A DNA stretch of 64,000 bases, from contig JABFRR010000003.1 of NCBI GenBank assembly GCA_013141065.1, forward strand, positions 124,001 to 188,000, read 5' to 3'. This DNA comes from Bacteriovoracaceae bacterium (GTDB taxonomy: Bacteria; Bdellovibrionota; Bacteriovoracia; Bacteriovoracales; Bacteriovoracaceae). Of this stretch, positions 1-64,000 are shown piece after piece. Each line of letters begins with the position of its first letter. Position 1 is the first letter of the stretch. The notes beneath the pieces are model-generated. The model was not told the origin of the DNA, ran no database searches, and worked only from the letters and a program-made list of their open reading frames with translations. Both the position numbers and the translations under genes were made by a program.

Positions 1-45
1 CAGTTAGGACTTGGTTAGATTTTGAGTGGCCCATTGTTGCACTTT

Positions 46-900
46 TTATTTGTCGATAAACTTTGAAAATTCTTCTGTTGAATTAAATTCTCTGCCTTCG
101 ATATGAATATTTTTCAAACTCATATCATTTAAGTGAACATTCTTAAATTTACAAGCAAGGAATTTAACATCATTCATCTGAAGATCTTTTAAAATACAAT
201 TTTCAAATGATGTTTCTTTAAAGCTTGTTCCGTGAAGTTTAGCATCTTCGATAATACTATTGTCAAACTGACATTGAATAATAGTTGCGCCATGAAAAAC
301 ACAATCGACAAACTTTGCATTATTTAGCATGTCGAATGCTTTGATATTCACTCCGTGAAAGCTGACGTCTTCAATTATCGAATTATTCATCAACAGCTTT
401 GATGCCTTTGAACCGTTAAAACTTGTATCTGTAATTTTAGCCGCAATAAGAATCACTTCATCTAAAGAAGAACCATTGAAACTTGTATCTTCTAATATTG
501 AATCAGACAGAGATAAACCATCAACATTCGAAGCATTGAATGTATTATCAGAAATTCTAGAACTCTTAAGTTCTAAATTTTTAGCATTTGAAACTTGAAA
601 ACTATTATCTTCAAAAACAAAGTCCTCACCTTTAGGTACATCAACCTTCGAAAGATTTTTTTTATTATGTTGGCCATCGAATTTTCTGCTTAAGTCCCGA
701 TTGACTTCATTAAATGCCTGCCCCAAGACTGATTGAACAAAGTCAGTGATTCCAAGTTTTAAATGACTTCCAAGGCCTTCATCGCGTATTTCTTCTTTAC
801 GTTCACTTCCCTTTAATGTGCTAAGTAATTCAGCAGCTTCAATATCACTAATTATTCCTTTTTTAGACATTTCTAGAATTTTTAAAATCTCATTTTTCAC
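46..900 (-). CDS. SHOCT-like / pentapeptide-like repeat protein
   Basis: The 284-residue protein has two parts. Residues about 5-30 (KILEMSKKGIISDIEAAELL) resemble the short SHOCT-like helical domain at the N-terminus of YvlB/LiaX-type envelope-stress proteins. From about residue 95 to the end it is a run of quasi-repeats of about 20 residues with the core pattern DTSFNGS...L...S.I, which should fold as a right-handed beta-helix like pentapeptide-repeat proteins. No signal peptide or membrane segment is visible, so it is probably cytoplasmic. The start overlaps the end of the upstream DUF2089 gene by 11 bp, so the two are co-transcribed and probably translationally coupled. In other bacteria DUF2089 genes sit beside SHOCT/DUF4097 genes; here a pentapeptide-like helix seems to replace the DUF4097 part. 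The molecular function is unknown. Confidence 0.7.
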   Translation of the reverse strand: MKNEILKILEMSKKGIISDIEAAELLSTLKGSERKEEIRDEGLGSHLKLGITDFVQSVLGQAFNEVNRDLSRKFDGQHNKKNLSKVDVPKGEDFVFEDNSFQVSNAKNLELKSSRISDNTFNASNVDGLSLSDSILEDTSFNGSSLDEVILIAAKITDTSFNGSKASKLLMNNSIIEDVSFHGVNIKAFDMLNNAKFVDCVFHGATIIQCQFDNSIIEDAKLHGTSFKETSFENCILKDLQMNDVKFLACKFKNVHLNDMSLKNIHIEGREFNSTEEFSKFIDK

Positions 901-1312
901 TTTTCTTCTCCGTTTTTTTCTTAATTAGAGAAAGTCCTTTCTCATAGTTAACCATTCCATTGTTCATTAGTTCCAAAATCTCGATAACAGACTTTGAATT
1001 AAGTTCAAGATCCATTGGAGCAACTGACTTGTCGACGAAGTCAGTAACTGAAACAGAATCCTTTAATTTTTGTATTTTGTTTTTAACAGTAGGATAACTT
1101 ATGCCCAAAGCTTTTTCGATGTCCGCAATTTTTCCTTCACACACAATAAAGACATGTAGAAAATGAAGCATTTCTTCGTTTAGTTTCATAATTGGATTGG
1201 AATCAAACTTACCCTTCAGTGTCAGATCACATTCAACACACTCTAATGCCGAAATTTGCATAGGTTTAGAGCAAGAAGGGCAGTTGCAGGATATTGAGTT
1301 ATATTTCGTCAT
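890..1312 (-). CDS. DUF2089 family zinc-ribbon / HTH regulator
   Basis: The 140-residue protein begins with a four-cysteine zinc ribbon (CPSC ... CVEC, residues about 11-30). This is followed by a helix-turn-helix (LGISYPTVKNKIQKL, residues about 70-85) of the kind found in DUF2089 proteins. It is first in a two-gene operon with the SHOCT/pentapeptide-like gene and is likely an autoregulator, because its promoter is packed with copies of one dyad (see 1315-1369). The ATG at 1312 has no Shine-Dalgarno sequence, and the predicted transcription start falls on that A, so the mRNA may be leaderless. The family assignment is firm; the regulatory role is inferred. Confidence 0.8.
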   Translation of the reverse strand: MTKYNSISCNCPSCSKPMQISALECVECDLTLKGKFDSNPIMKLNEEMLHFLHVFIVCEGKIADIEKALGISYPTVKNKIQKLKDSVSVTDFVDKSVAPMDLELNSKSVIEILELMNNGMVNYEKGLSLIKKKTEKKSEK

Positions 1313-1314
1313 TC

Positions 1315-1369
1315 TTAATTAATATTAAGAAACTTAATGTTTTGCAATCAAATAATTAAGAAACTTAAT
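1315..1369 (-). promoter_or_regulatory. Promoter with repeated ATTAAG-N3-CTTAAT operators
   Basis: Seen directly: the 15-mer ATTAAGAAACTTAAT occurs at 1324-1338 and again at 1355-1369. Each copy is a perfect 6-bp dyad around AAA, and the copies lie 31 bp (about three helical turns) apart on the same DNA face. A fifth half-site, CTTAAT, is at 1315-1320. On the minus strand TTGCAA (1347-1342), 17 bp, then TATTAA (1324-1319) form a sigma-70-like promoter, and one dyad lies between -35 and -10. Binding there should block RNA polymerase. The best candidate binder is the DUF2089 protein encoded immediately downstream (inference). Confidence 0.65.
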
Positions 1370-1420
1370 ATTTTCGAGGGATTTGTTGAAAAACAAGTAG
1401 TTGCGAGAATATCGATCTGA

Positions 1421-2071
1421 CTAAAAATTCCCTTTTAAAACGGGAATAATTTCTTTTATTCCAAAAGCAATCATTTCAATCGACATGGATAATAAAATAA
1501 GTCCCATGATTCGAGTCATAACGTTGAGACCTATTTGACCTAGTTTTTCTCCAATGTTTTCAGCGTAACTTAAAATAATTTTTATTAAAAGACCGATTAA
1601 GACAACCATCACTATTCCCGCAATCCAATGTGTGGTGGTCGTAAAATTTTTTGCATGAATGATCGATGTGGATATCGCTCCTGGGCCTGAAAGGAGTGGA
1701 ATCGCCAGGGGAATAATGCCGATTTCTCTTTCAAAGTCCATAGATCTAATTTCATCATTATTCATTTTTGTATTGGACTGTTGGCCTGATATCATACTGA
1801 AGGCCATCATAAATAAAAGGAGCCCACCACCAATGGTAAAAGAGGCCACAGAAATGCCAAAAAAATTGAGTAAAAATTGTCCACAAACTAAACTCACTAA
1901 AATGGTCGTGGAGCTAGCGATCGCACAAGTGTTAGTGACATTTTTGATATTAAGATTTTTATGATTTTTGGTAAAACCCAAAAAAACCGGAATGGCTCCT
2001 AATGGATTAATAATTGAAACAAGCGTAATTGAAAATTTTAAAATATCACTGATCGCTGGATTCACTTCCAT
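1421..2071 (-). CDS. marC: MarC family integral membrane protein
   Basis: This 216-residue, very hydrophobic protein has about six membrane segments and the MarC/UPF0056 signatures, including SIINPLGAIPVFLGFT near the N-terminus and PLAIPLLSGPGAIST in the middle. Length is normal for the family. It sits in the inner membrane; the substrate of MarC proteins is not established, and the old link to multiple antibiotic resistance was withdrawn. The start is supported by AAAGG six bases upstream of ATG. It lies 9 bp downstream of murJ on the same strand, so it is probably the last gene of the operon that starts near 4830. Confidence 0.88.
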   Translation of the reverse strand: MEVNPAISDILKFSITLVSIINPLGAIPVFLGFTKNHKNLNIKNVTNTCAIASSTTILVSLVCGQFLLNFFGISVASFTIGGGLLLFMMAFSMISGQQSNTKMNNDEIRSMDFEREIGIIPLAIPLLSGPGAISTSIIHAKNFTTTTHWIAGIVMVVLIGLLIKIILSYAENIGEKLGQIGLNVMTRIMGLILLSMSIEMIAFGIKEIIPVLKGNF

Positions 2072-2080
2072 AATTTACCT

Positions 2081-3706
2081 TTATTTAATTTTCAATTTTT
2101 TAAGAATTTTTTCAACAATTATGACTGAGTCTTCAATTTTAAACATAGAGGTCAAAAGAAAGTAGGAGATACCGAAAACAGAAAAAATAACTCCTGCTTT
2201 AAGTATCGGATGAATAATCAACTCAGCAAAAATAAAAAATTTAATGAATAGTCCTAGGCCCGCAGATAACAAAGCACAGATCCAAAGTTTACCGAGATTA
2301 AGTAAATTGATTCCCGTTTTGCCAATGATCGAATTAAGTTTTCTTCGCAGGAGTGCAAACTCTATCCATCCGCTGATACCAGATGAAAGAGTCAGGCCGG
2401 CCGTTGTGTATGCAGGATCAATATTTAATAATGGTGCTAATTTAAAAGCGATTAAATAGCCAAGGATAGATGTTGAAATTATCCTCACAATGGCAAAATT
2501 AAGTGTTGTTTTGGTATCTTTTAGAGAAAAAAACGTTGATGAGTAAAGTCGACCTATGGTGCTTGCTAATAAACCCACACTCGAACCGATAAGAATGACC
2601 CATACGACATGAGTGTCTTTTGTTGAAAATGCACCTGTTTGAAAAAGTGCGGCAACTAAAACATCTCCCAGAAAAATAAAAGCACAAAGTGAAGGCACGA
2701 TGAAAAAACTAATTTTTTGAATACTTCTTTGCAAGCGAAGCTTGAGTTTTAAATAAATTTCTTCATTCGAAGCTTTTGAAACACTGAGCGAACCTGTGAT
2801 TGAACTCATCTCTGGAAGCTCACTGGCCGATATGCTCATGCCAAATAATGAAACTGGTAATATATAAAGTGTTTGAGCGTAAGCGAGACTGGAGACCGCA
2901 CCAGATTGCAGCAAGCTTGCGAGTATATTATCGATGTAAGAGCTTATTTGAACCACGCCTCGTGAAATCACTCCAGGAACGAAATTTTTTAAAATGAGTC
3001 TGACTTCTTGATTTTTAAGATCAAAAGAAATTTTGAAATATTTAAGTAATTTTAAAGTAGTGGGAATTTGGATGAGCACTTGAAGAAAACTTCCAAGCAC
3101 CAGGCCCCAGCCAGCTTTAATTGCTAAGTCATATTGAGAACTATTTTGGCCATAGATAAGTAAAGCTGCAATGATGGAAACATTCCAGATGACTGGAGCT
3201 GCGTAAGACAAGAAAAAATGGCGATGACTATTTAAAATACCCAAGCACCACGCAGACATGACAACCAGGCCTGTTCCAGGAAAAAAGATTTGCACTAGTT
3301 TTATTGTCAATTCTCTTTTGGGGCCATTAAAGCCTGGAGCGATTAGATCAATAAGAAAGGGTGTGGCCAATACACCAAGAATAACTAAAATTGCAGTTAC
3401 TAAAAAAAGTAAACTTCCAATAACTGAAGCGACATGTGTCGCTTCCAGATGTTTTGTTTGGTCTTTGGTTTCGAGATTATGAGTTCTAGTTAATAATCCC
3501 GCGTAGACTGGTATAAATGAAGCCGATAAAACTCCTTCACCAAAAAGATTCTGCAAAAAATTGGGAATTTTAAGAGCTGCTTTAAAAGCATCGCTGGCTT
3601 CAGAGTTACCTAAATAGTGAGCAAATGCTCGCTCTCTTAAAAGACCGGCGATGCGACTTAGGAAAATCCCTGCACCAACAAGAAAAGCACCATTATTTTT
3701 ACTCAT
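2081..3706 (-). CDS. murJ: Lipid II flippase MurJ (MviN)
   Basis: This 541-residue polytopic membrane protein belongs to the MOP exporter superfamily and is expected to flip lipid II across the inner membrane for peptidoglycan synthesis. The N-terminus carries the MurJ hallmark sequences SRIAGLLRERAFAHYLG and AFKAALKIPNFLQNLFGEG, and about 13-14 hydrophobic segments follow. Length is normal and no disruption is seen. It is flanked by a methyltransferase-like gene 31 bp upstream and marC 9 bp downstream on the same strand. There is no clear Shine-Dalgarno sequence before the chosen ATG. Confidence 0.93.
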   Translation of the reverse strand: MSKNNGAFLVGAGIFLSRIAGLLRERAFAHYLGNSEASDAFKAALKIPNFLQNLFGEGVLSASFIPVYAGLLTRTHNLETKDQTKHLEATHVASVIGSLLFLVTAILVILGVLATPFLIDLIAPGFNGPKRELTIKLVQIFFPGTGLVVMSAWCLGILNSHRHFFLSYAAPVIWNVSIIAALLIYGQNSSQYDLAIKAGWGLVLGSFLQVLIQIPTTLKLLKYFKISFDLKNQEVRLILKNFVPGVISRGVVQISSYIDNILASLLQSGAVSSLAYAQTLYILPVSLFGMSISASELPEMSSITGSLSVSKASNEEIYLKLKLRLQRSIQKISFFIVPSLCAFIFLGDVLVAALFQTGAFSTKDTHVVWVILIGSSVGLLASTIGRLYSSTFFSLKDTKTTLNFAIVRIISTSILGYLIAFKLAPLLNIDPAYTTAGLTLSSGISGWIEFALLRRKLNSIIGKTGINLLNLGKLWICALLSAGLGLFIKFFIFAELIIHPILKAGVIFSVFGISYFLLTSMFKIEDSVIIVEKILKKLKIK

Positions 3707-3737
3707 ATATTATTATGAGGAGAAAGGCTTAGAAAGA

Positions 3738-4529
3738 TCAATGACTATTTCTATTATTTAAATGGTAGGCCCGAACTTTCATTTTTATAGCTATGTCTTT
3801 TTGAAATTCGGGAATAGGGGCTAAATCCCATATCCATTCTGTTTTTGGAGTTGGCAGTTTCAAATGTTGAAATTCTAAATGATTTTCTAACATTTTATTA
3901 TTTGAATCTAAGTAATGGACTTCGGTATCTGTAATGAGTGCTACTGGGGAGTGAAAAGTCTCTAAATAACGGAGATGGTTTTGAGTAATCATCTCGAGAT
4001 ACGCATTGACTTGTTCTTCACTGAATTTCCCTTTAAAATTCTTATCAATATATTCTTCTAAATGCCGTGGTAGCTGGGACATGATATTAACCGAAAGAAC
4101 CAATCCCCAGTTTTCATTGGTAAAAGCAGTCGGAACAACTGTTTTTAGTATACCTTTGGTGAGTTCACTTTCAGATTCGGTCAGGTCATGTTCTCTAAAT
4201 TCAATATTTTTTAAGTGTTGGACTCTTTTTTTTGTACTTTTCAAATGAACGATATCAACACAAACAACTTTTTTGAATTTTTTAGAAAGTTCTTCTATCG
4301 GAATTTCATGTATTGGGCCAGAGCCCAAAATTAAAACAGATTCAAAGTGCAAAGAAAGTTTTAAGCTTTCAAGTATAAATTTTTTACACTGATTTCTGTG
4401 AGGCATCCACGCTTCGGAGCATCTTTCTTCTCTGGCAATCAGAGCGATACTCTCATAAAGGTGTCCAAAAGATTTTGCTTCTTTTAATTTTGGTGATTCA
4501 AATAATGAGGTTAAAAATTCTTTTATCAA
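3738..4529 (-). CDS. Methyltransferase-like protein, function unknown
   Basis: The 263-residue soluble protein has a Rossmann-type motif I (VLILGSGP, residues about 65-75), an acidic strand end (VVCVDI, about 88-93) and a segment like motif III (NIEFREHDL), all consistent with a class I SAM-dependent methyltransferase fold. The glycine-rich loop is less canonical than GxGxG (GSGPI), so catalytic activity is not assured. It lies in an apparent operon of small protein, this gene, murJ and marC, with gaps of 40, 31 and 9 bp. That context suggests an envelope link, but no substrate can be named. Confidence 0.6.
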   Translation of the reverse strand: MIKEFLTSLFESPKLKEAKSFGHLYESIALIAREERCSEAWMPHRNQCKKFILESLKLSLHFESVLILGSGPIHEIPIEELSKKFKKVVCVDIVHLKSTKKRVQHLKNIEFREHDLTESESELTKGILKTVVPTAFTNENWGLVLSVNIMSQLPRHLEEYIDKNFKGKFSEEQVNAYLEMITQNHLRYLETFHSPVALITDTEVHYLDSNNKMLENHLEFQHLKLPTPKTEWIWDLAPIPEFQKDIAIKMKVRAYHLNNRNSH

Positions 4530-4569
4530 AGATCATCCTAATTAATTTAGATGTCTTTAATAATAGAGG

Positions 4570-4830
4570 CTATGCCGATTTTTTACTAGTGATTTTGAAA
4601 TTGATATAGTTCACGTAAGAGGGTATTTGTGAGTGGATTAGATCCCAGATTATTTTTTCTTCCAGGCCGTCATCTTTAGCAGCATCTAGGAGTTCAATGA
4701 CCCTGCCATCTAATAACTCATAATCAATGGTTGAGCGGTAGACATGTTCACATTCGATAAGGATTTCTTCAATTTCAGCTTTATATTTTTTGATTAAAAC
4801 TGAAAGATCATTATCAAACTTATTATCCAT
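4570..4830 (-). CDS. Small protein of unknown function
   Basis: This 86-residue acidic, helical protein begins MDNKFDNDLSVLIKKYKAEIEE. I chose the ATG at 4830 because GGAG lies about seven bases upstream on the minus strand; an upstream in-frame TTG at 4842 overlaps that ribosome-binding site and is unlikely. It has no signal peptide and no motif I recognise. It is the first gene of the run leading into the methyltransferase-like gene and murJ (40-bp gap). Confidence 0.6.
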   Translation of the reverse strand: MDNKFDNDLSVLIKKYKAEIEEILIECEHVYRSTIDYELLDGRVIELLDAAKDDGLEEKIIWDLIHSQIPSYVNYINFKITSKKSA

Positions 4831-4920
4831 TACTCGCTCCAATAAAACAAAAAATCAATTGATCGGGTTAAATCAATGAAGTCCTATCGGATACCTGAAT
4901 GAAAAGCTTAAGTTCTATTA

Positions 4921-5685
4921 TTAAAAAGTTCTATGTCTTAAGATAAACTCAACGCGACGGTTGATATTAATGCCTTTTTCTTCTTCGCTATTTGATTCCA
5001 TACCATTGGATCTCGCAATCGGGATAAGTCTTTCTGGCATGACACCGAAGTCATTGATTAGAGAGGTGCGAATGGCCATGGCCCGCTTGAAAGAAAGCTC
5101 CCAATTGGCCTGGTCTGTGGCCCCTTCACCTTTTTCGGTATGGCCAATAATTGAAACGGTCCCTTCATAGTCCTTAAAAACGTCAGAGAGTTTTTTGAGA
5201 TAATTTTTTCCTTCATAAGATATTTCAGTCGAACCAAATTGAAAGACTATATTTCCTGGAATCGCAAATTTAAGATATTCAGAATTGTAATCAGCACTAA
5301 AAGCATTTCCATCAAAGAGTTCGTCAACTAGTTTTGATAAAACTTTATGTTCTTGAAGATAAACTGGGCGAGGCCTTGCGGGTTCGACGACATCGGCTTC
5401 ATCAAAACCACCTTCCTGGCCACTTAAAACGGAATAAGACGTATTCGGTGTGCTTCCAATTTTTCCGACGGAATCAGATCCACCTTTAAAAATTGTGGCA
5501 GTAGTAAAATAATCAGCAATGGCCGCTTTAGTTTCTTCATCTGCACCCATTAGCCACATAACGAGAAAGAAGGCCATCATCGCAGTCATAAAGTCCGCAA
5601 AGGCAACTTTCCAGGCACCACCGTGGGCACCACCATGGCCTTTATTTATTCTTTTAATAATTATAGGAGCTTTATCGTCTGCCAT
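4921..5685 (-). CDS. motB: Flagellar motor stator protein MotB
   Basis: This 254-residue protein has one N-terminal membrane helix (residues about 25-45, WKVAFADFMTAMMAFFLVMW) carrying the conserved proton-binding aspartate, Asp31. The C-terminal OmpA/MotB peptidoglycan-binding domain (about 125-250) contains VFQFGSTEI, SIIGHTEK and NINRRVEFIL. With MotA it forms the stator unit that couples ion flow to flagellar rotation and anchors to peptidoglycan. It is downstream of motA with a 38-bp gap, and AAGGA precedes the ATG. The Lys/His/Gly-rich cytoplasmic N-terminus (PIIIKRINKGHGGAHGG) is typical. Confidence 0.95.
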   Translation of the reverse strand: MADDKAPIIIKRINKGHGGAHGGAWKVAFADFMTAMMAFFLVMWLMGADEETKAAIADYFTTATIFKGGSDSVGKIGSTPNTSYSVLSGQEGGFDEADVVEPARPRPVYLQEHKVLSKLVDELFDGNAFSADYNSEYLKFAIPGNIVFQFGSTEISYEGKNYLKKLSDVFKDYEGTVSIIGHTEKGEGATDQANWELSFKRAMAIRTSLINDFGVMPERLIPIARSNGMESNSEEEKGININRRVEFILRHRTF

Positions 5686-5723
5686 AATGAAATTCCTTTT
5701 TCATTAAACCATTATTTCTTCAA

Positions 5724-6581
5724 TTATTTTTTACCAGCGTTTGCAGTTGCTTCATCTACTTCTTTAAAAGTTGGACGAAATTCTGTTGGAATACTTCTTC
5801 TTCCAAATTCTGCACAAACTTTAGCATTCACCCCTTTAGAAAAAGCAAGTAAACATATTTTAGCAGTTATCATAAAACGCATTTCTTCTTTTAAGTTTGA
5901 TTCAATTTTAGCACCTAATGGTTGTAAATATCCATAAGAGGCAAGAATTCCTAGAAAGGTACCAACGAGTGCAGCTGCTACTGACATACCGATAACTTCT
6001 TTACCTTGAGTCAGTTTTCCCATCGTGATAACAACCCCAAGAACCGCGGCAACTATACCAAGACCAGGCATCGCATCTGAAACTCGATTGATGGATCCAA
6101 CTAAGGTGTGCTCTTCTTCAGTCACTATATCAAGATCTGAATTCATGAGGTCTTCAAGATCGTAAGGTGAAAGCGAAGACGCAATCTGAACTTTTAGCGT
6201 GTCACAAATAAAATCTATACAATGGTGATTATGTAATACGGCCGGATATCTTTTAAAGATGTCTGAGTTCTCAGGATTTTCGACATGTGGCTCGATTGAA
6301 ATAGGGTTAGCAGAGGCCATCTTAATAAGTTCAAACATACACTGAAGTAGTTCGATATACGCAGCTTTATTGATGCCACTACCTTTAAGCGACTTTATAC
6401 TATTAGCGATAATTCCTTTGATGATATAAGGATTTGTCGCCATAACAAGAGATCCTATAGCGGCACCTCCAATGATGAGAAGCTCTGTTGGCTGCCAAAG
6501 AACTGCAAGATTACCATGGTGAAGAACGTACCCCAAGATAACACAAACTGTAGTAACGATTGCACCCACGATAGTGAACAT
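5724..6581 (-). CDS. motA: Flagellar motor stator protein MotA
   Basis: The 285-residue protein has four membrane segments, two near the N-terminus and two around residues 165-220 (MPGLGIVAAVLGVVITMG ... VAAALVGTFLGILASYGYLQPL). This is the MotA/ExbB arrangement, with a large cytoplasmic loop between the pairs. It starts with GGAGG ahead of the ATG and is followed by motB. A sigma-28-type promoter lies directly upstream (6609-6635), which fits late flagellar expression. Length and motifs are normal. Confidence 0.96.
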   Translation of the reverse strand: MFTIVGAIVTTVCVILGYVLHHGNLAVLWQPTELLIIGGAAIGSLVMATNPYIIKGIIANSIKSLKGSGINKAAYIELLQCMFELIKMASANPISIEPHVENPENSDIFKRYPAVLHNHHCIDFICDTLKVQIASSLSPYDLEDLMNSDLDIVTEEEHTLVGSINRVSDAMPGLGIVAAVLGVVITMGKLTQGKEVIGMSVAAALVGTFLGILASYGYLQPLGAKIESNLKEEMRFMITAKICLLAFSKGVNAKVCAEFGRRSIPTEFRPTFKEVDEATANAGKK

Positions 6582-6608
6582 AAAAATCCTCCAAATGATT
6601 TAGCTAGC

Positions 6609-6635
6609 TTATCGAATGTTCATTTGAAATCTTTA
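6609..6635 (-). promoter_or_regulatory. Sigma-28 (FliA)-type promoter of motAB
   Basis: On the minus strand the sequence reads TAAAGATT (6635-6628), 11 bp, then TTCGATAA (6616-6609). The FliA consensus is TAAAGTTT-N11-GCCGATAA, so the match is 7/8 and 6/8 with exact spacing. Initiation just after the -10 element would give a short leader of about 20 nt containing the GGAGG ribosome-binding site of motA. No strong sigma-70 promoter is visible in the same stretch. Confidence 0.7.
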
Positions 6636-6955
6636 ATTTTTATGGACTTAGCTAAATTGAGCACAAAGTAAGTGTTTTGGTGGAACAATACGCCAATAGT
6701 TGACTGTTTCTGCCTGGTTATTGGTGAAAAATGTCCAGTATTTTTTTGATTAAATTTAGGAATACTTTATGAAAATAAATGCCAATTAAAAATGACAGAT
6801 TTTATAAACTGCTCTGAAAGCACTAAATGTAACGTTATGATTTTTAAGGCAATAGATTCCAGGTTAAAGGAGATTCCAGGTTAAAGGAGTAATTAAATAT
6901 AATGATATAATTTCAATGAATAGTTTATAAACTTATAAATATATAATGAGTAAAA
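6636..6955. other. Intergenic region between motA and the lipoprotein gene
   Basis: About 320 very A+T-rich bases without a gene. It contains a 6-bp inverted repeat (CCAATA 6693-6698 / TATTGG 6719-6724), an exact 17-bp tandem duplication at 6854-6887, and several TATAAT-like hexamers near 6906 and 6942 without clear -35 partners. Promoter(s) for the lipoprotein gene at 6956 probably lie here. I see no tRNA or other RNA gene. Confidence 0.5.
6854..6887 (+). repeat. Exact 17-bp tandem duplication
   Basis: The unit AGATTCCAGGTTAAAGG is present twice head to tail (6854-6870 and 6871-6887) with no mismatch, followed by AGT. Each unit ends in an AAAGGAG-like sequence, but both lie about 70 bp upstream of the nearest gene start. 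A recent slippage duplication in a promoter or leader region is the simplest explanation. Confidence 0.9.
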
Positions 6956-8308
6956 ATGGCAATGCAAAAATTTATTATCTTTATCATTTCAATTATTCTC
7001 TCCGGCTGTGTCGCCAAGGGGAAAGTCGCTATTATAATGAAGAGCAATTTAAAACAATCAGTTTTAAATCTCAATATTGCCTCTGTCCGTATTCAAAATA
7101 ATCAACTGATCATTAACGGATCAAACTTAGAATCTATCACGACAGTTAAACTTGTTGAAGGTGGACTCACGCAAACTCTCGCAGTTGAAAGTGCAACGAA
7201 TGGAGAAGTTATCGCTAACGGAGTATCGGCAATTACTCTCGGTGTCGGAAAAGTTTTCGATATGATTTTATCAAATGCTAATGCTGCCGCTACTTTTCCA
7301 GTGAGTTTTACACTTAATGATGGAAGTGTAACCAAACAAAAACTTTCAAGCATGGGAGCTTTATCAGGACAAGTTTTAAAATTTAATGGAACAACTTGGG
7401 AGCCAGCTTCATAAATTGATGCTCAATTATTCAAAGGCACTTGGGATCCGGCGACCGTTCTTCCTGACATAGGTTTATCTTCACCGGGCGACTATTGGGT
7501 GGTTTCTTCTGCTGGAACAAATGCCGGAGACGGAATTACTTATGCTGTAGGGGATTGGATTATTTCTGATGGCTATACTTGGAGTAAGTTAGAAGTATCA
7601 AAAACATCGGTGACAAGTTTTAATGGGCGTAAAGGTTTAGTGAATTTAATTCCTGGAGATTATGCCAATTTAAAAAGTGGAGCAAAAATTCCTGGATCAA
7701 ATTTAAATGACCTCGCTAATGTTGATTTAACAACAGATGCTCCAGATTCAGGTGATGTCTTAAAATTTGATGGAGTGAAATGGTTTGCAGGCCCTGGTGC
7801 GGCTGGAGCAGTGGGCTCAACGGAGATAACTGATCTTTCAATTACAGGTGCAGACATTGCAGAAAATACCATCAATCTCTCAAAATTATATTCGCCATCA
7901 ATTGATCCTGCTTTATATTTGAGAGGAGATAAAACTTGGGCAAACTTTACAGACGAAGTTTTAAATGCACCGCTATCAACTTATGTTTTAGATGCGACGA
8001 CGAAACCAACGGTCGGTGTGACAGATAAAATAGGTCCTGCCTTAGGAAAGATTCAAAAATTTTTAAATGATTTAAATACCGACTACATTTCAAAGACGGC
8101 GACATCACAAAGTGTTTCGGGAAGTTTTAGTTTTACCTCACCAACTTCATTTTTATATACACAATTGCCAACAGGTGCAAGCCCAACAGAAGTATCAAAC
8201 GTTCAGTATGTTCACAATTATGTGGGAGCAGCGGTCAGTGGATTAAGCTCAACTGCGCCAGCGACACTTACAACGGCAAATGGAGCCGCAACAGCGGGAG
8301 ACACAACA
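6956..8308 (+). pseudogene. S74-type surface lipoprotein, N-terminal fragment
   Basis: This is the 5' part of a gene broken by an ISAs1-family insertion at 8309. The product starts with a lipoprotein signal (hydrophobic residues 6-14, lipobox LSGC ending at Cys18). It continues with repetitive, Gly/Thr/Asn-rich sequence of the kind found in tail-fibre-like proteins of predatory bacteria (GQVLKFNGTTWEPAS, DVLKFDGVKWFAGPG). An in-frame TAA at 7412-7414 interrupts it; reading continues in the same frame as IDAQLFKGTWDPATV, so the stop is a point nonsense mutation. The last nine bases before the IS, GACACAACA, are one half of a target duplication. The rest of the gene is at 9610-10975 (inverted) and 12276-12889. 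Confidence 0.85.
8300..8308 (+). repeat. 9-bp target-site duplication t1, left copy
   Basis: GACACAACA lies directly left of IS copy 1. Its partner is not at the other end of that IS but, reverse-complemented (TGTTGTGTC), at 10967-10975, directly left of IS copy 2. ISAs1-family elements are known to duplicate 8-10 bp. This exchange of partners is the mark of an inversion between the two elements. Confidence 0.9.
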
Positions 8309-9609
8309 CAGGGGAAACGCATCTTAATTTCACTGAAGTAAAACATCCAATAGAAAATCATTATCCCATCCGGCCTTAAGCATTTTTGTTCTGACTGAAA
8401 GTTTTTCAGTTTTACTTCTCATTATAACGATCTTTTTCACAAGACCCAACGCCAATTGCCTTATAGAAGAAAAATTAACAGCACTGTGTTCAACTCTACA
8501 GCGACAATCGTCTTCTCTCATTGTGACATCCAAATGCCAATGCAATAAATTCTCTACTTGCCAATGATCCTTAACTGCATTTAAAAAATATTCAGAGCTT
8601 TCATCTCTACTGCTTATATAATATCTTTTTGAATTCTGAACTTCTCCTGTTTTCTGATCAATTCTTTCCGCACTAATTTCTATAATGGTTTTTAAATTTT
8701 TCCATTTTAATAATGGATTAACTCCCAATGAATAATCATCATTTTCTTTTATTATTCTTACTGATCGTTTTTCAAACCGACCATGTTTTAGTTTTCTTTT
8801 TTCCTCAAAGCTTTCGGATTTGTTTTTTTGTCCACGTTGCTCATATTTTTCAAATCTTTCTTCAATTCTACTGTGTAATTTTTCTTGATTACTTTTTACA
8901 CAAAATAAATAATCACCACCTTTGGAAACAATTTTATCAGCTATTTCAGTCTGACAATTTAAGGCATCAACACTAACAATTGTATCTTTTATATCCAGCG
9001 AATCCAAAAGCTCTGGGATTGCCGTTATTTCATTGCTCTTTTTATCTGTTTTCAACTGCCCTAATGACAATCCTAGGCCCGTTGAATAGGCATTAATAAC
9101 ATGAATTGTACGATCTCCCTTTCGCTTACTTCCCCGCAATGTTTTTCCATCAATACAGATTTGTTTAACTTCATCTTTATTAAAACTAGACACCCAATTG
9201 GTAAAAAAATCTTGCAATGAATTCGGCATTAAAATCATAAAAATCTTCTAAATGTATCATGCGAAGGCACGCCATTTTCTAAGTTTAAAAACTTACTTAA
9301 AAATTCTAATTTTAGAGTGCCGTAAACTTCAATTTCATTCCATGATTTTGCACCACAAATGACAGCACAGATTGCAATGATCATAATTGTTTCTAATGAA
9401 TGTTTTTTTGTTCTATCAATTCTTGGATCTTCAATTGAACTAATAAAATCCAACATGAAAACTGGATCTACTTCTTTCTTTTTTGTCACGATGCTCTCCT
9501 AAAAAAATAAGAAAAATCATCGCAAAAAAAAGACGAAAGGCCATCGTGCAGGGCCGTAAGTGGCCGAAAATAAATTATAACTGATTTAAATTAAGATGCG
9601 TTTCCCCTG
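8309..9609 (-). mobile_element. ISAs1-family insertion sequence, copy 1
   Basis: The element is 1301 bp, bounded by inverted terminal repeats beginning CAGGGGAAACGCATCTTAA at 8309 and ending with the complementary sequence at 9609. It carries one transposase gene on the minus strand, disrupted by a single-base loss. It is an inverted, near-identical partner of the element at 10976-12275. A GGCC-rich hairpin followed by a T-run lies between the outer end and the transposase start, possibly limiting read-through from outside. The insertion interrupts the S74-type lipoprotein gene. Confidence 0.93.
8330..9489 (-). pseudogene. ISAs1-family transposase, frameshifted (copy 1)
   Basis: A DDE transposase of the ISAs1 family: N-terminal HSLETIMIIAICAVICGAKSWNEIE and SHDTFRRF motifs, then DGKTLRGSKR (first Asp), SVDALNCQ (second Asp) and the C-terminal HWHLDVTMREDDCR region. 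It starts at GTG (9489) behind AGGAG. The intact product would be about 386 residues. Copy 1 has only five T where copy 2 has six, after the GAAGA following SHDTF (about 9238-9243). This shifts the frame after residue about 84, leaving 84- and 302-residue pieces. It is probably inactive unless slippage restores the frame. Confidence 0.88.
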
Positions 9610-9618
9610 CATAGGTAC
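9610..9618 (+). repeat. 9-bp target-site duplication t2, inverted copy
   Basis: CATAGGTAC, directly right of IS copy 1, is the reverse complement of GTACCTATG at 12276-12284, directly right of IS copy 2. Together with the t1 pair this shows that each IS inserted with a 9-bp duplication and that the DNA between them was later inverted. Confidence 0.9.
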
Positions 9619-10966
9619 TGTCTGAAGAATATGTGGTGTTTTTAGCTGCTGTAATTGCTGTGGTCGGAGTTGTAATTCCTACACTCAAACCATTTGCATC
9701 GGCCGTTAACCATCGAGGACCTGAATTCATGTTTGTAGAACCAATAACTTCAAATCGAACTCCCGGAGTACCTGAAAGCAAAACTCCCGACCCTCCCGAA
9801 TGAGAAATTTGTAAGATTCACCGCGTATCTGGACCGGTTGATTTAATAGTTAGTTTTCCGACTCCACCACTTTCAAAAATTGGCGTAGTAGAAGAATTCG
9901 TAGAATACGTATGAAGAATGCCAGTAGGAGTAGAGGTTCCAATCCCGACATAACCAGAAGAGTCGATCCTAAATTTTTCGCTACCGGCCCCCAGTGCATT
10001 ACCGGTGAAATTAGCCTTGGTATCTGACTGAATCGAAAAGTATCCTGCACTATCATAAACAAATGCAGAACTCATTGTCCCTGCAAGTAGTCCTGCAGCT
10101 TTTCCAGAAACACTGGTATTTATCACTGACATTGTTGGTGTCAAATTTGAAGAGCCCTGGGAAAATCTAAAATCTGAGACACCTATTGATGCATGTACTA
10201 ATGCGCTTGGGGTAGCAGTCCCAATCCCAACATTACCTGTTGAAGAAATTCTTAATTTTTCAGTTAGGCCAGTTGAGTTTGTAGTAGTTGTTCTAAAAAC
10301 AAGGGCCGTTGGTAAATTTCCAACTGTTACTGTATTGTCAACTCGACCTAATATGGCCGCACCAATTTTCATTTCACCATCAGGACTAGCTCCTGTTTGA
10401 CCTGCAAATGCAAGCCCTGGTAAATAATCTCCATTTGCTAAAGCACCACGGGCACCGTTGGCCCAATAGCCATTGTCATTTTGCCTTTGGGTAATGATAG
10501 CGTAATAATTGGGATTTCCAGCATTATCTGACCATGGTTGTGCAACACCAATATGAATTGGTGCTACAGTGTCTCCACCAGCGCCTATAATATTAAGAAG
10601 ACCTGAATAACCATTTCCTGTTGAATGCTCAACAGGAGTGAAAGGGTTGTTGTCTTGCATAAGTGAAGAGTTTGCAATTAACATCTGCTTTCTAAAATCT
10701 ATCCCATAACTTGGTGCGATCACTCCAGCGCCCAAACTACCACTTCCAGTTACAATTACTTTAGGCATTGTTGTTGTTGTAGACTTTGAAACTAATAAGT
10801 AATTGTTGATTGTAGCACCATTTGAAATCGCAGCAGCAGTCGTACCATAAGCTCCTCTTGTGAGTCCGGTGAAAGTTGTTGCAGTTGTCCCAGTGTAGAT
10901 TATCGCTTCATTTCCCACTAAAAGCGTTCCAGCCGTTGGATATCCAGAAGTTGAGACCACTGTTAA

Positions 10967-10975
10967 TGTTGTGTC
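10967..10975 (-). repeat. 9-bp target-site duplication t1, inverted copy
   Basis: TGTTGTGTC directly precedes IS copy 2 and is the exact reverse complement of GACACAACA at 8300-8308, which directly precedes IS copy 1. Confidence 0.9.
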
Positions 10976-12275
10976 CAGGGGAAACGCATCTTAATTTAAA
11001 TCAGTTATAATTTATTTTCGGCCACTTACGGCCCTGCACGATGGCCTTTCGTCTTTTTTTTGCGATGATTTTTCTTATTTTTTTAGGAGAGCATCGTGAC
11101 AAAAAAGAAAGAAGTAGATCCAGTTTTCATGTTGGATTTTATTAGTTCAATTGAAGATCCAAGAATTGATAGAACAAAAAAACATTCATTAGAAACAATT
11201 ATGATCATTGCAATCTGTGCTGTCATTTGTGGTGCAAAATCATGGAATGAAATTGAAGTTTACGGCACTCTAAAATTAGAATTTTTAAGTAAGTTTTTAA
11301 ACTTAGAAAATGGCGTGCCTTCGCATGATACATTTAGAAGATTTTTTATGATTTTAATGCCGAATTCATTGCAAGATTTTTTTACCAATTGGGTGTCTAG
11401 TTTTAATAAAGATGAAGTTAAACAAATCTGTATTGATGGAAAAACATTGCGGGGAAGTAAGCGAAAGGGAGATCGTACAATTCATGTTATTAATGCCTAT
11501 TCAACTGGCCTAGGATTGTCATTAGGGCAGTTGAAAACAGATAAAAAGAGCAATGAAATAACGGCAATCCCAGAGCTTTTGGATTCGCTGGATATAAAAG
11601 ATACAATTGTTAGTGTTGATGCCTTAAATTGTCAGACTGAAATAGCTGATAAAATTGTTTCCAAAGGTGGTGATTATTTATTTTGTGTAAAAAGTAATCA
11701 AGAAAAATTACACAGTAGAATTGAAGAAAGATTTGAAAAATATGAGCAACGTGGACAAAAAAACAAATCCGAAAGCTTTGAGGAAAAAAGAAAACTAAAA
11801 CATGGTCGGTTTGAAAAACGATCAGTAAGAATAATAAAAGAAAATGATGATTATTCATTGGGAGTTAATCCATTATTAAAATGGAAAAATTTAAAAACCA
11901 TTATAGAAATTAGTGCGGAAAGAATTGATCAGAAAACAGGAGAAGTTCAGAATTCAAAAGATATTATATAAGCAGTAGAGATGAAAGCTCTGAATATTTT
12001 TAAATGCAGTTAAGGATCATTGGCAAGTAGAGAATTTATTGCATTGGCATTTGGATGTCACAATGAGAGAAGACGATTGTCGCTGTAGAGTTGAACACAG
12101 TGCTGTTAATTTTTCTTCTATAAGGCAATTGGCGTTGGGTCTTGTGAAAAAGATCGTTATAATGAGAAGTAAAACTGAAAAACTTTCAGTCAGAACAAAA
12201 ATGCTTAAGGCCGGATGGGATAATGATTTTCTATTGGATGTTTTACTTCAGTGAAATTAAGATGCGTTTCCCCTG
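10976..12275 (+). mobile_element. ISAs1-family insertion sequence, copy 2
   Basis: The element is 1300 bp, with the same terminal inverted repeats as copy 1 and nearly identical internal sequence, but in opposite orientation. It ends at the complement of CAGGGG (12270-12275) and is followed by GTACCTATG. Comparing copies suggests an ancestor of 1302 bp: copy 1 lost one base and copy 2 lost two, all in A/T runs. Its right flank is the C-terminal fragment of the lipoprotein gene. Confidence 0.93.
11096..12254 (+). pseudogene. ISAs1-family transposase, frameshifted (copy 2)
   Basis: Same transposase as copy 1, starting at GTG (11096) behind AGGAG. The frame is intact through SHDTFRRFFMILMPNS and both early catalytic aspartates. 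It breaks at GVQNSK, where copy 1 has five A and this copy four (about 11956-11959), giving a stop after KDII. A second loss (five T instead of six, about 11996-12001) follows. The reading frame resumes with HWHLDVTMREDDCR to the normal end. The third catalytic acidic residue is separated from the N-terminal part, so this copy should be inactive. Confidence 0.88.
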
Positions 12276-12889
12276 GTACCTATGCGATACATGCAAGTGA
12301 TGCGACAAACCCAACGAATAGACTTGCTCTTGGATATGATGCTACGGAGGATGTGGGAGTTATTAGTGCTGTGAATTCTGGGACGAGTTGGAAAAACCTC
12401 TCTTTAAATCCCAATGGTGGCAACGTTGGAATTGGCTTAACTGTTCCCGATGAAAAATTAGTTGTTTTTAACGGAAGCACAACGGGAAAATACACGGCCA
12501 CTGGCTGGACACATTCATCTGATAAAAGATTAAAACACGATATCAATCCACTAGAAAATTCGCTTGAGAAAATTTTAATGCTTAAAGGTGTTGAGTACAA
12601 ATTTAATAAAGATCCAGAAAATAAAACCCAAATTGGATTTATCGCTCAAGATGTTGAACCTCTTTTTCCTGAAGTTGTCGAGACAGATAATAAAGGGTTC
12701 AAATCGATGGTTTATAGTAATTTGATTGCTCCATTAGTTGAAGCTGTGAAGGCAATTTATAAACTTCTGATTGGAGTTGAGAGTCAACAAAATTTGCAAA
12801 ATGCGAAGATTAAAAAACTTGAAGCTGAAAATACGGCCCTTAAAAAATATCTTTGTTCAAAAGATCCTGCTGCACCTATTTGTAAATAA
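12276..12889 (+). pseudogene. S74 intramolecular chaperone domain, C-terminal fragment
   Basis: This is the 3' part of the broken lipoprotein gene. After the repeat GNVGIGLTVPDEKL it carries the peptidase S74 / intramolecular chaperone signature SDKRLKHDINPLENSL, followed by IGFIAQDVEPLFPEVV and YSNLIAPLVEAVKAIYKLL, ending in a coiled coil. S74 domains help trimeric beta-helical fibres fold and then cleave themselves just before the Ser of SDxRLK. Joining 6956-8308, the reverse complement of 9610-10966, and 12285-12889 gives 3315 nt, exactly 1105 codons including the stop. No start or ribosome-binding site of its own is evident. Confidence 0.88.
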
Positions 12890-12948
12890 AACTTCATGCT
12901 TCTGAACGATTTTTTAATGCCAACTCAATTTCACTTTTTAAATTTGAT

Positions 12949-13566
12949 TTAATCATCCCACTCTAGATCTGCATTAATGGTGACTCCAGAGACAGTTTTT
13001 TCTTTTTCTTTTTTGATAAAAGCAAAATTCACAGGAGTGGTTCCTTCAAAGTTTTCTTCAAATGCAATGGTAATCGTTCTTGGCACGAACGACATCAGCA
13101 TTTTTAGATAGTCAGCATTTTTAATGGTATCAATAAAAGTAGAGTCTGCATCGTTTTCGACATCAATTTCCATCATTGGTTTAGTTGAAGTATTTTTAAC
13201 GATAAGTGCAGCTTTAATTTTTTCTTTCGGAATTTCACTGGTCATATTCCACGAGCCCAAATGAAAATAATCGAGATAAAAAACAGACTTTTCGTATTTT
13301 AATTTTCTTGGCATTAAAAGCGATTGCATGAATTTGCGAGTAGAGGGATCTTTAGATTTTTTGGCCAGCTTGTCGGCCAAATAGCCATCTTCAACCCGAA
13401 TGATGTAGGCCCCTGGATTTCTGGTTGATTCAAAAAGCAAGTATTGAAAACCAACAGAAAACAGAGTGAAAAGTTTTTGTTGAGTGAGATGAATGTGTAG
13501 AGCATCAGTCTCAATTAGTGTTTTTACGCCTTCATAAAGATCTTGTTTGGTAATATCACCACTCAT
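12949..13566 (-). CDS. Hypothetical protein
   Basis: This 205-residue soluble protein begins MSGDITKQDLYEGVKTLIETDALHIHL. It has no signal peptide, no membrane segment and no motif I recognise. The second half is beta-rich with alternating hydrophobic residues (TITIAFEENF, VNFAFIKKE) and ends in an acidic DLEWDD. It stands alone on the minus strand between the broken lipoprotein gene and fusA, whose promoter region it faces divergently. Length and codon use look like its neighbours, so I regard it as a real gene of unknown function. Confidence 0.6.
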   Translation of the reverse strand: MSGDITKQDLYEGVKTLIETDALHIHLTQQKLFTLFSVGFQYLLFESTRNPGAYIIRVEDGYLADKLAKKSKDPSTRKFMQSLLMPRKLKYEKSVFYLDYFHLGSWNMTSEIPKEKIKAALIVKNTSTKPMMEIDVENDADSTFIDTIKNADYLKMLMSFVPRTITIAFEENFEGTTPVNFAFIKKEKEKTVSGVTINADLEWDD

Positions 13567-13700
13567 AGTTTGTTGTGCCTTATGTAATATTTTCGGGACC
13601 TAGGGTCTCGAGATAAGTTGAAGAGAGAAATTTTTAAGGATTTTTTGAGGGCTTGTCAATTTTTTTGATGCTTTGAGTTTATTATTTTCCATCTTGTTCA

Positions 13701-13729
13701 TTGACTCATCACTCTAGATTCCTTATTAT
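13701..13729 (+). promoter_or_regulatory. Sigma-70 promoter of the EF-G gene
   Basis: TTGACT (13701-13706), a 17-bp spacer, then TATTAT (13724-13729) is a near-consensus sigma-70 promoter. Transcription would start near 13736, giving a leader of about 64 nt before the ATG at 13800, whose GGAG lies at 13788-13791. Confidence 0.72.
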
Positions 13730-13799
13730 TCGACTTTAAAAATTAATAAATAAAGTCTTATGTATTTTTAGGGTAAACAACCTTTTTGGAGAATGAATT

Positions 13800-15959
13800 A
13801 TGAAATTAATGGCAAAGACCAGAAACATCGGTATTTCTGCTCACATCGACTCAGGAAAAACAACACTTACTGAGCGTATTCTTTTTTACTGTGATAAAAT
13901 TCACAAAATCGAAGACGTCCGTGGTGGTGGTGCTGGGGCGACTATGGACCACATGGAACTTGAAAAAGAAAAAGGGATCACAATTACTTCAGCTGCAACA
14001 ACTGTTCACTGGAAAGGAATTGATGAAAAAGGAATCACATACGCAGACGGAATCGATAAAGAATGCCGTATCAATATCATCGATACTCCAGGTCACGTTG
14101 ACTTTACAGTTGAAGTTGAGCGCTCACTCCGCGTTTTAGATGGAGCTATTCTTGTTCTTTGTTCTGTCTCTGGTGTTCAGTCACAGTCAATTACGGTTGA
14201 TAGACAAATGAAACGTTACTCTGTTCCACGTATGGCCTTCTTAAACAAGATGGACCGTATGGGAGCGAATCCTCATAAAGGTGTGGCAGCTCTTAAAGAA
14301 AAACTTTTCCACAATGCAGTTTTAATGCAACTTCCAATTGGAGCAGAAGAAAACTTCAAAGGTGTAGTTGATCTAATCACAAGAGAAGCTTATTTCTTCG
14401 ACGGAGAAAACGGAGAAAAAGTAAGAGTTGAAGCTATTCCAGCTGACATGCTTGATGAAGTTGAAGAATTCAGAGAAAAACTCCTTGATGCAGCTTCAAA
14501 CTTTGATGACAACATGGTTGAAAAAATTCTTGAAGGACAAGATATTTCTCAAGAAGAAATCCATAATGCAATTAAAGTGGGAACTCAGTCATTAAAATTG
14601 ACTCCAGTATTCATGGGATCTGCTTTCAAGAATAAAGGTGTTCAATTACTTTTAAATGCAGTTGCGAGATACTTGCCATCTCCACTTGTTTGTAAAAAAC
14701 CTATTGCTATCGATAACGATACAAAAGAAAAAATTGAACTGATTCCAGATAATACAAAACCACTTGTTTGTATGGCGTTTAAGATTACTGACGAGCAATT
14801 CGGTCAGTTGACTTACACTCGTATTTACCAAGGGACATTAAATAAGGGTGATACGATCACAAACACTAGAACGAAAAAAAGAGTTCGTGTTGGACGTATC
14901 GTTCGTATGAACGCTAACGACAGAGAAAACATTGAAACTGTTGGATCTGGGGATATTATCGCCATAATCGGTATTGACTGTGCTTCAGGGGATACATTTG
15001 TTGGAGATGATAAATTAGACCATTTATCTTGTGAAGGTATGCACGTTGCTGCTGCCGTTATTGAATTATCAATCTCAGTTAAAGATAAAGACCAACAAAC
15101 TCGTCTTTCAAAAGGTCTTTCAAGATTCATGAAAGAAGATCCAACTTTCCACGTTTTTACAGATGAAGAATCTGCTGAAACACGTATTGCTGGTATGGGA
15201 GAGCTTCACCTTGAAATTTACGTAGAAAGATTAAAACGTGAATATAACTGTGACGTTCAAGTTGGTGCGCCTCAAGTTAACTATCGCGAGACAATCAGAA
15301 ATGAAGCGAAGTTTGACTATCTTCATAAGAAACAAACCGGTGGATCTGGACAGTTCGGTCAGGTTGTCGGGATGATCAAGCCATTATTAGAAGAGAAAAA
15401 AGAAGACGAAAAACAAATCTTCAAGTTTTATAATGAAATAAGAGGGGGATCAATTCCTAACGAATACATTGCATCTTGTGAAAAAGGATTTAATGACGTT
15501 ATGGATAAAGGCCCACTTGCTGCTTTCCCATTAATCAACGTTGAAGTTTATCTTCAAGACGGTCGCTACCATGACGTCGATTCATCTGACCTTGCCTTCA
15601 GAATTGCTTCTCGTATGGCCATGAGACAAGCTGTTAAAGCAGCGAATCCAGTTATCCTTGAGCCAATCATGAAAGTTGAAGTTGAAACTCCGGATGAATA
15701 CCAAGGGGGAGTTATTGGAGATCTTTCTTCGAGAAGAGGTATCATTCAAGCTTCTGAATCAAACGACCAAGGTGAAGTAACAATCAATGCATTGATTCCT
15801 TTATCTGAAATGTTTGGATACTCAACAGTTCTTAGATCTATGTCAGCTGGTAAGGCTTCATATACAATGGAATTCTCGAAATATGCAGAATGTCCAAATA
15901 ACGTAGCTGAAAAAGTTATTGCTGAAAGAAAAGATAAACTAGCTGCTCAAGCAGAATAG
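13800..15959 (+). CDS. fusA: Elongation factor G, spdEFG1-like
   Basis: This 719-residue translational GTPase catalyses ribosome translocation. It has the P-loop [10 protein letters not shown], the effector/switch region [34 protein letters not shown], and the EF-G domain IV/V signatures ([24 protein letters not shown]). [22 protein letters not shown] and [28 protein letters not shown] resemble mitochondrial EF-G1 and the bacterial spdEFG1 subtype rather than E. coli FusA. No rpsG, rpsL or tuf gene is adjacent, so it lies outside the usual str operon. It has its own promoter (13701-13729) and terminator (15983-16013). Confidence 0.93.
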
Positions 15960-15982
15960 TTTTTCTAAAATTTATTTCTTAT

Positions 15983-16013
15983 AAAAAAGGGAGTCTTTTT
16001 GACTCCCTTTTTT
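15983..16013 (+). terminator. Intrinsic terminator after fusA
   Basis: A perfect 13-bp stem AAAAAAGGGAGTC / GACTCCCTTTTTT closes a five-T loop, and the right arm supplies the T-run. It starts 24 bp after the fusA stop. Confidence 0.92.
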
Positions 16014-16087
16014 ATGCCTTCTTAGACTATCTAAATATAAGATTAGGATCAGCTTAATAATCTAATTGAAAAAAATGGGCTTTTGGC

Positions 16088-16136
16088 TTAAAACCCCAAA
16101 ACATTGATTCGCAGAGTAATTTTTAAGGGGTTTTAA
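16088..16136 (+). promoter_or_regulatory. 10-bp inverted repeat covering a Shine-Dalgarno site
   Basis: TTAAAACCCC (16088-16097) and GGGGTTTTAA (16127-16136) are perfect complements separated by 29 nt. The right arm contains the only Shine-Dalgarno-like sequence (AAGGGG) of the gene that starts at 16137. A folded leader would hide it, so translation could be controlled by temperature, a ligand, a small RNA or a protein (inference). Confidence 0.55.
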
Positions 16137-16703
16137 ATGAAAGTAATTTTAGCAGCATTATTTGTGTTCTTATCGACTTCTACTCAGCTAAAAGCTGGCA
16201 CATCTGCCTTTAAATCAAATATTGAAGCCCTGGCCAGTCTATCGATGGGATATAGTGAACAAAAGGTCCCTGGAAAATCGGCCAAAGAAATTTTTATTAA
16301 TTTCTTAAATGATTTTGATGGAGAGGGAGAAGACCGCAAGTTAACTTATAAAGAAATCGAAGATATGGATTATGGTGATGAAATTGAGGAAGGATTTACT
16401 TCATCTAAATCGGCTCAGGCAATGGGTGAATTTGCTTCTGGCTTCCTTGCCGATAAGCTTGAAGGCTTAGAGTATGAACCAGAAGTTAATAAAGTCGAAA
16501 TCCAGGCCATTAAAGCTCAAATGAATGGTTTAGAGTTGAAATGGGCACCAATGATTAAACGTCTTGAGCAATTAGGTGCTAAGTTTGCTTATACAGGGCA
16601 CGGACCTGGGTATTGTGGAGTTTCATTTGTTGAACTCATAATTATTGATGAAAAAGAACAAAAAGTTTATGAGGTCTATCTCTCAAGAAGTGAAGATTGT
16701 TAA
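16137..16703 (+). CDS. Secreted hypothetical protein
   Basis: This 188-residue protein has a Sec signal peptide (MKVILAALFVFLSTSTQLKA, cleavage probably after LKA). The mature part is acidic with no membrane segment. Near the C-terminus is YTGHGPGYCGVSFVELIIID, and it ends SRSEDC, giving two cysteines that may form a disulfide. I recognise no family. The start is preceded by an inverted repeat that could hide its ribosome-binding site, so its translation may be conditional. Confidence 0.65.
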   Translation: MKVILAALFVFLSTSTQLKAGTSAFKSNIEALASLSMGYSEQKVPGKSAKEIFINFLNDFDGEGEDRKLTYKEIEDMDYGDEIEEGFTSSKSAQAMGEFASGFLADKLEGLEYEPEVNKVEIQAIKAQMNGLELKWAPMIKRLEQLGAKFAYTGHGPGYCGVSFVELIIIDEKEQKVYEVYLSRSEDC

Positions 16704-16712
16704 AAAGCTTAC

Positions 16713-16727
16713 AAGTAAAGTTTACTT
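16713..16727. repeat. Inverted repeat AAGTAAA-G-TTTACTT
   Basis: A perfect 7-bp dyad 55 bp upstream of the LysR-type regulator. It lacks a T-run, so it is not a good terminator; it could be an operator. LysR proteins bind partly dyadic T-N11-A sites, which this does not match well, so the role is open. Confidence 0.35.
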
Positions 16728-16782
16728 CATTATCAAATTCACCTTGCCTAACTCCTAAGATTTTATTTAAATGCTAAAATAA

Positions 16783-17688
16783 ATGATTGAAACATCTCAA
16801 CTCCATACACTTATTGCGGTCGCACAGGCCAAGAGCTTTTCTAAAGCGGCAGATGTTTTAGGCGTCACTCAGTCAGCTATCAGTCAAAGTGTAAAAAATC
16901 TCGAATCAAAATTAGATGTTAAAATTTTTAAGCGCTCTGGAAAATCTGTTGTCTTAACTGCTGAAGGTGAAAAGCTTTATACGCTGGCCTTTAATTTTAT
17001 TGAAAAAATGGAACAGACGCTGGAAGAACTTCGCGGTGATAAAAATGAAATGCAAGGAAAAGTTCGCATAGGGACTTTAACAGGTATTGGTAAAACTTGG
17101 CTCGCTAAAGAAGTTGTCTGGCATGCCAAAGAAAATCCTGACCTGCAATTATCAGTTCGCATGGGCCACCAAGAAGATTTACTCTTAGATTTTGAAGCCA
17201 ACAAATTAGATATTCTCATATTGCCTGAAGATGACTTACCTCTTCAAGGTGAACGTGAATTTTTCTTAGAAGAAAAATCGACTCTTGTTTTTCCTCATTC
17301 TATGAAAGATGAGTTTTTTCTTAAAAAGTTAACTTTGGAGAGTTTGGAGACGATTCCAACTGTCTTATTTGAACAAAATGATCACTTATTTATGAAGTGG
17401 TGTCGCTCTAAATTTAAAAGTCTCCCCAAAAAATTAAACGTCAGATTTTCTGTTAATTCTCACGGGCACATGCTCCAGGCCGTCAGTGAAGGATTGGGAA
17501 TAGCCGTTGTCCCTAACCATGTTTTAAATCGTTCTTATTTCAAAGATAAAGTTCTCACCTTAGGTGATGAATTCGAAGTGCCTAGTGGGAAACTTTTTAT
17601 TGTCTACCATAAAGAATCAGAGAATTTAGTCAGAATCAAAAATACTATTGATAGACTTTTATCTCATCGTGATACATTTAAGATATGA
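16783..17688 (+). CDS. LysR-type transcriptional regulator
   Basis: This 301-residue protein has an N-terminal winged HTH typical of the family (FSKAADVLGVTQSAISQSVKNLE, residues about 18-42) and a substrate-binding domain from about residue 90, with AVSEGLGIAVVPNHVL near residue 240 as in other LysR proteins. It is likely a DNA-binding regulator responding to a small molecule that I cannot name. The ATGA at its end overlaps the next gene, a CCA/poly(A)-polymerase-like enzyme, by four bases, which is an unusual partner. No ribosome-binding site precedes the ATG. Confidence 0.88.
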   Translation: MIETSQLHTLIAVAQAKSFSKAADVLGVTQSAISQSVKNLESKLDVKIFKRSGKSVVLTAEGEKLYTLAFNFIEKMEQTLEELRGDKNEMQGKVRIGTLTGIGKTWLAKEVVWHAKENPDLQLSVRMGHQEDLLLDFEANKLDILILPEDDLPLQGEREFFLEEKSTLVFPHSMKDEFFLKKLTLESLETIPTVLFEQNDHLFMKWCRSKFKSLPKKLNVRFSVNSHGHMLQAVSEGLGIAVVPNHVLNRSYFKDKVLTLGDEFEVPSGKLFIVYHKESENLVRIKNTIDRLLSHRDTFKI

Positions 17689-18824
17689 CATTCCTTGATC
17701 ATTTACCACCTGAGTTAATCAACTTGCTAAAAGAGCTAGAGTTAAAAGGTTTTGCCTTTTGTTTGGTTGGTGGAGCTCCTCGGGATTTTTTGCTTTCAAA
17801 AAAAATAAGTAAAGATTTAGATTTCGAAGTTCGAGGACGTCCTTCAAGTGAGCTAATCTCATATCTTGAATATGCTGGTCTTAAAGTTCAAGAGCTGCCT
17901 TACGATATTTATCGAGTAAAATTTAAGGATTTTGATCTGGAATTTTCTTCACCACGAACTGAAATCCAGCTTCCAGGAAATTCATCACACCATCATTTTA
18001 AAGCTGTCTTAGATAAATCTCTTGATTATAAAGATTCTTTTAAGCGTCGAGATTTTACGATTAATAGTATTGGTCTCGAGATAAATTTTCAAGAAAGGCG
18101 AGAAGTCATTAAAGATCCTTTTGGTGGAGTGAAAGATCTAGAATTAAAAATTTTAAGAGAAGTTTCAGATTATTTTTATAGTGACTCCGTTCGCTTTCTA
18201 AGGCTAATTCGTTTTCATTTGACTCTCAACTTTACCATCAATATGAGTCTTTATAAAAAGCTCTCATTGTTTGATCTCTCACTCCTTCCAGATTATCACT
18301 TCAAAGAAGAGTTACGCAAATCTCACAAACTAGGGGAGTTCCTCTACACTTTTAAAAAAATGGTGATTGAAAATAAAATTAATTATAATCCAAACCATCA
18401 ATTTTTTATTGATAATGATTTTAATAGAAATTCTCTATCTCTAACTGATTTATTAATCGATTCATTCTCTAAGAGTAAAAAACATGCTGAGTTTGTTGTC
18501 ACATTTTTTTCACTTCCGGAAAAAATATTAAAAAGCTTAGAATCCTTTAATCAATCTTATTTAAATGTGACGAGTTATAATGAAGAAAAAGTTAAGGCCT
18601 TATTAACTGATTGCTTTGAAAACTTTAACGACATCAAACTACTTAAAGATTTAAAAAATATAGAAGATAAAAAAGAGTGGTTGGTCTATTATCATGCACA
18701 TTTTTTAATTAATATCGATTTTTGGAAAGACATAAAAATTGATCAAAATGAACTTGTGAAATTCCCCAATGAGTTGCGATCTTATTATCGTTTTTATAAG
18801 GCATTGAATGTTAAAAATAGTTAA
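17685..18824 (+). CDS. CCA-adding enzyme / poly(A) polymerase family protein
   Basis: This 379-residue protein belongs to the class II nucleotidyltransferase family that adds CCA (or poly(A)) to RNA 3' ends. The N-terminal domain shows FCLVGGAPRDFLL and the metal-binding DLDFEV (DxD). Further on are FKRRDFTINSIGLEI, DPFGGVKDLELKILR and SDSVRFLRLIRFHLTLNF. The C-terminal half beyond about residue 190 is divergent. It overlaps the LysR gene by four bases and the GNAT gene by 17, so the three form one transcript. Whether it is the housekeeping CCA enzyme cannot be decided from this window. Confidence 0.82.
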   Translation: MTFLDHLPPELINLLKELELKGFAFCLVGGAPRDFLLSKKISKDLDFEVRGRPSSELISYLEYAGLKVQELPYDIYRVKFKDFDLEFSSPRTEIQLPGNSSHHHFKAVLDKSLDYKDSFKRRDFTINSIGLEINFQERREVIKDPFGGVKDLELKILREVSDYFYSDSVRFLRLIRFHLTLNFTINMSLYKKLSLFDLSLLPDYHFKEELRKSHKLGEFLYTFKKMVIENKINYNPNHQFFIDNDFNRNSLSLTDLLIDSFSKSKKHAEFVVTFFSLPEKILKSLESFNQSYLNVTSYNEEKVKALLTDCFENFNDIKLLKDLKNIEDKKEWLVYYHAHFLINIDFWKDIKIDQNELVKFPNELRSYYRFYKALNVKNS

Positions 18825-19344
18825 ACTGACTTCACTTGATAGTGAATTGAGGCCAGAAGCTCTTAAGGGCATTGAAGAAATTTTTTTTCTTTCAACTTCA
18901 ATAAAATCTTTCAGTAGTCCTGAAAAAAAAGAAGCATTTTTTAAAAAGTGGTGTGGGGACTATCTTGAATACTATCCAGAAAGTTTTTATCTTCTTTATT
19001 TTGAAAATCGACTTATGGGTTATTTGAGTGGATGTGACAATTCATTAGATTCACTAAAAAATTTAAATGTTCCAGGACACTCAACGTTTGTAGATTTATT
19101 TAAAGTTTTTCCAGCGCATTTGCATATTAATTTTCATCCCAATGCCCGTGGTAAAGGATGGGGGAGTCAATTAGTTCGACATTACTTAGATGACTTAAGA
19201 CTAAAAAAAATTCCTGGAATTCATCTCGTCACATCAAAAGATGCCCAAAACGTCAGTTTTTATGATCGTTTAGGTTTTACTCAAACTGAAGTGAGAAAAT
19301 TTAATGAAAATGAACTTTATTTTATGGGGCATATTCTTGAGTAA
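18808..19344 (+). CDS. GNAT family N-acetyltransferase
   Basis: This 178-residue protein has the GNAT acetyl-CoA-binding motif LHINFHPNARGKGWGSQLVRHYL (residues about 108-130; R-G-K-G-W-G pyrophosphate loop) and the C-terminal KDAQNVSFYDRLGFTQTE. The substrate is unknown. It starts 17 bp inside the end of the CCA-like gene, indicating translational coupling. Confidence 0.85.
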   Translation: MLKIVKLTSLDSELRPEALKGIEEIFFLSTSIKSFSSPEKKEAFFKKWCGDYLEYYPESFYLLYFENRLMGYLSGCDNSLDSLKNLNVPGHSTFVDLFKVFPAHLHINFHPNARGKGWGSQLVRHYLDDLRLKKIPGIHLVTSKDAQNVSFYDRLGFTQTEVRKFNENELYFMGHILE

Positions 19345-19461
19345 TGCCGGCAAGTATTGCCCCCTTGTCGATTAGATATTTTCCATTTAGTTAAATTGTG
19401 CTACAATCATTCTGTAAGACCCTTAAAAGGATTTAATGGGTTTAAATAAAGGGAATGGTTT

Positions 19462-19890
19462 ATGGTAGATATACATTCAATTCTCGCCGATCACCGCTCC
19501 AAGATTAAATCAGACGACTCTCACGAGGCTTCAGGTAGAAGCCAGGAACATCGTCCGTCTTCTTCAGAAATTCCAGATGTTTTTTTCGATAAAATTATTG
19601 TTGATTATAAATTAAACCGCATCGAGATTTTAGTCCTCATGTATATCTATCGTAGAGTTTGGAGTTTTCCTAACCTGCATCGGTCTCATGGAATTTCACA
19701 AATGATGTCACATACTGAGATGGCCAAAAATCTAGGACTAGGTATTGAAGATATTTATTCTGCACTTAGACGTTTAGAAGAATATGATTTTATTAAAACA
19801 ATTAGGGCCGGACAGTATTTTTCACGCCGTTTTTTTACTAAAGATTTAGACTTGTCTTACGAACAATCATACGACGATTTCGAAATTTAA
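19462..19890 (+). CDS. Winged-helix-like predicted DNA-binding protein
   Basis: This 142-residue protein has a polar, probably disordered N-terminus (about 1-35). Then comes a compact domain: RIEILVLMYIYRRVW, then HTEMAKNLGLGIEDIYSALRRLEEYDFIKTI. The latter reads as a recognition-helix/wing arrangement as in replication-initiator or MarR-like winged helices. It starts at ATG behind AAAGGG. The gene ends 22 bp before an IS5-family element and is intact. It may be a regulator; no target can be named. Confidence 0.55.
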   Translation: MVDIHSILADHRSKIKSDDSHEASGRSQEHRPSSSEIPDVFFDKIIVDYKLNRIEILVLMYIYRRVWSFPNLHRSHGISQMMSHTEMAKNLGLGIEDIYSALRRLEEYDFIKTIRAGQYFSRRFFTKDLDLSYEQSYDDFEI

Positions 19891-19912
19891 TGATAAAAGA
19901 GTCTTAATACTA

Positions 19913-20783
19913 GGGGCTGTTGACGTTTGATGGCCCCGCTTCATAATTTCAACCAAATCATTGCACAGGCTAAACTCACCATTCCAACATAGTTCCTTTT
20001 TAACTTATCGTATCTAGTAGCAATGGCTCTATTGTGTTTAAGTCTAGCAAAATTATTTTCAACATGGTGTCGTTGTTTATAGATAAATTTATCAATGTCA
20101 TCATTACCAACTTTTGAATTATTTTTCCTCGGAATCATTGGTATTGAATCACATTCTCGAATGAGCCATCTTAAATATTCTCCATCGTAACCCTTATCTG
20201 CAATTGTATAAGTGCTCTTAGGCGTTCTCTCGATGAGCTCACTGGCCATCTGAATGTCGTGAACATTTCCTCCTGTGATTTCAAAGTCAACAGGGTTTCC
20301 ATGGGAATCTGTCACCATGTGAATTTTTGAAGTATTGCCAGCGACAGATTTTCCGATAGAAGTATCGCTGCCTTTTTTAGCCCCACAACTATGCTGATGA
20401 GATTTAACAATACTTCCATCAATCATTTTCCATTCGTAGTCGGGATCCTTAGCGAGTCGTTTAAAGATTGACATTAATTTTGATTTTTCTGACCAGTCGT
20501 TAAATCTTTTAAAGATTCGATTCCAGTCTCCAAAATCCTTAGGTAGATCACGCCAGGGGCAACCAGTCCTCATTCGAAACAGTATAGCTTCAACTGTTAA
20601 TCTAAGACTTTTCTTGTCATATATTTTAAATTCTTGCATGATAATAAGTAACTTGAACCACTGCTCTTCATTGAGCATTTTTCGAGGCATAGGCAAATCC
20701 TTTTGTTGTAGTTTGGTCACCACAAGTTTAAGGATTTGCTTTTATTTTGGCATACGGCCCTGTGTTAAAACTTCAACAGCCCC
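19913..20783 (-). mobile_element. IS5-family insertion sequence
   Basis: The 871-bp element has terminal inverted repeats GGGGCTGTTGA (19913-19923) and TCAACAGCCCC (20773-20783), flanked on both sides by TA (19911-19912, 20784-20785), consistent with a short target duplication. It carries one intact transposase gene on the minus strand. It inserted between the winged-helix gene and the DUF3050 gene, only 22 bp upstream of the latter's start, so it must have separated that gene from its native promoter. Confidence 0.9.
19941..20723 (-). CDS. IS5-family transposase
   Basis: This 260-residue DDE transposase begins with TKLQQKDLPMPRKMLNEEQW. The IS5 N-terminal domain follows (AILFRMRTGCPWRDLPKDFGDWNRIFKRFNDW), then the catalytic aspartates in MIDGSIVKSHQHSCGAKKG and YTIADKGYDGEYL, and the C-terminal glutamate in RHHVENNFARLKHNRAIATRYDK. 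The single uninterrupted frame differs from many IS427-group relatives, which need a frameshift, and suggests the element may still be active. The likely start may be the internal ATG at MPRKML (about 20690). Confidence 0.9.
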   Translation of the reverse strand: MVTKLQQKDLPMPRKMLNEEQWFKLLIIMQEFKIYDKKSLRLTVEAILFRMRTGCPWRDLPKDFGDWNRIFKRFNDWSEKSKLMSIFKRLAKDPDYEWKMIDGSIVKSHQHSCGAKKGSDTSIGKSVAGNTSKIHMVTDSHGNPVDFEITGGNVHDIQMASELIERTPKSTYTIADKGYDGEYLRWLIRECDSIPMIPRKNNSKVGNDDIDKFIYKQRHHVENNFARLKHNRAIATRYDKLKRNYVGMVSLACAMIWLKL

Positions 20784-20805
20784 TAAAATATTAAGGATAT
20801 TTTTT

Positions 20806-21561
20806 ATGATGTCGATGATGAACCATCCAAGTCTCTTAAGTCAGCACGAAGCACTTTCCAACCACTCTCTTTATCAAAAAATAAAATCACACTCAGACTT
20901 AAAAGTGTTTATGGAATCTCATGTGTTTGCCGTATGGGATTTTATGTCGCTTTTAAAGCGTCTCCAAATAGAAATCACTTGCGTCACTCTTCCTTGGAGA
21001 CCAAGTCCATATCCAAAACATGTAGTTCGAATGATCAATGAAATTGTCCTAGGAGAAGAAAGCGACCTCGATCCAACAGGCCATGCTTGTGATCATTTCA
21101 CACTTTATTTGAAATCAATGAGTGATATTGGTGCAAATCCTGAACGACTAATTAATTTTATGCACGATCTTAATTTTGAGAAATGGTGCTCAAAAGCTGA
21201 AAAGGATTTTGTAAGTTATAATTTGGACTTGTCTAATAAAGGTAAAGCTCACGAAGTAGCAGCAGCGTTTTTCTTTGGAAGAGAAAAATTAATTCCCGAC
21301 ATGTTCACTTCAATTCTTGGTGACTTAAGATCTCATTTTAATGCAGATGCTAAAAAATCATTTCCAAATCTTTGTTACTATCTTGAACGCCATATTGAAA
21401 TTGATGGCGGAGAGCACTCGCACTTGGCCCAAGATTGTCTATTTGCTTTATGTGGTAATGATGAAGTGAAATGGGAAGAAGCACGATCGGCAGGAGAGAA
21501 GTCATTACTTTTAAGAAAAGCTCTCTGGGATGAAGTTGAGAAAAAGCTTATGTCAAAATAA
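20806..21561 (+). CDS. DUF3050 family, heme-oxygenase-like protein
   Basis: This 251-residue protein matches the DUF3050 family, which has a predicted heme-oxygenase/TENA-like helical fold: FMESHVFAVWDFMSLLKRLQ near the N-terminus, then GRPSPYP-like WRPSPYPKHVVRMINEIVLGEE and later YLERHIEIDGGEHSHLA. Histidines in HVFAVWDF and ERHIEIDGGEHS could bind metal. The start at 20806 is supported by AAGGA at 20793-20797; in-frame ATGs also follow at 20809, 20815 and 20818. An IS5-family element ends 22 bp upstream, so expression now depends on a promoter at the IS end or within it, or is lost. Confidence 0.8.
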   Translation: MMSMMNHPSLLSQHEALSNHSLYQKIKSHSDLKVFMESHVFAVWDFMSLLKRLQIEITCVTLPWRPSPYPKHVVRMINEIVLGEESDLDPTGHACDHFTLYLKSMSDIGANPERLINFMHDLNFEKWCSKAEKDFVSYNLDLSNKGKAHEVAAAFFFGREKLIPDMFTSILGDLRSHFNADAKKSFPNLCYYLERHIEIDGGEHSHLAQDCLFALCGNDEVKWEEARSAGEKSLLLRKALWDEVEKKLMSK

Positions 21562-21653
21562 CATTACTTAAAATCATATTTTCTTACATTCATTTCTTTT
21601 TTTAATTTTCAACTAACATGAAAGAGCTACGGTTTTTTTAATTAGGAGGAAAA

Positions 21654-22910
21654 ATGAAATCACTCACAATCATGTTGGGACTAATAAGTTTTTTAGTTTT
21701 CAATTCACAGCTAGTTTTTGCTAAATCAGCTGAAGCTTTTACAAAACGTTTTCAAATTATAAGAAGTGATGATGGCTCACTCGTTGGAATTAGAGATAGA
21801 ACGATGCCAGTAAAGTTTTCTGTAAAGCCCTATATTGAAATGATTAAGTCTCAGTTAAAAGCAGAGCAGTCATTAATGAGTCCTCAAAGCCTTGCTGACG
21901 GAAGTTATGAGGCACAAGCAAAATCCGTTCTTGAAGAAGATCGTGAGTATCTTATAAGTCAAGGGTACTCTTCTGATGAATACGACCGCTACGTTAAGAC
22001 AGTAGTAGATTCTTTGCAAAAATTAGCAGTTTTAAATGTTGATCAAGTTTTTTCTAATCCAGTCTTTAATCAAGTTGTGAGTCAATTCGAAGGTAAAATG
22101 ACTGATGCCATTTTACTGTTAGACCCAACAATCCTTTCAAATGTGAAAGATCCAACTTTTTTCTACAAAAGAAACGTAACTTATAAAGTTGTCTCTTGGG
22201 CACTTGATTTCGCAAGAAAAAAACTAAGTAACATTCCTATGTTAAACACGATCAGTTATGTCATTGTTCAAGTTGAAAAATTAATCACTGAAAGAAGAAA
22301 TTTTCACCAAAATATGCTTATGCATTACCTAGAAAATTTTGATGAAAAAGATCTTGGATTAACTCACGATGAAGTCAATCTCGTTTGGTCTTCAGTTTAT
22401 GAATCAAGAATTCCTTGGTATGCATTTTGGGAATCAAGTAATGCGAAAGGAAATTGGCTTAAGTACGGTGTGAATAATTTTTATGCAAATTTTAGATTAG
22501 CTTCTGCAAATCTTCAAAGAGCTGGTGAAATTTATACTGAAAAAAATGAAAGAATGAACTATGCTTTTCAAAAAGTCACATTTAACAATGAAAAAGTTGT
22601 AGTGAATTTATTTGATAAAGAATCTATGTTTCAATCTCGCCCAGCTGTCGCTTACAATTATGATAAGCCGACTCAAATTGCTAGAAAAAGAACTATGTTA
22701 ACATTGGCAAATCTAGGTCTTAGTTTTGTTCCATTAAGTGCTTCGATTAAGGATATGGCCGCTAATTTCATTAAGTCTTTCTATGAAACGCAAAGATTAA
22801 CAGAAGGCGCTCTCTATGGGTATTTTGAATCTATGGGTGAGACTAATGGAATGGTTCAAGTGAAGGCACAATACCTTAATCCTTTTGATGCGTTAACTCT
22901 TAATCACTAG
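21654..22910 (+). CDS. Secreted hypothetical protein
   Basis: This 418-residue protein has a Sec signal peptide (KSLTIMLGLISFLVFNSQLVFAKS, cleavage near residue 24). The mature protein is mostly alpha-helical with no cysteines or further membrane segments. A moderately hydrophobic stretch (TMLTLANLGLSFVPLSASIK, residues about 345-365) could associate with membranes. A strong AGGAGG precedes the ATG, and a terminator follows at 22935, so it is a single-gene unit. I recognise no family. Confidence 0.65.
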   Translation: MKSLTIMLGLISFLVFNSQLVFAKSAEAFTKRFQIIRSDDGSLVGIRDRTMPVKFSVKPYIEMIKSQLKAEQSLMSPQSLADGSYEAQAKSVLEEDREYLISQGYSSDEYDRYVKTVVDSLQKLAVLNVDQVFSNPVFNQVVSQFEGKMTDAILLLDPTILSNVKDPTFFYKRNVTYKVVSWALDFARKKLSNIPMLNTISYVIVQVEKLITERRNFHQNMLMHYLENFDEKDLGLTHDEVNLVWSSVYESRIPWYAFWESSNAKGNWLKYGVNNFYANFRLASANLQRAGEIYTEKNERMNYAFQKVTFNNEKVVVNLFDKESMFQSRPAVAYNYDKPTQIARKRTMLTLANLGLSFVPLSASIKDMAANFIKSFYETQRLTEGALYGYFESMGETNGMVQVKAQYLNPFDALTLNH

Positions 22911-22934
22911 GTAATTTTATAAAAATTTAATAAT

Positions 22935-22962
22935 AAAAAGGCGACTTAGGTCGCCTTTTTTA
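22935..22962 (+). terminator. Intrinsic terminator
   Basis: AAAAAGGCGAC / GTCGCCTTTTT, an 11-bp stem with a TTAG loop and a T-run, 24 bp after the stop of the secreted-protein gene. Confidence 0.92.
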
Positions 22963-23064
22963 TTCGTTTTACCTATAAATTTTACACATTTGACCTGGTT
23001 TTTTAAATGATGATTAAAAAGACGATTAGAATCAACTGACGATCAATATTGTTAGAGGTTTTTT

Positions 23065-23925
23065 TTGAGAAATTCATTTTTATTAATCATAGTCATGTTG
23101 AGCTTTAATGCCTTTGCAGGAAATGGCCTTGATGCAATTTATGGAATGGATAATAGAGTTTTTATTCATTCAAAAATGGATACCTCTATTTTAGTTCAAT
23201 CAAAAGCCGTGGCAATGATTGTTGATCAAGAAAATCTAACCAAGAGAATGTTTAAATCAAAGCTCGCTGACAAATCTCTGCAAGACAGTATTCAATTATG
23301 CTCTGATGAAAAATTTTCAACAAAACCTTCATTAAAAGCCTGTACTGGATTTTTAGTAAAATCCAACATTCTTTTAACAGCAGGTCATTGTATTGTTGAT
23401 GAAAATGATTGTGCAACTAAGAAAATAATTTTTGACGTGTTAGACTCAACTTCAAAATTTTCTAATAAAAATAGATCAGTAAATAATAGCGTGGTCTATA
23501 ATTGTAAATCAATTATTGCTCGAGGTCAGGATGAAAATAGTGACTTTAGCTTAATTGAACTTGATAAAAGTATCACTGACAGATCACCACTTGAGTTAAG
23601 CCATTCATCTCTTATCTCACGTCCTGCGAGTGTCTACATGATTGGACATCCCTACGGTCTTTCTCTAATGCTTTCACGATCGTCGAGTGTTTCAACATTG
23701 GATTCAAATGATTTAATCTTTAAAGCTTCAATAAATTCATTTCAAGGTAACTCTGGATCTCCAGTATTTAATTCCGAGACTCACAAAGTCGAAGGAGTTT
23801 TAGTGAACGGTCAGGAAGATCTTGTATTCGATTCTCAAAATAAATGTTATCGTTATAGGGTTTATAATGGAGCTGGTGGTGAAGGAATACTTAGTATTTC
23901 ACACATACTTCCTTTCATAAATTAA
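23065..23925 (+). CDS. Secreted trypsin-like serine protease
   Basis: This 286-residue S1-family (chymotrypsin-fold) protease has a signal peptide ending at about FNAFA-GN. The catalytic triad is visible: His108 in LLTAGHC, Asp160 in ENSDFSLIEL, Ser230 in FQGNSGSPVF. Cys109 follows the active-site His as in many S1 enzymes. Residues about 20-90 form an N-terminal extension that could be a propeptide. I chose the TTG at 23065 because AGAGG lies six bases upstream and it gives the complete signal peptide. Secreted proteases fit a predatory or degradative lifestyle (inference). Confidence 0.85.
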   Translation: MRNSFLLIIVMLSFNAFAGNGLDAIYGMDNRVFIHSKMDTSILVQSKAVAMIVDQENLTKRMFKSKLADKSLQDSIQLCSDEKFSTKPSLKACTGFLVKSNILLTAGHCIVDENDCATKKIIFDVLDSTSKFSNKNRSVNNSVVYNCKSIIARGQDENSDFSLIELDKSITDRSPLELSHSSLISRPASVYMIGHPYGLSLMLSRSSSVSTLDSNDLIFKASINSFQGNSGSPVFNSETHKVEGVLVNGQEDLVFDSQNKCYRYRVYNGAGGEGILSISHILPFIN

Positions 23926-23948
23926 ATTTTGATTGCGAGAAATATTTT

Positions 23949-25235
23949 ATGGGAAATGTTGGTTTTGGCTCTTATCGTATTAGTCACCGTTCAAGCGAGC
24001 ATCGTAAAGCACTAATCTTGGCCCTTGAAAATGGCTGTCGAGTGATTGATACTTCGGCAAATTATACGAATGGTGACTCTGAGACTTTAATTGGTGAAGT
24101 CCTATTAGAAAGACCAGAATTTAATCCAGTGCTCATTACGAAAGCCGGCTATATTCAAGGCAAGACAATCGAAATACTCCAAGAATTGGCCCATAAAGGT
24201 GAAGTTCAAGAAATGTTCGATGAGTTGGTTGATATTTCCTCCAATTTAAAACATTCTATACACCCTGAGTTCTTATCTCATCAGCTGACTCAAAGTTTAG
24301 CTCGATTAATAAAAGATAAAATTAATTATTTTCTTCTGCATAATCCTGAATATTATTTTCAACAACCAGATCCAACAACTCCTCTGTCGCAAATTGAATA
24401 TTACCGCAGAATCGAAAAAGCCCTTCTTTATTTGGAGTCAGAAGTTTTGCTTGGCAGAATTGAAGCTTATGGAATAAGTTCAAATAATTTTGTCCTTCCT
24501 ATAAATGATCCGAATGTTACAGATTTAAATAAAATAATAGAAATTATTAAAAAGAATAAATTATTACATTTTAAAATGATTCAATTCCCATTTAATTTAA
24601 TTGAAATTGGGGCCTTAGAAAAATTAGGCGACTATGGTGAACACAGCCTTTTAGAAATTTGTCAAAACTATGAAATTCAAACAGTCATTAATCGACCATT
24701 AAATGCTTTTAGTCATGAAAAGCTTGTAAGGCTTGCGACCTATGAATCTGATTATGAAAATTTAAATGATGATGAAGCCTTAAAAATTTTTAATGAATGC
24801 CTAGATCTTTTACGACATAAATGGATTGAAGGCAGTGATGAAATCACCACTGCTTCAGATTTTGAAGAAACAGAAATTATTATTCAATTAAAGAAGCTTT
24901 GGAATACACTGCCAACTCCAGATGCTGTCGATCAAGTCTTTAATGGCCATTTTTTTCCGTTCATAGCTCGAGTATGGGGAAGAGACTTAAGTCAAAAGGA
25001 AGCCGATCCTTTTTTTAAACTCAATGAATTTTCTCAACTTTATGCACGGAAAAATCTTTCTTTAAAGGCATTATCCTTTAAGAAACAAGCTCAGGATGTT
25101 GGTTTGCTTCCCGAATCATCTGATCAGCCATTTTCGACAATGGCGATTGAAACTTACCTAGATTACGGATTTGACACAGTTTTAGTGGGAATGAAGAAGT
25201 CAGAGTATGTCAGTCAATTAAAACATCTTTTTTGA
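23949..25235 (+). CDS. Aldo/keto reductase family protein
   Basis: The N-terminal part has the AKR features: VGFGSYRIS, VIDTSANYTNGDSETLIGE with the Asp and Tyr of the tetrad, the Lys in PVLITKAGY, and the His in YFLLHNPEYYF. The C-terminal DTVLVGMKKSEYVSQL matches the usual nucleotide-binding end. At 428 residues it is about 100 longer than a typical AKR; the extra sequence lies in the middle and toward the C-terminus (about 255-380). It starts 24 bp after the protease gene. The substrate is unknown. Confidence 0.78.
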   Translation: MGNVGFGSYRISHRSSEHRKALILALENGCRVIDTSANYTNGDSETLIGEVLLERPEFNPVLITKAGYIQGKTIEILQELAHKGEVQEMFDELVDISSNLKHSIHPEFLSHQLTQSLARLIKDKINYFLLHNPEYYFQQPDPTTPLSQIEYYRRIEKALLYLESEVLLGRIEAYGISSNNFVLPINDPNVTDLNKIIEIIKKNKLLHFKMIQFPFNLIEIGALEKLGDYGEHSLLEICQNYEIQTVINRPLNAFSHEKLVRLATYESDYENLNDDEALKIFNECLDLLRHKWIEGSDEITTASDFEETEIIIQLKKLWNTLPTPDAVDQVFNGHFFPFIARVWGRDLSQKEADPFFKLNEFSQLYARKNLSLKALSFKKQAQDVGLLPESSDQPFSTMAIETYLDYGFDTVLVGMKKSEYVSQLKHLF

Positions 25236-25291
25236 GTTCTAGGTAATTTTTGCCGATAGGTCCTCTGTCAATTAACAGATGGGGGATTTCG

Positions 25292-25807
25292 ATGCAATTA
25301 GAAAAACTAGTGCCTAAAGCACTTGCACTTTTTATGTTGTCTACTTTAGTAAACTTTTCTTGGGGAGCTGAAAAGCTACTATGTTTAGTTACAAATGATG
25401 TAGATAAAGAAATAGGAAAAATGGTTTATGAGCTGGATGAAGATGGAAGGAAGATAAAACATCTTTTTAAAGAAAGTTATTCAAATGGCACTCTGGTAAG
25501 TCGTGTTGAGTTACAAGTTAAAGACCTTTTAGGGGCCGGAATAATTCTCAATAAAGTTGATAAGTTTGTCACTGTCAGAATGTACAGTCATAACTTTGAT
25601 GAAGAAAGTGGTGGGGTTATTTATTTAGATACTCTGTATAACGGAATTAATGGTGACCGGAAAGAATATGTCATTGAAGTGAGTCATGATGGAGTCGAGG
25701 CTAAAATGACCGCCAATAAGGCAGATTTTAGTCGCATGCATTTTGTGGCCAAACGATCAAAAATTCTTGGCATCATAGGAATTGAAAAAGTTAATTTTTT
25801 AAAATAA
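25292..25807 (+). CDS. Secreted hypothetical protein
   Basis: This 171-residue protein has a signal peptide (KLVPKALALFMLSTLVNFSWG, cleavage after about residue 25). I chose the ATG at 25292 because GGGGGA lies just upstream and it gives a normal signal peptide; an earlier in-frame start at 25250 would add 14 residues with no function. The mature region is beta-rich with single Cys in LLCLVTND. No family recognised. Its transcript ends in a long perfect hairpin shared with the convergent ccsA gene. Confidence 0.62.
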   Translation: MQLEKLVPKALALFMLSTLVNFSWGAEKLLCLVTNDVDKEIGKMVYELDEDGRKIKHLFKESYSNGTLVSRVELQVKDLLGAGIILNKVDKFVTVRMYSHNFDEESGGVIYLDTLYNGINGDRKEYVIEVSHDGVEAKMTANKADFSRMHFVAKRSKILGIIGIEKVNFLK

Positions 25808-25808
25808 C

Positions 25809-25860
25809 AAACATCAGCAGAGCATACTTTTTTAAGTATGCTCTGCTGATGTTTCTTTTG
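25809..25860. terminator. Perfect 21-bp bidirectional terminator overlapping the end of ccsA
   Basis: Left arm 25809-25829, TTTT loop, right arm 25834-25854: 21 bp without mismatch, followed by TTTCTTTT on the plus strand. The right arm is also the last seven codons of ccsA (ETSAEHT and its TAA) on the minus strand, and the left arm plus AAA/TTT tracts can end ccsA transcription too. Two convergent genes thus share a stem partly made of coding sequence. Confidence 0.88.
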
Positions 25861-27385
25861 ATTCAACTCGTTTATTTAATGTGAGAATAAGAATTAAAAT
25901 TTGTATAGCAAAGAAGCTACCTAAAAAAAGTGCTCCACCTTGGCTAAAGCCATACGAATGTAATCCAGAAGCTAAAATATAATTCACACCAAACCATGCC
26001 ATCATTACACTCATGAATGCGCCGGCAGTAAAGGTCATAAAACGATCAGTTCTTATCCACGAAGTGTATCGACCATGTAATATGGCCATATAAAAGCAAA
26101 GTACGATAAGACTCCATGTTTCTTTTGGATCCCAGCCCCAAAATCTACCCCAAGAATAATCGGCCCAAACTCCTCCGAGAATTATTCCAGCGGCGAGTAA
26201 AACGGTTCCCCATTTGAGTGTTGTATAGATAATTTCCGCAGAAATAAGTTCTTCTTTAAGCTCGATTTTACCGAATTTCTTTTTTATCAAAACTGTATTC
26301 GCTAATACCCAGCTTAAGGCCAAGGCACCATAAGAGAGAATAATTGTGGTTACATGGGTAGATAACCAAAAATTATCTCTTAATACTGGTACAAGTGGAG
26401 AGATGGTAGCTGTTAACATTCCGTTAGCGAAATTTATCATCATCATCGTACAGACGTTATAGGCAAGTCCCATATAGACGTAGAGTTTTTCTTGCTTAAA
26501 GTGCCCCAAAACTACGCCCAATAATAAAGAGCCAGTTCCAGAAAAAAGGACAGTTTCATACATATTTGTAATGGGAGCACGTCCAGAAATAATGATTCTT
26601 AGAGTGATGAGAACAAGTTGGGTTACAATTGAAAGTCCAGTAAAAGTGAGGGAAATTTTAATATTTTTAAAAAGTACAAGACAGGCGAGGGCCAAGATAG
26701 ACAAGAGCATAGATACTGTTGGAAGCCCGGCTTTTGCATAATAATATTCAATCATATATTTATCTTTAAATGCCTTGTCATAGGCTTCTTTCGATTTAAA
26801 AAGCACAGGCATAAAAGGATCAAGTGGTGTCAGTGCTTTTTGAGCGACAACTTTCTCTTCAGTCAAATAAGCAGTGAGTGGAAGCCAGTTGAGACTCGTT
26901 CCTTGAACATCAGCGAGTAGCCAATTGTTTCCGTTTTTAATATCTTTATATAAAAAAAGCGCATCGAGATGCTTCGAAATGGCTTTTTTGTAGGAGTCAT
27001 CTCCCTTACCCGAACGCGCCTCACTTTGAATTTCTTCTTCTCTGGCAATAAGTTTTTCAAACTCTATAAAATGCTCACCATCGGCTAATCCAAAAAACTT
27101 TATCGCTTCAACGTGTTCAATTTTTGCTTTTAAATTTATAGTTGTCGGCAGGCCCATTCCATTGAGTGAAAGGAGGCAATAAGCCTCTACAGCTGATAAA
27201 TTATCAACAGTCGTTTTTCCGGTTAAAGATTTAATGGCCTCTGAGGCATGAACATAAAGAGGCTTGATTCTACCAGATTGTAATATAGGTAATGTACCTA
27301 ATTCTTTTTTACAAAAATAGGCTTCTTGGGTAAAAGCTTGGGCACTAAATAAAAGTGAGAATAGTAAAAATAAGTATGTTTTCAT
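25832..27385 (-). CDS. ccsA: Cytochrome c biogenesis protein CcsA (ResC)
   Basis: This 517-residue membrane protein of the System II cytochrome c maturation pathway, with ResB, transports heme and attaches it to apocytochromes outside the inner membrane. It has a cleavable-looking N-terminal segment, a periplasmic domain to about residue 215, then about eight membrane helices. The heme-handling tryptophan-rich motif WGRFWGWDPKETWS lies near residue 425, with conserved His in STHVTTIILSYG and GLHSYGFSQGG. The ATG overlaps the resB stop by four bases. The C-terminal codons double as a terminator arm. Confidence 0.9.
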   Translation of the reverse strand: MKTYLFLLFSLLFSAQAFTQEAYFCKKELGTLPILQSGRIKPLYVHASEAIKSLTGKTTVDNLSAVEAYCLLSLNGMGLPTTINLKAKIEHVEAIKFFGLADGEHFIEFEKLIAREEEIQSEARSGKGDDSYKKAISKHLDALFLYKDIKNGNNWLLADVQGTSLNWLPLTAYLTEEKVVAQKALTPLDPFMPVLFKSKEAYDKAFKDKYMIEYYYAKAGLPTVSMLLSILALACLVLFKNIKISLTFTGLSIVTQLVLITLRIIISGRAPITNMYETVLFSGTGSLLLGVVLGHFKQEKLYVYMGLAYNVCTMMMINFANGMLTATISPLVPVLRDNFWLSTHVTTIILSYGALALSWVLANTVLIKKKFGKIELKEELISAEIIYTTLKWGTVLLAAGIILGGVWADYSWGRFWGWDPKETWSLIVLCFYMAILHGRYTSWIRTDRFMTFTAGAFMSVMMAWFGVNYILASGLHSYGFSQGGALFLGSFFAIQILILILTLNKRVESKETSAEHT

Positions 27386-29025
27386 GAAGTCTTTGCTCCT
27401 TTTTTCTTTCTATTAAGATTGTAATGCCAAATGGCCCCAATGACTAACATTAGCGAGCCTAAATATTTTAAGAATCTACCTTGGTCAACATTCACAGCGA
27501 GTGTTGAATTATAATTTCCTGCATTATCTTGCGAATACGACGCTTGATAAAATGTGTAACCCAGATGCTTGAGAGGATTATTCATGAAAACATGATGAGT
27601 AGACATTTTGCCATCAGAAAAAAGTTTAACAAAAGATTCGTAGCTGGCCGGATTGTTCGTTCCAGGATCTTTGTCCATTTTAAATTGAGTCAGAGCTATT
27701 TCAAAAGGAAGCGTCAAACTTTCTTTTGTTACTTCTACAATCATTTTTTTGCCGCCAATAGCGACACTTAAGGGTGAATAATTAGAAGCCCAGTACTCTT
27801 TGCCTAAAATTTCTAATCTGACTGCTCTCAGGTCACCTTTTATAATGCTGCCATTTTTTTGAATAGGAACAATCGCCTGAGGTAGATTAAAAGGAACGAG
27901 CTTGTCTTGATGGTCAGTCAGAAATATTTCAGCTCCCATCCAAGGAAGAGTGACTCCTTTACCTTTTAGATCAATATCTAAAATGGACCATTTTTGATCT
28001 GCTTTTGAAAAAAAAGCCACTTTTTTACCAAATAAAAAAAGATTTGGTTTTTCTTCAAATATTTTTTTTGAAAAAATTCTGATAATTGATTTTTGATCAA
28101 CTTGAAAGCTTGTATCGACTGGATAAGGAGAAAAATCAGGAAAAAATGTGAGTAGCTTTTTGTCTGCAGTGTCGTTTATATTCACAGGTAAAACAACAAA
28201 GCGGTTTCCAGCACTAGTCGCGTTGACCTTCAACTTTTTTTCTTCAGGTGTAAAACATTCAGCAGTCTCTGAGTTCCATAAAAAAATTCCCGATACAGAA
28301 GGGCTTTCAAAACATTTAGCAAGGCCCGCTGGCATATAATTAAATGTTAATGGGCCCATTGCTTGAGTTGATTGAAACTCTGTGCTGGCTTCTGGATGCA
28401 GCGTCAGTAAAATATCTGAAGCGGCAAAAGCATTTTTAAAATGATATTTTGAAGAATGCAGAGGAGTCGTTGTTGGATAATTATTAATTGAATCAGTCCA
28501 AACAAACTTACCTTCGGCAAAGGGAATATATTCGAGTATTTTAATTCCATCATATTCGTCATTAATTTCTTTTTTGAATGCCGTATAGGGAAGCTCTGAG
28601 GTGACCCGTTTACCTGAGTCTGGGTAGGTAAACCTGAGAACATCTTTTGAGAGTGTGACTTCTCTTGATGGTTCATTTGGTGCCAAGTTAATTGTTCCGT
28701 CGACTCCTGCAACATAGGTAATCACTGAACCGACACCAATGATTACAAGTCCTGAGTGAATAACATAAAAACCATAAAGTCTTTTTTTAGGAGGCAGTCT
28801 TAAAAAAGCTGCAAAGATAATTGAAGTAAGCATTCCAAATTGAATGAGCATAAAAGCAAATGTTTTATAGACTGTGCGATTGGCGAAATCTGTTCCGTAG
28901 TAGGACTCAAGAAAAGTTCCGATGATCATGGCAATCGTAAAAAGTAGAATTATGGTGACAGCAAATTTTAGGCTACCAAGAAACCTTTCAATCTGATTCC
29001 AATCAATATTTGATAGTTTTTTCAT
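27382..29025 (-). CDS. resB: Cytochrome c biogenesis protein ResB (CcsB)
   Basis: This 547-residue protein is the ResB/CcsB partner of CcsA. It has three N-terminal membrane helices (LKFAVTIILLFTIAMIIGTFLESYYG ... GFYVIHSGLVIIGVGSVITYV), a large periplasmic domain (about 125-510) and a fourth helix near the C-terminus (YLGSLMLVIGAIWHYN). KHLGYTFYQASY near residue 490 is typical of ResB. The resB-ccsA overlap indicates tight co-translation. The cytochrome c at 33637 is one possible client within the window. Confidence 0.9.
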   Translation of the reverse strand: MKKLSNIDWNQIERFLGSLKFAVTIILLFTIAMIIGTFLESYYGTDFANRTVYKTFAFMLIQFGMLTSIIFAAFLRLPPKKRLYGFYVIHSGLVIIGVGSVITYVAGVDGTINLAPNEPSREVTLSKDVLRFTYPDSGKRVTSELPYTAFKKEINDEYDGIKILEYIPFAEGKFVWTDSINNYPTTTPLHSSKYHFKNAFAASDILLTLHPEASTEFQSTQAMGPLTFNYMPAGLAKCFESPSVSGIFLWNSETAECFTPEEKKLKVNATSAGNRFVVLPVNINDTADKKLLTFFPDFSPYPVDTSFQVDQKSIIRIFSKKIFEEKPNLFLFGKKVAFFSKADQKWSILDIDLKGKGVTLPWMGAEIFLTDHQDKLVPFNLPQAIVPIQKNGSIIKGDLRAVRLEILGKEYWASNYSPLSVAIGGKKMIVEVTKESLTLPFEIALTQFKMDKDPGTNNPASYESFVKLFSDGKMSTHHVFMNNPLKHLGYTFYQASYSQDNAGNYNSTLAVNVDQGRFLKYLGSLMLVIGAIWHYNLNRKKKGAKTS

Positions 29026-29076
29026 TTAATATTCCAGTCGTTGTATTTGACTTAATTGTAGCATGGAGAGAATCGG

Positions 29077-29805
29077 CTAGTAATGTATTAGTTTTGAGAC
29101 AAGATAGAGAATTCCAAAAAATATTGGTTGATGAATCAAATAAATGACTAGGGAATGTTGACCTAGATACTTCAGAGATTTTACAGCGAGCGTATCGGGT
29201 AATACCCATTTGTGGAGGTTTTTATGCGCGGCAAAGACTCCGAACAAACTTGCTCCCATCCATGGAAAGGGAGAAATATAATCCCAAGAAGCATGAGGAA
29301 GCTCTATCCAAGGCAAATTAAAATCTAAGAAGATTGAAGGTAGAAATAAGGTAAGTCCCACAATCAGACAAATCCGTGGGTGTCTCAAAAAGAGGAGAGT
29401 CACAATCGACACCAGTGCGATGGAGTGAAGTGTTCCAAAATAGATCCAGTTATCTGGAAAAATTTTGTATGTGACTATGCTGATTATCAGTGCCCAAAAA
29501 GTAATAAGTGCCAGTCTTTTATTAAAGGGTTTCCATTTTATTTTATTATAATGAGCTAAAAAGAGTCCCATCCCAACTGCAAATAAAAATAAAAAGACAA
29601 TAAGTCTTGGAAGAAAATACCAAAATGGAGAGCGAATCATATCCAAGCTGATCAGACCAAAATAATCTAAATCGAAGGTAAAATGAAATACAAACATCAA
29701 GATAACTGTAAAACCTCTCAGAGCATCGACAAAAACAAAACGATTGTGATGCTCAATCGATTGCGTGTTCTGGACCGGTGATAAAATCTGTTTTATTTGT
29801 TTCAT
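29077..29805 (-). CDS. DUF1624 / HGSNAT-like membrane acyltransferase family
   Basis: This 242-residue integral membrane protein has about seven helices. FVFVDALRGFTVILMFVFHFTFDLDYFG at residues about 25-52 is the signature of DUF1624, related to heparan-alpha-glucosaminide N-acetyltransferase. Further matches are YFGTLHSIALVSIVTLLFL, FPWMGASLFGVF and HSLVIYLIHQPIF. It may acylate an envelope glycan or lipid, but the substrate is unknown. Its start is only 20 bp from the divergent penicillin-acylase gene, so each promoter must overlap the other gene or its leader. Confidence 0.78.
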   Translation of the reverse strand: MKQIKQILSPVQNTQSIEHHNRFVFVDALRGFTVILMFVFHFTFDLDYFGLISLDMIRSPFWYFLPRLIVFLFLFAVGMGLFLAHYNKIKWKPFNKRLALITFWALIISIVTYKIFPDNWIYFGTLHSIALVSIVTLLFLRHPRICLIVGLTLFLPSIFLDFNLPWIELPHASWDYISPFPWMGASLFGVFAAHKNLHKWVLPDTLAVKSLKYLGQHSLVIYLIHQPIFFGILYLVSKLIHY

Positions 29806-29825
29806 AATTATGTTTAGATTATTTC

Positions 29826-32222
29826 ATGAATATCGGTGCAAGCAAAAAGAAAATTTTAAAATGTTTATTAGGAATTTTGATTTTTTCGTTTTTTGTTCTT
29901 ATTTTTGGTCTCTATTTCTTAACAAAAAGTAAAGTTCCTCAAATGAGCGGGACACTTTCAATTGTTGGCCTTAAATCAAATGTAAAAGTAGAGCGTGACC
30001 ATTTTGGCGTCCCTCATATTTACGCTGATAATAATCATGATGCCTTTGTTGCTCTAGGTTACATCCTTGCTTCTGAAAGACTTTTTCAAATGGATATTAG
30101 TCGATTACTGGCCCGAGGTGAACTTTCGGAAATGGTCGGTGAAAAAGCACTAGAATCTGATTTACTCTATAGAAATCTAGGACTTCGTCATCACTCAGAA
30201 GAGTGGCTGAAAAGAAATTTAGATGATCAAAAATTTAATCCAGAGATGTTGGCTGAAGCAGAAGCTTTTTACTTTGGAGTCAATCAATTTATTAAAAATG
30301 GACCTACACCAATAGAGTATTTGATTTTGGGGACTAAACCGAAAGATTTTTCATTAGTCGATGGAATGAGCTTTTTAGGTCTCATGAGTTTTAGTTTTGG
30401 AAATGCTCCAACTATGGATACTTTGCTTTCTAAGCTGGTGAAGCGCATTGGGGATAATTATGTTCAAGATATGCGTATTGAAAAAATACCTAATGCTAAA
30501 AATCATTTTGTCTTAAATGATCTAATTGAATTTGACCTTGATACAAAAATTTCTAATGTCATTACTTTTTTAGAGCAAGGTTATACTCTCTTTGAAGGGT
30601 CAAATGGTTGGGTCTTATCAGGTAATCGCACTCAGTCAGGACATCCTATTTTGGCCAATGATCCCCATATCAATTTTTCTCATCCAGGAGTCTGGTTTGA
30701 AGCTCATCTAAAAACTCCGAGCTATGAGCAGTACGGCCATTTTTTACCACTCATTCCTTTTCCTATCCATGCATACAATCGACAACGTGGATGGGGTGTC
30801 ACCATGAGTTTGACAGACGATATGGATATTTACCGTGAAAAAGTAAATTTAAAAAATAAAACTTATACTTTTTTAGGCAAAGAACTCCCTTTGTCTGAAC
30901 GATCCGAAACTATTAAAGTTAAAAACCGACCAGATGTAAATATTCTAGTTCATGGAACTCATCACGGCCCAATTGTAAATTCTGTGCTTAAAAATCGTGA
31001 ATTGAGCGAGGATTTATCGTTGCAATGGTCTTTTTATGCTTCGGATAATGACCCCATCACTGCAACTTTTTTTATGGGGAGAGCTAAAAATATGTCCGAA
31101 TTTAAGTCCGCAGTCGCGCTTGGAAAAGCTCCCGGACTTAATATAATTTATGCCGATACAAAAAATATTGGATGGTGGCTCTTTGGAGAAGTCTGGAAAA
31201 AAAGAGTTGGTCTAAGGACCGATCTAATTTTAGATGGAGCAAGTGGAGAAGATGAAATTTTAAGCTACATGAATTTTGCTGAAAAACCCCATCTTGAAAA
31301 TCCCACCAATGGCATCATTGTTTCAGCTAATTCAAGGCCAGAGCACTATCCTGTGACGATGCGTGGGGATTGGCAGGCTAATGATAGATATAAAACGTTA
31401 GAATCTATTTTTGCTGCAAAGAACACTTGGTCTCCCGAAGAATTGCGTGAAGTCCAAGCGCTGAGTATGAACTTCGAGAATAAAAAAATTTTGGATCTAT
31501 TGTTATCTGAACTTCAAAACTTAAATCAGGCTGATTTGAAGCAATACCAAGAATACATTTTGATTCTTAAAAATTGGGATTTAAAATCCGGTATTGAAGC
31601 TGTTGGGCCAACACTTTATTATTCTTGGTGCTATCAAATTCTCTCCAACATCTTGGTTGACTTAAAACCTGAAGAAAAAGAAATGACACTCAAATCTCCA
31701 AATGGATGGATCTTTTTTAAGCGAATTATCGAAGATAAAAATTCAGTTTGGTGGAATAAATTTAATCGTCACGAAATTATATTTGATTCATTTAAAGAAA
31801 GTATTTCAAAGTTAGCTTTGGAATTTGGTAATCAATCTTCAAAATGGAGCTGGGGAAAAATCCACACAATCGAATATGTCCACCCAATTGGAAGAGTTCC
31901 ACCTCTCAATAAAATATTTAATCTAGGGCCTTACCCAGCTCCAGGGGCCAATCATGAAGTAAACAATTTTAAATTCTCAGGCTTATTAGACGGATTTAAA
32001 GTTAAAGCAGGGCCTTCAATGAGAAAAATTATTGATTTTAAAACACCTGAAAAATCCCTTGGAATTCTTCCAGCTGGAAATTCAGGGCATCTAATGTCTC
32101 CTTTTTATAAAAATCAAATAGAGTTATTTTTATCTGGGGATTATCGTCCTATGCTGCTTGATCTAAGTTCTTCGGATATTAAATTTAGTCTTCAACTTAT
32201 TCCCTCAGTTAAGAAGCTCTGA
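29826..32222 (+). CDS. Penicillin acylase (Ntn hydrolase) family protein
   Basis: The 798-residue precursor has an N-terminal membrane/signal segment (LKCLLGILIFSFFVLIFGLYFL), so it is exported or anchored in the periplasm. The family normally self-cleaves before a serine that becomes the nucleophile; here that is Ser259 in LFEGSNGWVLSG, giving a heavy chain of about 540 residues starting SNGW. Other family motifs are ANDPHINFSHPGVWFEAHL, the Asn in IIVSANSRPEHY and the light-chain VERDHFGVPHIYADNNHDAFVALGY. Relatives hydrolyse amides such as acyl-homoserine lactones or beta-lactams; the substrate here is unknown. The end overlaps the convergent gene by 31 bp. Confidence 0.88.
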   Translation: MNIGASKKKILKCLLGILIFSFFVLIFGLYFLTKSKVPQMSGTLSIVGLKSNVKVERDHFGVPHIYADNNHDAFVALGYILASERLFQMDISRLLARGELSEMVGEKALESDLLYRNLGLRHHSEEWLKRNLDDQKFNPEMLAEAEAFYFGVNQFIKNGPTPIEYLILGTKPKDFSLVDGMSFLGLMSFSFGNAPTMDTLLSKLVKRIGDNYVQDMRIEKIPNAKNHFVLNDLIEFDLDTKISNVITFLEQGYTLFEGSNGWVLSGNRTQSGHPILANDPHINFSHPGVWFEAHLKTPSYEQYGHFLPLIPFPIHAYNRQRGWGVTMSLTDDMDIYREKVNLKNKTYTFLGKELPLSERSETIKVKNRPDVNILVHGTHHGPIVNSVLKNRELSEDLSLQWSFYASDNDPITATFFMGRAKNMSEFKSAVALGKAPGLNIIYADTKNIGWWLFGEVWKKRVGLRTDLILDGASGEDEILSYMNFAEKPHLENPTNGIIVSANSRPEHYPVTMRGDWQANDRYKTLESIFAAKNTWSPEELREVQALSMNFENKKILDLLLSELQNLNQADLKQYQEYILILKNWDLKSGIEAVGPTLYYSWCYQILSNILVDLKPEEKEMTLKSPNGWIFFKRIIEDKNSVWWNKFNRHEIIFDSFKESISKLALEFGNQSSKWSWGKIHTIEYVHPIGRVPPLNKIFNLGPYPAPGANHEVNNFKFSGLLDGFKVKAGPSMRKIIDFKTPEKSLGILPAGNSGHLMSPFYKNQIELFLSGDYRPMLLDLSSSDIKFSLQLIPSVKKL

Positions 32223-32971
32223 GATTTTTGTGTGATCAAAATAAATGATTTATCTGAAAAAATTTGAACGATTCCAAAACCGGTATTGCTGAGTCCCTTT
32301 GAACTCATTTTTTGTATTTTTTCATTTTTTAGAATTTTAAATTTACATTCTCCTTTCATTTTTACTTTTGCATCTTCTGTGGCCATAAATGAAAAAATTC
32401 CACGTAAGTTCAATTTGTAATTTCCGGGTGGAAGATAAATCATTTGCTGGTCGACAATCACAATACTTGTGCATTTTTTTTTGTGCATTTGGAAAATAAA
32501 CTGCGAAATTTCTCCCACATTTAAAAGATGATGATCAATTCTTTTTCCCAAGAAACCAAAAAGATAATAAATACCACCTTTCTTTTGTTTTAGTTTTTTA
32601 TCTAAGTAAAAACGTAAATCAGACAGTTCTTGACTCTTTTTTAGGTAAGTCATGGGTGTATTTGCCGAATCGCCGTCACCATAGGATAGGGGGTTTTTGG
32701 ACCAAATGTGGGCCAGATTCGGTAGATATTCACTGAGTTTTTTTAAATGACTTAATCCTCCGTCAATAAAGGCAGCTTCTTTTAAAGCACTTGTTGGCAA
32801 ATTGCGAAAAGTGTTTTTTTTAATTTTTAGACGACAAGGCCCGATTGCCAAATAATGATTTTGGGGTATGGAGTTTTGCTTGGAGGATGTTTTTTGCATT
32901 TTGTTCATAATAGAGTATCTTAAAATTCTTCTCATATTAAAAGGAATTAAGCATTGATATTTGATAAACAA
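32192..32971 (-). CDS. Thiamine pyrophosphokinase-like protein
   Basis: This 259-residue protein shows the layout of thiamine pyrophosphokinase in degenerate form: AAFIDGGLSHLKKL (like the usual DGG), YGDGDSANTP (usual GDFDS), LSDLRFYLDKKL (usual TDxExAL), GFLGKRIDHHLLNVGEI (usual GGRxDHxLxN) and SKGLSNTGFG (usual GLSNP). The enzyme makes thiamine diphosphate from thiamine and ATP. Here the acidic motif has Gly for Phe and the TD motif is SD, so activity or substrate may differ. The true start is uncertain: the listed start overlaps the divergent gene at 32954 by 18 bp, and ATGs at MRRIL and MNKMQ are alternatives. Confidence 0.6.
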   Translation of the reverse strand: MFIKYQCLIPFNMRRILRYSIMNKMQKTSSKQNSIPQNHYLAIGPCRLKIKKNTFRNLPTSALKEAAFIDGGLSHLKKLSEYLPNLAHIWSKNPLSYGDGDSANTPMTYLKKSQELSDLRFYLDKKLKQKKGGIYYLFGFLGKRIDHHLLNVGEISQFIFQMHKKKCTSIVIVDQQMIYLPPGNYKLNLRGIFSFMATEDAKVKMKGECKFKILKNEKIQKMSSKGLSNTGFGIVQIFSDKSFILITQKSQSFLTEGIS

Positions 32972-33577
32972 AAGATTTCAAAACGAGCACAAAGGCTCTT
33001 GGATCAACCTGAGTTTTTATTGAACTCATTAGATCCAATAGACAATTTAGATAAATCTTTCTTACTTATTCTCGATGAAAACGACAAAGTTTTGACGGCA
33101 AATCACTGCTTTGCAAAAGAAACAAGTGAATCACATTTACTCTTTGCTGAGGTCTTTTGCATTATGTCCCGAGGTAAAGTCCTTTTTGAACTCTGGGGAC
33201 TAACTTTTAGAGAATTCGAAAATTTCTTGAGGGATGAAAACCATCAGCCTACTTTTTTAGAGCATACTGAAGAATTAGAAATGGAGTTTTCAAAGGTAAG
33301 ATTGGCTTTATTAGCATCTGGCTACTCCCAAAAGCTAAAGGACCTTCAATTACATTTTAACGACTGGAGCAGCCTCTCGTTAGTTTTAAAAAACAAAATG
33401 GCCCAGGATTTATGTCAAAAGTTAGGTTGGCATTTGATTTATGCAGAGGAATCAGTTCTCACGATAGAATCACCTTTTTCATGGGCCACTAACGATGAAC
33501 TTACATACTTTGTCGATGAAGCCTTGGGTGGCAGTCTAAAGAAGGCTGCAATTAAAGTGGTTGCCGTATTAGGGTAG
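32954..33577 (+). CDS. Hypothetical protein
   Basis: This 207-residue soluble protein starts at TTG (32954) with AAGGA eight bases upstream. It contains KSFLLILDENDKVLTANHCF, LLASGYSQKLKDLQLHFNDWSSL and a C-terminal TYFVDEALGGSLKKAAIKVV. I see no signal peptide, metal motif or known domain. It is divergent to the TPK-like gene and lies 59 bp before the cytochrome c gene on the same strand. Confidence 0.55.
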   Translation: MIFDKQKISKRAQRLLDQPEFLLNSLDPIDNLDKSFLLILDENDKVLTANHCFAKETSESHLLFAEVFCIMSRGKVLFELWGLTFREFENFLRDENHQPTFLEHTEELEMEFSKVRLALLASGYSQKLKDLQLHFNDWSSLSLVLKNKMAQDLCQKLGWHLIYAEESVLTIESPFSWATNDELTYFVDEALGGSLKKAAIKVVAVLG

Positions 33578-33636
33578 TTTAAAGTAAAATTCTAACAAGT
33601 TTGAAGTTTTCATTCTTTTTTAGCGATGGAGTATTA

Positions 33637-33936
33637 ATGAAATGTGTTTTTCTGCTTGCATTTATGGTTTTAAATCTCACATTTTCTCAAAGTTTTGCTC
33701 AAGATTCTGTCAAAGGTAAAACGTTATTTGCCTCTTGTATTTCATGTCATGGAGACCTTGGGATGGGATCTGCTTCATTAAAAGCACCAAAACTCGCAGG
33801 TCAGCACGATTGGTACATCATAAAACAACTTACTGAAATAAAATCTGGAGTGCGAAAAATTAGTGACTCTTCACCTTATAAGGGACTGTCTGATCAAGAT
33901 ATAAAGGATCTAGCAGCATACATCGTCACACTTTAA
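33637..33936 (+). CDS. Small periplasmic class I cytochrome c
   Basis: This 99-residue precursor has a signal peptide ending FSQSFA-QD, then one heme-binding motif CISCH (Cys34, Cys37, His38) followed by GDLGMGS and KAPKLAGQHDWYIIKQLTEI, as in cytochromes c553/c4. I chose the ATG at 33637, with GGAG five bases upstream. In relatives the distal heme ligand is a Met around the SPYKGLSDQDIKDLAAYI segment; no Met occurs there, and the only mature Met is in GMGS. The heme may be five-coordinate or ligated differently. Maturation would need the CcsA/ResB pair encoded upstream. Confidence 0.85.
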   Translation: MKCVFLLAFMVLNLTFSQSFAQDSVKGKTLFASCISCHGDLGMGSASLKAPKLAGQHDWYIIKQLTEIKSGVRKISDSSPYKGLSDQDIKDLAAYIVTL

Positions 33937-33980
33937 GACACATTTTAGCCACCTCATAAAATACCAAGCAAAGGACTGCT

Positions 33981-34424
33981 ATGAAGTTAACTTTCAAAAA
34001 AGCAAAGACTGAAAAAGATATTAAGGCAATTTATGACTACAATATAGACGCCTTTTCAGATTCACCTGATTTTAAATGGTCATTTGAAGAAATTAAAAAA
34101 GAAGTGGCCGATGGTTGGGAGCTATATTCGCTTATAAGCGAGTCAGAAGTCGTTGCTGCTGTTTTTTTTAAGGTGGATGATGATTCCCTCCTGACTAAGA
34201 ACACCGCTATTAAAATCGAGCATCAAGGTGCTGGTTTATCTCATACCATTAAAGAATTCTTTGAAAAAATGGCCCGCGAACAAAAGCTTAAACGCATCTT
34301 TCATTACTGCCGTATTGATAATTTTAGAATGTATTCATTGAATGAATCTCATCAATATAAGAAAACTCCTAGGAAGTTAGGAGCTGAAGGATTAGTCGTT
34401 GAGTGGGTAAAAACGATAAAATAA
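33981..34424 (+). CDS. GNAT family N-acetyltransferase
   Basis: This 147-residue protein has a GNAT-like fold by pattern: N-terminal FKKAKTEKDIKAIYDYNIDAF, a central beta-strand VVAAVFFKVDDDSLL, and the acetyl-CoA-binding IEHQGAGLSHTIKEFFEKMAREQKLKRI. The loop (HQGAGLS) is a weak version of R/QxxGxG/A. Substrate unknown. It lies 44 bp downstream of the cytochrome c gene. Confidence 0.65.
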   Translation: MKLTFKKAKTEKDIKAIYDYNIDAFSDSPDFKWSFEEIKKEVADGWELYSLISESEVVAAVFFKVDDDSLLTKNTAIKIEHQGAGLSHTIKEFFEKMAREQKLKRIFHYCRIDNFRMYSLNESHQYKKTPRKLGAEGLVVEWVKTIK

Positions 34425-34520
34425 TTACTTTTCCGAGGGAAACTTGAATAAAAAAAGAGAAAATAATCATTTTACCCCTAGACATGATGAAAATTTTCGA
34501 GCAATAATTTAAAGAGAGTT

Positions 34521-34540
34521 GATTTTCTCGAGGGAAAATC
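34521..34540. repeat. Short inverted repeat GATTTTC / GAAAATC
   Basis: A 7-bp stem closing a six-base loop, TCGAGG. A related sequence TTTCCGAGGGAAA lies at 34430-34442, so two similar CGAGGGAAA elements are about 95 bp apart upstream of the SWIB gene. Possible protein-binding sites or weak hairpins. Confidence 0.3.
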
Positions 34541-34586
34541 AAGAAAACTAAAAATAAATGCGAAAGCAAAGGTTAGATAAACAAAT

Positions 34587-34610
34587 TTAGACAATCAACA
34601 ACATGTCTAA
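34587..34610. promoter_or_regulatory. Inverted repeat TTAGACA-N10-TGTCTAA
   Basis: A perfect 7-bp dyad with a 10-bp spacer, centred about 32 bp upstream of the SWIB gene start and just before its GGAGGA (34617-34622). It could be an operator or a leader hairpin; no known regulator is implied. Confidence 0.4.
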
Positions 34611-34630
34611 TTTAACGGAGGAATCTCAAA

Positions 34631-35066
34631 ATGGCAGTAAAGAAAAAAGCTACAAAGAAAGCGGCTACTAAAAAAGCAGCTCCAAAAGCTACTAAAAAAG
34701 CAGCTCCAAAAGCTACTAAAAAAAGCAGCTCCAAAAGCTACTAAAAAAGTTGCAGCAGCTAAAGCTCCAAAAGCTACTAAAAAAGCAGCTCCAAAAGCTA
34801 CTAAGGCAAAGACTCCAAGAAAGCCAAATGCAGCTTTCATGAAAGCTCTTACTCCATCAGCAATCCTTGCTGAAATCGTTGGAAACAAGCCACTTCCAAG
34901 AACTGCTGTTGTTTCTAAAATTTGGGACTACATCAAGAAGAACAATCTTCAAAACCCAAAAAACAAAAGAAATATTCTTGCTGACGATAAACTAGCAAAA
35001 CTTTTTGGAAAAAAAGAAGTAACTATGTTTGAATTAGCTGGAATTGTTGGAAAACACCTTTCTTAA
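34631..35066 (+). pseudogene. SWIB-domain protein with histone-like Lys/Ala tail, frameshifted
   Basis: The start at 34631 has an excellent ribosome-binding site (GGAGGA, 8-nt spacing). The N-terminus is a KKAAPKAT-type tail like eukaryotic H1 and bacterial histone H1-like proteins. The C-terminal 75 residues (from MKALTPSAIL) form a SWIB/MDM2 domain (LAEIVGNKPLPRTAVVSKIWDYIKKNNLQ ... LFGKKEVTMFELAGIVGKHL), a combination known from Chlamydia and relatives. The tail repeats each have six A in ACTAAAAAAGC, but the third has seven (34718-34724). That shifts the frame and stops after about 37 residues. Removing one A gives a clean 144-residue protein. Slippage at the A7 run, a real mutation or a sequence error are all possible. 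A terminator follows. Confidence 0.85.
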
Positions 35067-35103
35067 TTTCAAAAATGACTAGCAGAATGCTAACATAATT
35101 AAG

Positions 35104-35131
35104 AAGCCACCTTTTAGGTGGCTTTTTTTTT
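35104..35131 (+). terminator. Intrinsic terminator of the SWIB gene
   Basis: AAGCCACCT (35104-35112), TTT loop, AGGTGGCTT (35116-35124) and a run of T form a 9-bp stem. It ends right at the stop of the convergent gene (35130). Confidence 0.92.
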
Positions 35132-36323
35132 ACTTTTTAATGGCAGAGTATTGAGTTGAAATTTTTTCAGTAATCCAATCAGCTTCATTTTTCTTTTTTA
35201 AGTTATGAGCAATTTTTAAAAACTGATTACATTGAAAACTTGAAGCTATTTGAGCCTCCATGGATTTATGACTTATGTAGTTCAAGCAGCTCTCAGCATA
35301 GTAATTGAGAAATTCAGGGAAATTGAGAGCAAATAAATTAATGATTGCTTTATTGCGTGCTGATTCTGGGTCACGAAAAATCTTATCTGGAATAATTGAT
35401 AAGTTTTTGATTTTTTCAAGTAGTTTTTGGCGTAATTGGTAATTTGAATTTAAAAGTTCTACTTTTTTCCAGGCAATATTCATCTTCTCACCGACAACAG
35501 GGCCGTCTAAAAGATAGGTTATAGCGTAAAGGTCCTCTTCTTCTTTAGAAAGGCTTCCACTGGCCGTAAGGAGGCTTAAGGCCAATTCTTTATCAAGGCC
35601 ATTCGTTTCATATGAAATGAGTGAAAGTTTTAAAGGTGAAATGACTTTTTTAAAGCATTTCTCGGGAATGAAACGTTTGATGAGTAATTTATAATTGCCA
35701 TCAAATTCAGGATCAAAACTTTCTTTCGTTAGTTTTTTTATCACTTCACGCTGGACATTGGGACGCTCGCAATAGATAGGGGCTATACTGTCATTAATGG
35801 CGGTGGAATAAAAAGGCCAAGTGGAGAGAAAGGTAGGATGCTTTTCAATGAGACTCGCTAAATCTAATCCAACATCAGGGTCTTTCTTCGAAAAAAACCA
35901 AAAGGAACTAAGCTCTTTATCGCATAGTTTGTAGTCTTCGGCCTTAGTTGGAGAGTTGCCTTTTAGCGAAGCTTGGTTGTAGCAATCGGTGAAAAACTTT
36001 TTGGCATAGAGCGATCTTTTGAGTTGAAAAAACTCATCATTGGATAAAGCCCCAGCTCGACCTATGTTTTCAATGCGCCTATAAGTTGCGAGAGTAAAAT
36101 CTTTTGTCTTAAGTTTGTAGTCTATCATCTCCATCGCCATGGACTGATACATGCTCCTCCAAAGCTTTTGGCGTTCACTAGGTCTAATATCATTGACATG
36201 ATCTAGGAATTCTTCAAAGTTTTTTTCTTGCTCTAAAACGGCCAGGTCTTTGAGGTCGTACTGCGTAGCTGCTTTAGCCTCGGTACTTATGAATAAAATA
36301 AAAAGTAAGTCTAATATTGGCAT
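35130..36323 (-). CDS. Secreted hypothetical protein
   Basis: This 397-residue protein has a short signal-like N-terminus (PILDLLFILFISTEAKAA). The rest is alpha-helical with alternating short helices (RRIENIGRAGALSNDEFFQLKRSLYAKKFF, LASLIEKHP, LFALNFPEFLNYYAESCLNYIS) suggestive of a helical-repeat protein. I cannot assign it to TPR or HEAT with confidence. It has five or more cysteines. It converges on the SWIB gene and diverges from putA. Confidence 0.6.
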   Translation of the reverse strand: MPILDLLFILFISTEAKAATQYDLKDLAVLEQEKNFEEFLDHVNDIRPSERQKLWRSMYQSMAMEMIDYKLKTKDFTLATYRRIENIGRAGALSNDEFFQLKRSLYAKKFFTDCYNQASLKGNSPTKAEDYKLCDKELSSFWFFSKKDPDVGLDLASLIEKHPTFLSTWPFYSTAINDSIAPIYCERPNVQREVIKKLTKESFDPEFDGNYKLLIKRFIPEKCFKKVISPLKLSLISYETNGLDKELALSLLTASGSLSKEEEDLYAITYLLDGPVVGEKMNIAWKKVELLNSNYQLRQKLLEKIKNLSIIPDKIFRDPESARNKAIINLFALNFPEFLNYYAESCLNYISHKSMEAQIASSFQCNQFLKIAHNLKKKNEADWITEKISTQYSAIKK

Positions 36324-36445
36324 TCTTAAATTTTAGGGAGGGAAATGCTATTAGTCAAACTCCAAAAGATCTAGTCGAATTGAGGGTTTTAAGTTAACTT
36401 TGAGAGCACAATTTTAAATATTTACGAGATGGATGGAGTCGACCT

Positions 36446-39400
36446 ATGTCCTTAGTACCAGAGGATTTTTTAAGCAGTCTTAAAAGTGTTAGTATAAAAG
36501 ATTGGAAGATTTATTACTACAATGAATTCGAATCCATTTTTATTGATAAATATGGTAAACTCAACCACGATATTTTTCAAAGTTTAGAAGTCTATTTAAA
36601 AGGTGAAGGAGAAAGTTTTCGTCAGCAAATGAGTTTTCGATCTGTTCCTTTTTTGGTCGGATTTTACAATGAAAGAAAAGAGATTCGAACCTACACACCA
36701 AAGCTTTCCCAAGAGCTTTTTGTTCTTCAGCAAACAGATATTTTTGAACTGCCATCTGAAATTGTAAAAGAAATGCGATTTCATACTGAGCTCGCGGCTT
36801 CACTTCAAACTAAAAAATTCCCAACCATTGTCGAGAGTCTCATTGCCTATGATGGTCTTCCGGATTTATTAAACGATCCAAAATATTTAAAAATTGAAAT
36901 AAGGGCCAATGAGATTGTTAATAGACTTTTAGGATTTTTAAATGAATACCGTCCATCTTTGTTTGAAGATATTTCTGATTTTGGTTTGGGGCTCACTGCT
37001 CAATATGCACTTCTCAGAATCCATCTACTAAAATTTTTGGCCATTTTGCCTTCACTTGATCATGATAAAAAAGGCGTAGAAGTTAAGAGAATATTAATTG
37101 AAGCTCTCTCTCGGTTTTTAAAAGACAATAAAAAAGCTAGATTTGCTAAGAATAAAGGTCAGGATCGCGCACTTCCTCGTTCTTATACTTTTGGTATCTT
37201 AATTCTTTATAGATTTTTTAAAATTGTCCCTGCTTGGCCTTTAGCTGTGATAATCCGCAGTGCTGTGAAGTTGATGGCCAAACGATTTATTGCAGGTGAA
37301 AGCATAGAAAAAGCCGATAAGTCTCTTAGGGCATTAAGCCAAACGGGTCGAGATGTGACCCTTGATCAACTTGGAGAACTTGTCGTTTCTGAAAAAGAAG
37401 CAGATCACTACAAAACCGAAGTTTTAAAATTGATAAAAGGATTTTCTCTCCATGTAAAAAAAGGTGAAAGAAACGTTGCGGGAATTAATCGTGCCCATGT
37501 GTCGATTAAAGTTTCAGCATTATGTTCTGATTTCAAACCTCAAGCTTTCGATTATACTTATAATTTAGTTGGGCCAAGACTCAAAGAGATTTTGTTAACT
37601 GCTAAGGCAGAAGATGTTTTTATCAATATCGATGCTGAACATTACCACTATCGCGATGTCGTTTTTAAAATCTACCAACGAGTGCTTCTTGAAACTACAG
37701 ATTTACATGATTACTCTTCGACTGGAATTGTGATTCAAGCCTACTTGAGAGATGGGCATCAACATTTAAAAGAAATAATAGCCTTAGCAAAAAAACGTAA
37801 TCTTACTATGCCAGTTAGGATTGTGAAGGGAGCTTATTGGGATGCTGAAACAGTTGAAGGAGATGCACATAGTTTTAACGCCCCACAGTTTTTGAATAAA
37901 GAAGAAACAGATATTCACTTCAGACAACTCATTATTAAAATCCTTGAAGCCCATCCTCATTTAAAATTGGCACTTGCTTCTCATAATTTTTCTGATCATG
38001 CCTTTGCTGAAGCAGCAAAAGAATTATTTTATCCAACAGTCGGTGAAATCGAACATCAATGTCTACATATGACCTATGAAGCCCTATCTACTGCTTTGGC
38101 AAAGATGGGATGGGCTACACGTAACTATGTCCCAGTTGGAAGTTTACTTGTTGGAATGGCCTATCTTGTAAGACGTATTATGGAAAACTCTTCTCAAGTA
38201 GGTGTTCTCACTATTATGCGTTCACATAAAAAACATCTCACACTTCAATCCCCCTACGACATACATAAAGAAAAAATACAAAACGGAAAAATTGTTAGAG
38301 ATATTTCAGTTTCTAAATTAGAAGATGAATTTTTCAATGTGACTCCAGTGCGAATGTATCTCGATACAGAAAGGCAATGGACAGAATTAGCGTTAGAAGA
38401 GTTTAAATTGAATGGATTGAACAAAATTTATAAAAATGCTTTTTTATGTCATGGTGAAAATGTTGAAATCAATAATAGCTCTAATACTACAATTAAAGTT
38501 GGAAGTATTTTATTTGCTAACCTCGAGGATGCCAAACGTGCCCTTGAAATAATTGATCAAAGTTATGTGACGGGTAAATGGGCTCAGTCTAAATGGTCTT
38601 TTAGAACAGCTTGTTTAATTAAAGCTGCTAATATTATGCTCGCTAAAAGAAATGAACTTTCCGCTCTTATCGTTTATGAAGCAGGAAAATCAATTCCAGA
38701 GGCCTTAGGTGATGTTGATGAAGCAATTGATTTTCTCAATTTTTATGCCAGAACTGAAGCTTACTTGCAAAGAAACATGACAGATCTTGCCAGTAGAGGC
38801 CCTACTGTTGTTATTTCTCCTTGGAATTTTCCTCTCGCCATTCCTTGTGGGATGGTGGTGAGCTCACTAGTGTGTGGAAATACTGTTATTCTTAAATCAG
38901 CAGAGCAAACGCCACTAATCGCCCAAGTGTTAATTGATATACTTCACCTCGCGGGTGTTCCTAAAGATGTCTTAATACACTTACCTGGAGAGGGAGAAGT
39001 TGTAGGAGATTATCTGGTAAAAGACGAAAGGATATCGACAATTATTTTTACAGGTTCAAAGGCAGTTGGAACTTACATTTCATCAATTGCGAGAAAGCGA
39101 GTTTATAAAAATCTTCTTACAAAAAAGACTTACATGACAAAAGCCATCACAGAGATGGGGGGGAAAAATGCTGTCATCGTTACTCAAAATGCTGAACTCG
39201 ATGAAACTGTTTCAGGCATTTTATATTCAGCCTTTGGTCATGCTGGTCAAAAATGTTCTGCCTGTTCAAGAGTTATTGTTCATAACTCACTAAAAGATAA
39301 ATTAATGGAAAGATTAAAATCTGCTTGTATGGATTTAAAAGTCGGCGAGTCATATAATTTTGATACCACTGTTAATCCTGTCGTTTCTCTTTTTGATAAA

Positions 39401-40609
39401 GAACGAATTAAAAAGACGATAAAAGAAGCAACAGAAGAGGCGCTAAAATACGGCGGCTCTGTTGTTGTCGACAGATCGAAAGAGGAGCTACCTGGATTCT
39501 GTGTGGGCCCTGCCATTATTGAAGTACCAATGAAAAGGGCATTAGATAAAGAAAGTTTTTCTCAAAGAGAAATTTTTGGACCGGTAGTACATATTGTTGG
39601 ATTTGACTCACTTGAAGAAGCAGCTCAAATTTATAACAGTACCGATTATGCTTTGACCGGTGGTATTTTTAGTCAATCACAAAATGACATTGATAAACTA
39701 TTAAAAAAAATTGAAAGTGGAAATATTTACATCAATCGCACTGTTACTGGGGCGAGAGTTGCGATTGAACCATTTGGTGGATTTAAGTTATCTGGAACAG
39801 GGCCAAAGGCAGGGGGACGACATTATATAATTGCTCTTCACCAAATTAATGAGACGAGCCCCTCAATTGAAAGATCAGAATTAGCTGTGGTTGAAGAAGG
39901 CCATGCTTCTCCAATAGAATTAAAAAGACCTAGTAAATTAACTGCTAAATCACGTTTAGAGCGAATGGAAAAGTTTTTAGATCAATATCTTTCAAGTTTT
40001 GAAACTCACCATCAAGGGATCTATAGAAACTATAAAGAGACCCTGAGAGATTATAAAAAGTGGTTGTCAAAAAACTTTGTAAACTTTCTTGAAAAAGAAC
40101 ATAAAAATCGTGTTATTCCAGGTCAATTGAGTTTTAACGATTATTCAATGCGGGCAGAGCACGCTCTCGTGGTTTCAGTGACCGATAAGCCTAGTTTAAA
40201 AACGTTAATTCAAGTTCTTTCATGTATTTCTCTTGGGACTGGTTTAACGATTGCTTGCAAGAATAAAAAGTCATTTATGTGGTGGATGAATTTTCGCGAC
40301 ACTTTATTTCAGGTTGGTTTTTCAAAAGAAAATATAGAAGTTTATTTTGCTCAGTCGCACGAACTTAAAAAAGTATTAAATCATCCGATGTTATCGGTGC
40401 TAATTTATGATGGATTAATAGAAGAGTTTAATACAATTGTGGGTAACAATATGGATCAGGGAGCGGAAAAAAGAATGAAGCTCATCCTCACTTCAGAAGA
40501 TCATTTGAAGGCCAATGATTTTTATCACCAGGCCCTAAACTTCGTTTGGGTTAGGTCTCTTGCGGTGAACACAATGAGGCATGGAGCTCCTCTTGATTTG
40601 GAAATTTAA
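36446..40609 (+). CDS. putA: Bifunctional proline dehydrogenase / P5C dehydrogenase PutA
   Basis: This 1387-residue enzyme oxidises proline to glutamate in two steps. Residues about 310-610 are the FAD-dependent proline dehydrogenase barrel (INRAHVSIKVSAL, FINIDAEHYHYRD, VRIVKGAYWDAE, LASHNFSDHAF, VPVGSLLVGMAYLVRRIMEN). Residues about 690-1160 are the aldehyde dehydrogenase domain (VISPWNFPLAIP, ITEMGGKNAVIV, catalytic Cys937 in GHAGQKCSACSR, YINRTVTGARVAIEPFGG, SGTGPKAGG). The last 230 residues fit the extra C-terminal domain of long PutAs. There is no N-terminal ribbon-helix-helix, so it is not its own repressor. GGAG precedes the ATG. proC begins 3 bp after the stop. Confidence 0.95.
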   Translation: MSLVPEDFLSSLKSVSIKDWKIYYYNEFESIFIDKYGKLNHDIFQSLEVYLKGEGESFRQQMSFRSVPFLVGFYNERKEIRTYTPKLSQELFVLQQTDIFELPSEIVKEMRFHTELAASLQTKKFPTIVESLIAYDGLPDLLNDPKYLKIEIRANEIVNRLLGFLNEYRPSLFEDISDFGLGLTAQYALLRIHLLKFLAILPSLDHDKKGVEVKRILIEALSRFLKDNKKARFAKNKGQDRALPRSYTFGILILYRFFKIVPAWPLAVIIRSAVKLMAKRFIAGESIEKADKSLRALSQTGRDVTLDQLGELVVSEKEADHYKTEVLKLIKGFSLHVKKGERNVAGINRAHVSIKVSALCSDFKPQAFDYTYNLVGPRLKEILLTAKAEDVFINIDAEHYHYRDVVFKIYQRVLLETTDLHDYSSTGIVIQAYLRDGHQHLKEIIALAKKRNLTMPVRIVKGAYWDAETVEGDAHSFNAPQFLNKEETDIHFRQLIIKILEAHPHLKLALASHNFSDHAFAEAAKELFYPTVGEIEHQCLHMTYEALSTALAKMGWATRNYVPVGSLLVGMAYLVRRIMENSSQVGVLTIMRSHKKHLTLQSPYDIHKEKIQNGKIVRDISVSKLEDEFFNVTPVRMYLDTERQWTELALEEFKLNGLNKIYKNAFLCHGENVEINNSSNTTIKVGSILFANLEDAKRALEIIDQSYVTGKWAQSKWSFRTACLIKAANIMLAKRNELSALIVYEAGKSIPEALGDVDEAIDFLNFYARTEAYLQRNMTDLASRGPTVVISPWNFPLAIPCGMVVSSLVCGNTVILKSAEQTPLIAQVLIDILHLAGVPKDVLIHLPGEGEVVGDYLVKDERISTIIFTGSKAVGTYISSIARKRVYKNLLTKKTYMTKAITEMGGKNAVIVTQNAELDETVSGILYSAFGHAGQKCSACSRVIVHNSLKDKLMERLKSACMDLKVGESYNFDTTVNPVVSLFDKERIKKTIKEATEEALKYGGSVVVDRSKEELPGFCVGPAIIEVPMKRALDKESFSQREIFGPVVHIVGFDSLEEAAQIYNSTDYALTGGIFSQSQNDIDKLLKKIESGNIYINRTVTGARVAIEPFGGFKLSGTGPKAGGRHYIIALHQINETSPSIERSELAVVEEGHASPIELKRPSKLTAKSRLERMEKFLDQYLSSFETHHQGIYRNYKETLRDYKKWLSKNFVNFLEKEHKNRVIPGQLSFNDYSMRAEHALVVSVTDKPSLKTLIQVLSCISLGTGLTIACKNKKSFMWWMNFRDTLFQVGFSKENIEVYFAQSHELKKVLNHPMLSVLIYDGLIEEFNTIVGNNMDQGAEKRMKLILTSEDHLKANDFYHQALNFVWVRSLAVNTMRHGAPLDLEI

Positions 40610-40611
40610 CA

Positions 40612-41412
40612 TTGAAAAATTTTAAAATTGGAATATTGGGTTGTGGCAATATGGGCGAGGCGCTAAGTCTTGGACTAAGATCTTATAGTTCAAGTGGAGA
40701 GCTGTATCTTTATAACCCAAGCTTAATTAAGTCCCAAAATTTAGCAAAGAAAGTGGGGGGAATCGTTGTTGAGTCCCTCGAAGCAATGCCAACAGACTGT
40801 GACTGGTACATACTGACTTTTAAACCGCAGTCTCTTCTTGATTTTAAATATACTTTTTTAGCTAATTCAAAAATCCTTTCTGTTTTGGCAGGAGTGGATA
40901 TTGAGACACTTAGTCAAAAATTTCCGAATACTCAAATTGCCAGACTAATGCCCAATACACCTTCGCGAATTTCAGCAGGTGCAAATTTATTTTATTCAAA
41001 ATTTAATTCAAGTGATTTTGTCAAAATGTTGGGCTCTCTTGGAAAAGTGTTTGTCATGGAGAGTGAAGAACAATTAGATAAGTTAACGGCCGTGAGTGGT
41101 TCAGGCCCCGCGTTGATCTTTGAATTTGCTCGGTCTTTTTATAATTTTGCCGATAACAGTGGAGTAAACAGCCTAGTGGCGAAAGAAATTGTTTATCAAA
41201 CTTTCTTTGGATCAGTTAAACTGATGGAAGAGGCGATGAAGAATAATATTTCCTTAGATGAACTCAGGGATCAAGTAACCTCAAAAAAAGGTGTCACTTT
41301 TGAAGCTCTGGAGTCAATGAAGAGCAATCATTTTGCAAAATTAATGTCAGATGCTTTTCATAGTGCTCATAAACGCACACTTGAATTAAAAGAGGAAATT
41401 AAAAATGCTTGA
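40612..41412 (+). CDS. proC: Pyrroline-5-carboxylate reductase
   Basis: This 266-residue protein reduces P5C to proline with NAD(P)H. It has the N-terminal Rossmann motif IGILGCGNMGEALSLGL, the family motifs ARLMPNTPSRISAGANLFY and LTAVSGSGPALIFEFA, and the C-terminal LRDQVTSKKGVTFEALESM. The start is TTG at 40612, two bases after the putA stop, and the end overlaps the DUF4442 gene. Coupling it to putA places opposing reactions in one transcript. Confidence 0.94.
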   Translation: MKNFKIGILGCGNMGEALSLGLRSYSSSGELYLYNPSLIKSQNLAKKVGGIVVESLEAMPTDCDWYILTFKPQSLLDFKYTFLANSKILSVLAGVDIETLSQKFPNTQIARLMPNTPSRISAGANLFYSKFNSSDFVKMLGSLGKVFVMESEEQLDKLTAVSGSGPALIFEFARSFYNFADNSGVNSLVAKEIVYQTFFGSVKLMEEAMKNNISLDELRDQVTSKKGVTFEALESMKSNHFAKLMSDAFHSAHKRTLELKEEIKNA

Positions 41413-41905
41413 AGAAATTTTAAAGAAAAATATTCCTAAAAAATACCAAGATACAATTTTTGTAAGACTCTTTGGTTTCATGAAGGTCCCAATGATATAC
41501 TGGGTTTCTCCTAGTATTGTCCTAATGGATGATGAGCAGTGTATAGTAAAAATACCTCTTAATCGTCGAACAAAAAATCACTTAAATTCAATGTATTTTG
41601 GTGTGCTTTGTACTGGGGCCGATATAGCGGGTGGATACGTTGCCATGAATGAAATAACAAATTCTAAAAAGAAGGTCGCTTTATCATTTAAGGATTTTAA
41701 AGCGGATTTTTTAAAAAGAGCAGAAGGAGACGTTCATTTTGTCGTCAATCAAATTCCACAAATAAAAGCATTCGTTCAAGAAGTGATAAAAAGTGGTGAG
41801 CGCATGAATTTTCCAGTTGAAATTAATGCAGTCGTTCCTAGCTTGAATCCTGAAGAAGTAGTCGCCAAGTTTACCCTGACACTCTCATTAAAATTAAAAT
41901 CTTAA
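41405..41905 (+). CDS. DUF4442 hotdog-fold protein
   Basis: This 166-residue protein matches DUF4442, a PaaI-thioesterase-like hotdog family: ISPSIVLMDDEQCIVKIPLNRRTKNHLNSMYFGVLCTGADIAGGYVAM, then FKDFKADFLKRAEGDVHF. It may hydrolyse an acyl thioester; this is untested for the family. It overlaps the end of proC by eight bases and the convergent nif3-like gene by four. Confidence 0.75.
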   Translation: MLEEILKKNIPKKYQDTIFVRLFGFMKVPMIYWVSPSIVLMDDEQCIVKIPLNRRTKNHLNSMYFGVLCTGADIAGGYVAMNEITNSKKKVALSFKDFKADFLKRAEGDVHFVVNQIPQIKAFVQEVIKSGERMNFPVEINAVVPSLNPEEVVAKFTLTLSLKLKS

Positions 41906-42672
41906 GCTGGGTTTTCTGAATCAAGAAATTCACATTCAAGCTCTGGATACTGAGATTGAATATGTCTCATTAAAGCTATTATTCCAAATTTTTCTGTATT
42001 GTGATGTCCACCTGCATACATGTGCACGCCAGATTCTCTAGACTCATGATAATCATGTTCACTCATCTCACCAGTAATGTAAGCATCTAGGCCTTGAATG
42101 TGGGCTTCTCGCCACTGTGAATTGGCTCCACCTGTAATGATGCCAATAGTTTTAATTTTAGCTTTTTTATTCTCAAGAGGATTTGAATATAAGACTGAAT
42201 GGTTAAGTTTTTTTTCTAAAAGAATTTTAAGTTCTAGTGGACTTATTGGGTTTTGAAATTCACCTTTAATACCTGTGAATGCTCCTTTATATTGTCCAAA
42301 AGGAGTGAGTGTTGTGAGGTTTATTTCACGAGCAAGGCTTGCTGCATTTCCAATTTCAACATGTGAATCAAGAGGTAAATGATAGGCAAAAAGATTAATA
42401 TCATTTTTAATGAGTGGTTCTATGCGCTTAAAAAAAGCTCCCGTAAGTGTCTTCGTGCCGTGAAATTTCCAAAAAAGTCCATGATGAACGATTAGTGCAC
42501 ATGATTTTTTTGAAGCTGCATACAAAGCAGATTCTCGGGTGGACGATACACTGAAAACTATATGCTTAATTTCTTCTTTTCCTTCAATTTGAAGTCCATT
42601 AGGACAATAGTCATCAAAGATTTCAGGCTTTAGTAATGTCTTAAGATAATTTTCAAGTTCAGATCTCTGCAT
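41902..42672 (-). CDS. Nif3-like dinuclear metal-centre protein
   Basis: This 256-residue member of the Nif3/YbgI (DUF34) family forms hexameric toroids with two metals per subunit. Motifs seen are DDYCPNGLQIEG, ALIVHHGLFWK (metal-binding HH), DINLFAYHLPLDSH, IGIITGGANSQ, DAYITGEMSEHDYHES and YAGGHHNTEKFGI. Its function is not settled; links to GTP cyclohydrolase-type or damage-control activities have been proposed. The ATG overlaps the stop of the TPR gene by one base. Confidence 0.9.
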   Translation of the reverse strand: MQRSELENYLKTLLKPEIFDDYCPNGLQIEGKEEIKHIVFSVSSTRESALYAASKKSCALIVHHGLFWKFHGTKTLTGAFFKRIEPLIKNDINLFAYHLPLDSHVEIGNAASLAREINLTTLTPFGQYKGAFTGIKGEFQNPISPLELKILLEKKLNHSVLYSNPLENKKAKIKTIGIITGGANSQWREAHIQGLDAYITGEMSEHDYHESRESGVHMYAGGHHNTEKFGIIALMRHIQSQYPELECEFLDSENPA

Positions 42673-43757
42673 TAGTTATTCTCAAATGAATCAAAAGTTG
42701 TTTTATTATTATTCTCACTAAATATAGGAATCTTTTTTTCGAGACTTGTTTTAAGTTTTGCTACTGTGTCGTGAAGTTCATGATGATGTGGGGCTATCGT
42801 TAAAGCGAGAGAGAATTCAGTTAAGGCCTGTTCATAATCTTTTAATAAAACATAGGCCCTTCCTGCATTGATATAAGGATATTCTCTGTTTTGATAATTA
42901 TGTGCTCTTTTGGCCAACTCAAACCAACGCAAACTTTCTTTGAGGTGGCCTTCTGCTAGTATATAATTTCCATAGTCATTGTAGGCTGGGCCGTATTGAG
43001 AATCTATCGAAATGGCCCTTAAACAATACGATTTAGCTTCTTTTTTGTCGTCAAGTAATGAATAACTCCAAGCAAGTAAAGTTAAGACCTCTGCAGTTTC
43101 TTTATAGTTTCGTGCTTTGGTGAAGTTTTGTTTTGCACCTTCATAGTTTTTTTGGGTAATGCAAAAATGTCCTTTATGAAGAAATTGATCGTGTTTTTCC
43201 TCTCTTTTAATTTGAAGAAAGCTTAGTGATGATTGATTTGGATATGAATGGCTTTCAGCTTCTATGACATATTGATTTAATCCAATCTCATCGACATAAA
43301 AAAGTGGAGCACGAAATTCTAATTCAGCTTGTGAAATTGTAGGAATATTTTCTTCTTTGATAAAACCTGATTTTGGAAACTGGATATCTAGTTGAGTAGA
43401 TTCTAGTAACATATTATGAATTTCATAACAATTGCGATAGAGGAGGTTAATATAGGCCATGGAGATTTTTTCAAATTGTTTACTAATAAAAGGCAATTTG
43501 ATCATTGCTTCTATAAAATTATTACTTGCTTTTATTTTTGTTTGGTAAGAGTCCCAATTTGTTTCTTCTGTGTGTTCGATTCCACTAAATTGTTTTTCAA
43601 AAAATAAGTTGATGTCATTTAAAAGTTTTTGGATTTGATTTTTTCCACGGGGACTGTACTGAAGTTTTTCTAGTTCTGTGAAGGCAAAGATTAATCGTTC
43701 TAGATATCCTGAAGAAGTGTAAAACTCTGTGAGAATAAGCGATTTAATCGTTTCCAT
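42672..43757 (-). CDS. TPR-repeat protein
   Basis: This 361-residue protein has a divergent N-terminal half and, from about residue 195, four to five tetratricopeptide repeats (HKGHFCITQKNYEGAKQNFTKARN, LLAWSYSLLDDKKEAKSYCLRAI, YGNYILAEGHLKESLRWFELAKR, NAGRAYVLLKDYEQALTEFSLAL). No signal peptide is evident, so it is probably a cytoplasmic scaffold. It is coupled by a one-base overlap to the nif3-like gene. Confidence 0.8.
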   Translation of the reverse strand: METIKSLILTEFYTSSGYLERLIFAFTELEKLQYSPRGKNQIQKLLNDINLFFEKQFSGIEHTEETNWDSYQTKIKASNNFIEAMIKLPFISKQFEKISMAYINLLYRNCYEIHNMLLESTQLDIQFPKSGFIKEENIPTISQAELEFRAPLFYVDEIGLNQYVIEAESHSYPNQSSLSFLQIKREEKHDQFLHKGHFCITQKNYEGAKQNFTKARNYKETAEVLTLLAWSYSLLDDKKEAKSYCLRAISIDSQYGPAYNDYGNYILAEGHLKESLRWFELAKRAHNYQNREYPYINAGRAYVLLKDYEQALTEFSLALTIAPHHHELHDTVAKLKTSLEKKIPIFSENNNKTTFDSFENN

Positions 43758-43885
43758 GCAATCTTCCTTGATTTACAGTTTTTTTATAAGAACGAGAACT
43801 CATCTTGAGTTTTCATTTTCTTAAGATTTATTTTAGATCATTTGGATTTTCTTAATCAATGTTTTTTTGATAAATGTGAGATTGT

Positions 43886-43908
43886 GCCCTATAAAATAGT
43901 TATAGGGC
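43886..43908. repeat. Hairpin GCCCTATA-N7-TATAGGGC
   Basis: A perfect 8-bp stem with a 7-nt loop between the end of the glycine-rich protein gene and the start of the TPR gene. No adjacent T-run on either strand, so it would be a weak terminator at best; it could be a leader structure of the TPR gene. Confidence 0.4.
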
Positions 43909-43950
43909 CAAAATGACTCGCTAAATATAATTTTCTTTTCTCTAAAATAC

Positions 43951-45714
43951 TTACTTTGTGAGCTCGTACTCTATTAATCGCTTGTCAGCAGCTACATTTG
44001 TATAGCGTTTTGAAATCATATCAAAAATATTCTGAGATTTATCACCGACTTTTTGTGAAGCAATATCTCTAAAGTTGACAACACCATTTTTATTGGGAGC
44101 GTCTTTACCGAAGAGTTTTCCAAATGGATTTTCCTCAGCACCACCTTCGGCTTTTTTCTTATTAATTCCAAAACCACCTACGACTGAAAAAGATCCAGCT
44201 CCTCCGGTATACCCAGGGGCCTTTGTCACATTTCCACTTGATGCCGCCTCTCCAGCAGCTCCACCACCAGATCCGCCACCGCCGCCACCACCGAGTGCGC
44301 CTCCCGATCCACCACCGCCACCTCCGCTTCCGGAGCTACTATTAGGCTTTGATGTAACCGATGCACCAGTTGAAGCTTCAATTGTATTATCTTTATTGGC
44401 AGAAGCGATGATGCTTCCGACAGGTGTGACGACAGAAGATCCTCCAATGGCTCCATCTGAGCCTATTGCCTGAGTGTCTTGTATTGAATTTCCTGGAGCA
44501 TAAGTTGTTCCAGTGCCTGCTCCACCGAAGGTGATAACATTTCCATCAACAGTATCAAACGTTCTTGTAAGATCACTTGGTAAACACTGTGGTTGGCCTG
44601 GATTCATTTTACAGTAGGTCGTCTGGGCTTCTTCCTCTGATACGACAAAAGGATCAATTGGCTTAAAAGCATCAATTTTGGCAATTGCACCGTCGACATC
44701 ATCTGCTCGTTTTCCTAAAAGACTTGCTAAAATTAAACTGCTACCAGCAGCTGTGGCGATCCCGATGAGTTTTGCTTTCATGGTGTCTCTAACATTTTGA
44801 TTCATCATTAGAGAATAACCTGATCGTCCACTGACGGCAGTTGCACAAATTTCAGGAGACATTGCGACTCCACCAATGGTTTTACTCGTTCGCATTTGTG
44901 AGCATTTTCCTTTTATTTCATTGGCAGTAGGCATATTTTTATATGTATTATACATGTAGCCTAACTTAACAGTGTCAATGGCGGTTCTTTGGTTGTACAT
45001 ATCTTGCTGCATTCTTAGTGAATCAGCAGTTCCTTTAAGTGCGCCAGTAGCTGAGTTTTGTTCGTTAGCATATTTGACTTGGGCATCAGACATTTTATCT
45101 TTGTAAACTACTTCTTGGGTCTGGTAACCGACGGTTTGAAAAGCTTCGATCATCTCAAGATCTTTGGTAAATTTAACACAAGCATCATAATCGAGTGTTT
45201 CCATTCCCTCAGATTTACATTTTACAGATCCGGCCATGGCTAATGCTTGAGCAGGATTTGTTCCAGGGGCAGCTGCAATTTTACCAGTCGTTTCTTTGGA
45301 GCTTGGTGAATTAATTTCTTCATCATTCCAATCGCGGTCATAAATGCTGATCATCAAAGCAACTGATTCACATGTGCGGGCAAACTCAGATGTTTCTTTT
45401 ACACAGTTTGCAATTTCATCTTTTTTTGTTTCTTTACTATCTTTATTTTTCTCACAACAGTTATGTTTAATGTATGGATCCCAGTCGAAACTATCGGATC
45501 TAACTCCATTTTTTCCATAGATAGTTTGCATCTTACCAAGGCTGAGTTTGTCGCAAGTCATGAAATTATCTGAACCCTGAAAATGTACTTTTACGGCAGT
45601 TTTCTTAGTTTCGGCAAATGTTTTTGCAGCTTCACAAGTTATAGCTTCAGTATTCGCCAAAGCGCTTTGAGTTACACTTAAAATTATTAAAGCTCCAAAA
45701 ATTTTAAATTTCAT
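43951..45714 (-). CDS. Secreted cysteine-containing protein with glycine-rich linker
   Basis: This 587-residue protein has a signal peptide (KFKIFGALIILSVTQSALA). The mature N-terminal third has about a dozen cysteines (CEAAK, HNCCEKN, CVKETSEFARTCES, VKCKSEG) and probably forms disulfides. A hydrophobic stretch near residue 320 (LIGIATAAGSSLILASLLG) may be a membrane helix. Residues about 455-490 are almost pure Gly/Ser/Ala, a flexible linker. The C-terminus reads NIFDMISKRYTNVAADKRLIEYE; a similar IFEIISNRY motif ends the 47526 protein. A TATAAT at 45770-45765 (minus) lies about 50 bp upstream. No family recognised. Confidence 0.65.
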   Translation of the reverse strand: MKFKIFGALIILSVTQSALANTEAITCEAAKTFAETKKTAVKVHFQGSDNFMTCDKLSLGKMQTIYGKNGVRSDSFDWDPYIKHNCCEKNKDSKETKKDEIANCVKETSEFARTCESVALMISIYDRDWNDEEINSPSSKETTGKIAAAPGTNPAQALAMAGSVKCKSEGMETLDYDACVKFTKDLEMIEAFQTVGYQTQEVVYKDKMSDAQVKYANEQNSATGALKGTADSLRMQQDMYNQRTAIDTVKLGYMYNTYKNMPTANEIKGKCSQMRTSKTIGGVAMSPEICATAVSGRSGYSLMMNQNVRDTMKAKLIGIATAAGSSLILASLLGKRADDVDGAIAKIDAFKPIDPFVVSEEEAQTTYCKMNPGQPQCLPSDLTRTFDTVDGNVITFGGAGTGTTYAPGNSIQDTQAIGSDGAIGGSSVVTPVGSIIASANKDNTIEASTGASVTSKPNSSSGSGGGGGGSGGALGGGGGGGSGGGAAGEAASSGNVTKAPGYTGGAGSFSVVGGFGINKKKAEGGAEENPFGKLFGKDAPNKNGVVNFRDIASQKVGDKSQNIFDMISKRYTNVAADKRLIEYELTK

Positions 45715-45932
45715 AGTTTGCCACCATCGCTATAAGTCTTAACAAAGACACATTTCTATAGACCATTATACGTCCCTTTATCGGTGTTTCCCTTTAGTTT
45801 CTTGAGTTTATCACTTGGAGAATCAGGATTATAAACAAACCCTTGGAATCTCGAGAAAAATCACCTAATCTATGGGCCAATCATTTTATTTGACTGCCTT
45901 ATATTTTAGGCATTTTCATTGGAGATTTGACC

Positions 45933-46361
45933 GTGGCCAATCCGATTTACGAATACGAAAAGTTAATCCTCGAGCATCATCTTGATACTTTTGGGCATGT
46001 TAACAATGCAATGTATTTATCAATCTATGAAGAGGCGAGATGGGATTTTATCACTAAGAACAATTTAGGTCTGAAAGAAATTTTAGAAACAAAAGTCGGT
46101 CCGGTATTGCTAGATTTAAATCTCACTTTTAAAGCAGAATTAAAAAATAGAGACAAGATCAAAATTGTTTCGCAAGCAAGACCAGAACTTCGCAATAAAT
46201 ATGTCATGTTGTTAGATCAAAAAATGATTAAAGAAGACGGTAAAATTGCATCGACTTTAACAATTTCAGTCGGTCTCATGGATCTTAATGCTAGAAAATT
46301 AATTTCTCCTACTATACCTTGGCTAAGGGCACTAGGCTTAGAAGAGTTTATCGAACCGTAA
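45933..46361 (+). CDS. Acyl-CoA thioesterase, 4HBT hotdog family
   Basis: This 142-residue hotdog protein has the 4-hydroxybenzoyl-CoA thioesterase signature HHLDTFGHVNNAMYLSIYEEARWDF, including the catalytic Asp in LDTFGHVNN. It should hydrolyse an acyl-CoA in the cytoplasm. I chose GTG at 45933 because GGAG (45921-45924) is at normal spacing; the TTG at 45927 is too close to it. Confidence 0.85.
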   Translation: MANPIYEYEKLILEHHLDTFGHVNNAMYLSIYEEARWDFITKNNLGLKEILETKVGPVLLDLNLTFKAELKNRDKIKIVSQARPELRNKYVMLLDQKMIKEDGKIASTLTISVGLMDLNARKLISPTIPWLRALGLEEFIEP

Positions 46362-46399
46362 TATTTAAAGTTAAAGATTAAAGTTTCGATAAGCTTAAA

Positions 46400-47524
46400 A
46401 TGAATACAAAGCTTATAATATTTTTAGCTATTTCTTCTCCCTCTATTTATGGTGATGTGATTTTTCACACACCATCACAAGAGGATTTAATGTCAGCTGA
46501 CTTAGAAGCTGTAAATTATTCATTAAGTCTCACTAGTCAAAAACTTACAGACTGCTTAGATCAAATAATTGCACCACCGCCTCCAAAGGAGGAAGTTTAC
46601 TGTTATTGCGAAGTCGAAGATTCCGTTGGTAAAGGTATAAAAATCGGTCAAGAAATTCCATTATTAGGAAAAATTAATTCTTATGAACTCAAACTTACAA
46701 ATGGCAATGACAATTTTTTAAATGGTGTTTTGCAACTTGATCCAAGTTTAAGTAAGTATGATGGGAATGACCGTGGAAGAACATTTGGTATAGAAACTGA
46801 CTTAAAAATAGAGGGAGATAAAGGCTCACTCAATTTTACAGCTAATTCATATGGGCTTAGTAAATTTGCTCCAAAAAATGGACAAAGAAAAGATTCGATC
46901 GGAAGACATTATCTCAACTATATGGAAGTTAATACCATAGGACTTCGTTTTGATACCAAACTGAAAACTGATTCTACTCCAGGAGCTGAATCAAATCTTT
47001 ATGCCATTGGCACTTTCATGTATGAGCATACTACAAATGAGGGAACTGTTTCAAAAGAGTTTCAAAGATTATGGCATAAGCAATTTAAGAATTTTATTCA
47101 ATATAACTATGTCAAAGAAACAGAAGATGTGAAGACAATTAAGGTCATGGGAGGAGTTGGTAAACAATGGACTCATGATCTAGGCAAATGGAAGTGTGCC
47201 ACTAAAACAGAACTTCACCTGGGGATCAGTCAGTCAACTTCCATAGGGCGCACGTCGAATGCAGCCGAATTAAAGGCCTATAGTTCACTCGATGTTTCAC
47301 ACTCGAGGGCCCCATGGATTGCTTTGAATCTCTGGCTGCAAGGAGCCTCGGGACATGAAGGAATTTCTAAAGATGGTGGGGTTGAATTAAGTTTTCCGAT
47401 CAAAAAGACTAATTATACGATAAAGCCATTTGTCGGTATTCAACGACATTACAGTGATAGAGATAAAAGATTTGATACTAAAATTGAAAATTATCACGTA
47501 ATCGGAGTTGTAATTAAGTATTAA
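46400..47524 (+). CDS. Probable outer-membrane beta-barrel protein, possibly LpxR-like
   Basis: This 374-residue protein has a signal peptide (NTKLIIFLAISSPSIYG). From about residue 95 the sequence alternates polar and hydrophobic residues in strands (KINSYELKLTNGNDNFLNG, GIETDLKIEGDKGSLNFTANSYGL, TIGLRFDTKLKT) and ends in a strand finishing with aromatic Tyr (HVIGVVIKY), as in outer-membrane barrels. NGNDNF ... NDRGRTFG recalls the N-terminal motifs of lipid A deacylase LpxR (DUF2219), but the match is weak. A short Pro-rich and Cys-containing stretch (APPPPKEEVYCYCEVE) precedes the barrel. It lies between two minus-strand secreted-protein genes. Confidence 0.55.
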   Translation: MNTKLIIFLAISSPSIYGDVIFHTPSQEDLMSADLEAVNYSLSLTSQKLTDCLDQIIAPPPPKEEVYCYCEVEDSVGKGIKIGQEIPLLGKINSYELKLTNGNDNFLNGVLQLDPSLSKYDGNDRGRTFGIETDLKIEGDKGSLNFTANSYGLSKFAPKNGQRKDSIGRHYLNYMEVNTIGLRFDTKLKTDSTPGAESNLYAIGTFMYEHTTNEGTVSKEFQRLWHKQFKNFIQYNYVKETEDVKTIKVMGGVGKQWTHDLGKWKCATKTELHLGISQSTSIGRTSNAAELKAYSSLDVSHSRAPWIALNLWLQGASGHEGISKDGGVELSFPIKKTNYTIKPFVGIQRHYSDRDKRFDTKIENYHVIGVVIKY

Positions 47525-47525
47525 A

Positions 47526-48830
47526 TTATTTTGTTTCTGGAGTAGGGATGGCCTCTCCATCATCAAACAAACGCTTTAATCCTGACTGGATGTATCGATT
47601 TGAAATAATCTCAAAAATTGAAACTGAATCATTGGTAGTGATATCACTATTTGTATATTTATAGGTTTTTTCCGGGAAATTATCGAGTGTTTGAGCACTT
47701 CCAGCTCCATTTCCACCAGAGTCAGAAAAGTTTAAATCAAATCCAGATTTTTTTTCATCAGCTTTTTTGTCTAGCCCTTTTCCGCCTTCAAGCTCTAAGC
47801 CGACTTTGTTTTTTACAGCATTTAAAATTTTTGCTTTATCATCGGGCATTACTGAATTACTTGAACTGTAGGCGGAAGTCGTTCCAAATGCTTTGGAGAG
47901 TTCTGCGAGTTCTTTTTTCTTAAAGACTGCGCCTTGGAGTTTAACTAGATCATTGACACTATTAATCTGAGGAAAGGCTTTTTTGTTGGGGTCTGAATAA
48001 ATTTTTTGAAAAATTCCATTATTCAAATCACCTTGTTTTGCAATGGCCAACTTTAACATTTTGTCGCTCAAGCTTCCCAAGTTACTTGCACCACTAGTTG
48101 TTGAAGCGAGGTTTTGCATAACTTTGTTCATACCAGAACTAAGAACATATCCTGGGCCTAAAACATTTGTACTCGTATTAAGTGAGACTGACTTCTTGCA
48201 GGCATTTTGACCTTTGGAATTTAGCATTTTTTTACAGCGACAGTTTTCATCGAATTGGCCATTTACTGTTACACAACCTGCAGGGTCAACAAAAGCAGAA
48301 ATTCCAGAATAAGCACCGCTGGCAGTTGCCAGGATTGAATTATTTTTTGCCCAAAGATCAGTACAAGTTTTAGAATTACTTCTATTGGTATTTTGTTTGC
48401 CTGATTCAAGGTAACAATAGCATGAAGGTTCAGCTAAAACCTCTCGTCCATTTGGACAATATCCTTGCCAAGAATCTTTATAGGTCGTGAGGATTTTATC
48501 AATTTTTTTTATGTTCGCTTCTGATTCATCTTCTTGTTGTTTGGCCGCATTGTAGAGAACTCCAGCATTGAGTCCACCTATGCTTGAAACGATCATTATA
48601 CCAATAGGGCTGGACATAAATTTACCAATACTCTCTGAGGTTCCTGGAGAAATGGCATCAACTGCGGTAGTGCCTGCTTTATTCATAGCTGCACTTTGAG
48701 CACCACTAGTGACAACAGAGCTGGCCGCTCCTTTAATGACTACTCCCTCTTGTCCATAGCTATTCAGACTCAAGCATCCGAGGAAAAAAATAATTATATA
48801 TTTTGTAGTGAAGCTCATCATTTTTCTCAT
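47526..48830 (-). CDS. Secreted cysteine-containing hypothetical protein
   Basis: This 434-residue protein has a signal peptide (TTKYIIIFFLGCLSLNSYGQ) and a hydrophobic helix near residue 75 (GIMIVSSIGGLNAGVLY). A cysteine cluster covers residues about 120-210 (YCPNG, SCYCYLES, TCTDLW, CRCKKM, ACKK). The C-terminal part is Ser/Asn/Gly-rich and ends with SVSIFEIISNRYIQSGLKRLF, resembling the end of the 43951 protein. Several ATGs (MRKMM) could be the start; AAAGGG lies just before the first. It follows the 48903 gene on the same strand with a 72-bp gap. No family recognised. Confidence 0.62.
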   Translation of the reverse strand: MRKMMSFTTKYIIIFFLGCLSLNSYGQEGVVIKGAASSVVTSGAQSAAMNKAGTTAVDAISPGTSESIGKFMSSPIGIMIVSSIGGLNAGVLYNAAKQQEDESEANIKKIDKILTTYKDSWQGYCPNGREVLAEPSCYCYLESGKQNTNRSNSKTCTDLWAKNNSILATASGAYSGISAFVDPAGCVTVNGQFDENCRCKKMLNSKGQNACKKSVSLNTSTNVLGPGYVLSSGMNKVMQNLASTTSGASNLGSLSDKMLKLAIAKQGDLNNGIFQKIYSDPNKKAFPQINSVNDLVKLQGAVFKKKELAELSKAFGTTSAYSSSNSVMPDDKAKILNAVKNKVGLELEGGKGLDKKADEKKSGFDLNFSDSGGNGAGSAQTLDNFPEKTYKYTNSDITTNDSVSIFEIISNRYIQSGLKRLFDDGEAIPTPETK

Positions 48831-48902
48831 GACCCTTTTGTACCGAAGCTCGCTTTTGAAACGGGCATTTTACCTGTCGGAGCTCCTGGATTAATTCTTC
48901 CA

Positions 48903-50063
48903 TTATCGTAACTGTAGCCCGTAGCCAACAGTTAATGCAGTATCTTTTACATTTCCACCTGGCCAAGTGGCAGTATCATAATTAAATTTTCCAGAGGGTT
49001 TTCCGACAGCAAGCCATTGACCGTTTACTTCTTTTACGTTGCCATAAAATTGTCCATTGTGAACAACACCAGTGACTTTACCAGTTGAATCTTTTATTAC
49101 AGATCTATATACATTTCCATCTCGTACAGAGTTTAATTCATCATACTTATTGTAAGCTGCAGGTGCTGGTGAAGCAGCGACAGCTTCAACTGGAGCTGGA
49201 GAATTGGAAGGAGGAGAAATTGAATCTAGTTCACGTACTTCTACCTTGCTTTCTTTAACTGGATAAGTTGTAGCTCCTTCTGTTTCAGGAGCAGAAGCCG
49301 TAGCCGTAGCAGTATCTGGAGCACTTGCAGTCACTACTTTTTGTGGCTCTGCTGGTTTTGGTTTCTCATTACAATTCGGAGTCGTCATCATTTCATAGCC
49401 AGCAGTTGCAGCGGCTGCACCGTATCCAATCATTAAAAGCATCTGACGTTTTTTTTCTAGTGAGGCAATTTCTTTGACGGTCATTTGTTCTTCTTTTAAA
49501 TACTGAAGGGCCATCACTTGAGTATTATAAGCAGAGTCTTTGGATTCTATTTGAAATTTGTCTTGAAGGGCTTTCAATTTTTTTTTCGTTTTTATTTTTA
49601 GGTAAATATCTGTAAGAAATCCACCTAAAGAAGTAATTCCTAATATATTTTTAGACATACAATTACTTTCTTGGCCATCTTTACCAAAATAGTTAATGGC
49701 AGAAACAATTGTAGTGGCAGTATTAACGATTGCAGACTGTGATTGCAGACTAGACATTTTTTCCCCAACTGCATTGGGATCTCCATTCACTCCAGTGTTT
49801 GCAGAAGCAAGTTGGAGGTGACAAGATTTTCTTTGTTCAATATCAGTTATTTCATTACAAGCTTTTGCTTCATTTCTTTGTGCCCTGGCTTCAACTTTCC
49901 CTACGCATCGATTAAGGGTTGAATTCCATTCCATCGCCGTATTTTTATTACATGCACTCATTTGATCACTGACAAATTTATCTTCAGTTACTGAATCAAC
50001 AGCAAGCACCTGAAAATTAATTCCAATTGTAAAAATCACAATTATGCAAATCAGTCTCTTCAT
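48903..50063 (-). CDS. Secreted hypothetical protein with Pro/Ala-rich linker
   Basis: The 386-residue product from ATG 50063 has a clean signal peptide (KRLICIIVIFTIGINFQVLA). Mature cysteines are paired with polar helices (MSACNKNTAMEWNSTLNRC, ACNEITDIEQRKSCHLQL). Two hydrophobic stretches and a charged coiled-coil-like region (KIKTKKKLKALQDKF) follow, then a Pro/Ala/Thr-rich linker (about 235-315) and a small C-terminal domain (HNGQFYGNVKEVNGQWLAVGKPSG). I moved the start from an upstream in-frame codon at 50114 because the signal peptide begins at 50063. A TATAAT ends seven bases before that A, so the mRNA may be leaderless. Confidence 0.62.
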   Translation of the reverse strand: MKRLICIIVIFTIGINFQVLAVDSVTEDKFVSDQMSACNKNTAMEWNSTLNRCVGKVEARAQRNEAKACNEITDIEQRKSCHLQLASANTGVNGDPNAVGEKMSSLQSQSAIVNTATTIVSAINYFGKDGQESNCMSKNILGITSLGGFLTDIYLKIKTKKKLKALQDKFQIESKDSAYNTQVMALQYLKEEQMTVKEIASLEKKRQMLLMIGYGAAAATAGYEMMTTPNCNEKPKPAEPQKVVTASAPDTATATASAPETEGATTYPVKESKVEVRELDSISPPSNSPAPVEAVAASPAPAAYNKYDELNSVRDGNVYRSVIKDSTGKVTGVVHNGQFYGNVKEVNGQWLAVGKPSGKFNYDTATWPGGNVKDTALTVGYGLQLR

Positions 50064-50069
50064 AGATTC

Positions 50070-50075
50070 ATTATA
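50070..50075 (-). promoter_or_regulatory. Perfect -10 element placing the transcript start on ATG
   Basis: On the minus strand CGTATAATG contains TATAAT (50075-50070); the seventh base after it is the A of the ATG at 50063. The same CGTATAATG string occurs before the 45714 gene (about 45772-45764). No good -35 hexamer is visible for either, so confidence is moderate. Confidence 0.45.
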
Positions 50076-50215
50076 CGTTTTATACCCTTTCATTACTTTA
50101 GTTTTCGGCAACATAGGTCATCGGCTTTAAAAATTAATGAGATATAAATATTTGCTCCTATTTTAGATGACTTAAAAAGTAGGCAAAGAGAGGATATTTT
50201 GCTACTTTGCCGCTT

Positions 50216-50845
50216 ATGAAAAATTTATTTTTGGCCCTTTTATTTGTCAGTTTTAACAATGCTTTTTCTGCTTTTGGAGTTAAGAACTTAGAAGCAGGGG
50301 ATGTCGTTTTATTATCTCTTAAGTGCTATGAATGCCGAGTGATTGAGTCAGAAACAAATTCTCTTTTTTCTCACTCAGGAGTGGTGATCACCGATGAATC
50401 AGGTCAAAAACGTATTGCTCAGTCTTTAGGAAAATTAGATCATTTTAGCCTGAAAGACTTTACAAAAAATATCACTCCTGGAACTTTTGTACACGTCTAT
50501 AGGCCCAAAGAATTTTTAAATCTCAGTAAAAATGAAAGACTGAATCTCGAAAAAACATTACTCGATCTATTTAACTCAAAATTTAAAAATGCCCCTTTTG
50601 ATTCATTGTATCTTTGGAATAATTTCAATTCACAAGGAGTTGAAGTCCTCTATTGCTCAGAATTTATTGCAAAATTTCTTGATCATGTTTTAATCCAAAA
50701 AACTATTCCTTCACCAATCAGTTATAAAAAGCACATCGACTACTGGACAAATTATTTTAAGGGAGTCGTGCCAGAAGGTGAGTTAGGAAATTCTCCCGCA
50801 GCTTTTTCAAGAGATCCAAGATTTGAATTCATTGGAACTATTTAA
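50216..50845 (+). CDS. YiiX-like permuted NlpC/P60 cysteine hydrolase
   Basis: This 209-residue protein has a signal peptide (KNLFLALLFVSFNNAFS). It then shows the circularly permuted papain-fold pattern of the YiiX/YebB group: LEAGDVVLLSLKC, NSLFSHSGVVI (catalytic His) and VEVLYCSEFIAKFLDHV (catalytic Cys in YCSEF). Relatives act on amide or ester bonds, possibly in peptidoglycan or lipids; the substrate here is unknown. I chose ATG 50216 over an upstream TTG at 50207 because the signal peptide starts with MKN. Confidence 0.78.
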   Translation: MKNLFLALLFVSFNNAFSAFGVKNLEAGDVVLLSLKCYECRVIESETNSLFSHSGVVITDESGQKRIAQSLGKLDHFSLKDFTKNITPGTFVHVYRPKEFLNLSKNERLNLEKTLLDLFNSKFKNAPFDSLYLWNNFNSQGVEVLYCSEFIAKFLDHVLIQKTIPSPISYKKHIDYWTNYFKGVVPEGELGNSPAAFSRDPRFEFIGTI

Positions 50846-51434
50846 TCAAATTTATAAAAATCAATTAACTCCAAGCTTTGAAAAAAGTTTGCTCACGTTT
50901 TTTAGTGATGTTGTACTTTCTCGTATCAATCATGATCATTTTATCAATATCCTGGATCTTGGTTGTGGCTCAAAATCTATCTTTGAAGAAATCAAATTAG
51001 AAAGAACTAATATTACGGCCATTGATTTTTCAAGCTACGCCATCAATATGGCCCGTCAACATTCTCAATCAAAAGAAATCATAAAATATGAAGTAATGGA
51101 TTTAGAACAAGACTTATTACCAGTAAACTCATTTGACCTGGTCTTTGATTCACATTGTTTACATTGCATAGAAGGTCTTGGTTCTAGAGAAATGGTTTGG
51201 AATAATCTGTATCAGAGCTTAAAACAGGGTGGAATATTAGCAGCAGAGATGATGGTGCAAGCTATTGGGAATGATGTTCGATTTCCTCACAAGCATATTC
51301 CCAATGCGAGAGATCTCGAATTAGAAATAATAAATAAAGGTTTTAAGATAATCTATTTTACGATTGAGCGCTCTAGACAATTTGCTAATGGACAGGAGTC
51401 ATGTGACTTGGTGAGAGTGCTCGCTCAGAAATAA
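50823..51434 (+). CDS. Class I SAM-dependent methyltransferase
   Basis: This 203-residue protein has motif I ILDLGCGSKSIFEEI (residues about 40-54), the acidic NITAIDFSSYAINMAR, YEVMDLEQDLLPVNSFDLVFDSHCLHCIEG (motifs II-III) and NLYQSLKQGGILAAEMM, as in methyltransferase domain 11/25 proteins. The substrate is unknown. Its TTG start lies 23 bp inside the YiiX-like gene, and no strong ribosome-binding site is seen, so translation may be coupled. Confidence 0.82.
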   Translation: MNSLELFNQIYKNQLTPSFEKSLLTFFSDVVLSRINHDHFINILDLGCGSKSIFEEIKLERTNITAIDFSSYAINMARQHSQSKEIIKYEVMDLEQDLLPVNSFDLVFDSHCLHCIEGLGSREMVWNNLYQSLKQGGILAAEMMVQAIGNDVRFPHKHIPNARDLELEIINKGFKIIYFTIERSRQFANGQESCDLVRVLAQK

Positions 51435-51456
51435 AAAAGCCCGCTTACGCGGGCCC
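51433..51456 (-). terminator. Intrinsic terminator for the small minus-strand gene
   Basis: GCCCGC / GCGGGC with a GTAA loop, followed on the minus strand by TTTTTT. Its T-run is on the minus side only, so it ends transcription of the 51518-51808 gene rather than the methyltransferase gene. Confidence 0.8.
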
Positions 51457-51490
51457 TTCACACAACAACAAACACTATCCTTTCGGAGGA

Positions 51491-51512
51491 TTTTAGGGTT
51501 GGCGCCCTAAAA
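51491..51512 (-). repeat. Hairpin TTTTAGGG / CCCTAAAA
   Basis: An 8-bp stem with a 6-nt loop in the 3' untranslated part of the 51518-51808 transcript, between its stop codon and the terminator at 51433-51456. May protect the 3' end or be a first weak terminator. Confidence 0.5.
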
Positions 51513-51517
51513 ATTAA

Positions 51518-51808
51518 TTAATTATAATCCTTTGGATTCGGTCTTTTCTCAGTAATTCTCGCTTTTGTCAATTTGCTCACGATCAGTTCTGAAACTTCTT
51601 CAGGGTAGATAACTTCATCGCGAATTTCGATGTTCTCCCCTTCCTCTAGTGATTCTAGCACTTTAGCGCTTTCGTGCAAGCTTAAATTGCGAATAGTTTT
51701 TCCTGCATGCGTCTTAAGAGCGATAACGTCCTGTGCCTTAAGCTTTGGAGCAGCACTTGCTCCAAATGAAACGAGTAAACAAAATGCAAATACAATGAGT
51801 CCCTTCAT
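51518..51808 (-). CDS. Small secreted hypothetical protein
   Basis: This 96-residue protein has a signal peptide (KGLIVFAFCLLVSFGASA-AP). The 70-residue mature part is charged: KLKAQDVIALKTHAGKTIRNLSLHESAKVLESLEEGENIEIRDEVIYPEEV. I chose ATG 51808 because a near-perfect AGGAGGT lies just upstream; a longer reading from 51877 would bury the signal peptide. The strong ribosome-binding site and structured 3' end suggest high expression. No family recognised. Confidence 0.68.
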   Translation of the reverse strand: MKGLIVFAFCLLVSFGASAAPKLKAQDVIALKTHAGKTIRNLSLHESAKVLESLEEGENIEIRDEVIYPEEVSELIVSKLTKARITEKRPNPKDYN

Positions 51809-52016
51809 AAATGACCTCCTGATTAATTCGATCCATCCTTGACCGTTATTCTCAACAACATGTAGTTCAGTATTCATGCCAAGTCTTAGTGTTGTGCAAG
51901 TAGCGAAAAGGGTAAGAGTTCTGGTATAAATGGTGTCAATTAGTGAATATTTGAAATTTAGACTTGGCCCAAAAGTAAGAAAGTGTGGTCAATTTGTCCC
52001 CAAAAGATGGAGTCTC

Positions 52017-52913
52017 ATGGAAACCACTACACTCAAGAATAGAAAGCCCGATTGGTTGAAAGTTAAACTTCCACAAGGTGATAACTTCAAAGAGGTGAGA
52101 GAAAATCTTCGATCGAAAGGTCTATTTACAGTTTGTGAAGAAGCCAGTTGTCCAAATATTGGAGAGTGTTGGTCGCAAAAAACGGCAACTGTTATGATCT
52201 TAGGAGACACGTGTACGAGGGCCTGCAAGTTTTGCGATGTAAAGACGGGAAATCCTAAGGGATTTATTAATGCTAGAGAGATAGAAGAGACTGCACAGAT
52301 GGTCGGCATTATGTCTTTAAAATATGTGGTCATTACTAGTGTTGATCGAGATGACCTAGAGGATTATGGAGCAGGTCACTTTGCCGCTGTCGTGAGAAAA
52401 ATTCATGAACTTCATCCGGAAGTTATCGTTGAAGTTCTCATTCCAGATTTTGTTGGAAGTGAAGAGCATATGCATACTCTGGCCCAGAGTCATCCTTTCG
52501 TCATTGCTCAAAATATTGAGACAGTCAAAAGACTTACTCACCCAGTGCGCGACCGCCGGGCCAGTTATGAGGTGACATTAAACTGTTTAAAATTTTATAA
52601 AGAAAACTATCCGGCCATTTCAACTAAAACCTCTATTATGTTGGGCCTTGGTGAGACTCGTGAAGAAGTCATCGAAACCTTAGTTGATTTAAGAAATGTA
52701 GGGTGTGATATTGTCACTTTCGGACAATACCTAAGACCAACACTTAGGCATCTTGAAGTGAAAAATTATATCACTCCAGATGAATTTAATGAGTATAAGT
52801 CCATTGCCTATGACATGGGTTTTAAGTTTGTCGCCTCGGGCCCGTTGGTGAGATCTAGTTATAAAGCCTATGATTATCTGACTCATTTGCGATCTAATGG
52901 GGTACAAGTTTGA
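52017..52913 (+). CDS. lipA: Lipoyl synthase LipA
   Basis: This 298-residue radical-SAM enzyme inserts two sulfurs into octanoyl chains bound to lipoyl domains. It has the radical-SAM cluster Cys66-Cys70-Cys73 (CTRACKFCDV), the auxiliary-cluster cysteines Cys40, Cys45 and Cys51 (VCEEASCPNIGECW), and the C-terminal VRSSYKA serine that ligates the auxiliary cluster. TSVDRDDLEDYGAGHFA and MLGLGETREEV are also typical. I chose ATG 52017 (GGAG at 52009-52012); an in-frame ATG at 51957-51980 region and an upstream start at 51930 would add a basic extension not seen in the family. lipB follows with a 4-bp overlap. Confidence 0.95.
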   Translation: METTTLKNRKPDWLKVKLPQGDNFKEVRENLRSKGLFTVCEEASCPNIGECWSQKTATVMILGDTCTRACKFCDVKTGNPKGFINAREIEETAQMVGIMSLKYVVITSVDRDDLEDYGAGHFAAVVRKIHELHPEVIVEVLIPDFVGSEEHMHTLAQSHPFVIAQNIETVKRLTHPVRDRRASYEVTLNCLKFYKENYPAISTKTSIMLGLGETREEVIETLVDLRNVGCDIVTFGQYLRPTLRHLEVKNYITPDEFNEYKSIAYDMGFKFVASGPLVRSSYKAYDYLTHLRSNGVQV

Positions 52914-53680
52914 AAAGTTTTGAATTAAGTGACTTTACAAAAATTGGCCCATTCACTTTTGTTCTTAAATTAGAAAATTGGGAATATGCTTTTGTTGAAA
53001 GCTATCTTCTCACTTGCACAGAGTTTGTGAGAGAAAATCCAAAAATTGTTTTACTCATTTTTTGTCATCATCCACATTGTTTCACTCTTGGAAAAGGACT
53101 TCAAAAATTAGCGAACACTTCACAACACAAACTGATTGACTTTGATGAGTCTCAAAACCTTATTTATCCACTCTATCGATTAAAGCGTGGTGGAGGGCTG
53201 ACTTTTCATTATCCCGGCCAAGTCGTCTTTTACCCAATAGTTAATCTGACCACTAAAAAACTAAATGTTCATGATCTGATGATTGAAATTTTACAGATGA
53301 CGAATGTTGTTTTAGAAAATAAATTTAATCTCAATAATTTATCAATCAATAAAGAACTTCTTGGTTTGTGGAATAACTCTCACCAAAAACTCGCCAGCAT
53401 TGGTCTTGCTATAACAAGATTTACGACTTATCACGGAATGGCCCTGAATTTTTTTGATGATCCTTCAATGTTTAATGCATTAAAAGATCTCAATCCATGT
53501 GGATTGCCGGGAGTTGTCTATACGAATGTTGAAAATCAAGTAGGTCAAAAATTAGATCAACTTGATTATGACGAATTTATAGAGTGTTTTACGGAGTCTT
53601 TTCTAAGTTATCTCAATAATCATTTAATAACTGAAAGACATATATCTTCAGATTCTATTAATTGTGAAATCTCATTTTGA
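52910..53680 (+). CDS. lipB: Octanoyltransferase LipB
   Basis: This 256-residue enzyme transfers octanoyl from acyl carrier protein to lipoyl domains, the step before LipA. It has the family motif KRGGGLTFHYPGQVVFYPI, KLASIGLAITRFTTYHGMALNF containing the catalytic Lys, and LNPCGLPGV containing the catalytic Cys. The start is TTG overlapping the lipA stop. The last 61 bp overlap the convergent CaiB/BaiF-type gene. Confidence 0.92.
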   Translation: MKSFELSDFTKIGPFTFVLKLENWEYAFVESYLLTCTEFVRENPKIVLLIFCHHPHCFTLGKGLQKLANTSQHKLIDFDESQNLIYPLYRLKRGGGLTFHYPGQVVFYPIVNLTTKKLNVHDLMIEILQMTNVVLENKFNLNNLSINKELLGLWNNSHQKLASIGLAITRFTTYHGMALNFFDDPSMFNALKDLNPCGLPGVVYTNVENQVGQKLDQLDYDEFIECFTESFLSYLNNHLITERHISSDSINCEISF

Positions 53681-54543
53681 GTATATTTTCTAATTGATTG
53701 TGAGACAATTTGAAAAAGTGTCTGGTCTTTATCAAAAAATCGATCAAGAGATGATTTGACTTCAAAAACTTCACAAAAACGATTCCAGAATTTTTCTTCT
53801 ACAGCTGCCAAGGCCACATATTTTTTGTCTTTCGTTTGATAAATTGTATAGCAAGGATACTGGCCATTATGGAGAAATTTTGTGCGACCATTTATTCTTT
53901 CCACACTAGGCCAAAAAATTCCAAATAATTCTTCAGTGGATTGATCTAAATAAGTTTTCACAAATTGTGTAGAGTTCGTTTTCAAAGCTTTTATATAATG
54001 TGCCAGCAGATCTGTGGCAGCTTTATGGCCAAAAGCAATTCCCGCCATTGGTAAAAATGGTGGATCAATAATGGCTTCATCATGATTGGCCACATGTAGA
54101 CTTAAAAGACCTGTGACGGCCATGGCATTTAGGTCATGCATTGATTTTTTTTCTGTAAGACTCGCCAGTAATTCAATAACAATAAAAGGTTTTTTAAGAG
54201 TTAAATCAAGGTCAGTGAGTTTTAGTTTAACCCTGGTTTTTTCAGGAAGCCCCATGATGACTGCATCTGATCCGAGGACTAGATCGTGAATTTTTTTGAT
54301 ATCATCAGGAGAGTTAAAGTCATATCTTTGTATTTTTTTATTCTTATTTAGGTTTTCATACCAATTTACAAAGCCTGGATCAAACTCTGCAAAAAGACCT
54401 GATAAAAATGGATCTTGAAATTTATGATCTTCAATTTTGATTACATTTGCACCGAGGTCACTTAAAATCTTTCCACAAAATGGGCCAGGCAGTCGGTGTG
54501 ATAAATCAATAATGGTCAGGTCTTTGAGTACATTATTTTGCAT
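53620..54543 (-). CDS. CaiB/BaiF family CoA-transferase-like protein
   Basis: This 307-residue protein begins like class III CoA transferases and alpha-methylacyl-CoA racemases: TIIDLSHRLPGPFCGKILSDLGANVIKIED. Further on are HDLNAMAVTGLLSL, PPFLPMAGIAFGHKAATDLLAHYIKA and QYPCYTIYQTKDKKYVALAAVEEKFW. It is about 50-90 residues shorter than typical members. The usual catalytic Asp may be the one in SMHDLNAMAV, as in racemases. The final 61 bp overlap lipB in the opposite strand. Substrate unknown. Confidence 0.85.
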   Translation of the reverse strand: MQNNVLKDLTIIDLSHRLPGPFCGKILSDLGANVIKIEDHKFQDPFLSGLFAEFDPGFVNWYENLNKNKKIQRYDFNSPDDIKKIHDLVLGSDAVIMGLPEKTRVKLKLTDLDLTLKKPFIVIELLASLTEKKSMHDLNAMAVTGLLSLHVANHDEAIIDPPFLPMAGIAFGHKAATDLLAHYIKALKTNSTQFVKTYLDQSTEELFGIFWPSVERINGRTKFLHNGQYPCYTIYQTKDKKYVALAAVEEKFWNRFCEVFEVKSSLDRFFDKDQTLFQIVSQSIRKYTQNEISQLIESEDICLSVIK

Positions 54544-54545
54544 AT

Positions 54546-56630
54546 TTATGCTTCACTTTGTTTTGGTGTGAGTATGGTGACGAATTCTTCAAATCCAATT
54601 CCTTTGACCTCACAAGCATTCAAAGTACAAATTTCAAATGTTTCATCTAGAGTTGAATTAGTTTCACTCGCTCGATAGTCGATAATAAAGCGAGGGAGAA
54701 AGTAGGGAATAAATTTTAAAAAATCATCTCTTTGGGCCCATGATATAGGTAATTTTAATACCCGCATGGCCTCTGTCGGATAAGTTAAGGCCCTTAAGCC
54801 TTCACCTGCGCTCACGGGATTAATTTTTAAAATTGTTTGAGTGAGATTTTCTTTAAGTGAAGTTATGCTATCAATATATTCACGATCTGAAAGTAAGACA
54901 GCAGCTCTTCTCATTAAGAGTAAATACGTGGCCACTGGAGATCTGAAAGAGGCATCGAAGACACTATATTCTTGATTTGGATAAAGTTCAAAATGTTCTG
55001 AAAGTTTTGCTCTCGTAAGCATTTTGCCATCATCCAAAAATTCTTTAGTCACAAAGTTGATTGCATCTATAAAGTTTTGTTTGAATATCGGGTTAGATGA
55101 AATTTCATACAGGCGTAACTGAGTCTCTGCAAAAAAGACAAAATCTTCTAGATACGGGTGAGAGAATTCAACAGTCGTCGAATGTCTCATTTTCATCCCA
55201 TCAGGTGCATTGGTTAAAAAAGTTTTAAAGACACCTTCAATCGTTGTGTTGATTAATTGAGAGGCCATGCGTTTGATGACATCAACTTGAGAGTATTGTA
55301 CTACATCAACCAAGGCAGAGATTATCATGAAGTTCCAACTGGCCACTCCTTTATTGTCTGTAGCTGGAGGCATGCGGTCTTTTCTTTCATTTAAAATGGC
55401 ACGTTTTACTTTTCTTACGATGTCCCAATTTTCTTGAAGATAAAATTCTTCTTTATGTTCTGGATTAAGAGAAATGACATTTAATTGATGTTCAAAATTT
55501 CCGTTTTCTGAAATTTGAAACCATTTTTTAATTTTCTCGATATTTTTTCCAAGAGTTTCAGCTTCATCATCGTTTCGATTGAGTAAGTCTTCAAATTCAG
55601 CAAGAGTGAAAGTAAAAAAGAGACCTTCAACGCCTTCACTATCTGCATCTTGCGCAGAAAAGAAATGTCTCATTCCCTCTTTATCGTCGGATAACATTTC
55701 TTGTTCTAAATAATCAAGTGTGTTGATTATGGCATCAAAGACCAGAGGGGAAGGATAAATGAGGCTCAACTTGGTCATGGTTCTTAAAAATCCTGCTTGG
55801 TCATAAAGCATTTTTTCAAAATGAGGGACAAGCCATTTATCATCAGTAGAGTATCGATGTACTCCTCCTCTCGCATGATCGTGCATTCCTCCCATTAACA
55901 TTTTTTCTAGCGAGCTAATAATGAATTCACCCTGCTCTTTTGAAACCATTCCTTCGAGCATTTGCTCAAGGGCCCATTCATAATAAGCATAGTTGGGAAA
56001 CTTCGGAGCAGCACCGTAGCCACCCCAATTGAGATCTCTAAAATCTTTAACTGCTTCTAAAATTCCGTTTGGCGCAGGAAAATGACCTTCAAATTTTACT
56101 TCACCAGATAGTGGAGGACCATTTTTTATTGATTCAGTGACTTGTAAGGCATTTTTTAAAACTTGTTCATTTTCATTATCATAAGCCCTTTTTAATTCAC
56201 GAATTAAATCAGGAAAATTAGGAGTGTTGTTTTTAGAAGTTAGTGGATAATAAGTTCCCACAAAATAGGGGCGTGTATCTGGTAATAAAAAAGCAGAGAG
56301 CGGCCATCCGCCGTTGTTGCCAAAAAGTTGCGCGGCTTTTTGATAATAGTTATCAATATCCGGAAATTCTTCTCGATCTATTTTTATCGACACAAAATTT
56401 TCATTTAAAAAATTTGCGACATCAAGATTATTAAATGATTCGTGTGCCATCACGTGACACCAATGGCATGAAGAATATCCAATCGACATAAAGATGGGTT
56501 TGTTGTGTTTTTGTGCGTATTCAATGGCCTCTGGGCCGTAAGGCCACCAGTGAATAGGATTGTCTTTATGTTGCTTCAAATAGAGTGATTGAGTATTTTT
56601 CAAACGATTAAAGTTTAGTGATGCACTCAT
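54546..56630 (-). CDS. YyaL/SSP411-type thioredoxin-domain protein
   Basis: This 694-residue protein belongs to the widespread DUF255 family. The N-terminal thioredoxin-like domain carries KPIFMSIGYSSCHWCHVMAHESFNN (CHWC redox motif) and FVSIKIDREEFPDID. An (alpha/alpha)6-barrel glycoside-hydrolase-like part follows (GGMHDHARGGVHRYSTDDKWLVPHFEKMLYDQAG, FFSAQDADSEGVEG). Length is normal. The biochemical function of the family is unsettled. It is 2 bp upstream of the CaiB/BaiF-type gene, so both are on one transcript. Confidence 0.92.
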   Translation of the reverse strand: MSASLNFNRLKNTQSLYLKQHKDNPIHWWPYGPEAIEYAQKHNKPIFMSIGYSSCHWCHVMAHESFNNLDVANFLNENFVSIKIDREEFPDIDNYYQKAAQLFGNNGGWPLSAFLLPDTRPYFVGTYYPLTSKNNTPNFPDLIRELKRAYDNENEQVLKNALQVTESIKNGPPLSGEVKFEGHFPAPNGILEAVKDFRDLNWGGYGAAPKFPNYAYYEWALEQMLEGMVSKEQGEFIISSLEKMLMGGMHDHARGGVHRYSTDDKWLVPHFEKMLYDQAGFLRTMTKLSLIYPSPLVFDAIINTLDYLEQEMLSDDKEGMRHFFSAQDADSEGVEGLFFTFTLAEFEDLLNRNDDEAETLGKNIEKIKKWFQISENGNFEHQLNVISLNPEHKEEFYLQENWDIVRKVKRAILNERKDRMPPATDNKGVASWNFMIISALVDVVQYSQVDVIKRMASQLINTTIEGVFKTFLTNAPDGMKMRHSTTVEFSHPYLEDFVFFAETQLRLYEISSNPIFKQNFIDAINFVTKEFLDDGKMLTRAKLSEHFELYPNQEYSVFDASFRSPVATYLLLMRRAAVLLSDREYIDSITSLKENLTQTILKINPVSAGEGLRALTYPTEAMRVLKLPISWAQRDDFLKFIPYFLPRFIIDYRASETNSTLDETFEICTLNACEVKGIGFEEFVTILTPKQSEA

Positions 56631-56787
56631 GTTATAGGCCTTTGTAATTAAAATTAAGATCTTAATTATAGGCGCTTTTTATAGTTAAAGGGAAGAAATT
56701 ATTGATTGTGCACTACAAGGCCAGCTATGAAAAAAGTTTATGATGACGGCTTAGGTCTAGACTGGATCTAGAAACTTTAGATAAAGA

Positions 56788-57636
56788 ATGACAATGGTAA
56801 AGTCTTTAAGTTTCATATTCGCGAGTTTTGTAATGGTAGGCCTTTGGCTTGTCACGCAATTGATTGTTGATGTGAGATTAAATAATTTAATTTCAAATGG
56901 TGATTTGCCTTACGGGCCACTTCCTTCTGTTGAAGCTAATTACTATTCTTATAATGGATTAGTTGAAGCTTTTGATTCCTCTGTTCCCCTTGATAGAGTG
57001 AAGGAATTCTCCCGCAGCGAATTTGAGGAATTACTTATCACTTCCTTAGGGCCTAAGATGCAAAAAGGATTAAAACCGATTCTTTCATCCGTTTTAACTC
57101 TTTCTGAAGACTATCAAGTTGATCCACTTTGGATTATTTCCATAATTATGGTCGAGAGTAATTTCCAATTTGATGCCATCAGCCCAAAAAATGCCAGAGG
57201 TTTAATGCAAATCAAGCCTGATACTGCTTTGCACCTCTACCAATTAATGCAAAAAAATGTTCCCGAAGATCAAGTGAATAAAAATCTCAACGTACCTCAA
57301 GAAAATATAGAAGTAGGGATATTTTACTTAAAAAAATTATTACAAAATTTTCGAATGAATTATGGTTTTGCTACGGTTGCCTATAATATTGGGCCGCAAA
57401 AACTACGTAATCGATTGAGTGAAAAGAGCCTTGATGTCAAGAATTTTTCTTATTTAGTTAAAGTTCAAGAACGCTACACACTTTTTTCTCAGAACTTAAA
57501 GAAAGTTTTAAAAGATCGACCTTCACCATTTGAATTTACTTATGTTTTTTCTGACCAGGGTTTAAAATACGACCAGCAGATCGCTAATTTCTTTCCACTC
57601 TCTAGTTCAGAGAATCTTTTTGTTTTTTTACCTTAA
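56788..57636 (+). CDS. Lytic transglycosylase, SLT-type
   Basis: This 282-residue protein has an N-terminal membrane/signal segment (LSFIFASFVMVGLWLVTQLIV). The SLT domain (about 105-230) has the catalytic Glu in IIMVESNFQFDAISPKNARGLMQIKPDTA, then NIEVGIFYLKKLLQNF and TVAYNIGP. It should cleave peptidoglycan between MurNAc and GlcNAc with anhydro ring formation. No LysM or other binding domain is present. It stands 76 bp before cmk on the same strand. Confidence 0.92.
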   Translation: MTMVKSLSFIFASFVMVGLWLVTQLIVDVRLNNLISNGDLPYGPLPSVEANYYSYNGLVEAFDSSVPLDRVKEFSRSEFEELLITSLGPKMQKGLKPILSSVLTLSEDYQVDPLWIISIIMVESNFQFDAISPKNARGLMQIKPDTALHLYQLMQKNVPEDQVNKNLNVPQENIEVGIFYLKKLLQNFRMNYGFATVAYNIGPQKLRNRLSEKSLDVKNFSYLVKVQERYTLFSQNLKKVLKDRPSPFEFTYVFSDQGLKYDQQIANFFPLSSSENLFVFLP

Positions 57637-57712
57637 TTCTTTCATTTCTATTTCGCAGCGTCTTTTTTTCTCATACTAAACTGCTAGATTTAAAGTGTTT
57701 TAAATTTTCTTC

Positions 57713-58456
57713 ATGGACTTCAACTTTATGTCACAAAATATCAATGGTGCAGAGGGCACTTACTCACAAGTTATTGCGATTGATGGACCGTCTGGGTCTG
57801 GTAAATCAACAATAGCAAAAGAGCTCGCTTCCGCACTTAATGTTCTTTATATCGATACAGTGGCAATGTTTCGTGCCTTAGGTTTTTATGCTGATCAAAA
57901 GCATATTGTTTTAGAAGAAGGCCCTTCACTCAATGAGTTTTTAAACTCACTCACTATTGATTATGGAGTCTCACCGACTTGCTTAATAAAAGTAAATGGA
58001 ATTGATCTTACTGAAAAAATTAGGGAGCATCATGTTTCTAAGCTTGCTTCTATTATCTCGCAGCTTCCTTCAGTTAGAACTTACTTATTAAATTTTCAAA
58101 GGGACTTAGCTCTAAATAAAGTCTGTGTGATGGAAGGAAGGGATATTGGAACTGTAGTTTTCCCAAACTCGTTTTCAAAGTTTTTTATTACGGCCTCGGT
58201 AGATATTCGGGCCGAGAGAAGACTTAAACAACTTCGCGAAAGTGGAGACACTTCATTAACTCTTGAACAAATTAAAGATGATGTTAGAAAGCGCGATGAA
58301 ACCGACATGAATAGAGTTGTGGCCCCTCTTAAAAAAGCAGAAGATGCAATGCTGTTAGATACATCCCATTTGGCAATGGGAGATATTATTAATATTCTCT
58401 CAAACGAAGTAAAATTTAGGGCCGCTCATTTAGGTTTTAAATTAGGTTCAAACTAA
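57713..58456 (+). CDS. cmk: Cytidylate kinase
   Basis: This 247-residue enzyme phosphorylates CMP/dCMP. It has the P-loop DGPSGSGKSTIAKELA, VLYIDTVAMFRAL (usual YxDTGAMYRA), VCVMEGRDIGTVVFP, KFFITASVDIRAERR and KRDETDMNRVVAPL. The usual DTGAMYR reads DTVAMFR, a conservative variation. ATG 57713 or 57728 (MSQNING) are both possible starts; neither has a clear ribosome-binding site. The stop overlaps the next start (TAATG). Confidence 0.93.
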   Translation: MDFNFMSQNINGAEGTYSQVIAIDGPSGSGKSTIAKELASALNVLYIDTVAMFRALGFYADQKHIVLEEGPSLNEFLNSLTIDYGVSPTCLIKVNGIDLTEKIREHHVSKLASIISQLPSVRTYLLNFQRDLALNKVCVMEGRDIGTVVFPNSFSKFFITASVDIRAERRLKQLRESGDTSLTLEQIKDDVRKRDETDMNRVVAPLKKAEDAMLLDTSHLAMGDIINILSNEVKFRAAHLGFKLGSN

Positions 58457-59550
58457 TGAAAGTTTTAATTAATCGTTCTGATGCCATTGGTGATGTCATT
58501 CTCACTTCTTCGATGGCAAAAATGATCAAAGATAAGTTTCCCGATGCTCACGTGACTTTTTTAATATCTAATAAAACGAAAGATTTATTTTTAAACCACC
58601 CCTATATAGACGAAGTCATTATCTATCACCGCAATGCTAGATTCTACAAAAAGATAAAAGAAGTTTTATTTGTTTTTAAAAAAGTTAAACCCACTCATTA
58701 TTTTTATGTTGGTGGTGGTTACTTACCAAATTTTATCGCTTGGCTTTTTTCTATATTTTTTCGTGGGGGACTTAAGTCTCGTTGGCATACATACCTCACA
58801 TTGAATAATGGGATTAGACAAAAGCGGTCGATGGTGACGATGCATGAAATGGAGTACAACCTCAATTTATTAGGCCCAATGGGTATTGAATATAATTTTC
58901 AAGACAAAATGAAATACACTCCTGAAATAAACCTTTCGCAAGACGAAATTCAAACAGCGATGAGACTTTTTAATGTTGAGCTTGAGAAAAATGGATATGA
59001 AGTCGGTCGAAAGATGATTTTTATTCATCCAGGAATGTCTGGTCATACACTTAATTGGTCTTCACGAAATTACGGCAGATTAGTTTTAAAATTTGAACAG
59101 AAATTTCCCAATAAGTTTTTATTTGTTTTTTCACATACACCAAGTGATCTTCATTATTTGCATGCAGCTAAAGACATCCTGTCAAAAAAAGAAGCTGAAT
59201 CAGTTAAGAGTCGAGTTTATTTCTTTGATGGAAGTAAGTCAGGGCTAAGAAACTACATGAGTGTTTTAAGTCAGGCCGCACTTTTTGTAGGGCCCAGTAC
59301 TGGAACGACTCACATTGCTTCAGTGTTGGGAGTTCCGGTGATTTCACTTTACTCCCCAATAAAAGTTCAATCCGCCCTAAGGTGGGGGCCATTGACGAAT
59401 TCTCCACTAAAATTAAAAGTTTTTGTTCCTGATGTCATTTGTGGCGAAGTAAAAAAATGTGCAGAACGTGCCTGCCCTTATTATGAATGCATGGGAAAAA
59501 TTGAAGTTGAAGATGTTGTCAAACAGGCCATCTCTATTATGGAATTATAA
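58456..59550 (+). CDS. Glycosyltransferase family 9 (LPS heptosyltransferase)
   Basis: This 364-residue protein has the GT9 layout: VLINRSDAIGDVILTSSMAKMIKDKFP at the N-terminus, IFIHPGMSGHTLNWSSRNYGRL in the middle and FVGPSTGTTHIASVLGVPVISLYSP for ADP-heptose binding. It should transfer heptose to the LPS core at the inner face of the inner membrane. Four cysteines cluster near the end (CGEVKKCAERACPYYEC), as in some WaaF-like proteins. It overlaps cmk and the following heptose-kinase gene by one base each, supporting a role in LPS synthesis. Confidence 0.9.
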   Translation: MKVLINRSDAIGDVILTSSMAKMIKDKFPDAHVTFLISNKTKDLFLNHPYIDEVIIYHRNARFYKKIKEVLFVFKKVKPTHYFYVGGGYLPNFIAWLFSIFFRGGLKSRWHTYLTLNNGIRQKRSMVTMHEMEYNLNLLGPMGIEYNFQDKMKYTPEINLSQDEIQTAMRLFNVELEKNGYEVGRKMIFIHPGMSGHTLNWSSRNYGRLVLKFEQKFPNKFLFVFSHTPSDLHYLHAAKDILSKKEAESVKSRVYFFDGSKSGLRNYMSVLSQAALFVGPSTGTTHIASVLGVPVISLYSPIKVQSALRWGPLTNSPLKLKVFVPDVICGEVKKCAERACPYYECMGKIEVEDVVKQAISIMEL

Positions 59551-60572
59551 TGAAAAATTTAATTACTCTTGAAAGATTTAATGAAATTACTAAAGGCTTC
59601 CAATCTCTAAAACCAATTGTCGTTATAGGTGATGTGGGTATAGATAAATATACATTTGGAGAAGTTAAACGTATTTCTCCTGAGGCACCTGTGCCAGTTT
59701 TAGAAGTGACGAAAGAATGGCTTAAACTTGGTCTTGCTGCCAATATCTCACACAACTTAAGTACACTTGGTGTCGCTTCTACACTTTGTGGCGTTGTCGG
59801 TGAAGATTCGAATGCGAATGTTTTTGATTCTCTTTTAGAAGATGAAAATCTCAATACATGGGGAATCGTGAGAACTTCTTCAAGGCCCACAATCTTTAAA
59901 GAAAGAGTTACAACTAATACGCAACAAATTTGTCGAATTGACTATGAATCTTCTGATCCAATTGATGAAGTCACTGAAAAAAAAATAATGGCGAGAGCTG
60001 ATGAGTTTTCTCAAACTCACTCTGCAATTATTATTGAAGATTATGCTAAAGGTACTCTAACAAAGGCAGTGATTGCTTATTTGATCGAGAAATTTAAGGC
60101 AAATGGAAAGCTCGTTGCTGTTGATCCAGGTCGCTCAACACCACCGCTGTACTACAAAGGAGCAACTTTATTAAAACCTAATTTAGCTGAAGCTAAATAT
60201 ATGGTGGAAAGTTTAGGCTTTAAAGAAAAACGGCTCGAAGTCATGGCAGAAATTCTAGTCGACAAGCTTGCCATTGAAAAACTTGTCATCACTTTAGGTG
60301 GTGATGGTATGGCCTTAATAGATACTAAAATTCAATCACATTTAACTATCATTCCAACACTAGCTAATGAAGTTTTTGATGTTTCGGGAGCTGGAGACAC
60401 TGCCATCTCTGCACTTACATCTGCACTTTTATCGGGAGCGACTTTAGAAGAAGCCGCTTGGATAGGTAACTGTGCTTCTGGTGTTGTTGTAGGAAAAAAG
60501 GGAACTGCCACGGTTGATCTTTTAGAGCTCCGTGAATTCTATGACCAAATTAGGGCAAAAAAAATACTGTAA
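59550..60572 (+). CDS. D-glycero-beta-D-manno-heptose-7-phosphate kinase (HldE kinase domain)
   Basis: This 340-residue PfkB-family sugar kinase has VVIGDVGIDKYTFGEVKRISPEAPVPVLEV at the N-terminus, specific for the RfaE1/HldE kinase, and the anion-hole motif DVSGAGDTAISALTS near residue 275. It phosphorylates heptose-7-phosphate at C1 on the route to ADP-heptose, the donor used by the GT9 gene just upstream. The nucleotidyltransferase half of HldE is absent, so a separate RfaE2/HldC must lie elsewhere. It overlaps the GT9 gene by one base. Confidence 0.92.
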   Translation: MKNLITLERFNEITKGFQSLKPIVVIGDVGIDKYTFGEVKRISPEAPVPVLEVTKEWLKLGLAANISHNLSTLGVASTLCGVVGEDSNANVFDSLLEDENLNTWGIVRTSSRPTIFKERVTTNTQQICRIDYESSDPIDEVTEKKIMARADEFSQTHSAIIIEDYAKGTLTKAVIAYLIEKFKANGKLVAVDPGRSTPPLYYKGATLLKPNLAEAKYMVESLGFKEKRLEVMAEILVDKLAIEKLVITLGGDGMALIDTKIQSHLTIIPTLANEVFDVSGAGDTAISALTSALLSGATLEEAAWIGNCASGVVVGKKGTATVDLLELREFYDQIRAKKIL

Positions 60573-60579
60573 AAATTAC

Positions 60580-60608
60580 TTGACTATTTTAATGCATGGA
60601 GTTATACT
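60580..60608 (+). promoter_or_regulatory. Near-consensus sigma-70 promoter of a putative RNA
   Basis: TTGACT (60580-60585), exactly 17 bp, TATACT (60603-60608). Transcription should start near 60615. It is among the strongest sigma-70 matches in the window, starts no long reading frame, and lies directly upstream of the structured region at 60615-61052. Confidence 0.78.
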
Positions 60609-60614
60609 CTCAAT

Positions 60615-61052
60615 GTCCTCTGGCTTTATGGGCCTAGCGGATAAACCCGTGGGAAAGGGCGATGATTTTTGAAAGAAAATCAGAGCAAAGCTTAAGACCT
60701 AAGGGGCATTGTCAAAGATGCACTATGGTTTGTTAGGTTGCCGAAACGGTTAAGGACTACTTTCTTCATAAGACGAACGGGTCGATGGGTGTGTGGTGAA
60801 CATACTTTATTGGAAGAAAGTAATAAATGTTCTTGGGAGGATTTTTTTTGGGGCCCTAACGTAAGTTAACACTTACATATTTGTATTCTCACTAACATTC
60901 ATTGAGTATTGAATGGACACCTCGGGAGGATCAATTCAAACAGTAAAGGCCTGAGACTTGCCTTCAAAAGGACTCTAAAAAAATTGATTTAATCAACTTT
61001 GAAAAGATTTAAGAATAATAAAAAAGGCAGAACATAGATTCTGCCTTTTTTT
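60615..61052 (+). ncRNA. Unassigned structured RNA (~440 nt) upstream of pheST
   Basis: A strong promoter and an intrinsic terminator bracket about 440 bases with no credible gene. Helices that can be read directly: TTTAT/ATAAA (60625-60629/60641-60645); TGATTTT/AAAATCA (60663-60669/60676-60682); ACCTAA/TTAGGT (60697-60702/60733-60738) enclosing GCAT/ATGC; a 10-bp TACTTTCTTC/GAAGAAAGTA (60758-60767/60813-60822) enclosing GTGTG/CATAC; GTAAGT/ACTTAC with a TAAC loop (60861-60876); TTGAAT/ATTCAA (60909-60914/60934-60939) enclosing CCT-CGGG-AGG; AAGGC/GCCTT (60946-60950/60960-60964). It lacks the conserved cores of RNase P RNA, tmRNA, T-box leaders and c-di-GMP-I riboswitches. It is either an independent RNA or a long attenuator leader of pheST. 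Confidence 0.6.
61021..61052 (+). terminator. Intrinsic terminator before pheS
   Basis: AAAAAGGCAGAA (61021-61032), loop CATAGA, TTCTGCCTTTTT (61039-61050) and further T: a 12-bp stem. AAGGCAG in its left arm can also pair with TTGCCTT at 60958-60964 of the preceding RNA, so an antitermination alternative is possible (inference). Confidence 0.92.
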
Positions 61053-61139
61053 ATATTCGCATTGCCTTGCCAAATTCATGGCGTCATGAAAATATTTTGT
61101 CCTTACAAAGTCAAAAATATTTATGAGGCAGTTATCAAT

Positions 61140-62207
61140 ATGACACATGATCTAGAAAAAATTAAACACGATTTTCTCACCAAACTTCACTCTCTCACCA
61201 AAGAAGCAGACATTTTAAATTTGAAGTCGGAGTTCACTGGTAAGACTGGTGTCGTTTCGGAATTACTCAAATCACTTAAAGACATGAATCCGGAGGAAAG
61301 AAAATCTTTTGGACCTAAAGCTAACGAGTTAAAAGATTTTATTACTGAACAGTGTTCACTTTTTCTTGCAAAAATTGAAATTGAAGAAATTAATAAAAAA
61401 CTTGCCCTCGATCGAATTGACATCTCAATGACTGAAAATATTCAGGCCAAGTCAATTAAAAGTGGGGGATACCATCCTCGAACTATTATTCAACAAGAGA
61501 TCGAAGATATATTCTTATCAATGGGCTTTGATGTTCTCGATGGCCCCCACATTGAAGACGAATTCCATAACTTCGAAGCTCTTAATATTCCTGCTGACCA
61601 TCCTGCCCGCGACATGCAAGATACGTTCTGGTTTCACGACCCACAAAAAACACCGAAAGAAACTAAAAAATATCTTTTAAGAACTCATACCAGCAATATT
61701 CAAGTAAGAGGTATGCTCTCTAGAAAACCCCCTTTTCGTTTTATCGCTCCTGGGGTTGTTTTTAGAAGTGAGCGAACCGATGCTTCTCATGAAATGGTTT
61801 TTACTCAACTTGAAGGCATGATGGTTGGAAAAGATATTTCAGTCTCGAATCTCATTTACTTTATGAAAACAATACTTAAAGAAATTTTCAAGCGCGACGT
61901 TGAAGTCCGCTTGCGACCTGGATTTTTTCCCTTCGTTGAACCAGGCTTTGAACTTGATATCAGTTGCCTCATTTGTGGAGGCAAAGGCTGTTCGGTTTGT
62001 AAACAAATCGGTTGGGTCGAGCTTCTCCCGTGTGGAATGATTCATCCAAATGTTTTGAAGGCCGGTGGGATTGACCCGGAAGAATACAATGGTTTTGCAT
62101 TCGGCTTAGGTCTCGATCGCTTAGTCATGATGAGATACGGAATCGATGATATCCGCCATCTGCAAAGTGGAGATTTACGCTTCAACTCACAATTTAAATT
62201 ATTTTAA
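61140..62207 (+). CDS. pheS: Phenylalanyl-tRNA synthetase alpha subunit
   Basis: This 355-residue class II synthetase subunit charges tRNA-Phe with PheT. It has the N-terminal coiled coil, motif 2 APGVVFRSERTDASHEMVFTQLEGMM, FFPFVEPGFELDIS and motif 3 FAFGLGLDRLVMMRYGIDDIR. A CLICGGKGCSVC insertion (C-x2-C-x4-C-x2-C) looks like a zinc knuckle, seen in some bacterial PheS. I chose ATG 61140 (MTHDLEKIKHDF), which gives the normal N-terminus, with GAGG upstream; an earlier in-frame start at 61062 would add 26 unrelated residues. An intrinsic terminator lies 88 bp upstream. Confidence 0.95.
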   Translation: MTHDLEKIKHDFLTKLHSLTKEADILNLKSEFTGKTGVVSELLKSLKDMNPEERKSFGPKANELKDFITEQCSLFLAKIEIEEINKKLALDRIDISMTENIQAKSIKSGGYHPRTIIQQEIEDIFLSMGFDVLDGPHIEDEFHNFEALNIPADHPARDMQDTFWFHDPQKTPKETKKYLLRTHTSNIQVRGMLSRKPPFRFIAPGVVFRSERTDASHEMVFTQLEGMMVGKDISVSNLIYFMKTILKEIFKRDVEVRLRPGFFPFVEPGFELDISCLICGGKGCSVCKQIGWVELLPCGMIHPNVLKAGGIDPEEYNGFAFGLGLDRLVMMRYGIDDIRHLQSGDLRFNSQFKLF

Positions 62208-62222
62208 TTAAGGATTTTTAAT

Positions 62223-64000
62223 ATGCTTATCTCAATTGACTGGATTCGTGATTTTACTGATGTTCCAAATTTACCAGCTAAAGATATCTATTCTCGCTTC
62301 ACACTTGCCACTGCAGAAGTTGAAGATGTTGTGACAATCGGAGAGCATTTAGAAAAGATCGTTGTTGCAGAAATTCTTTCATTCGAAAAACATCCCGAAG
62401 CTGACAAACTTAACCTGGTCACTTTTAAAATTAGTGAAACAGATATTAGAAAAGTCGTTTGTGGAGCAAATAATGTTAAAGTTGGAATTCGTATTCCTTA
62501 TGCACCATTAGGAGTTAAACTCCCAAATGGTCTTTTGTTAGAAGCAAAAAAAATTAGAGGTGTCCTCTCGGAAGGTATGCTTTGCTCTGAAGAAGAGTTA
62601 GGTTTTGCTGAAGAGTCGGAAGGAATTATGGAGCTATCACAAGATGCACCTATTGGCATGAATATGCTGACTTATTTTAAAATGAAAAAAGACACTATTT
62701 TAGATATCGATAATAAGTCACTAACTCACAGACCTGATTTGTGGGGACATTTTGGTATGGCCCGCGAGTTTGGAGCTATTTTTGAAACTCCTTTAAAAAA
62801 TAAATTTACAAAAGAATGGGCAACTGGATTAAAAAAACACTTCACACTGGATTCTTCACCAATAAAAGTACGACTCGATGGCGAAAGTGCAGCTCTTGCT
62901 TACTTTGGTTTGTCGCTATCAAACGTCGTAGTAGGAGAGTCTCCAGAGTGGCTTAAAGTAAGACTTAAGGCCTGTGGACTTAGATCAATCAACAACATTG
63001 TTGATGTCTCAAATTACGTAATGCTCGAATTGGGAATGCCGCTACATATTTTTGATCGAGACCTCATAAACGGAAATGAAGTTGTTATTAAAAGACTTAC
63101 CGCTGAGACTGTTTTTAAAACACTTGATGAAGTCGATCGCAAATTAGAAGTTGGAGACACAGTTATAAGTGACACCAAAGGCCCATTGGTTTTAGCAGGT
63201 ATAATGGGAGGTCTTCATTCTGGTGTAAGCCCGGCGACTAAAAATGTTTTTATTGAAGTCGCTAATTGGAAGGCTGCGCTTGTCAGACGAACTTCGACCA
63301 GGCTGGGACTGAGGTCAGATTCTTCTCAACGTTTCGAAAAAACTCTTGATAGTAAGTTATGTGAAAGAACGATGCTGAGAACACTAGAACTTATATTGGA
63401 ATTATGTCCAGGAGCAAAGGTTGTTGGTGGCCTTGAATACGGCGGAATGGATCTTTCTCTAATACCCACTTTAAAAATAAAAACATCACTTAAAAAAATT
63501 CAAACAGTCTTAGGCTTAGATTTATCTGAAGAGAAGTTATTAAGTATTTTCCATGCACTCGATTTCCAAACCGAAAAAAATAATTCCGAATTTTTTGTCA
63601 CAGTTCCGAGTTATCGTTCGACCAAAGATGTCGAACAAGAATCAGACTTAATTGAAGAGATTGGACGCATTATTGGTTATGACAATATTACACCGAAGAG
63701 TCCTCAAGATATTATTGCTCCAGTAAAATTAACTGAGCTGCAAAAAATCCAAAGGCGTGTTCGTGACTTTATGGTCCTTCAAGGGAAGTCATTTGAAGTC
63801 ATGTCTTATCCACTCATAGGAGATACGCTTTTAAAACATTGCTCTTGGCCGCATTCAACTTCACTAAAGCTTGTCAATTCACTTTCACAAGAACACGATC
63901 TTATGAGACCAAGCTTAATTCCAAGTTTACTTGAGGTTTGTGAAAAAAATATTAAGCATCACGATCGTTTTCGTTTTTTTGAAATTGGCAGGGCCTATCA
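62223..64000 (+). CDS. pheT: Phenylalanyl-tRNA synthetase beta subunit (partial, runs off the window)
   Basis: The frame is open from ATG 62223 (AAGGA at 62211-62215) to the end of the window, about 592 codons, so the C-terminal part is missing. It begins MLISIDWIRDFTD. The tRNA-binding EMAP-like domain (about 40-150: VVAEILSFEKHPEADKLNLV, VVCGANNVKVG, KIRGVLSEGMLCSEEELG) follows, then the B3/B4 editing domain (LDIDNKSLTHRPDLWGHFGMAREF, INNIVDVSNYVMLELGMPLHIFD, GIMGGLHSG, RTSTRLGLRSDSSQRFEK) and the B5 region (SYRSTKDVEQESDLIEEIGRIIGY). It follows pheS by 15 bp. No disruption is seen. Confidence 0.95.
   Translation, partial: MLISIDWIRDFTDVPNLPAKDIYSRFTLATAEVEDVVTIGEHLEKIVVAEILSFEKHPEADKLNLVTFKISETDIRKVVCGANNVKVGIRIPYAPLGVKLPNGLLLEAKKIRGVLSEGMLCSEEELGFAEESEGIMELSQDAPIGMNMLTYFKMKKDTILDIDNKSLTHRPDLWGHFGMAREFGAIFETPLKNKFTKEWATGLKKHFTLDSSPIKVRLDGESAALAYFGLSLSNVVVGESPEWLKVRLKACGLRSINNIVDVSNYVMLELGMPLHIFDRDLINGNEVVIKRLTAETVFKTLDEVDRKLEVGDTVISDTKGPLVLAGIMGGLHSGVSPATKNVFIEVANWKAALVRRTSTRLGLRSDSSQRFEKTLDSKLCERTMLRTLELILELCPGAKVVGGLEYGGMDLSLIPTLKIKTSLKKIQTVLGLDLSEEKLLSIFHALDFQTEKNNSEFFVTVPSYRSTKDVEQESDLIEEIGRIIGYDNITPKSPQDIIAPVKLTELQKIQRRVRDFMVLQGKSFEVMSYPLIGDTLLKHCSWPHSTSLKLVNSLSQEHDLMRPSLIPSLLEVCEKNIKHHDRFRFFEIGRAY

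Follow-up and report, generated by a model that had tools for sequence, protein, structure and literature searches.

Exchanged target duplications at two inverted ISAs1-family copies point to an inversion within a putative surface-fibre gene of a Bacteriovorax relative

Introduction

Inversion of a DNA segment by recombination between inverted copies of an insertion sequence (IS) is known for many IS families, and elements of the ISAs1 family generate target duplications of 8-10 bp. Another route, intramolecular transposition in trans, is described in the accessible part of an IS6-family review (PMC7986276) as leaving the same exchanged flanks. In the accessible portions of the literature searched, we found neither an account of the ISAs1 transposition mechanism nor a description of an ISAs1-made inversion; a study of Planktothrix (PMC9366434) reports both ISAs1 elements and a large inversion, and in the accessible part of its text the two are not tied together.

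The locus described here shares with known cases of inverted-IS recombination two near-identical inverted copies, exchanged duplications and a turned segment between them, and differs from the usual case in that all of these lie within one gene, the segment measures 1.37 kb, the element belongs to the ISAs1 family and the host is a Bacteriovorax relative. It also has the final structure of IS6/IS26-type intramolecular trans transposition, as far as the accessible part of the review (PMC7986276) describes it, whereas the element here is of the ISAs1 family and occurs elsewhere in the host genome as simple insertions flanked by 9-bp duplications. The gene itself invites comparison with the mosaic adhesive trimer (MAT) fibres, which, according to the accessible sections of PMC10769870, include Bd2133 and S74-ending relatives on the predator surface and have an S74 subgroup with an SDxxxK motif.

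Results

A putative surface-fibre gene split by two IS copies

The window, that is, the whole stretch of DNA analysed, spans 64 kb (C9:124001-188000) of a 3.58-Mb genome assembled in 21 contigs (G000). The host is a relative of Bacteriovorax, a predatory bacterium: the best 80 of 461 matches to its elongation factor G include full-query matches of 92-95% identity in six MAGs (named Bacteriovorax sp. or Bacteriovoracaceae), along with a seventh match, of 93%, that is only partial. Two ISAs1-family copies split the fibre gene in three pieces (Table 1); together with an inversion and two nonsense codons, they leave it broken.

Table 1 Features of the split fibre gene and its surroundings (window coordinates)
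Feature	Position	Strand	Remarks
Upstream neighbour	5724-6581		presumably a motA-like gene (named by resemblance)
Fibre gene, 5' piece	6956-8308	+	N-terminal part common to homologues
In-frame nonsense codon TAA	7412-7414	+	in 5' piece
Duplication x, GACACAACA	8300-8308	+	left flank of left IS copy
Left ISAs1-family copy	8309-9609	minus	1301 nt; one homopolymer indel breaks transposase frame
CATAGGTAC, reverse complement of duplication t	9610-9618	+	right flank of left IS copy
Fibre gene, middle piece	9610-10975	minus	coding strand given
In-frame nonsense codon TGA	9820-9818	minus	in middle piece
TGTTGTGTC, reverse complement of duplication x	10967-10975	+	left flank of right IS copy
Right ISAs1-family copy	10976-12275	+	1300 nt; two 1-base homopolymer-run deletions relative to left copy
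Duplication t, GTACCTATG	12276-12284	+	right flank of right IS copy
Fibre gene, 3' piece	12276-12889	+	C-terminal S74 chaperone/peptidase domain
Downstream neighbour of fibre gene	12949-13566		205-aa gene

The 205-aa neighbour is present in 12 of the 13 other genomes of the genus, and in all seven of these 12 that were fetched it adjoins the motA-like gene, with 0.16-3.4 kb between them. None of the three fibre pieces has a match (E up to 1e-4) between these neighbours in any of the seven relatives, so that the search for an uninterrupted gene at the same locus came back empty. The locus between the motA-like and 205-aa genes is a variable slot. Since the fibre gene is absent there in the fetched relatives, homologues at other places were used to judge orientation.

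The 3' piece contains an S74 domain (PF13884, E = 6.2e-19) with the SDxxxK motif in the form SDKRLK, and matches the phage long-tail-fibre structure 6f45 (E = 3.7e-5). A Pfam search of the 5' and middle pieces returned nothing beyond one sub-threshold match. Among solved structures, the middle piece has three matches at E up to 0.1; the best is 8ond, labelled bd2133 (36 residues, E = 1.7e-5), and the other two are labelled cell wall surface anchor family protein. Near the start of the 5' piece lies ILSGC, which we take to be a lipobox-like motif, and the start of the predicted product looks like that of a lipoprotein. Collectively, these features suggest a broken MAT-like surface-fibre gene with an S74 end. 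The likeness to the S74 subgroup of MAT fibres of Bdellovibrio bacteriovorus, as presented in the accessible sections of PMC10769870, lies in the C-terminal S74 domain with SDxxxK, and that to Bd2133 in the 36-residue stretch matching 8ond; Bd2133 itself is placed there in the non-S74 subgroup, unlike the S74-ending gene described here. In contrast to the Bdellovibrio fibres, the present gene is broken, has a lipoprotein-like start and resides in a Bacteriovorax relative. The 5' part, common to all eight homologous loci chosen for comparison, may correspond to the conserved beta-rich domain of ~130 aa that follows the signal peptide in MAT fibres, a resemblance that is only suggestive.

Exchanged flanks of two inverted ISAs1-family copies

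The two window copies, each ~1.3 kb long, are near identical, with three 1-base indels and one substitution between them, and are inverted relative to each other. The initial annotation had assigned them to the ISAs1 family and credited them with 9-bp target duplications, and both statements stand. The transposase profile NF033564 (transpos_ISAs1, cut-off 70 bits) matches the two copies with E = 4e-80 (269 bits) and 6.3e-86 (288 bits), respectively; the transposase, which also matches PF13808 and PF01609, is of the DDE type, and the element has perfect 22-bp terminal inverted repeats (CAGGGGAAACGCATCTTAATTT) and 9-bp target duplications, the latter found likewise at 5 of its 12 full-length copies genome-wide.

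The 9-mer to the left of the left copy (GACACAACA) is the exact reverse complement of that to the left of the right copy, and the same relation holds between the 9-mers to the right of the left copy (CATAGGTAC) and to the right of the right copy; both agreements end at nine bases. When each copy is read in the direction of its element, the order is TGTTGTGTC-IS-GTACCTATG at the right copy and GTACCTATG-IS-TGTTGTGTC at the left one, the 5' flank of each being the 3' flank of the other. Neither 9-mer recurs elsewhere in the window on either strand, and the two reverse-complement relations occurred at none of 49,000 control positions (13000-61999, with the same 1366-nt spacing and IS ignored). 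Both duplications are in the same frame on the pieces to which they belong, and, by coordinate arithmetic, the lengths of the pieces sum to 3315 nt. Thus, the swapped 9-mers of the initial annotation are right to the base, and its single restored frame holds, apart from the TAA and TGA codons that it had allowed for.

Orientation of the middle piece in homologues

The three pieces were searched separately against the eight chosen loci, three of which are in the same genome and five in four other genomes of the genus. The 5' piece is matched in all eight, the middle piece in five and the 3' piece in six. In each of the five loci matched by the middle piece, this piece lies downstream of the 5' piece and on the same strand, and in three loci (L068, L197 and L198) all three pieces are colinear. 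In the closest paralogue, L068 on contig C11, the 5' piece is 86% identical and matches 1283-2626, the middle piece, read on its minus strand, matches from 2618, and the 3' piece follows with a match at 4304-4684; the matches of the 5' and middle pieces thus have 9 nt in common, which is also the length of the duplication. At the DNA level, the middle segment matches L068 on the minus strand over 236 nt (72%). The right junction, from the end of the middle piece to the start of the 3' piece, is spanned by no homologue among the eight loci and is supported by frame and order only.

A wider check covered 84 homologous loci, many of them partly overlapping. The middle piece is matched in 51, of which 34 also match the 5' or 3' piece. 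Three of the 34 represent the window's own locus, with the pieces on opposite strands; in all of the remaining 31 stretches (14 distinct places, counted from coordinates), the middle piece has the same strand as the pieces next to it. Many of the underlying matches are weak, at 26-35% identity, and involve repetitive proteins, and they are informative for strand only. A pattern search of the contigs for named relatives of the middle piece gave 33 matches, none of which was confirmed. By this comparison, the segment 9610-10975 is turned round relative to its homologues. The inverted middle segment of the initial annotation, for which alignment with homologues had been advised, is thereby borne out by the 9-nt overlap in L068 and by the 31 judged stretches, none of which has the middle piece in its present orientation.

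IS copies elsewhere in the genome and a second pair

The genome carries 12 full-length copies of this IS, including the window pair, and three partial ones, in addition to eight further matches to related elements (65-73%). The 13 other genomes of the genus lack it except for two partial 68% matches in G005. Five of the 12 full-length copies (L002, L004, L005, L006 and L008) retain their own perfect 9-bp duplication, and ordinary insertion with 9-bp flanks is thus a usual product of this IS. The sequence TATATTGGG is common to the 5' flanks of L009 and L011 and the 3' flank of L010, beside a related element, and the flanks of L012 have no partner. Sequence variants were considered as markers of sister copies; they are mostly homopolymer indels without a clear pattern and proved uninformative, the copies across the genome being too alike for sisters to be identified.

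On contig C3, the full-length copy L007 and the partial copy L014, 11.1 kb apart, share the 10-bp sequence GGATCGATGA, which forms the 3' flank of one copy and the 5' flank of its partner. An M3-peptidase part (PF01432, E = 8.6e-18) is accompanied here by a 77-aa piece on the opposite strand, without a Pfam match of its own, and both pieces read G-S-M across the duplication. In 4 of the 13 other genomes (G001, G002, G006 and G009), the two pieces lie next to each other in a single frame (571-635 aa) and overlap by the same three codons; the 77-aa piece has no match in the other nine. The contig ends inside L014, whose other flank is lost, so that the exchange is only half shown; a full exchanged pair would need TATAGAAAT at the L014 flank beyond C3 position 41211. 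These observations are consistent with a second, half-visible exchanged pair that splits an M3-peptidase gene.

Discussion

The window combines exchanged duplications on inverted IS copies with the un-inverted order of the pieces in relatives, as in a textbook IS-mediated inversion, which is a clear but ordinary rearrangement, also for biology at large. The initial annotation had regarded the inversion between the IS copies as proven by the swapped duplications. Its exchanged flanks and inversion stand, and the word itself is too strong for two insertions plus recombination, because replicative transposition after a single insertion or a mis-oriented assembly gives the same exchanged flanks. 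In the preferred scenario, to which we assign a probability of about one in two, the same resident ISAs1-family element would have inserted twice into the MAT-like fibre gene, in opposite orientations and at a distance of ~1.35 kb, duplicating 9 bp of target on both occasions, as the exchanged flanks suggest; RecA-type homologous recombination between the 1.3-kb inverted copies would then have turned 9610-10975 round. This order of events is favoured by the five full-length copies that keep their own duplication. Alternatively, one insertion, with duplication x, might have been followed by intramolecular replicative transposition in trans, in which the IS ends attack a site ~1.35 kb away, producing an inverted segment, a second, inverted copy and the new duplication t. 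We consider this possible, if doubtful. The recombination and transposase routes yield the same product, with identical exchanged flanks, as the accessible part of PMC7986276 indicates for the latter. The replicative route would account for the closeness of the inverted copies, since, when 12-15 copies were placed at random, an inverted pair within 1366 bp turned up in only 2.3-4.0% of cases, a rarity that speaks for one local event and against two independent insertions; it would also account for the second such pair on C3. For the 11.1-kb spacing seen there, the share of random placements is 19-28%. However, an element working only replicatively within one chromosome would rarely leave simple insertions, and the five full-length copies with direct 9-bp duplications are such insertions, so that the replicative route needs a transposase with both modes. 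That an ISAs1-family transposase itself makes adjacent inversions in addition to simple insertions, with at least two such events in this genome (on C9 and C3), is a rather doubtful proposition; if true, ISAs1 elements would be active genome shufflers, beyond mere substrates of recombination.

Both routes presuppose that the assembly is right. A segment between identical inverted repeats may have been mis-oriented, or one direction may have been chosen from a mixed population, which we regard as improbable. In the 12 full-length copies, indel columns number 26, of which 21 lie in homopolymer runs of four or more, and substitution columns number 11; one copy has a frame of 389 codons, and in the remaining 11 the longest frame measures 141-305 codons, while frames of at least 120 codons amount to 93.6% of the whole window, overlaps counted. 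From this pattern we infer a long-read assembly with unpolished repeats, which weakens claims of dead transposases and makes mis-orientation possible; moreover, C3 ends inside an IS copy, and related elements lie at or near the ends of C8, C14 and C20. Against an assembly error, all 12 full-length copies lie inside contigs, and for 10 of them the nearest contig end is over 1.3 kb away, suggesting that longer reads or links bridged the repeat; the relation is present at two separate loci, in the window and on C3; and exchanged flanks would still mean two insertions. The weights given to these three explanations are judgements, not computed values. What the signature conveys is an IS-bounded inversion, provided that the assembly is right, with recombination and transposase activity undistinguished. 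To this extent, the locus offers a clean worked example of exchanged target duplications as a record of inversion, accompanied by a half-visible second case in the same genome.

The surface-fibre genes of the host group bear on prey recognition, and the initial annotation had raised the idea that the fibre gene might be under a reversible on/off switch. Long identical inverted repeats, such as those present here, can recombine again. Nevertheless, both junctions keep an IS copy whichever way the segment lies and two nonsense codons interrupt the gene frame, so that no intact product results in either orientation; a functional switch was rejected on these grounds and is highly improbable. Physical re-flipping of the segment is plausible.

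Genomic context of the fibre gene

Across the genus, the region spanning 6582-12948 of the window, between the motA-like gene and the gene for a 205-aa protein, corresponds to a variable slot, which ranges from 0.16 to 3.4 kb in the seven relatives fetched and contains other genes in all three of these for which frames were listed. The source genome carries three paralogues of the fibre gene (L068 on contig C11, L066 on C14 and L067 on C6). In these too, stop codons or changes of frame break up the 5′ portion of the reading frame.

Other copies of the IS in the source genome

A second pair of copies of the ISAs1-family element, on contig C3, interrupts an M3-peptidase gene; 4 of the 13 other genomes of the genus carry this gene intact. 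The two copies have a 10-bp flank in common, located on opposite sides, and the fourth flank falls past the contig end. Within locus L073, two neighbouring frames on opposite strands have most of their sequence in common; our impression is that they resemble a short transposase, as would be expected if a different mobile element had been duplicated in inverted orientation.

Features in the source genome (coordinates within fetched loci)
Feature	Locus	Position	Contig
Element tandem	L069	960-3574	C16
Element tandem	L070	953-3568	C11
5′ flank region of IS copy L010	L071	1100-1240	C8 (start)
Second IS pair, site 1	L073	1325-1558	C3:27627-27857
Second IS pair, site 2	L075	894-1758	C3:39393-40257
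Opposite-strand frame pair	L073	64-525 (minus), 548-916 (plus)	

On two contigs, a related ISAs1-type element (65% identical to the IS over the match) and the IS lie in a row, separated by 10 bp. The tandem on C16 has AAGTATTGGA on either side of the whole pair, as if the two elements had moved as one unit; the flanks of the same pair on C11 do not match each other. Near the start of C8, the 5′ flank of the full-length copy L010 differs by many small changes from an otherwise near-identical stretch of C11. Because these changes resemble those of an uncorrected contig end, L010 may be a sixth IS copy with its own 9-bp duplication.
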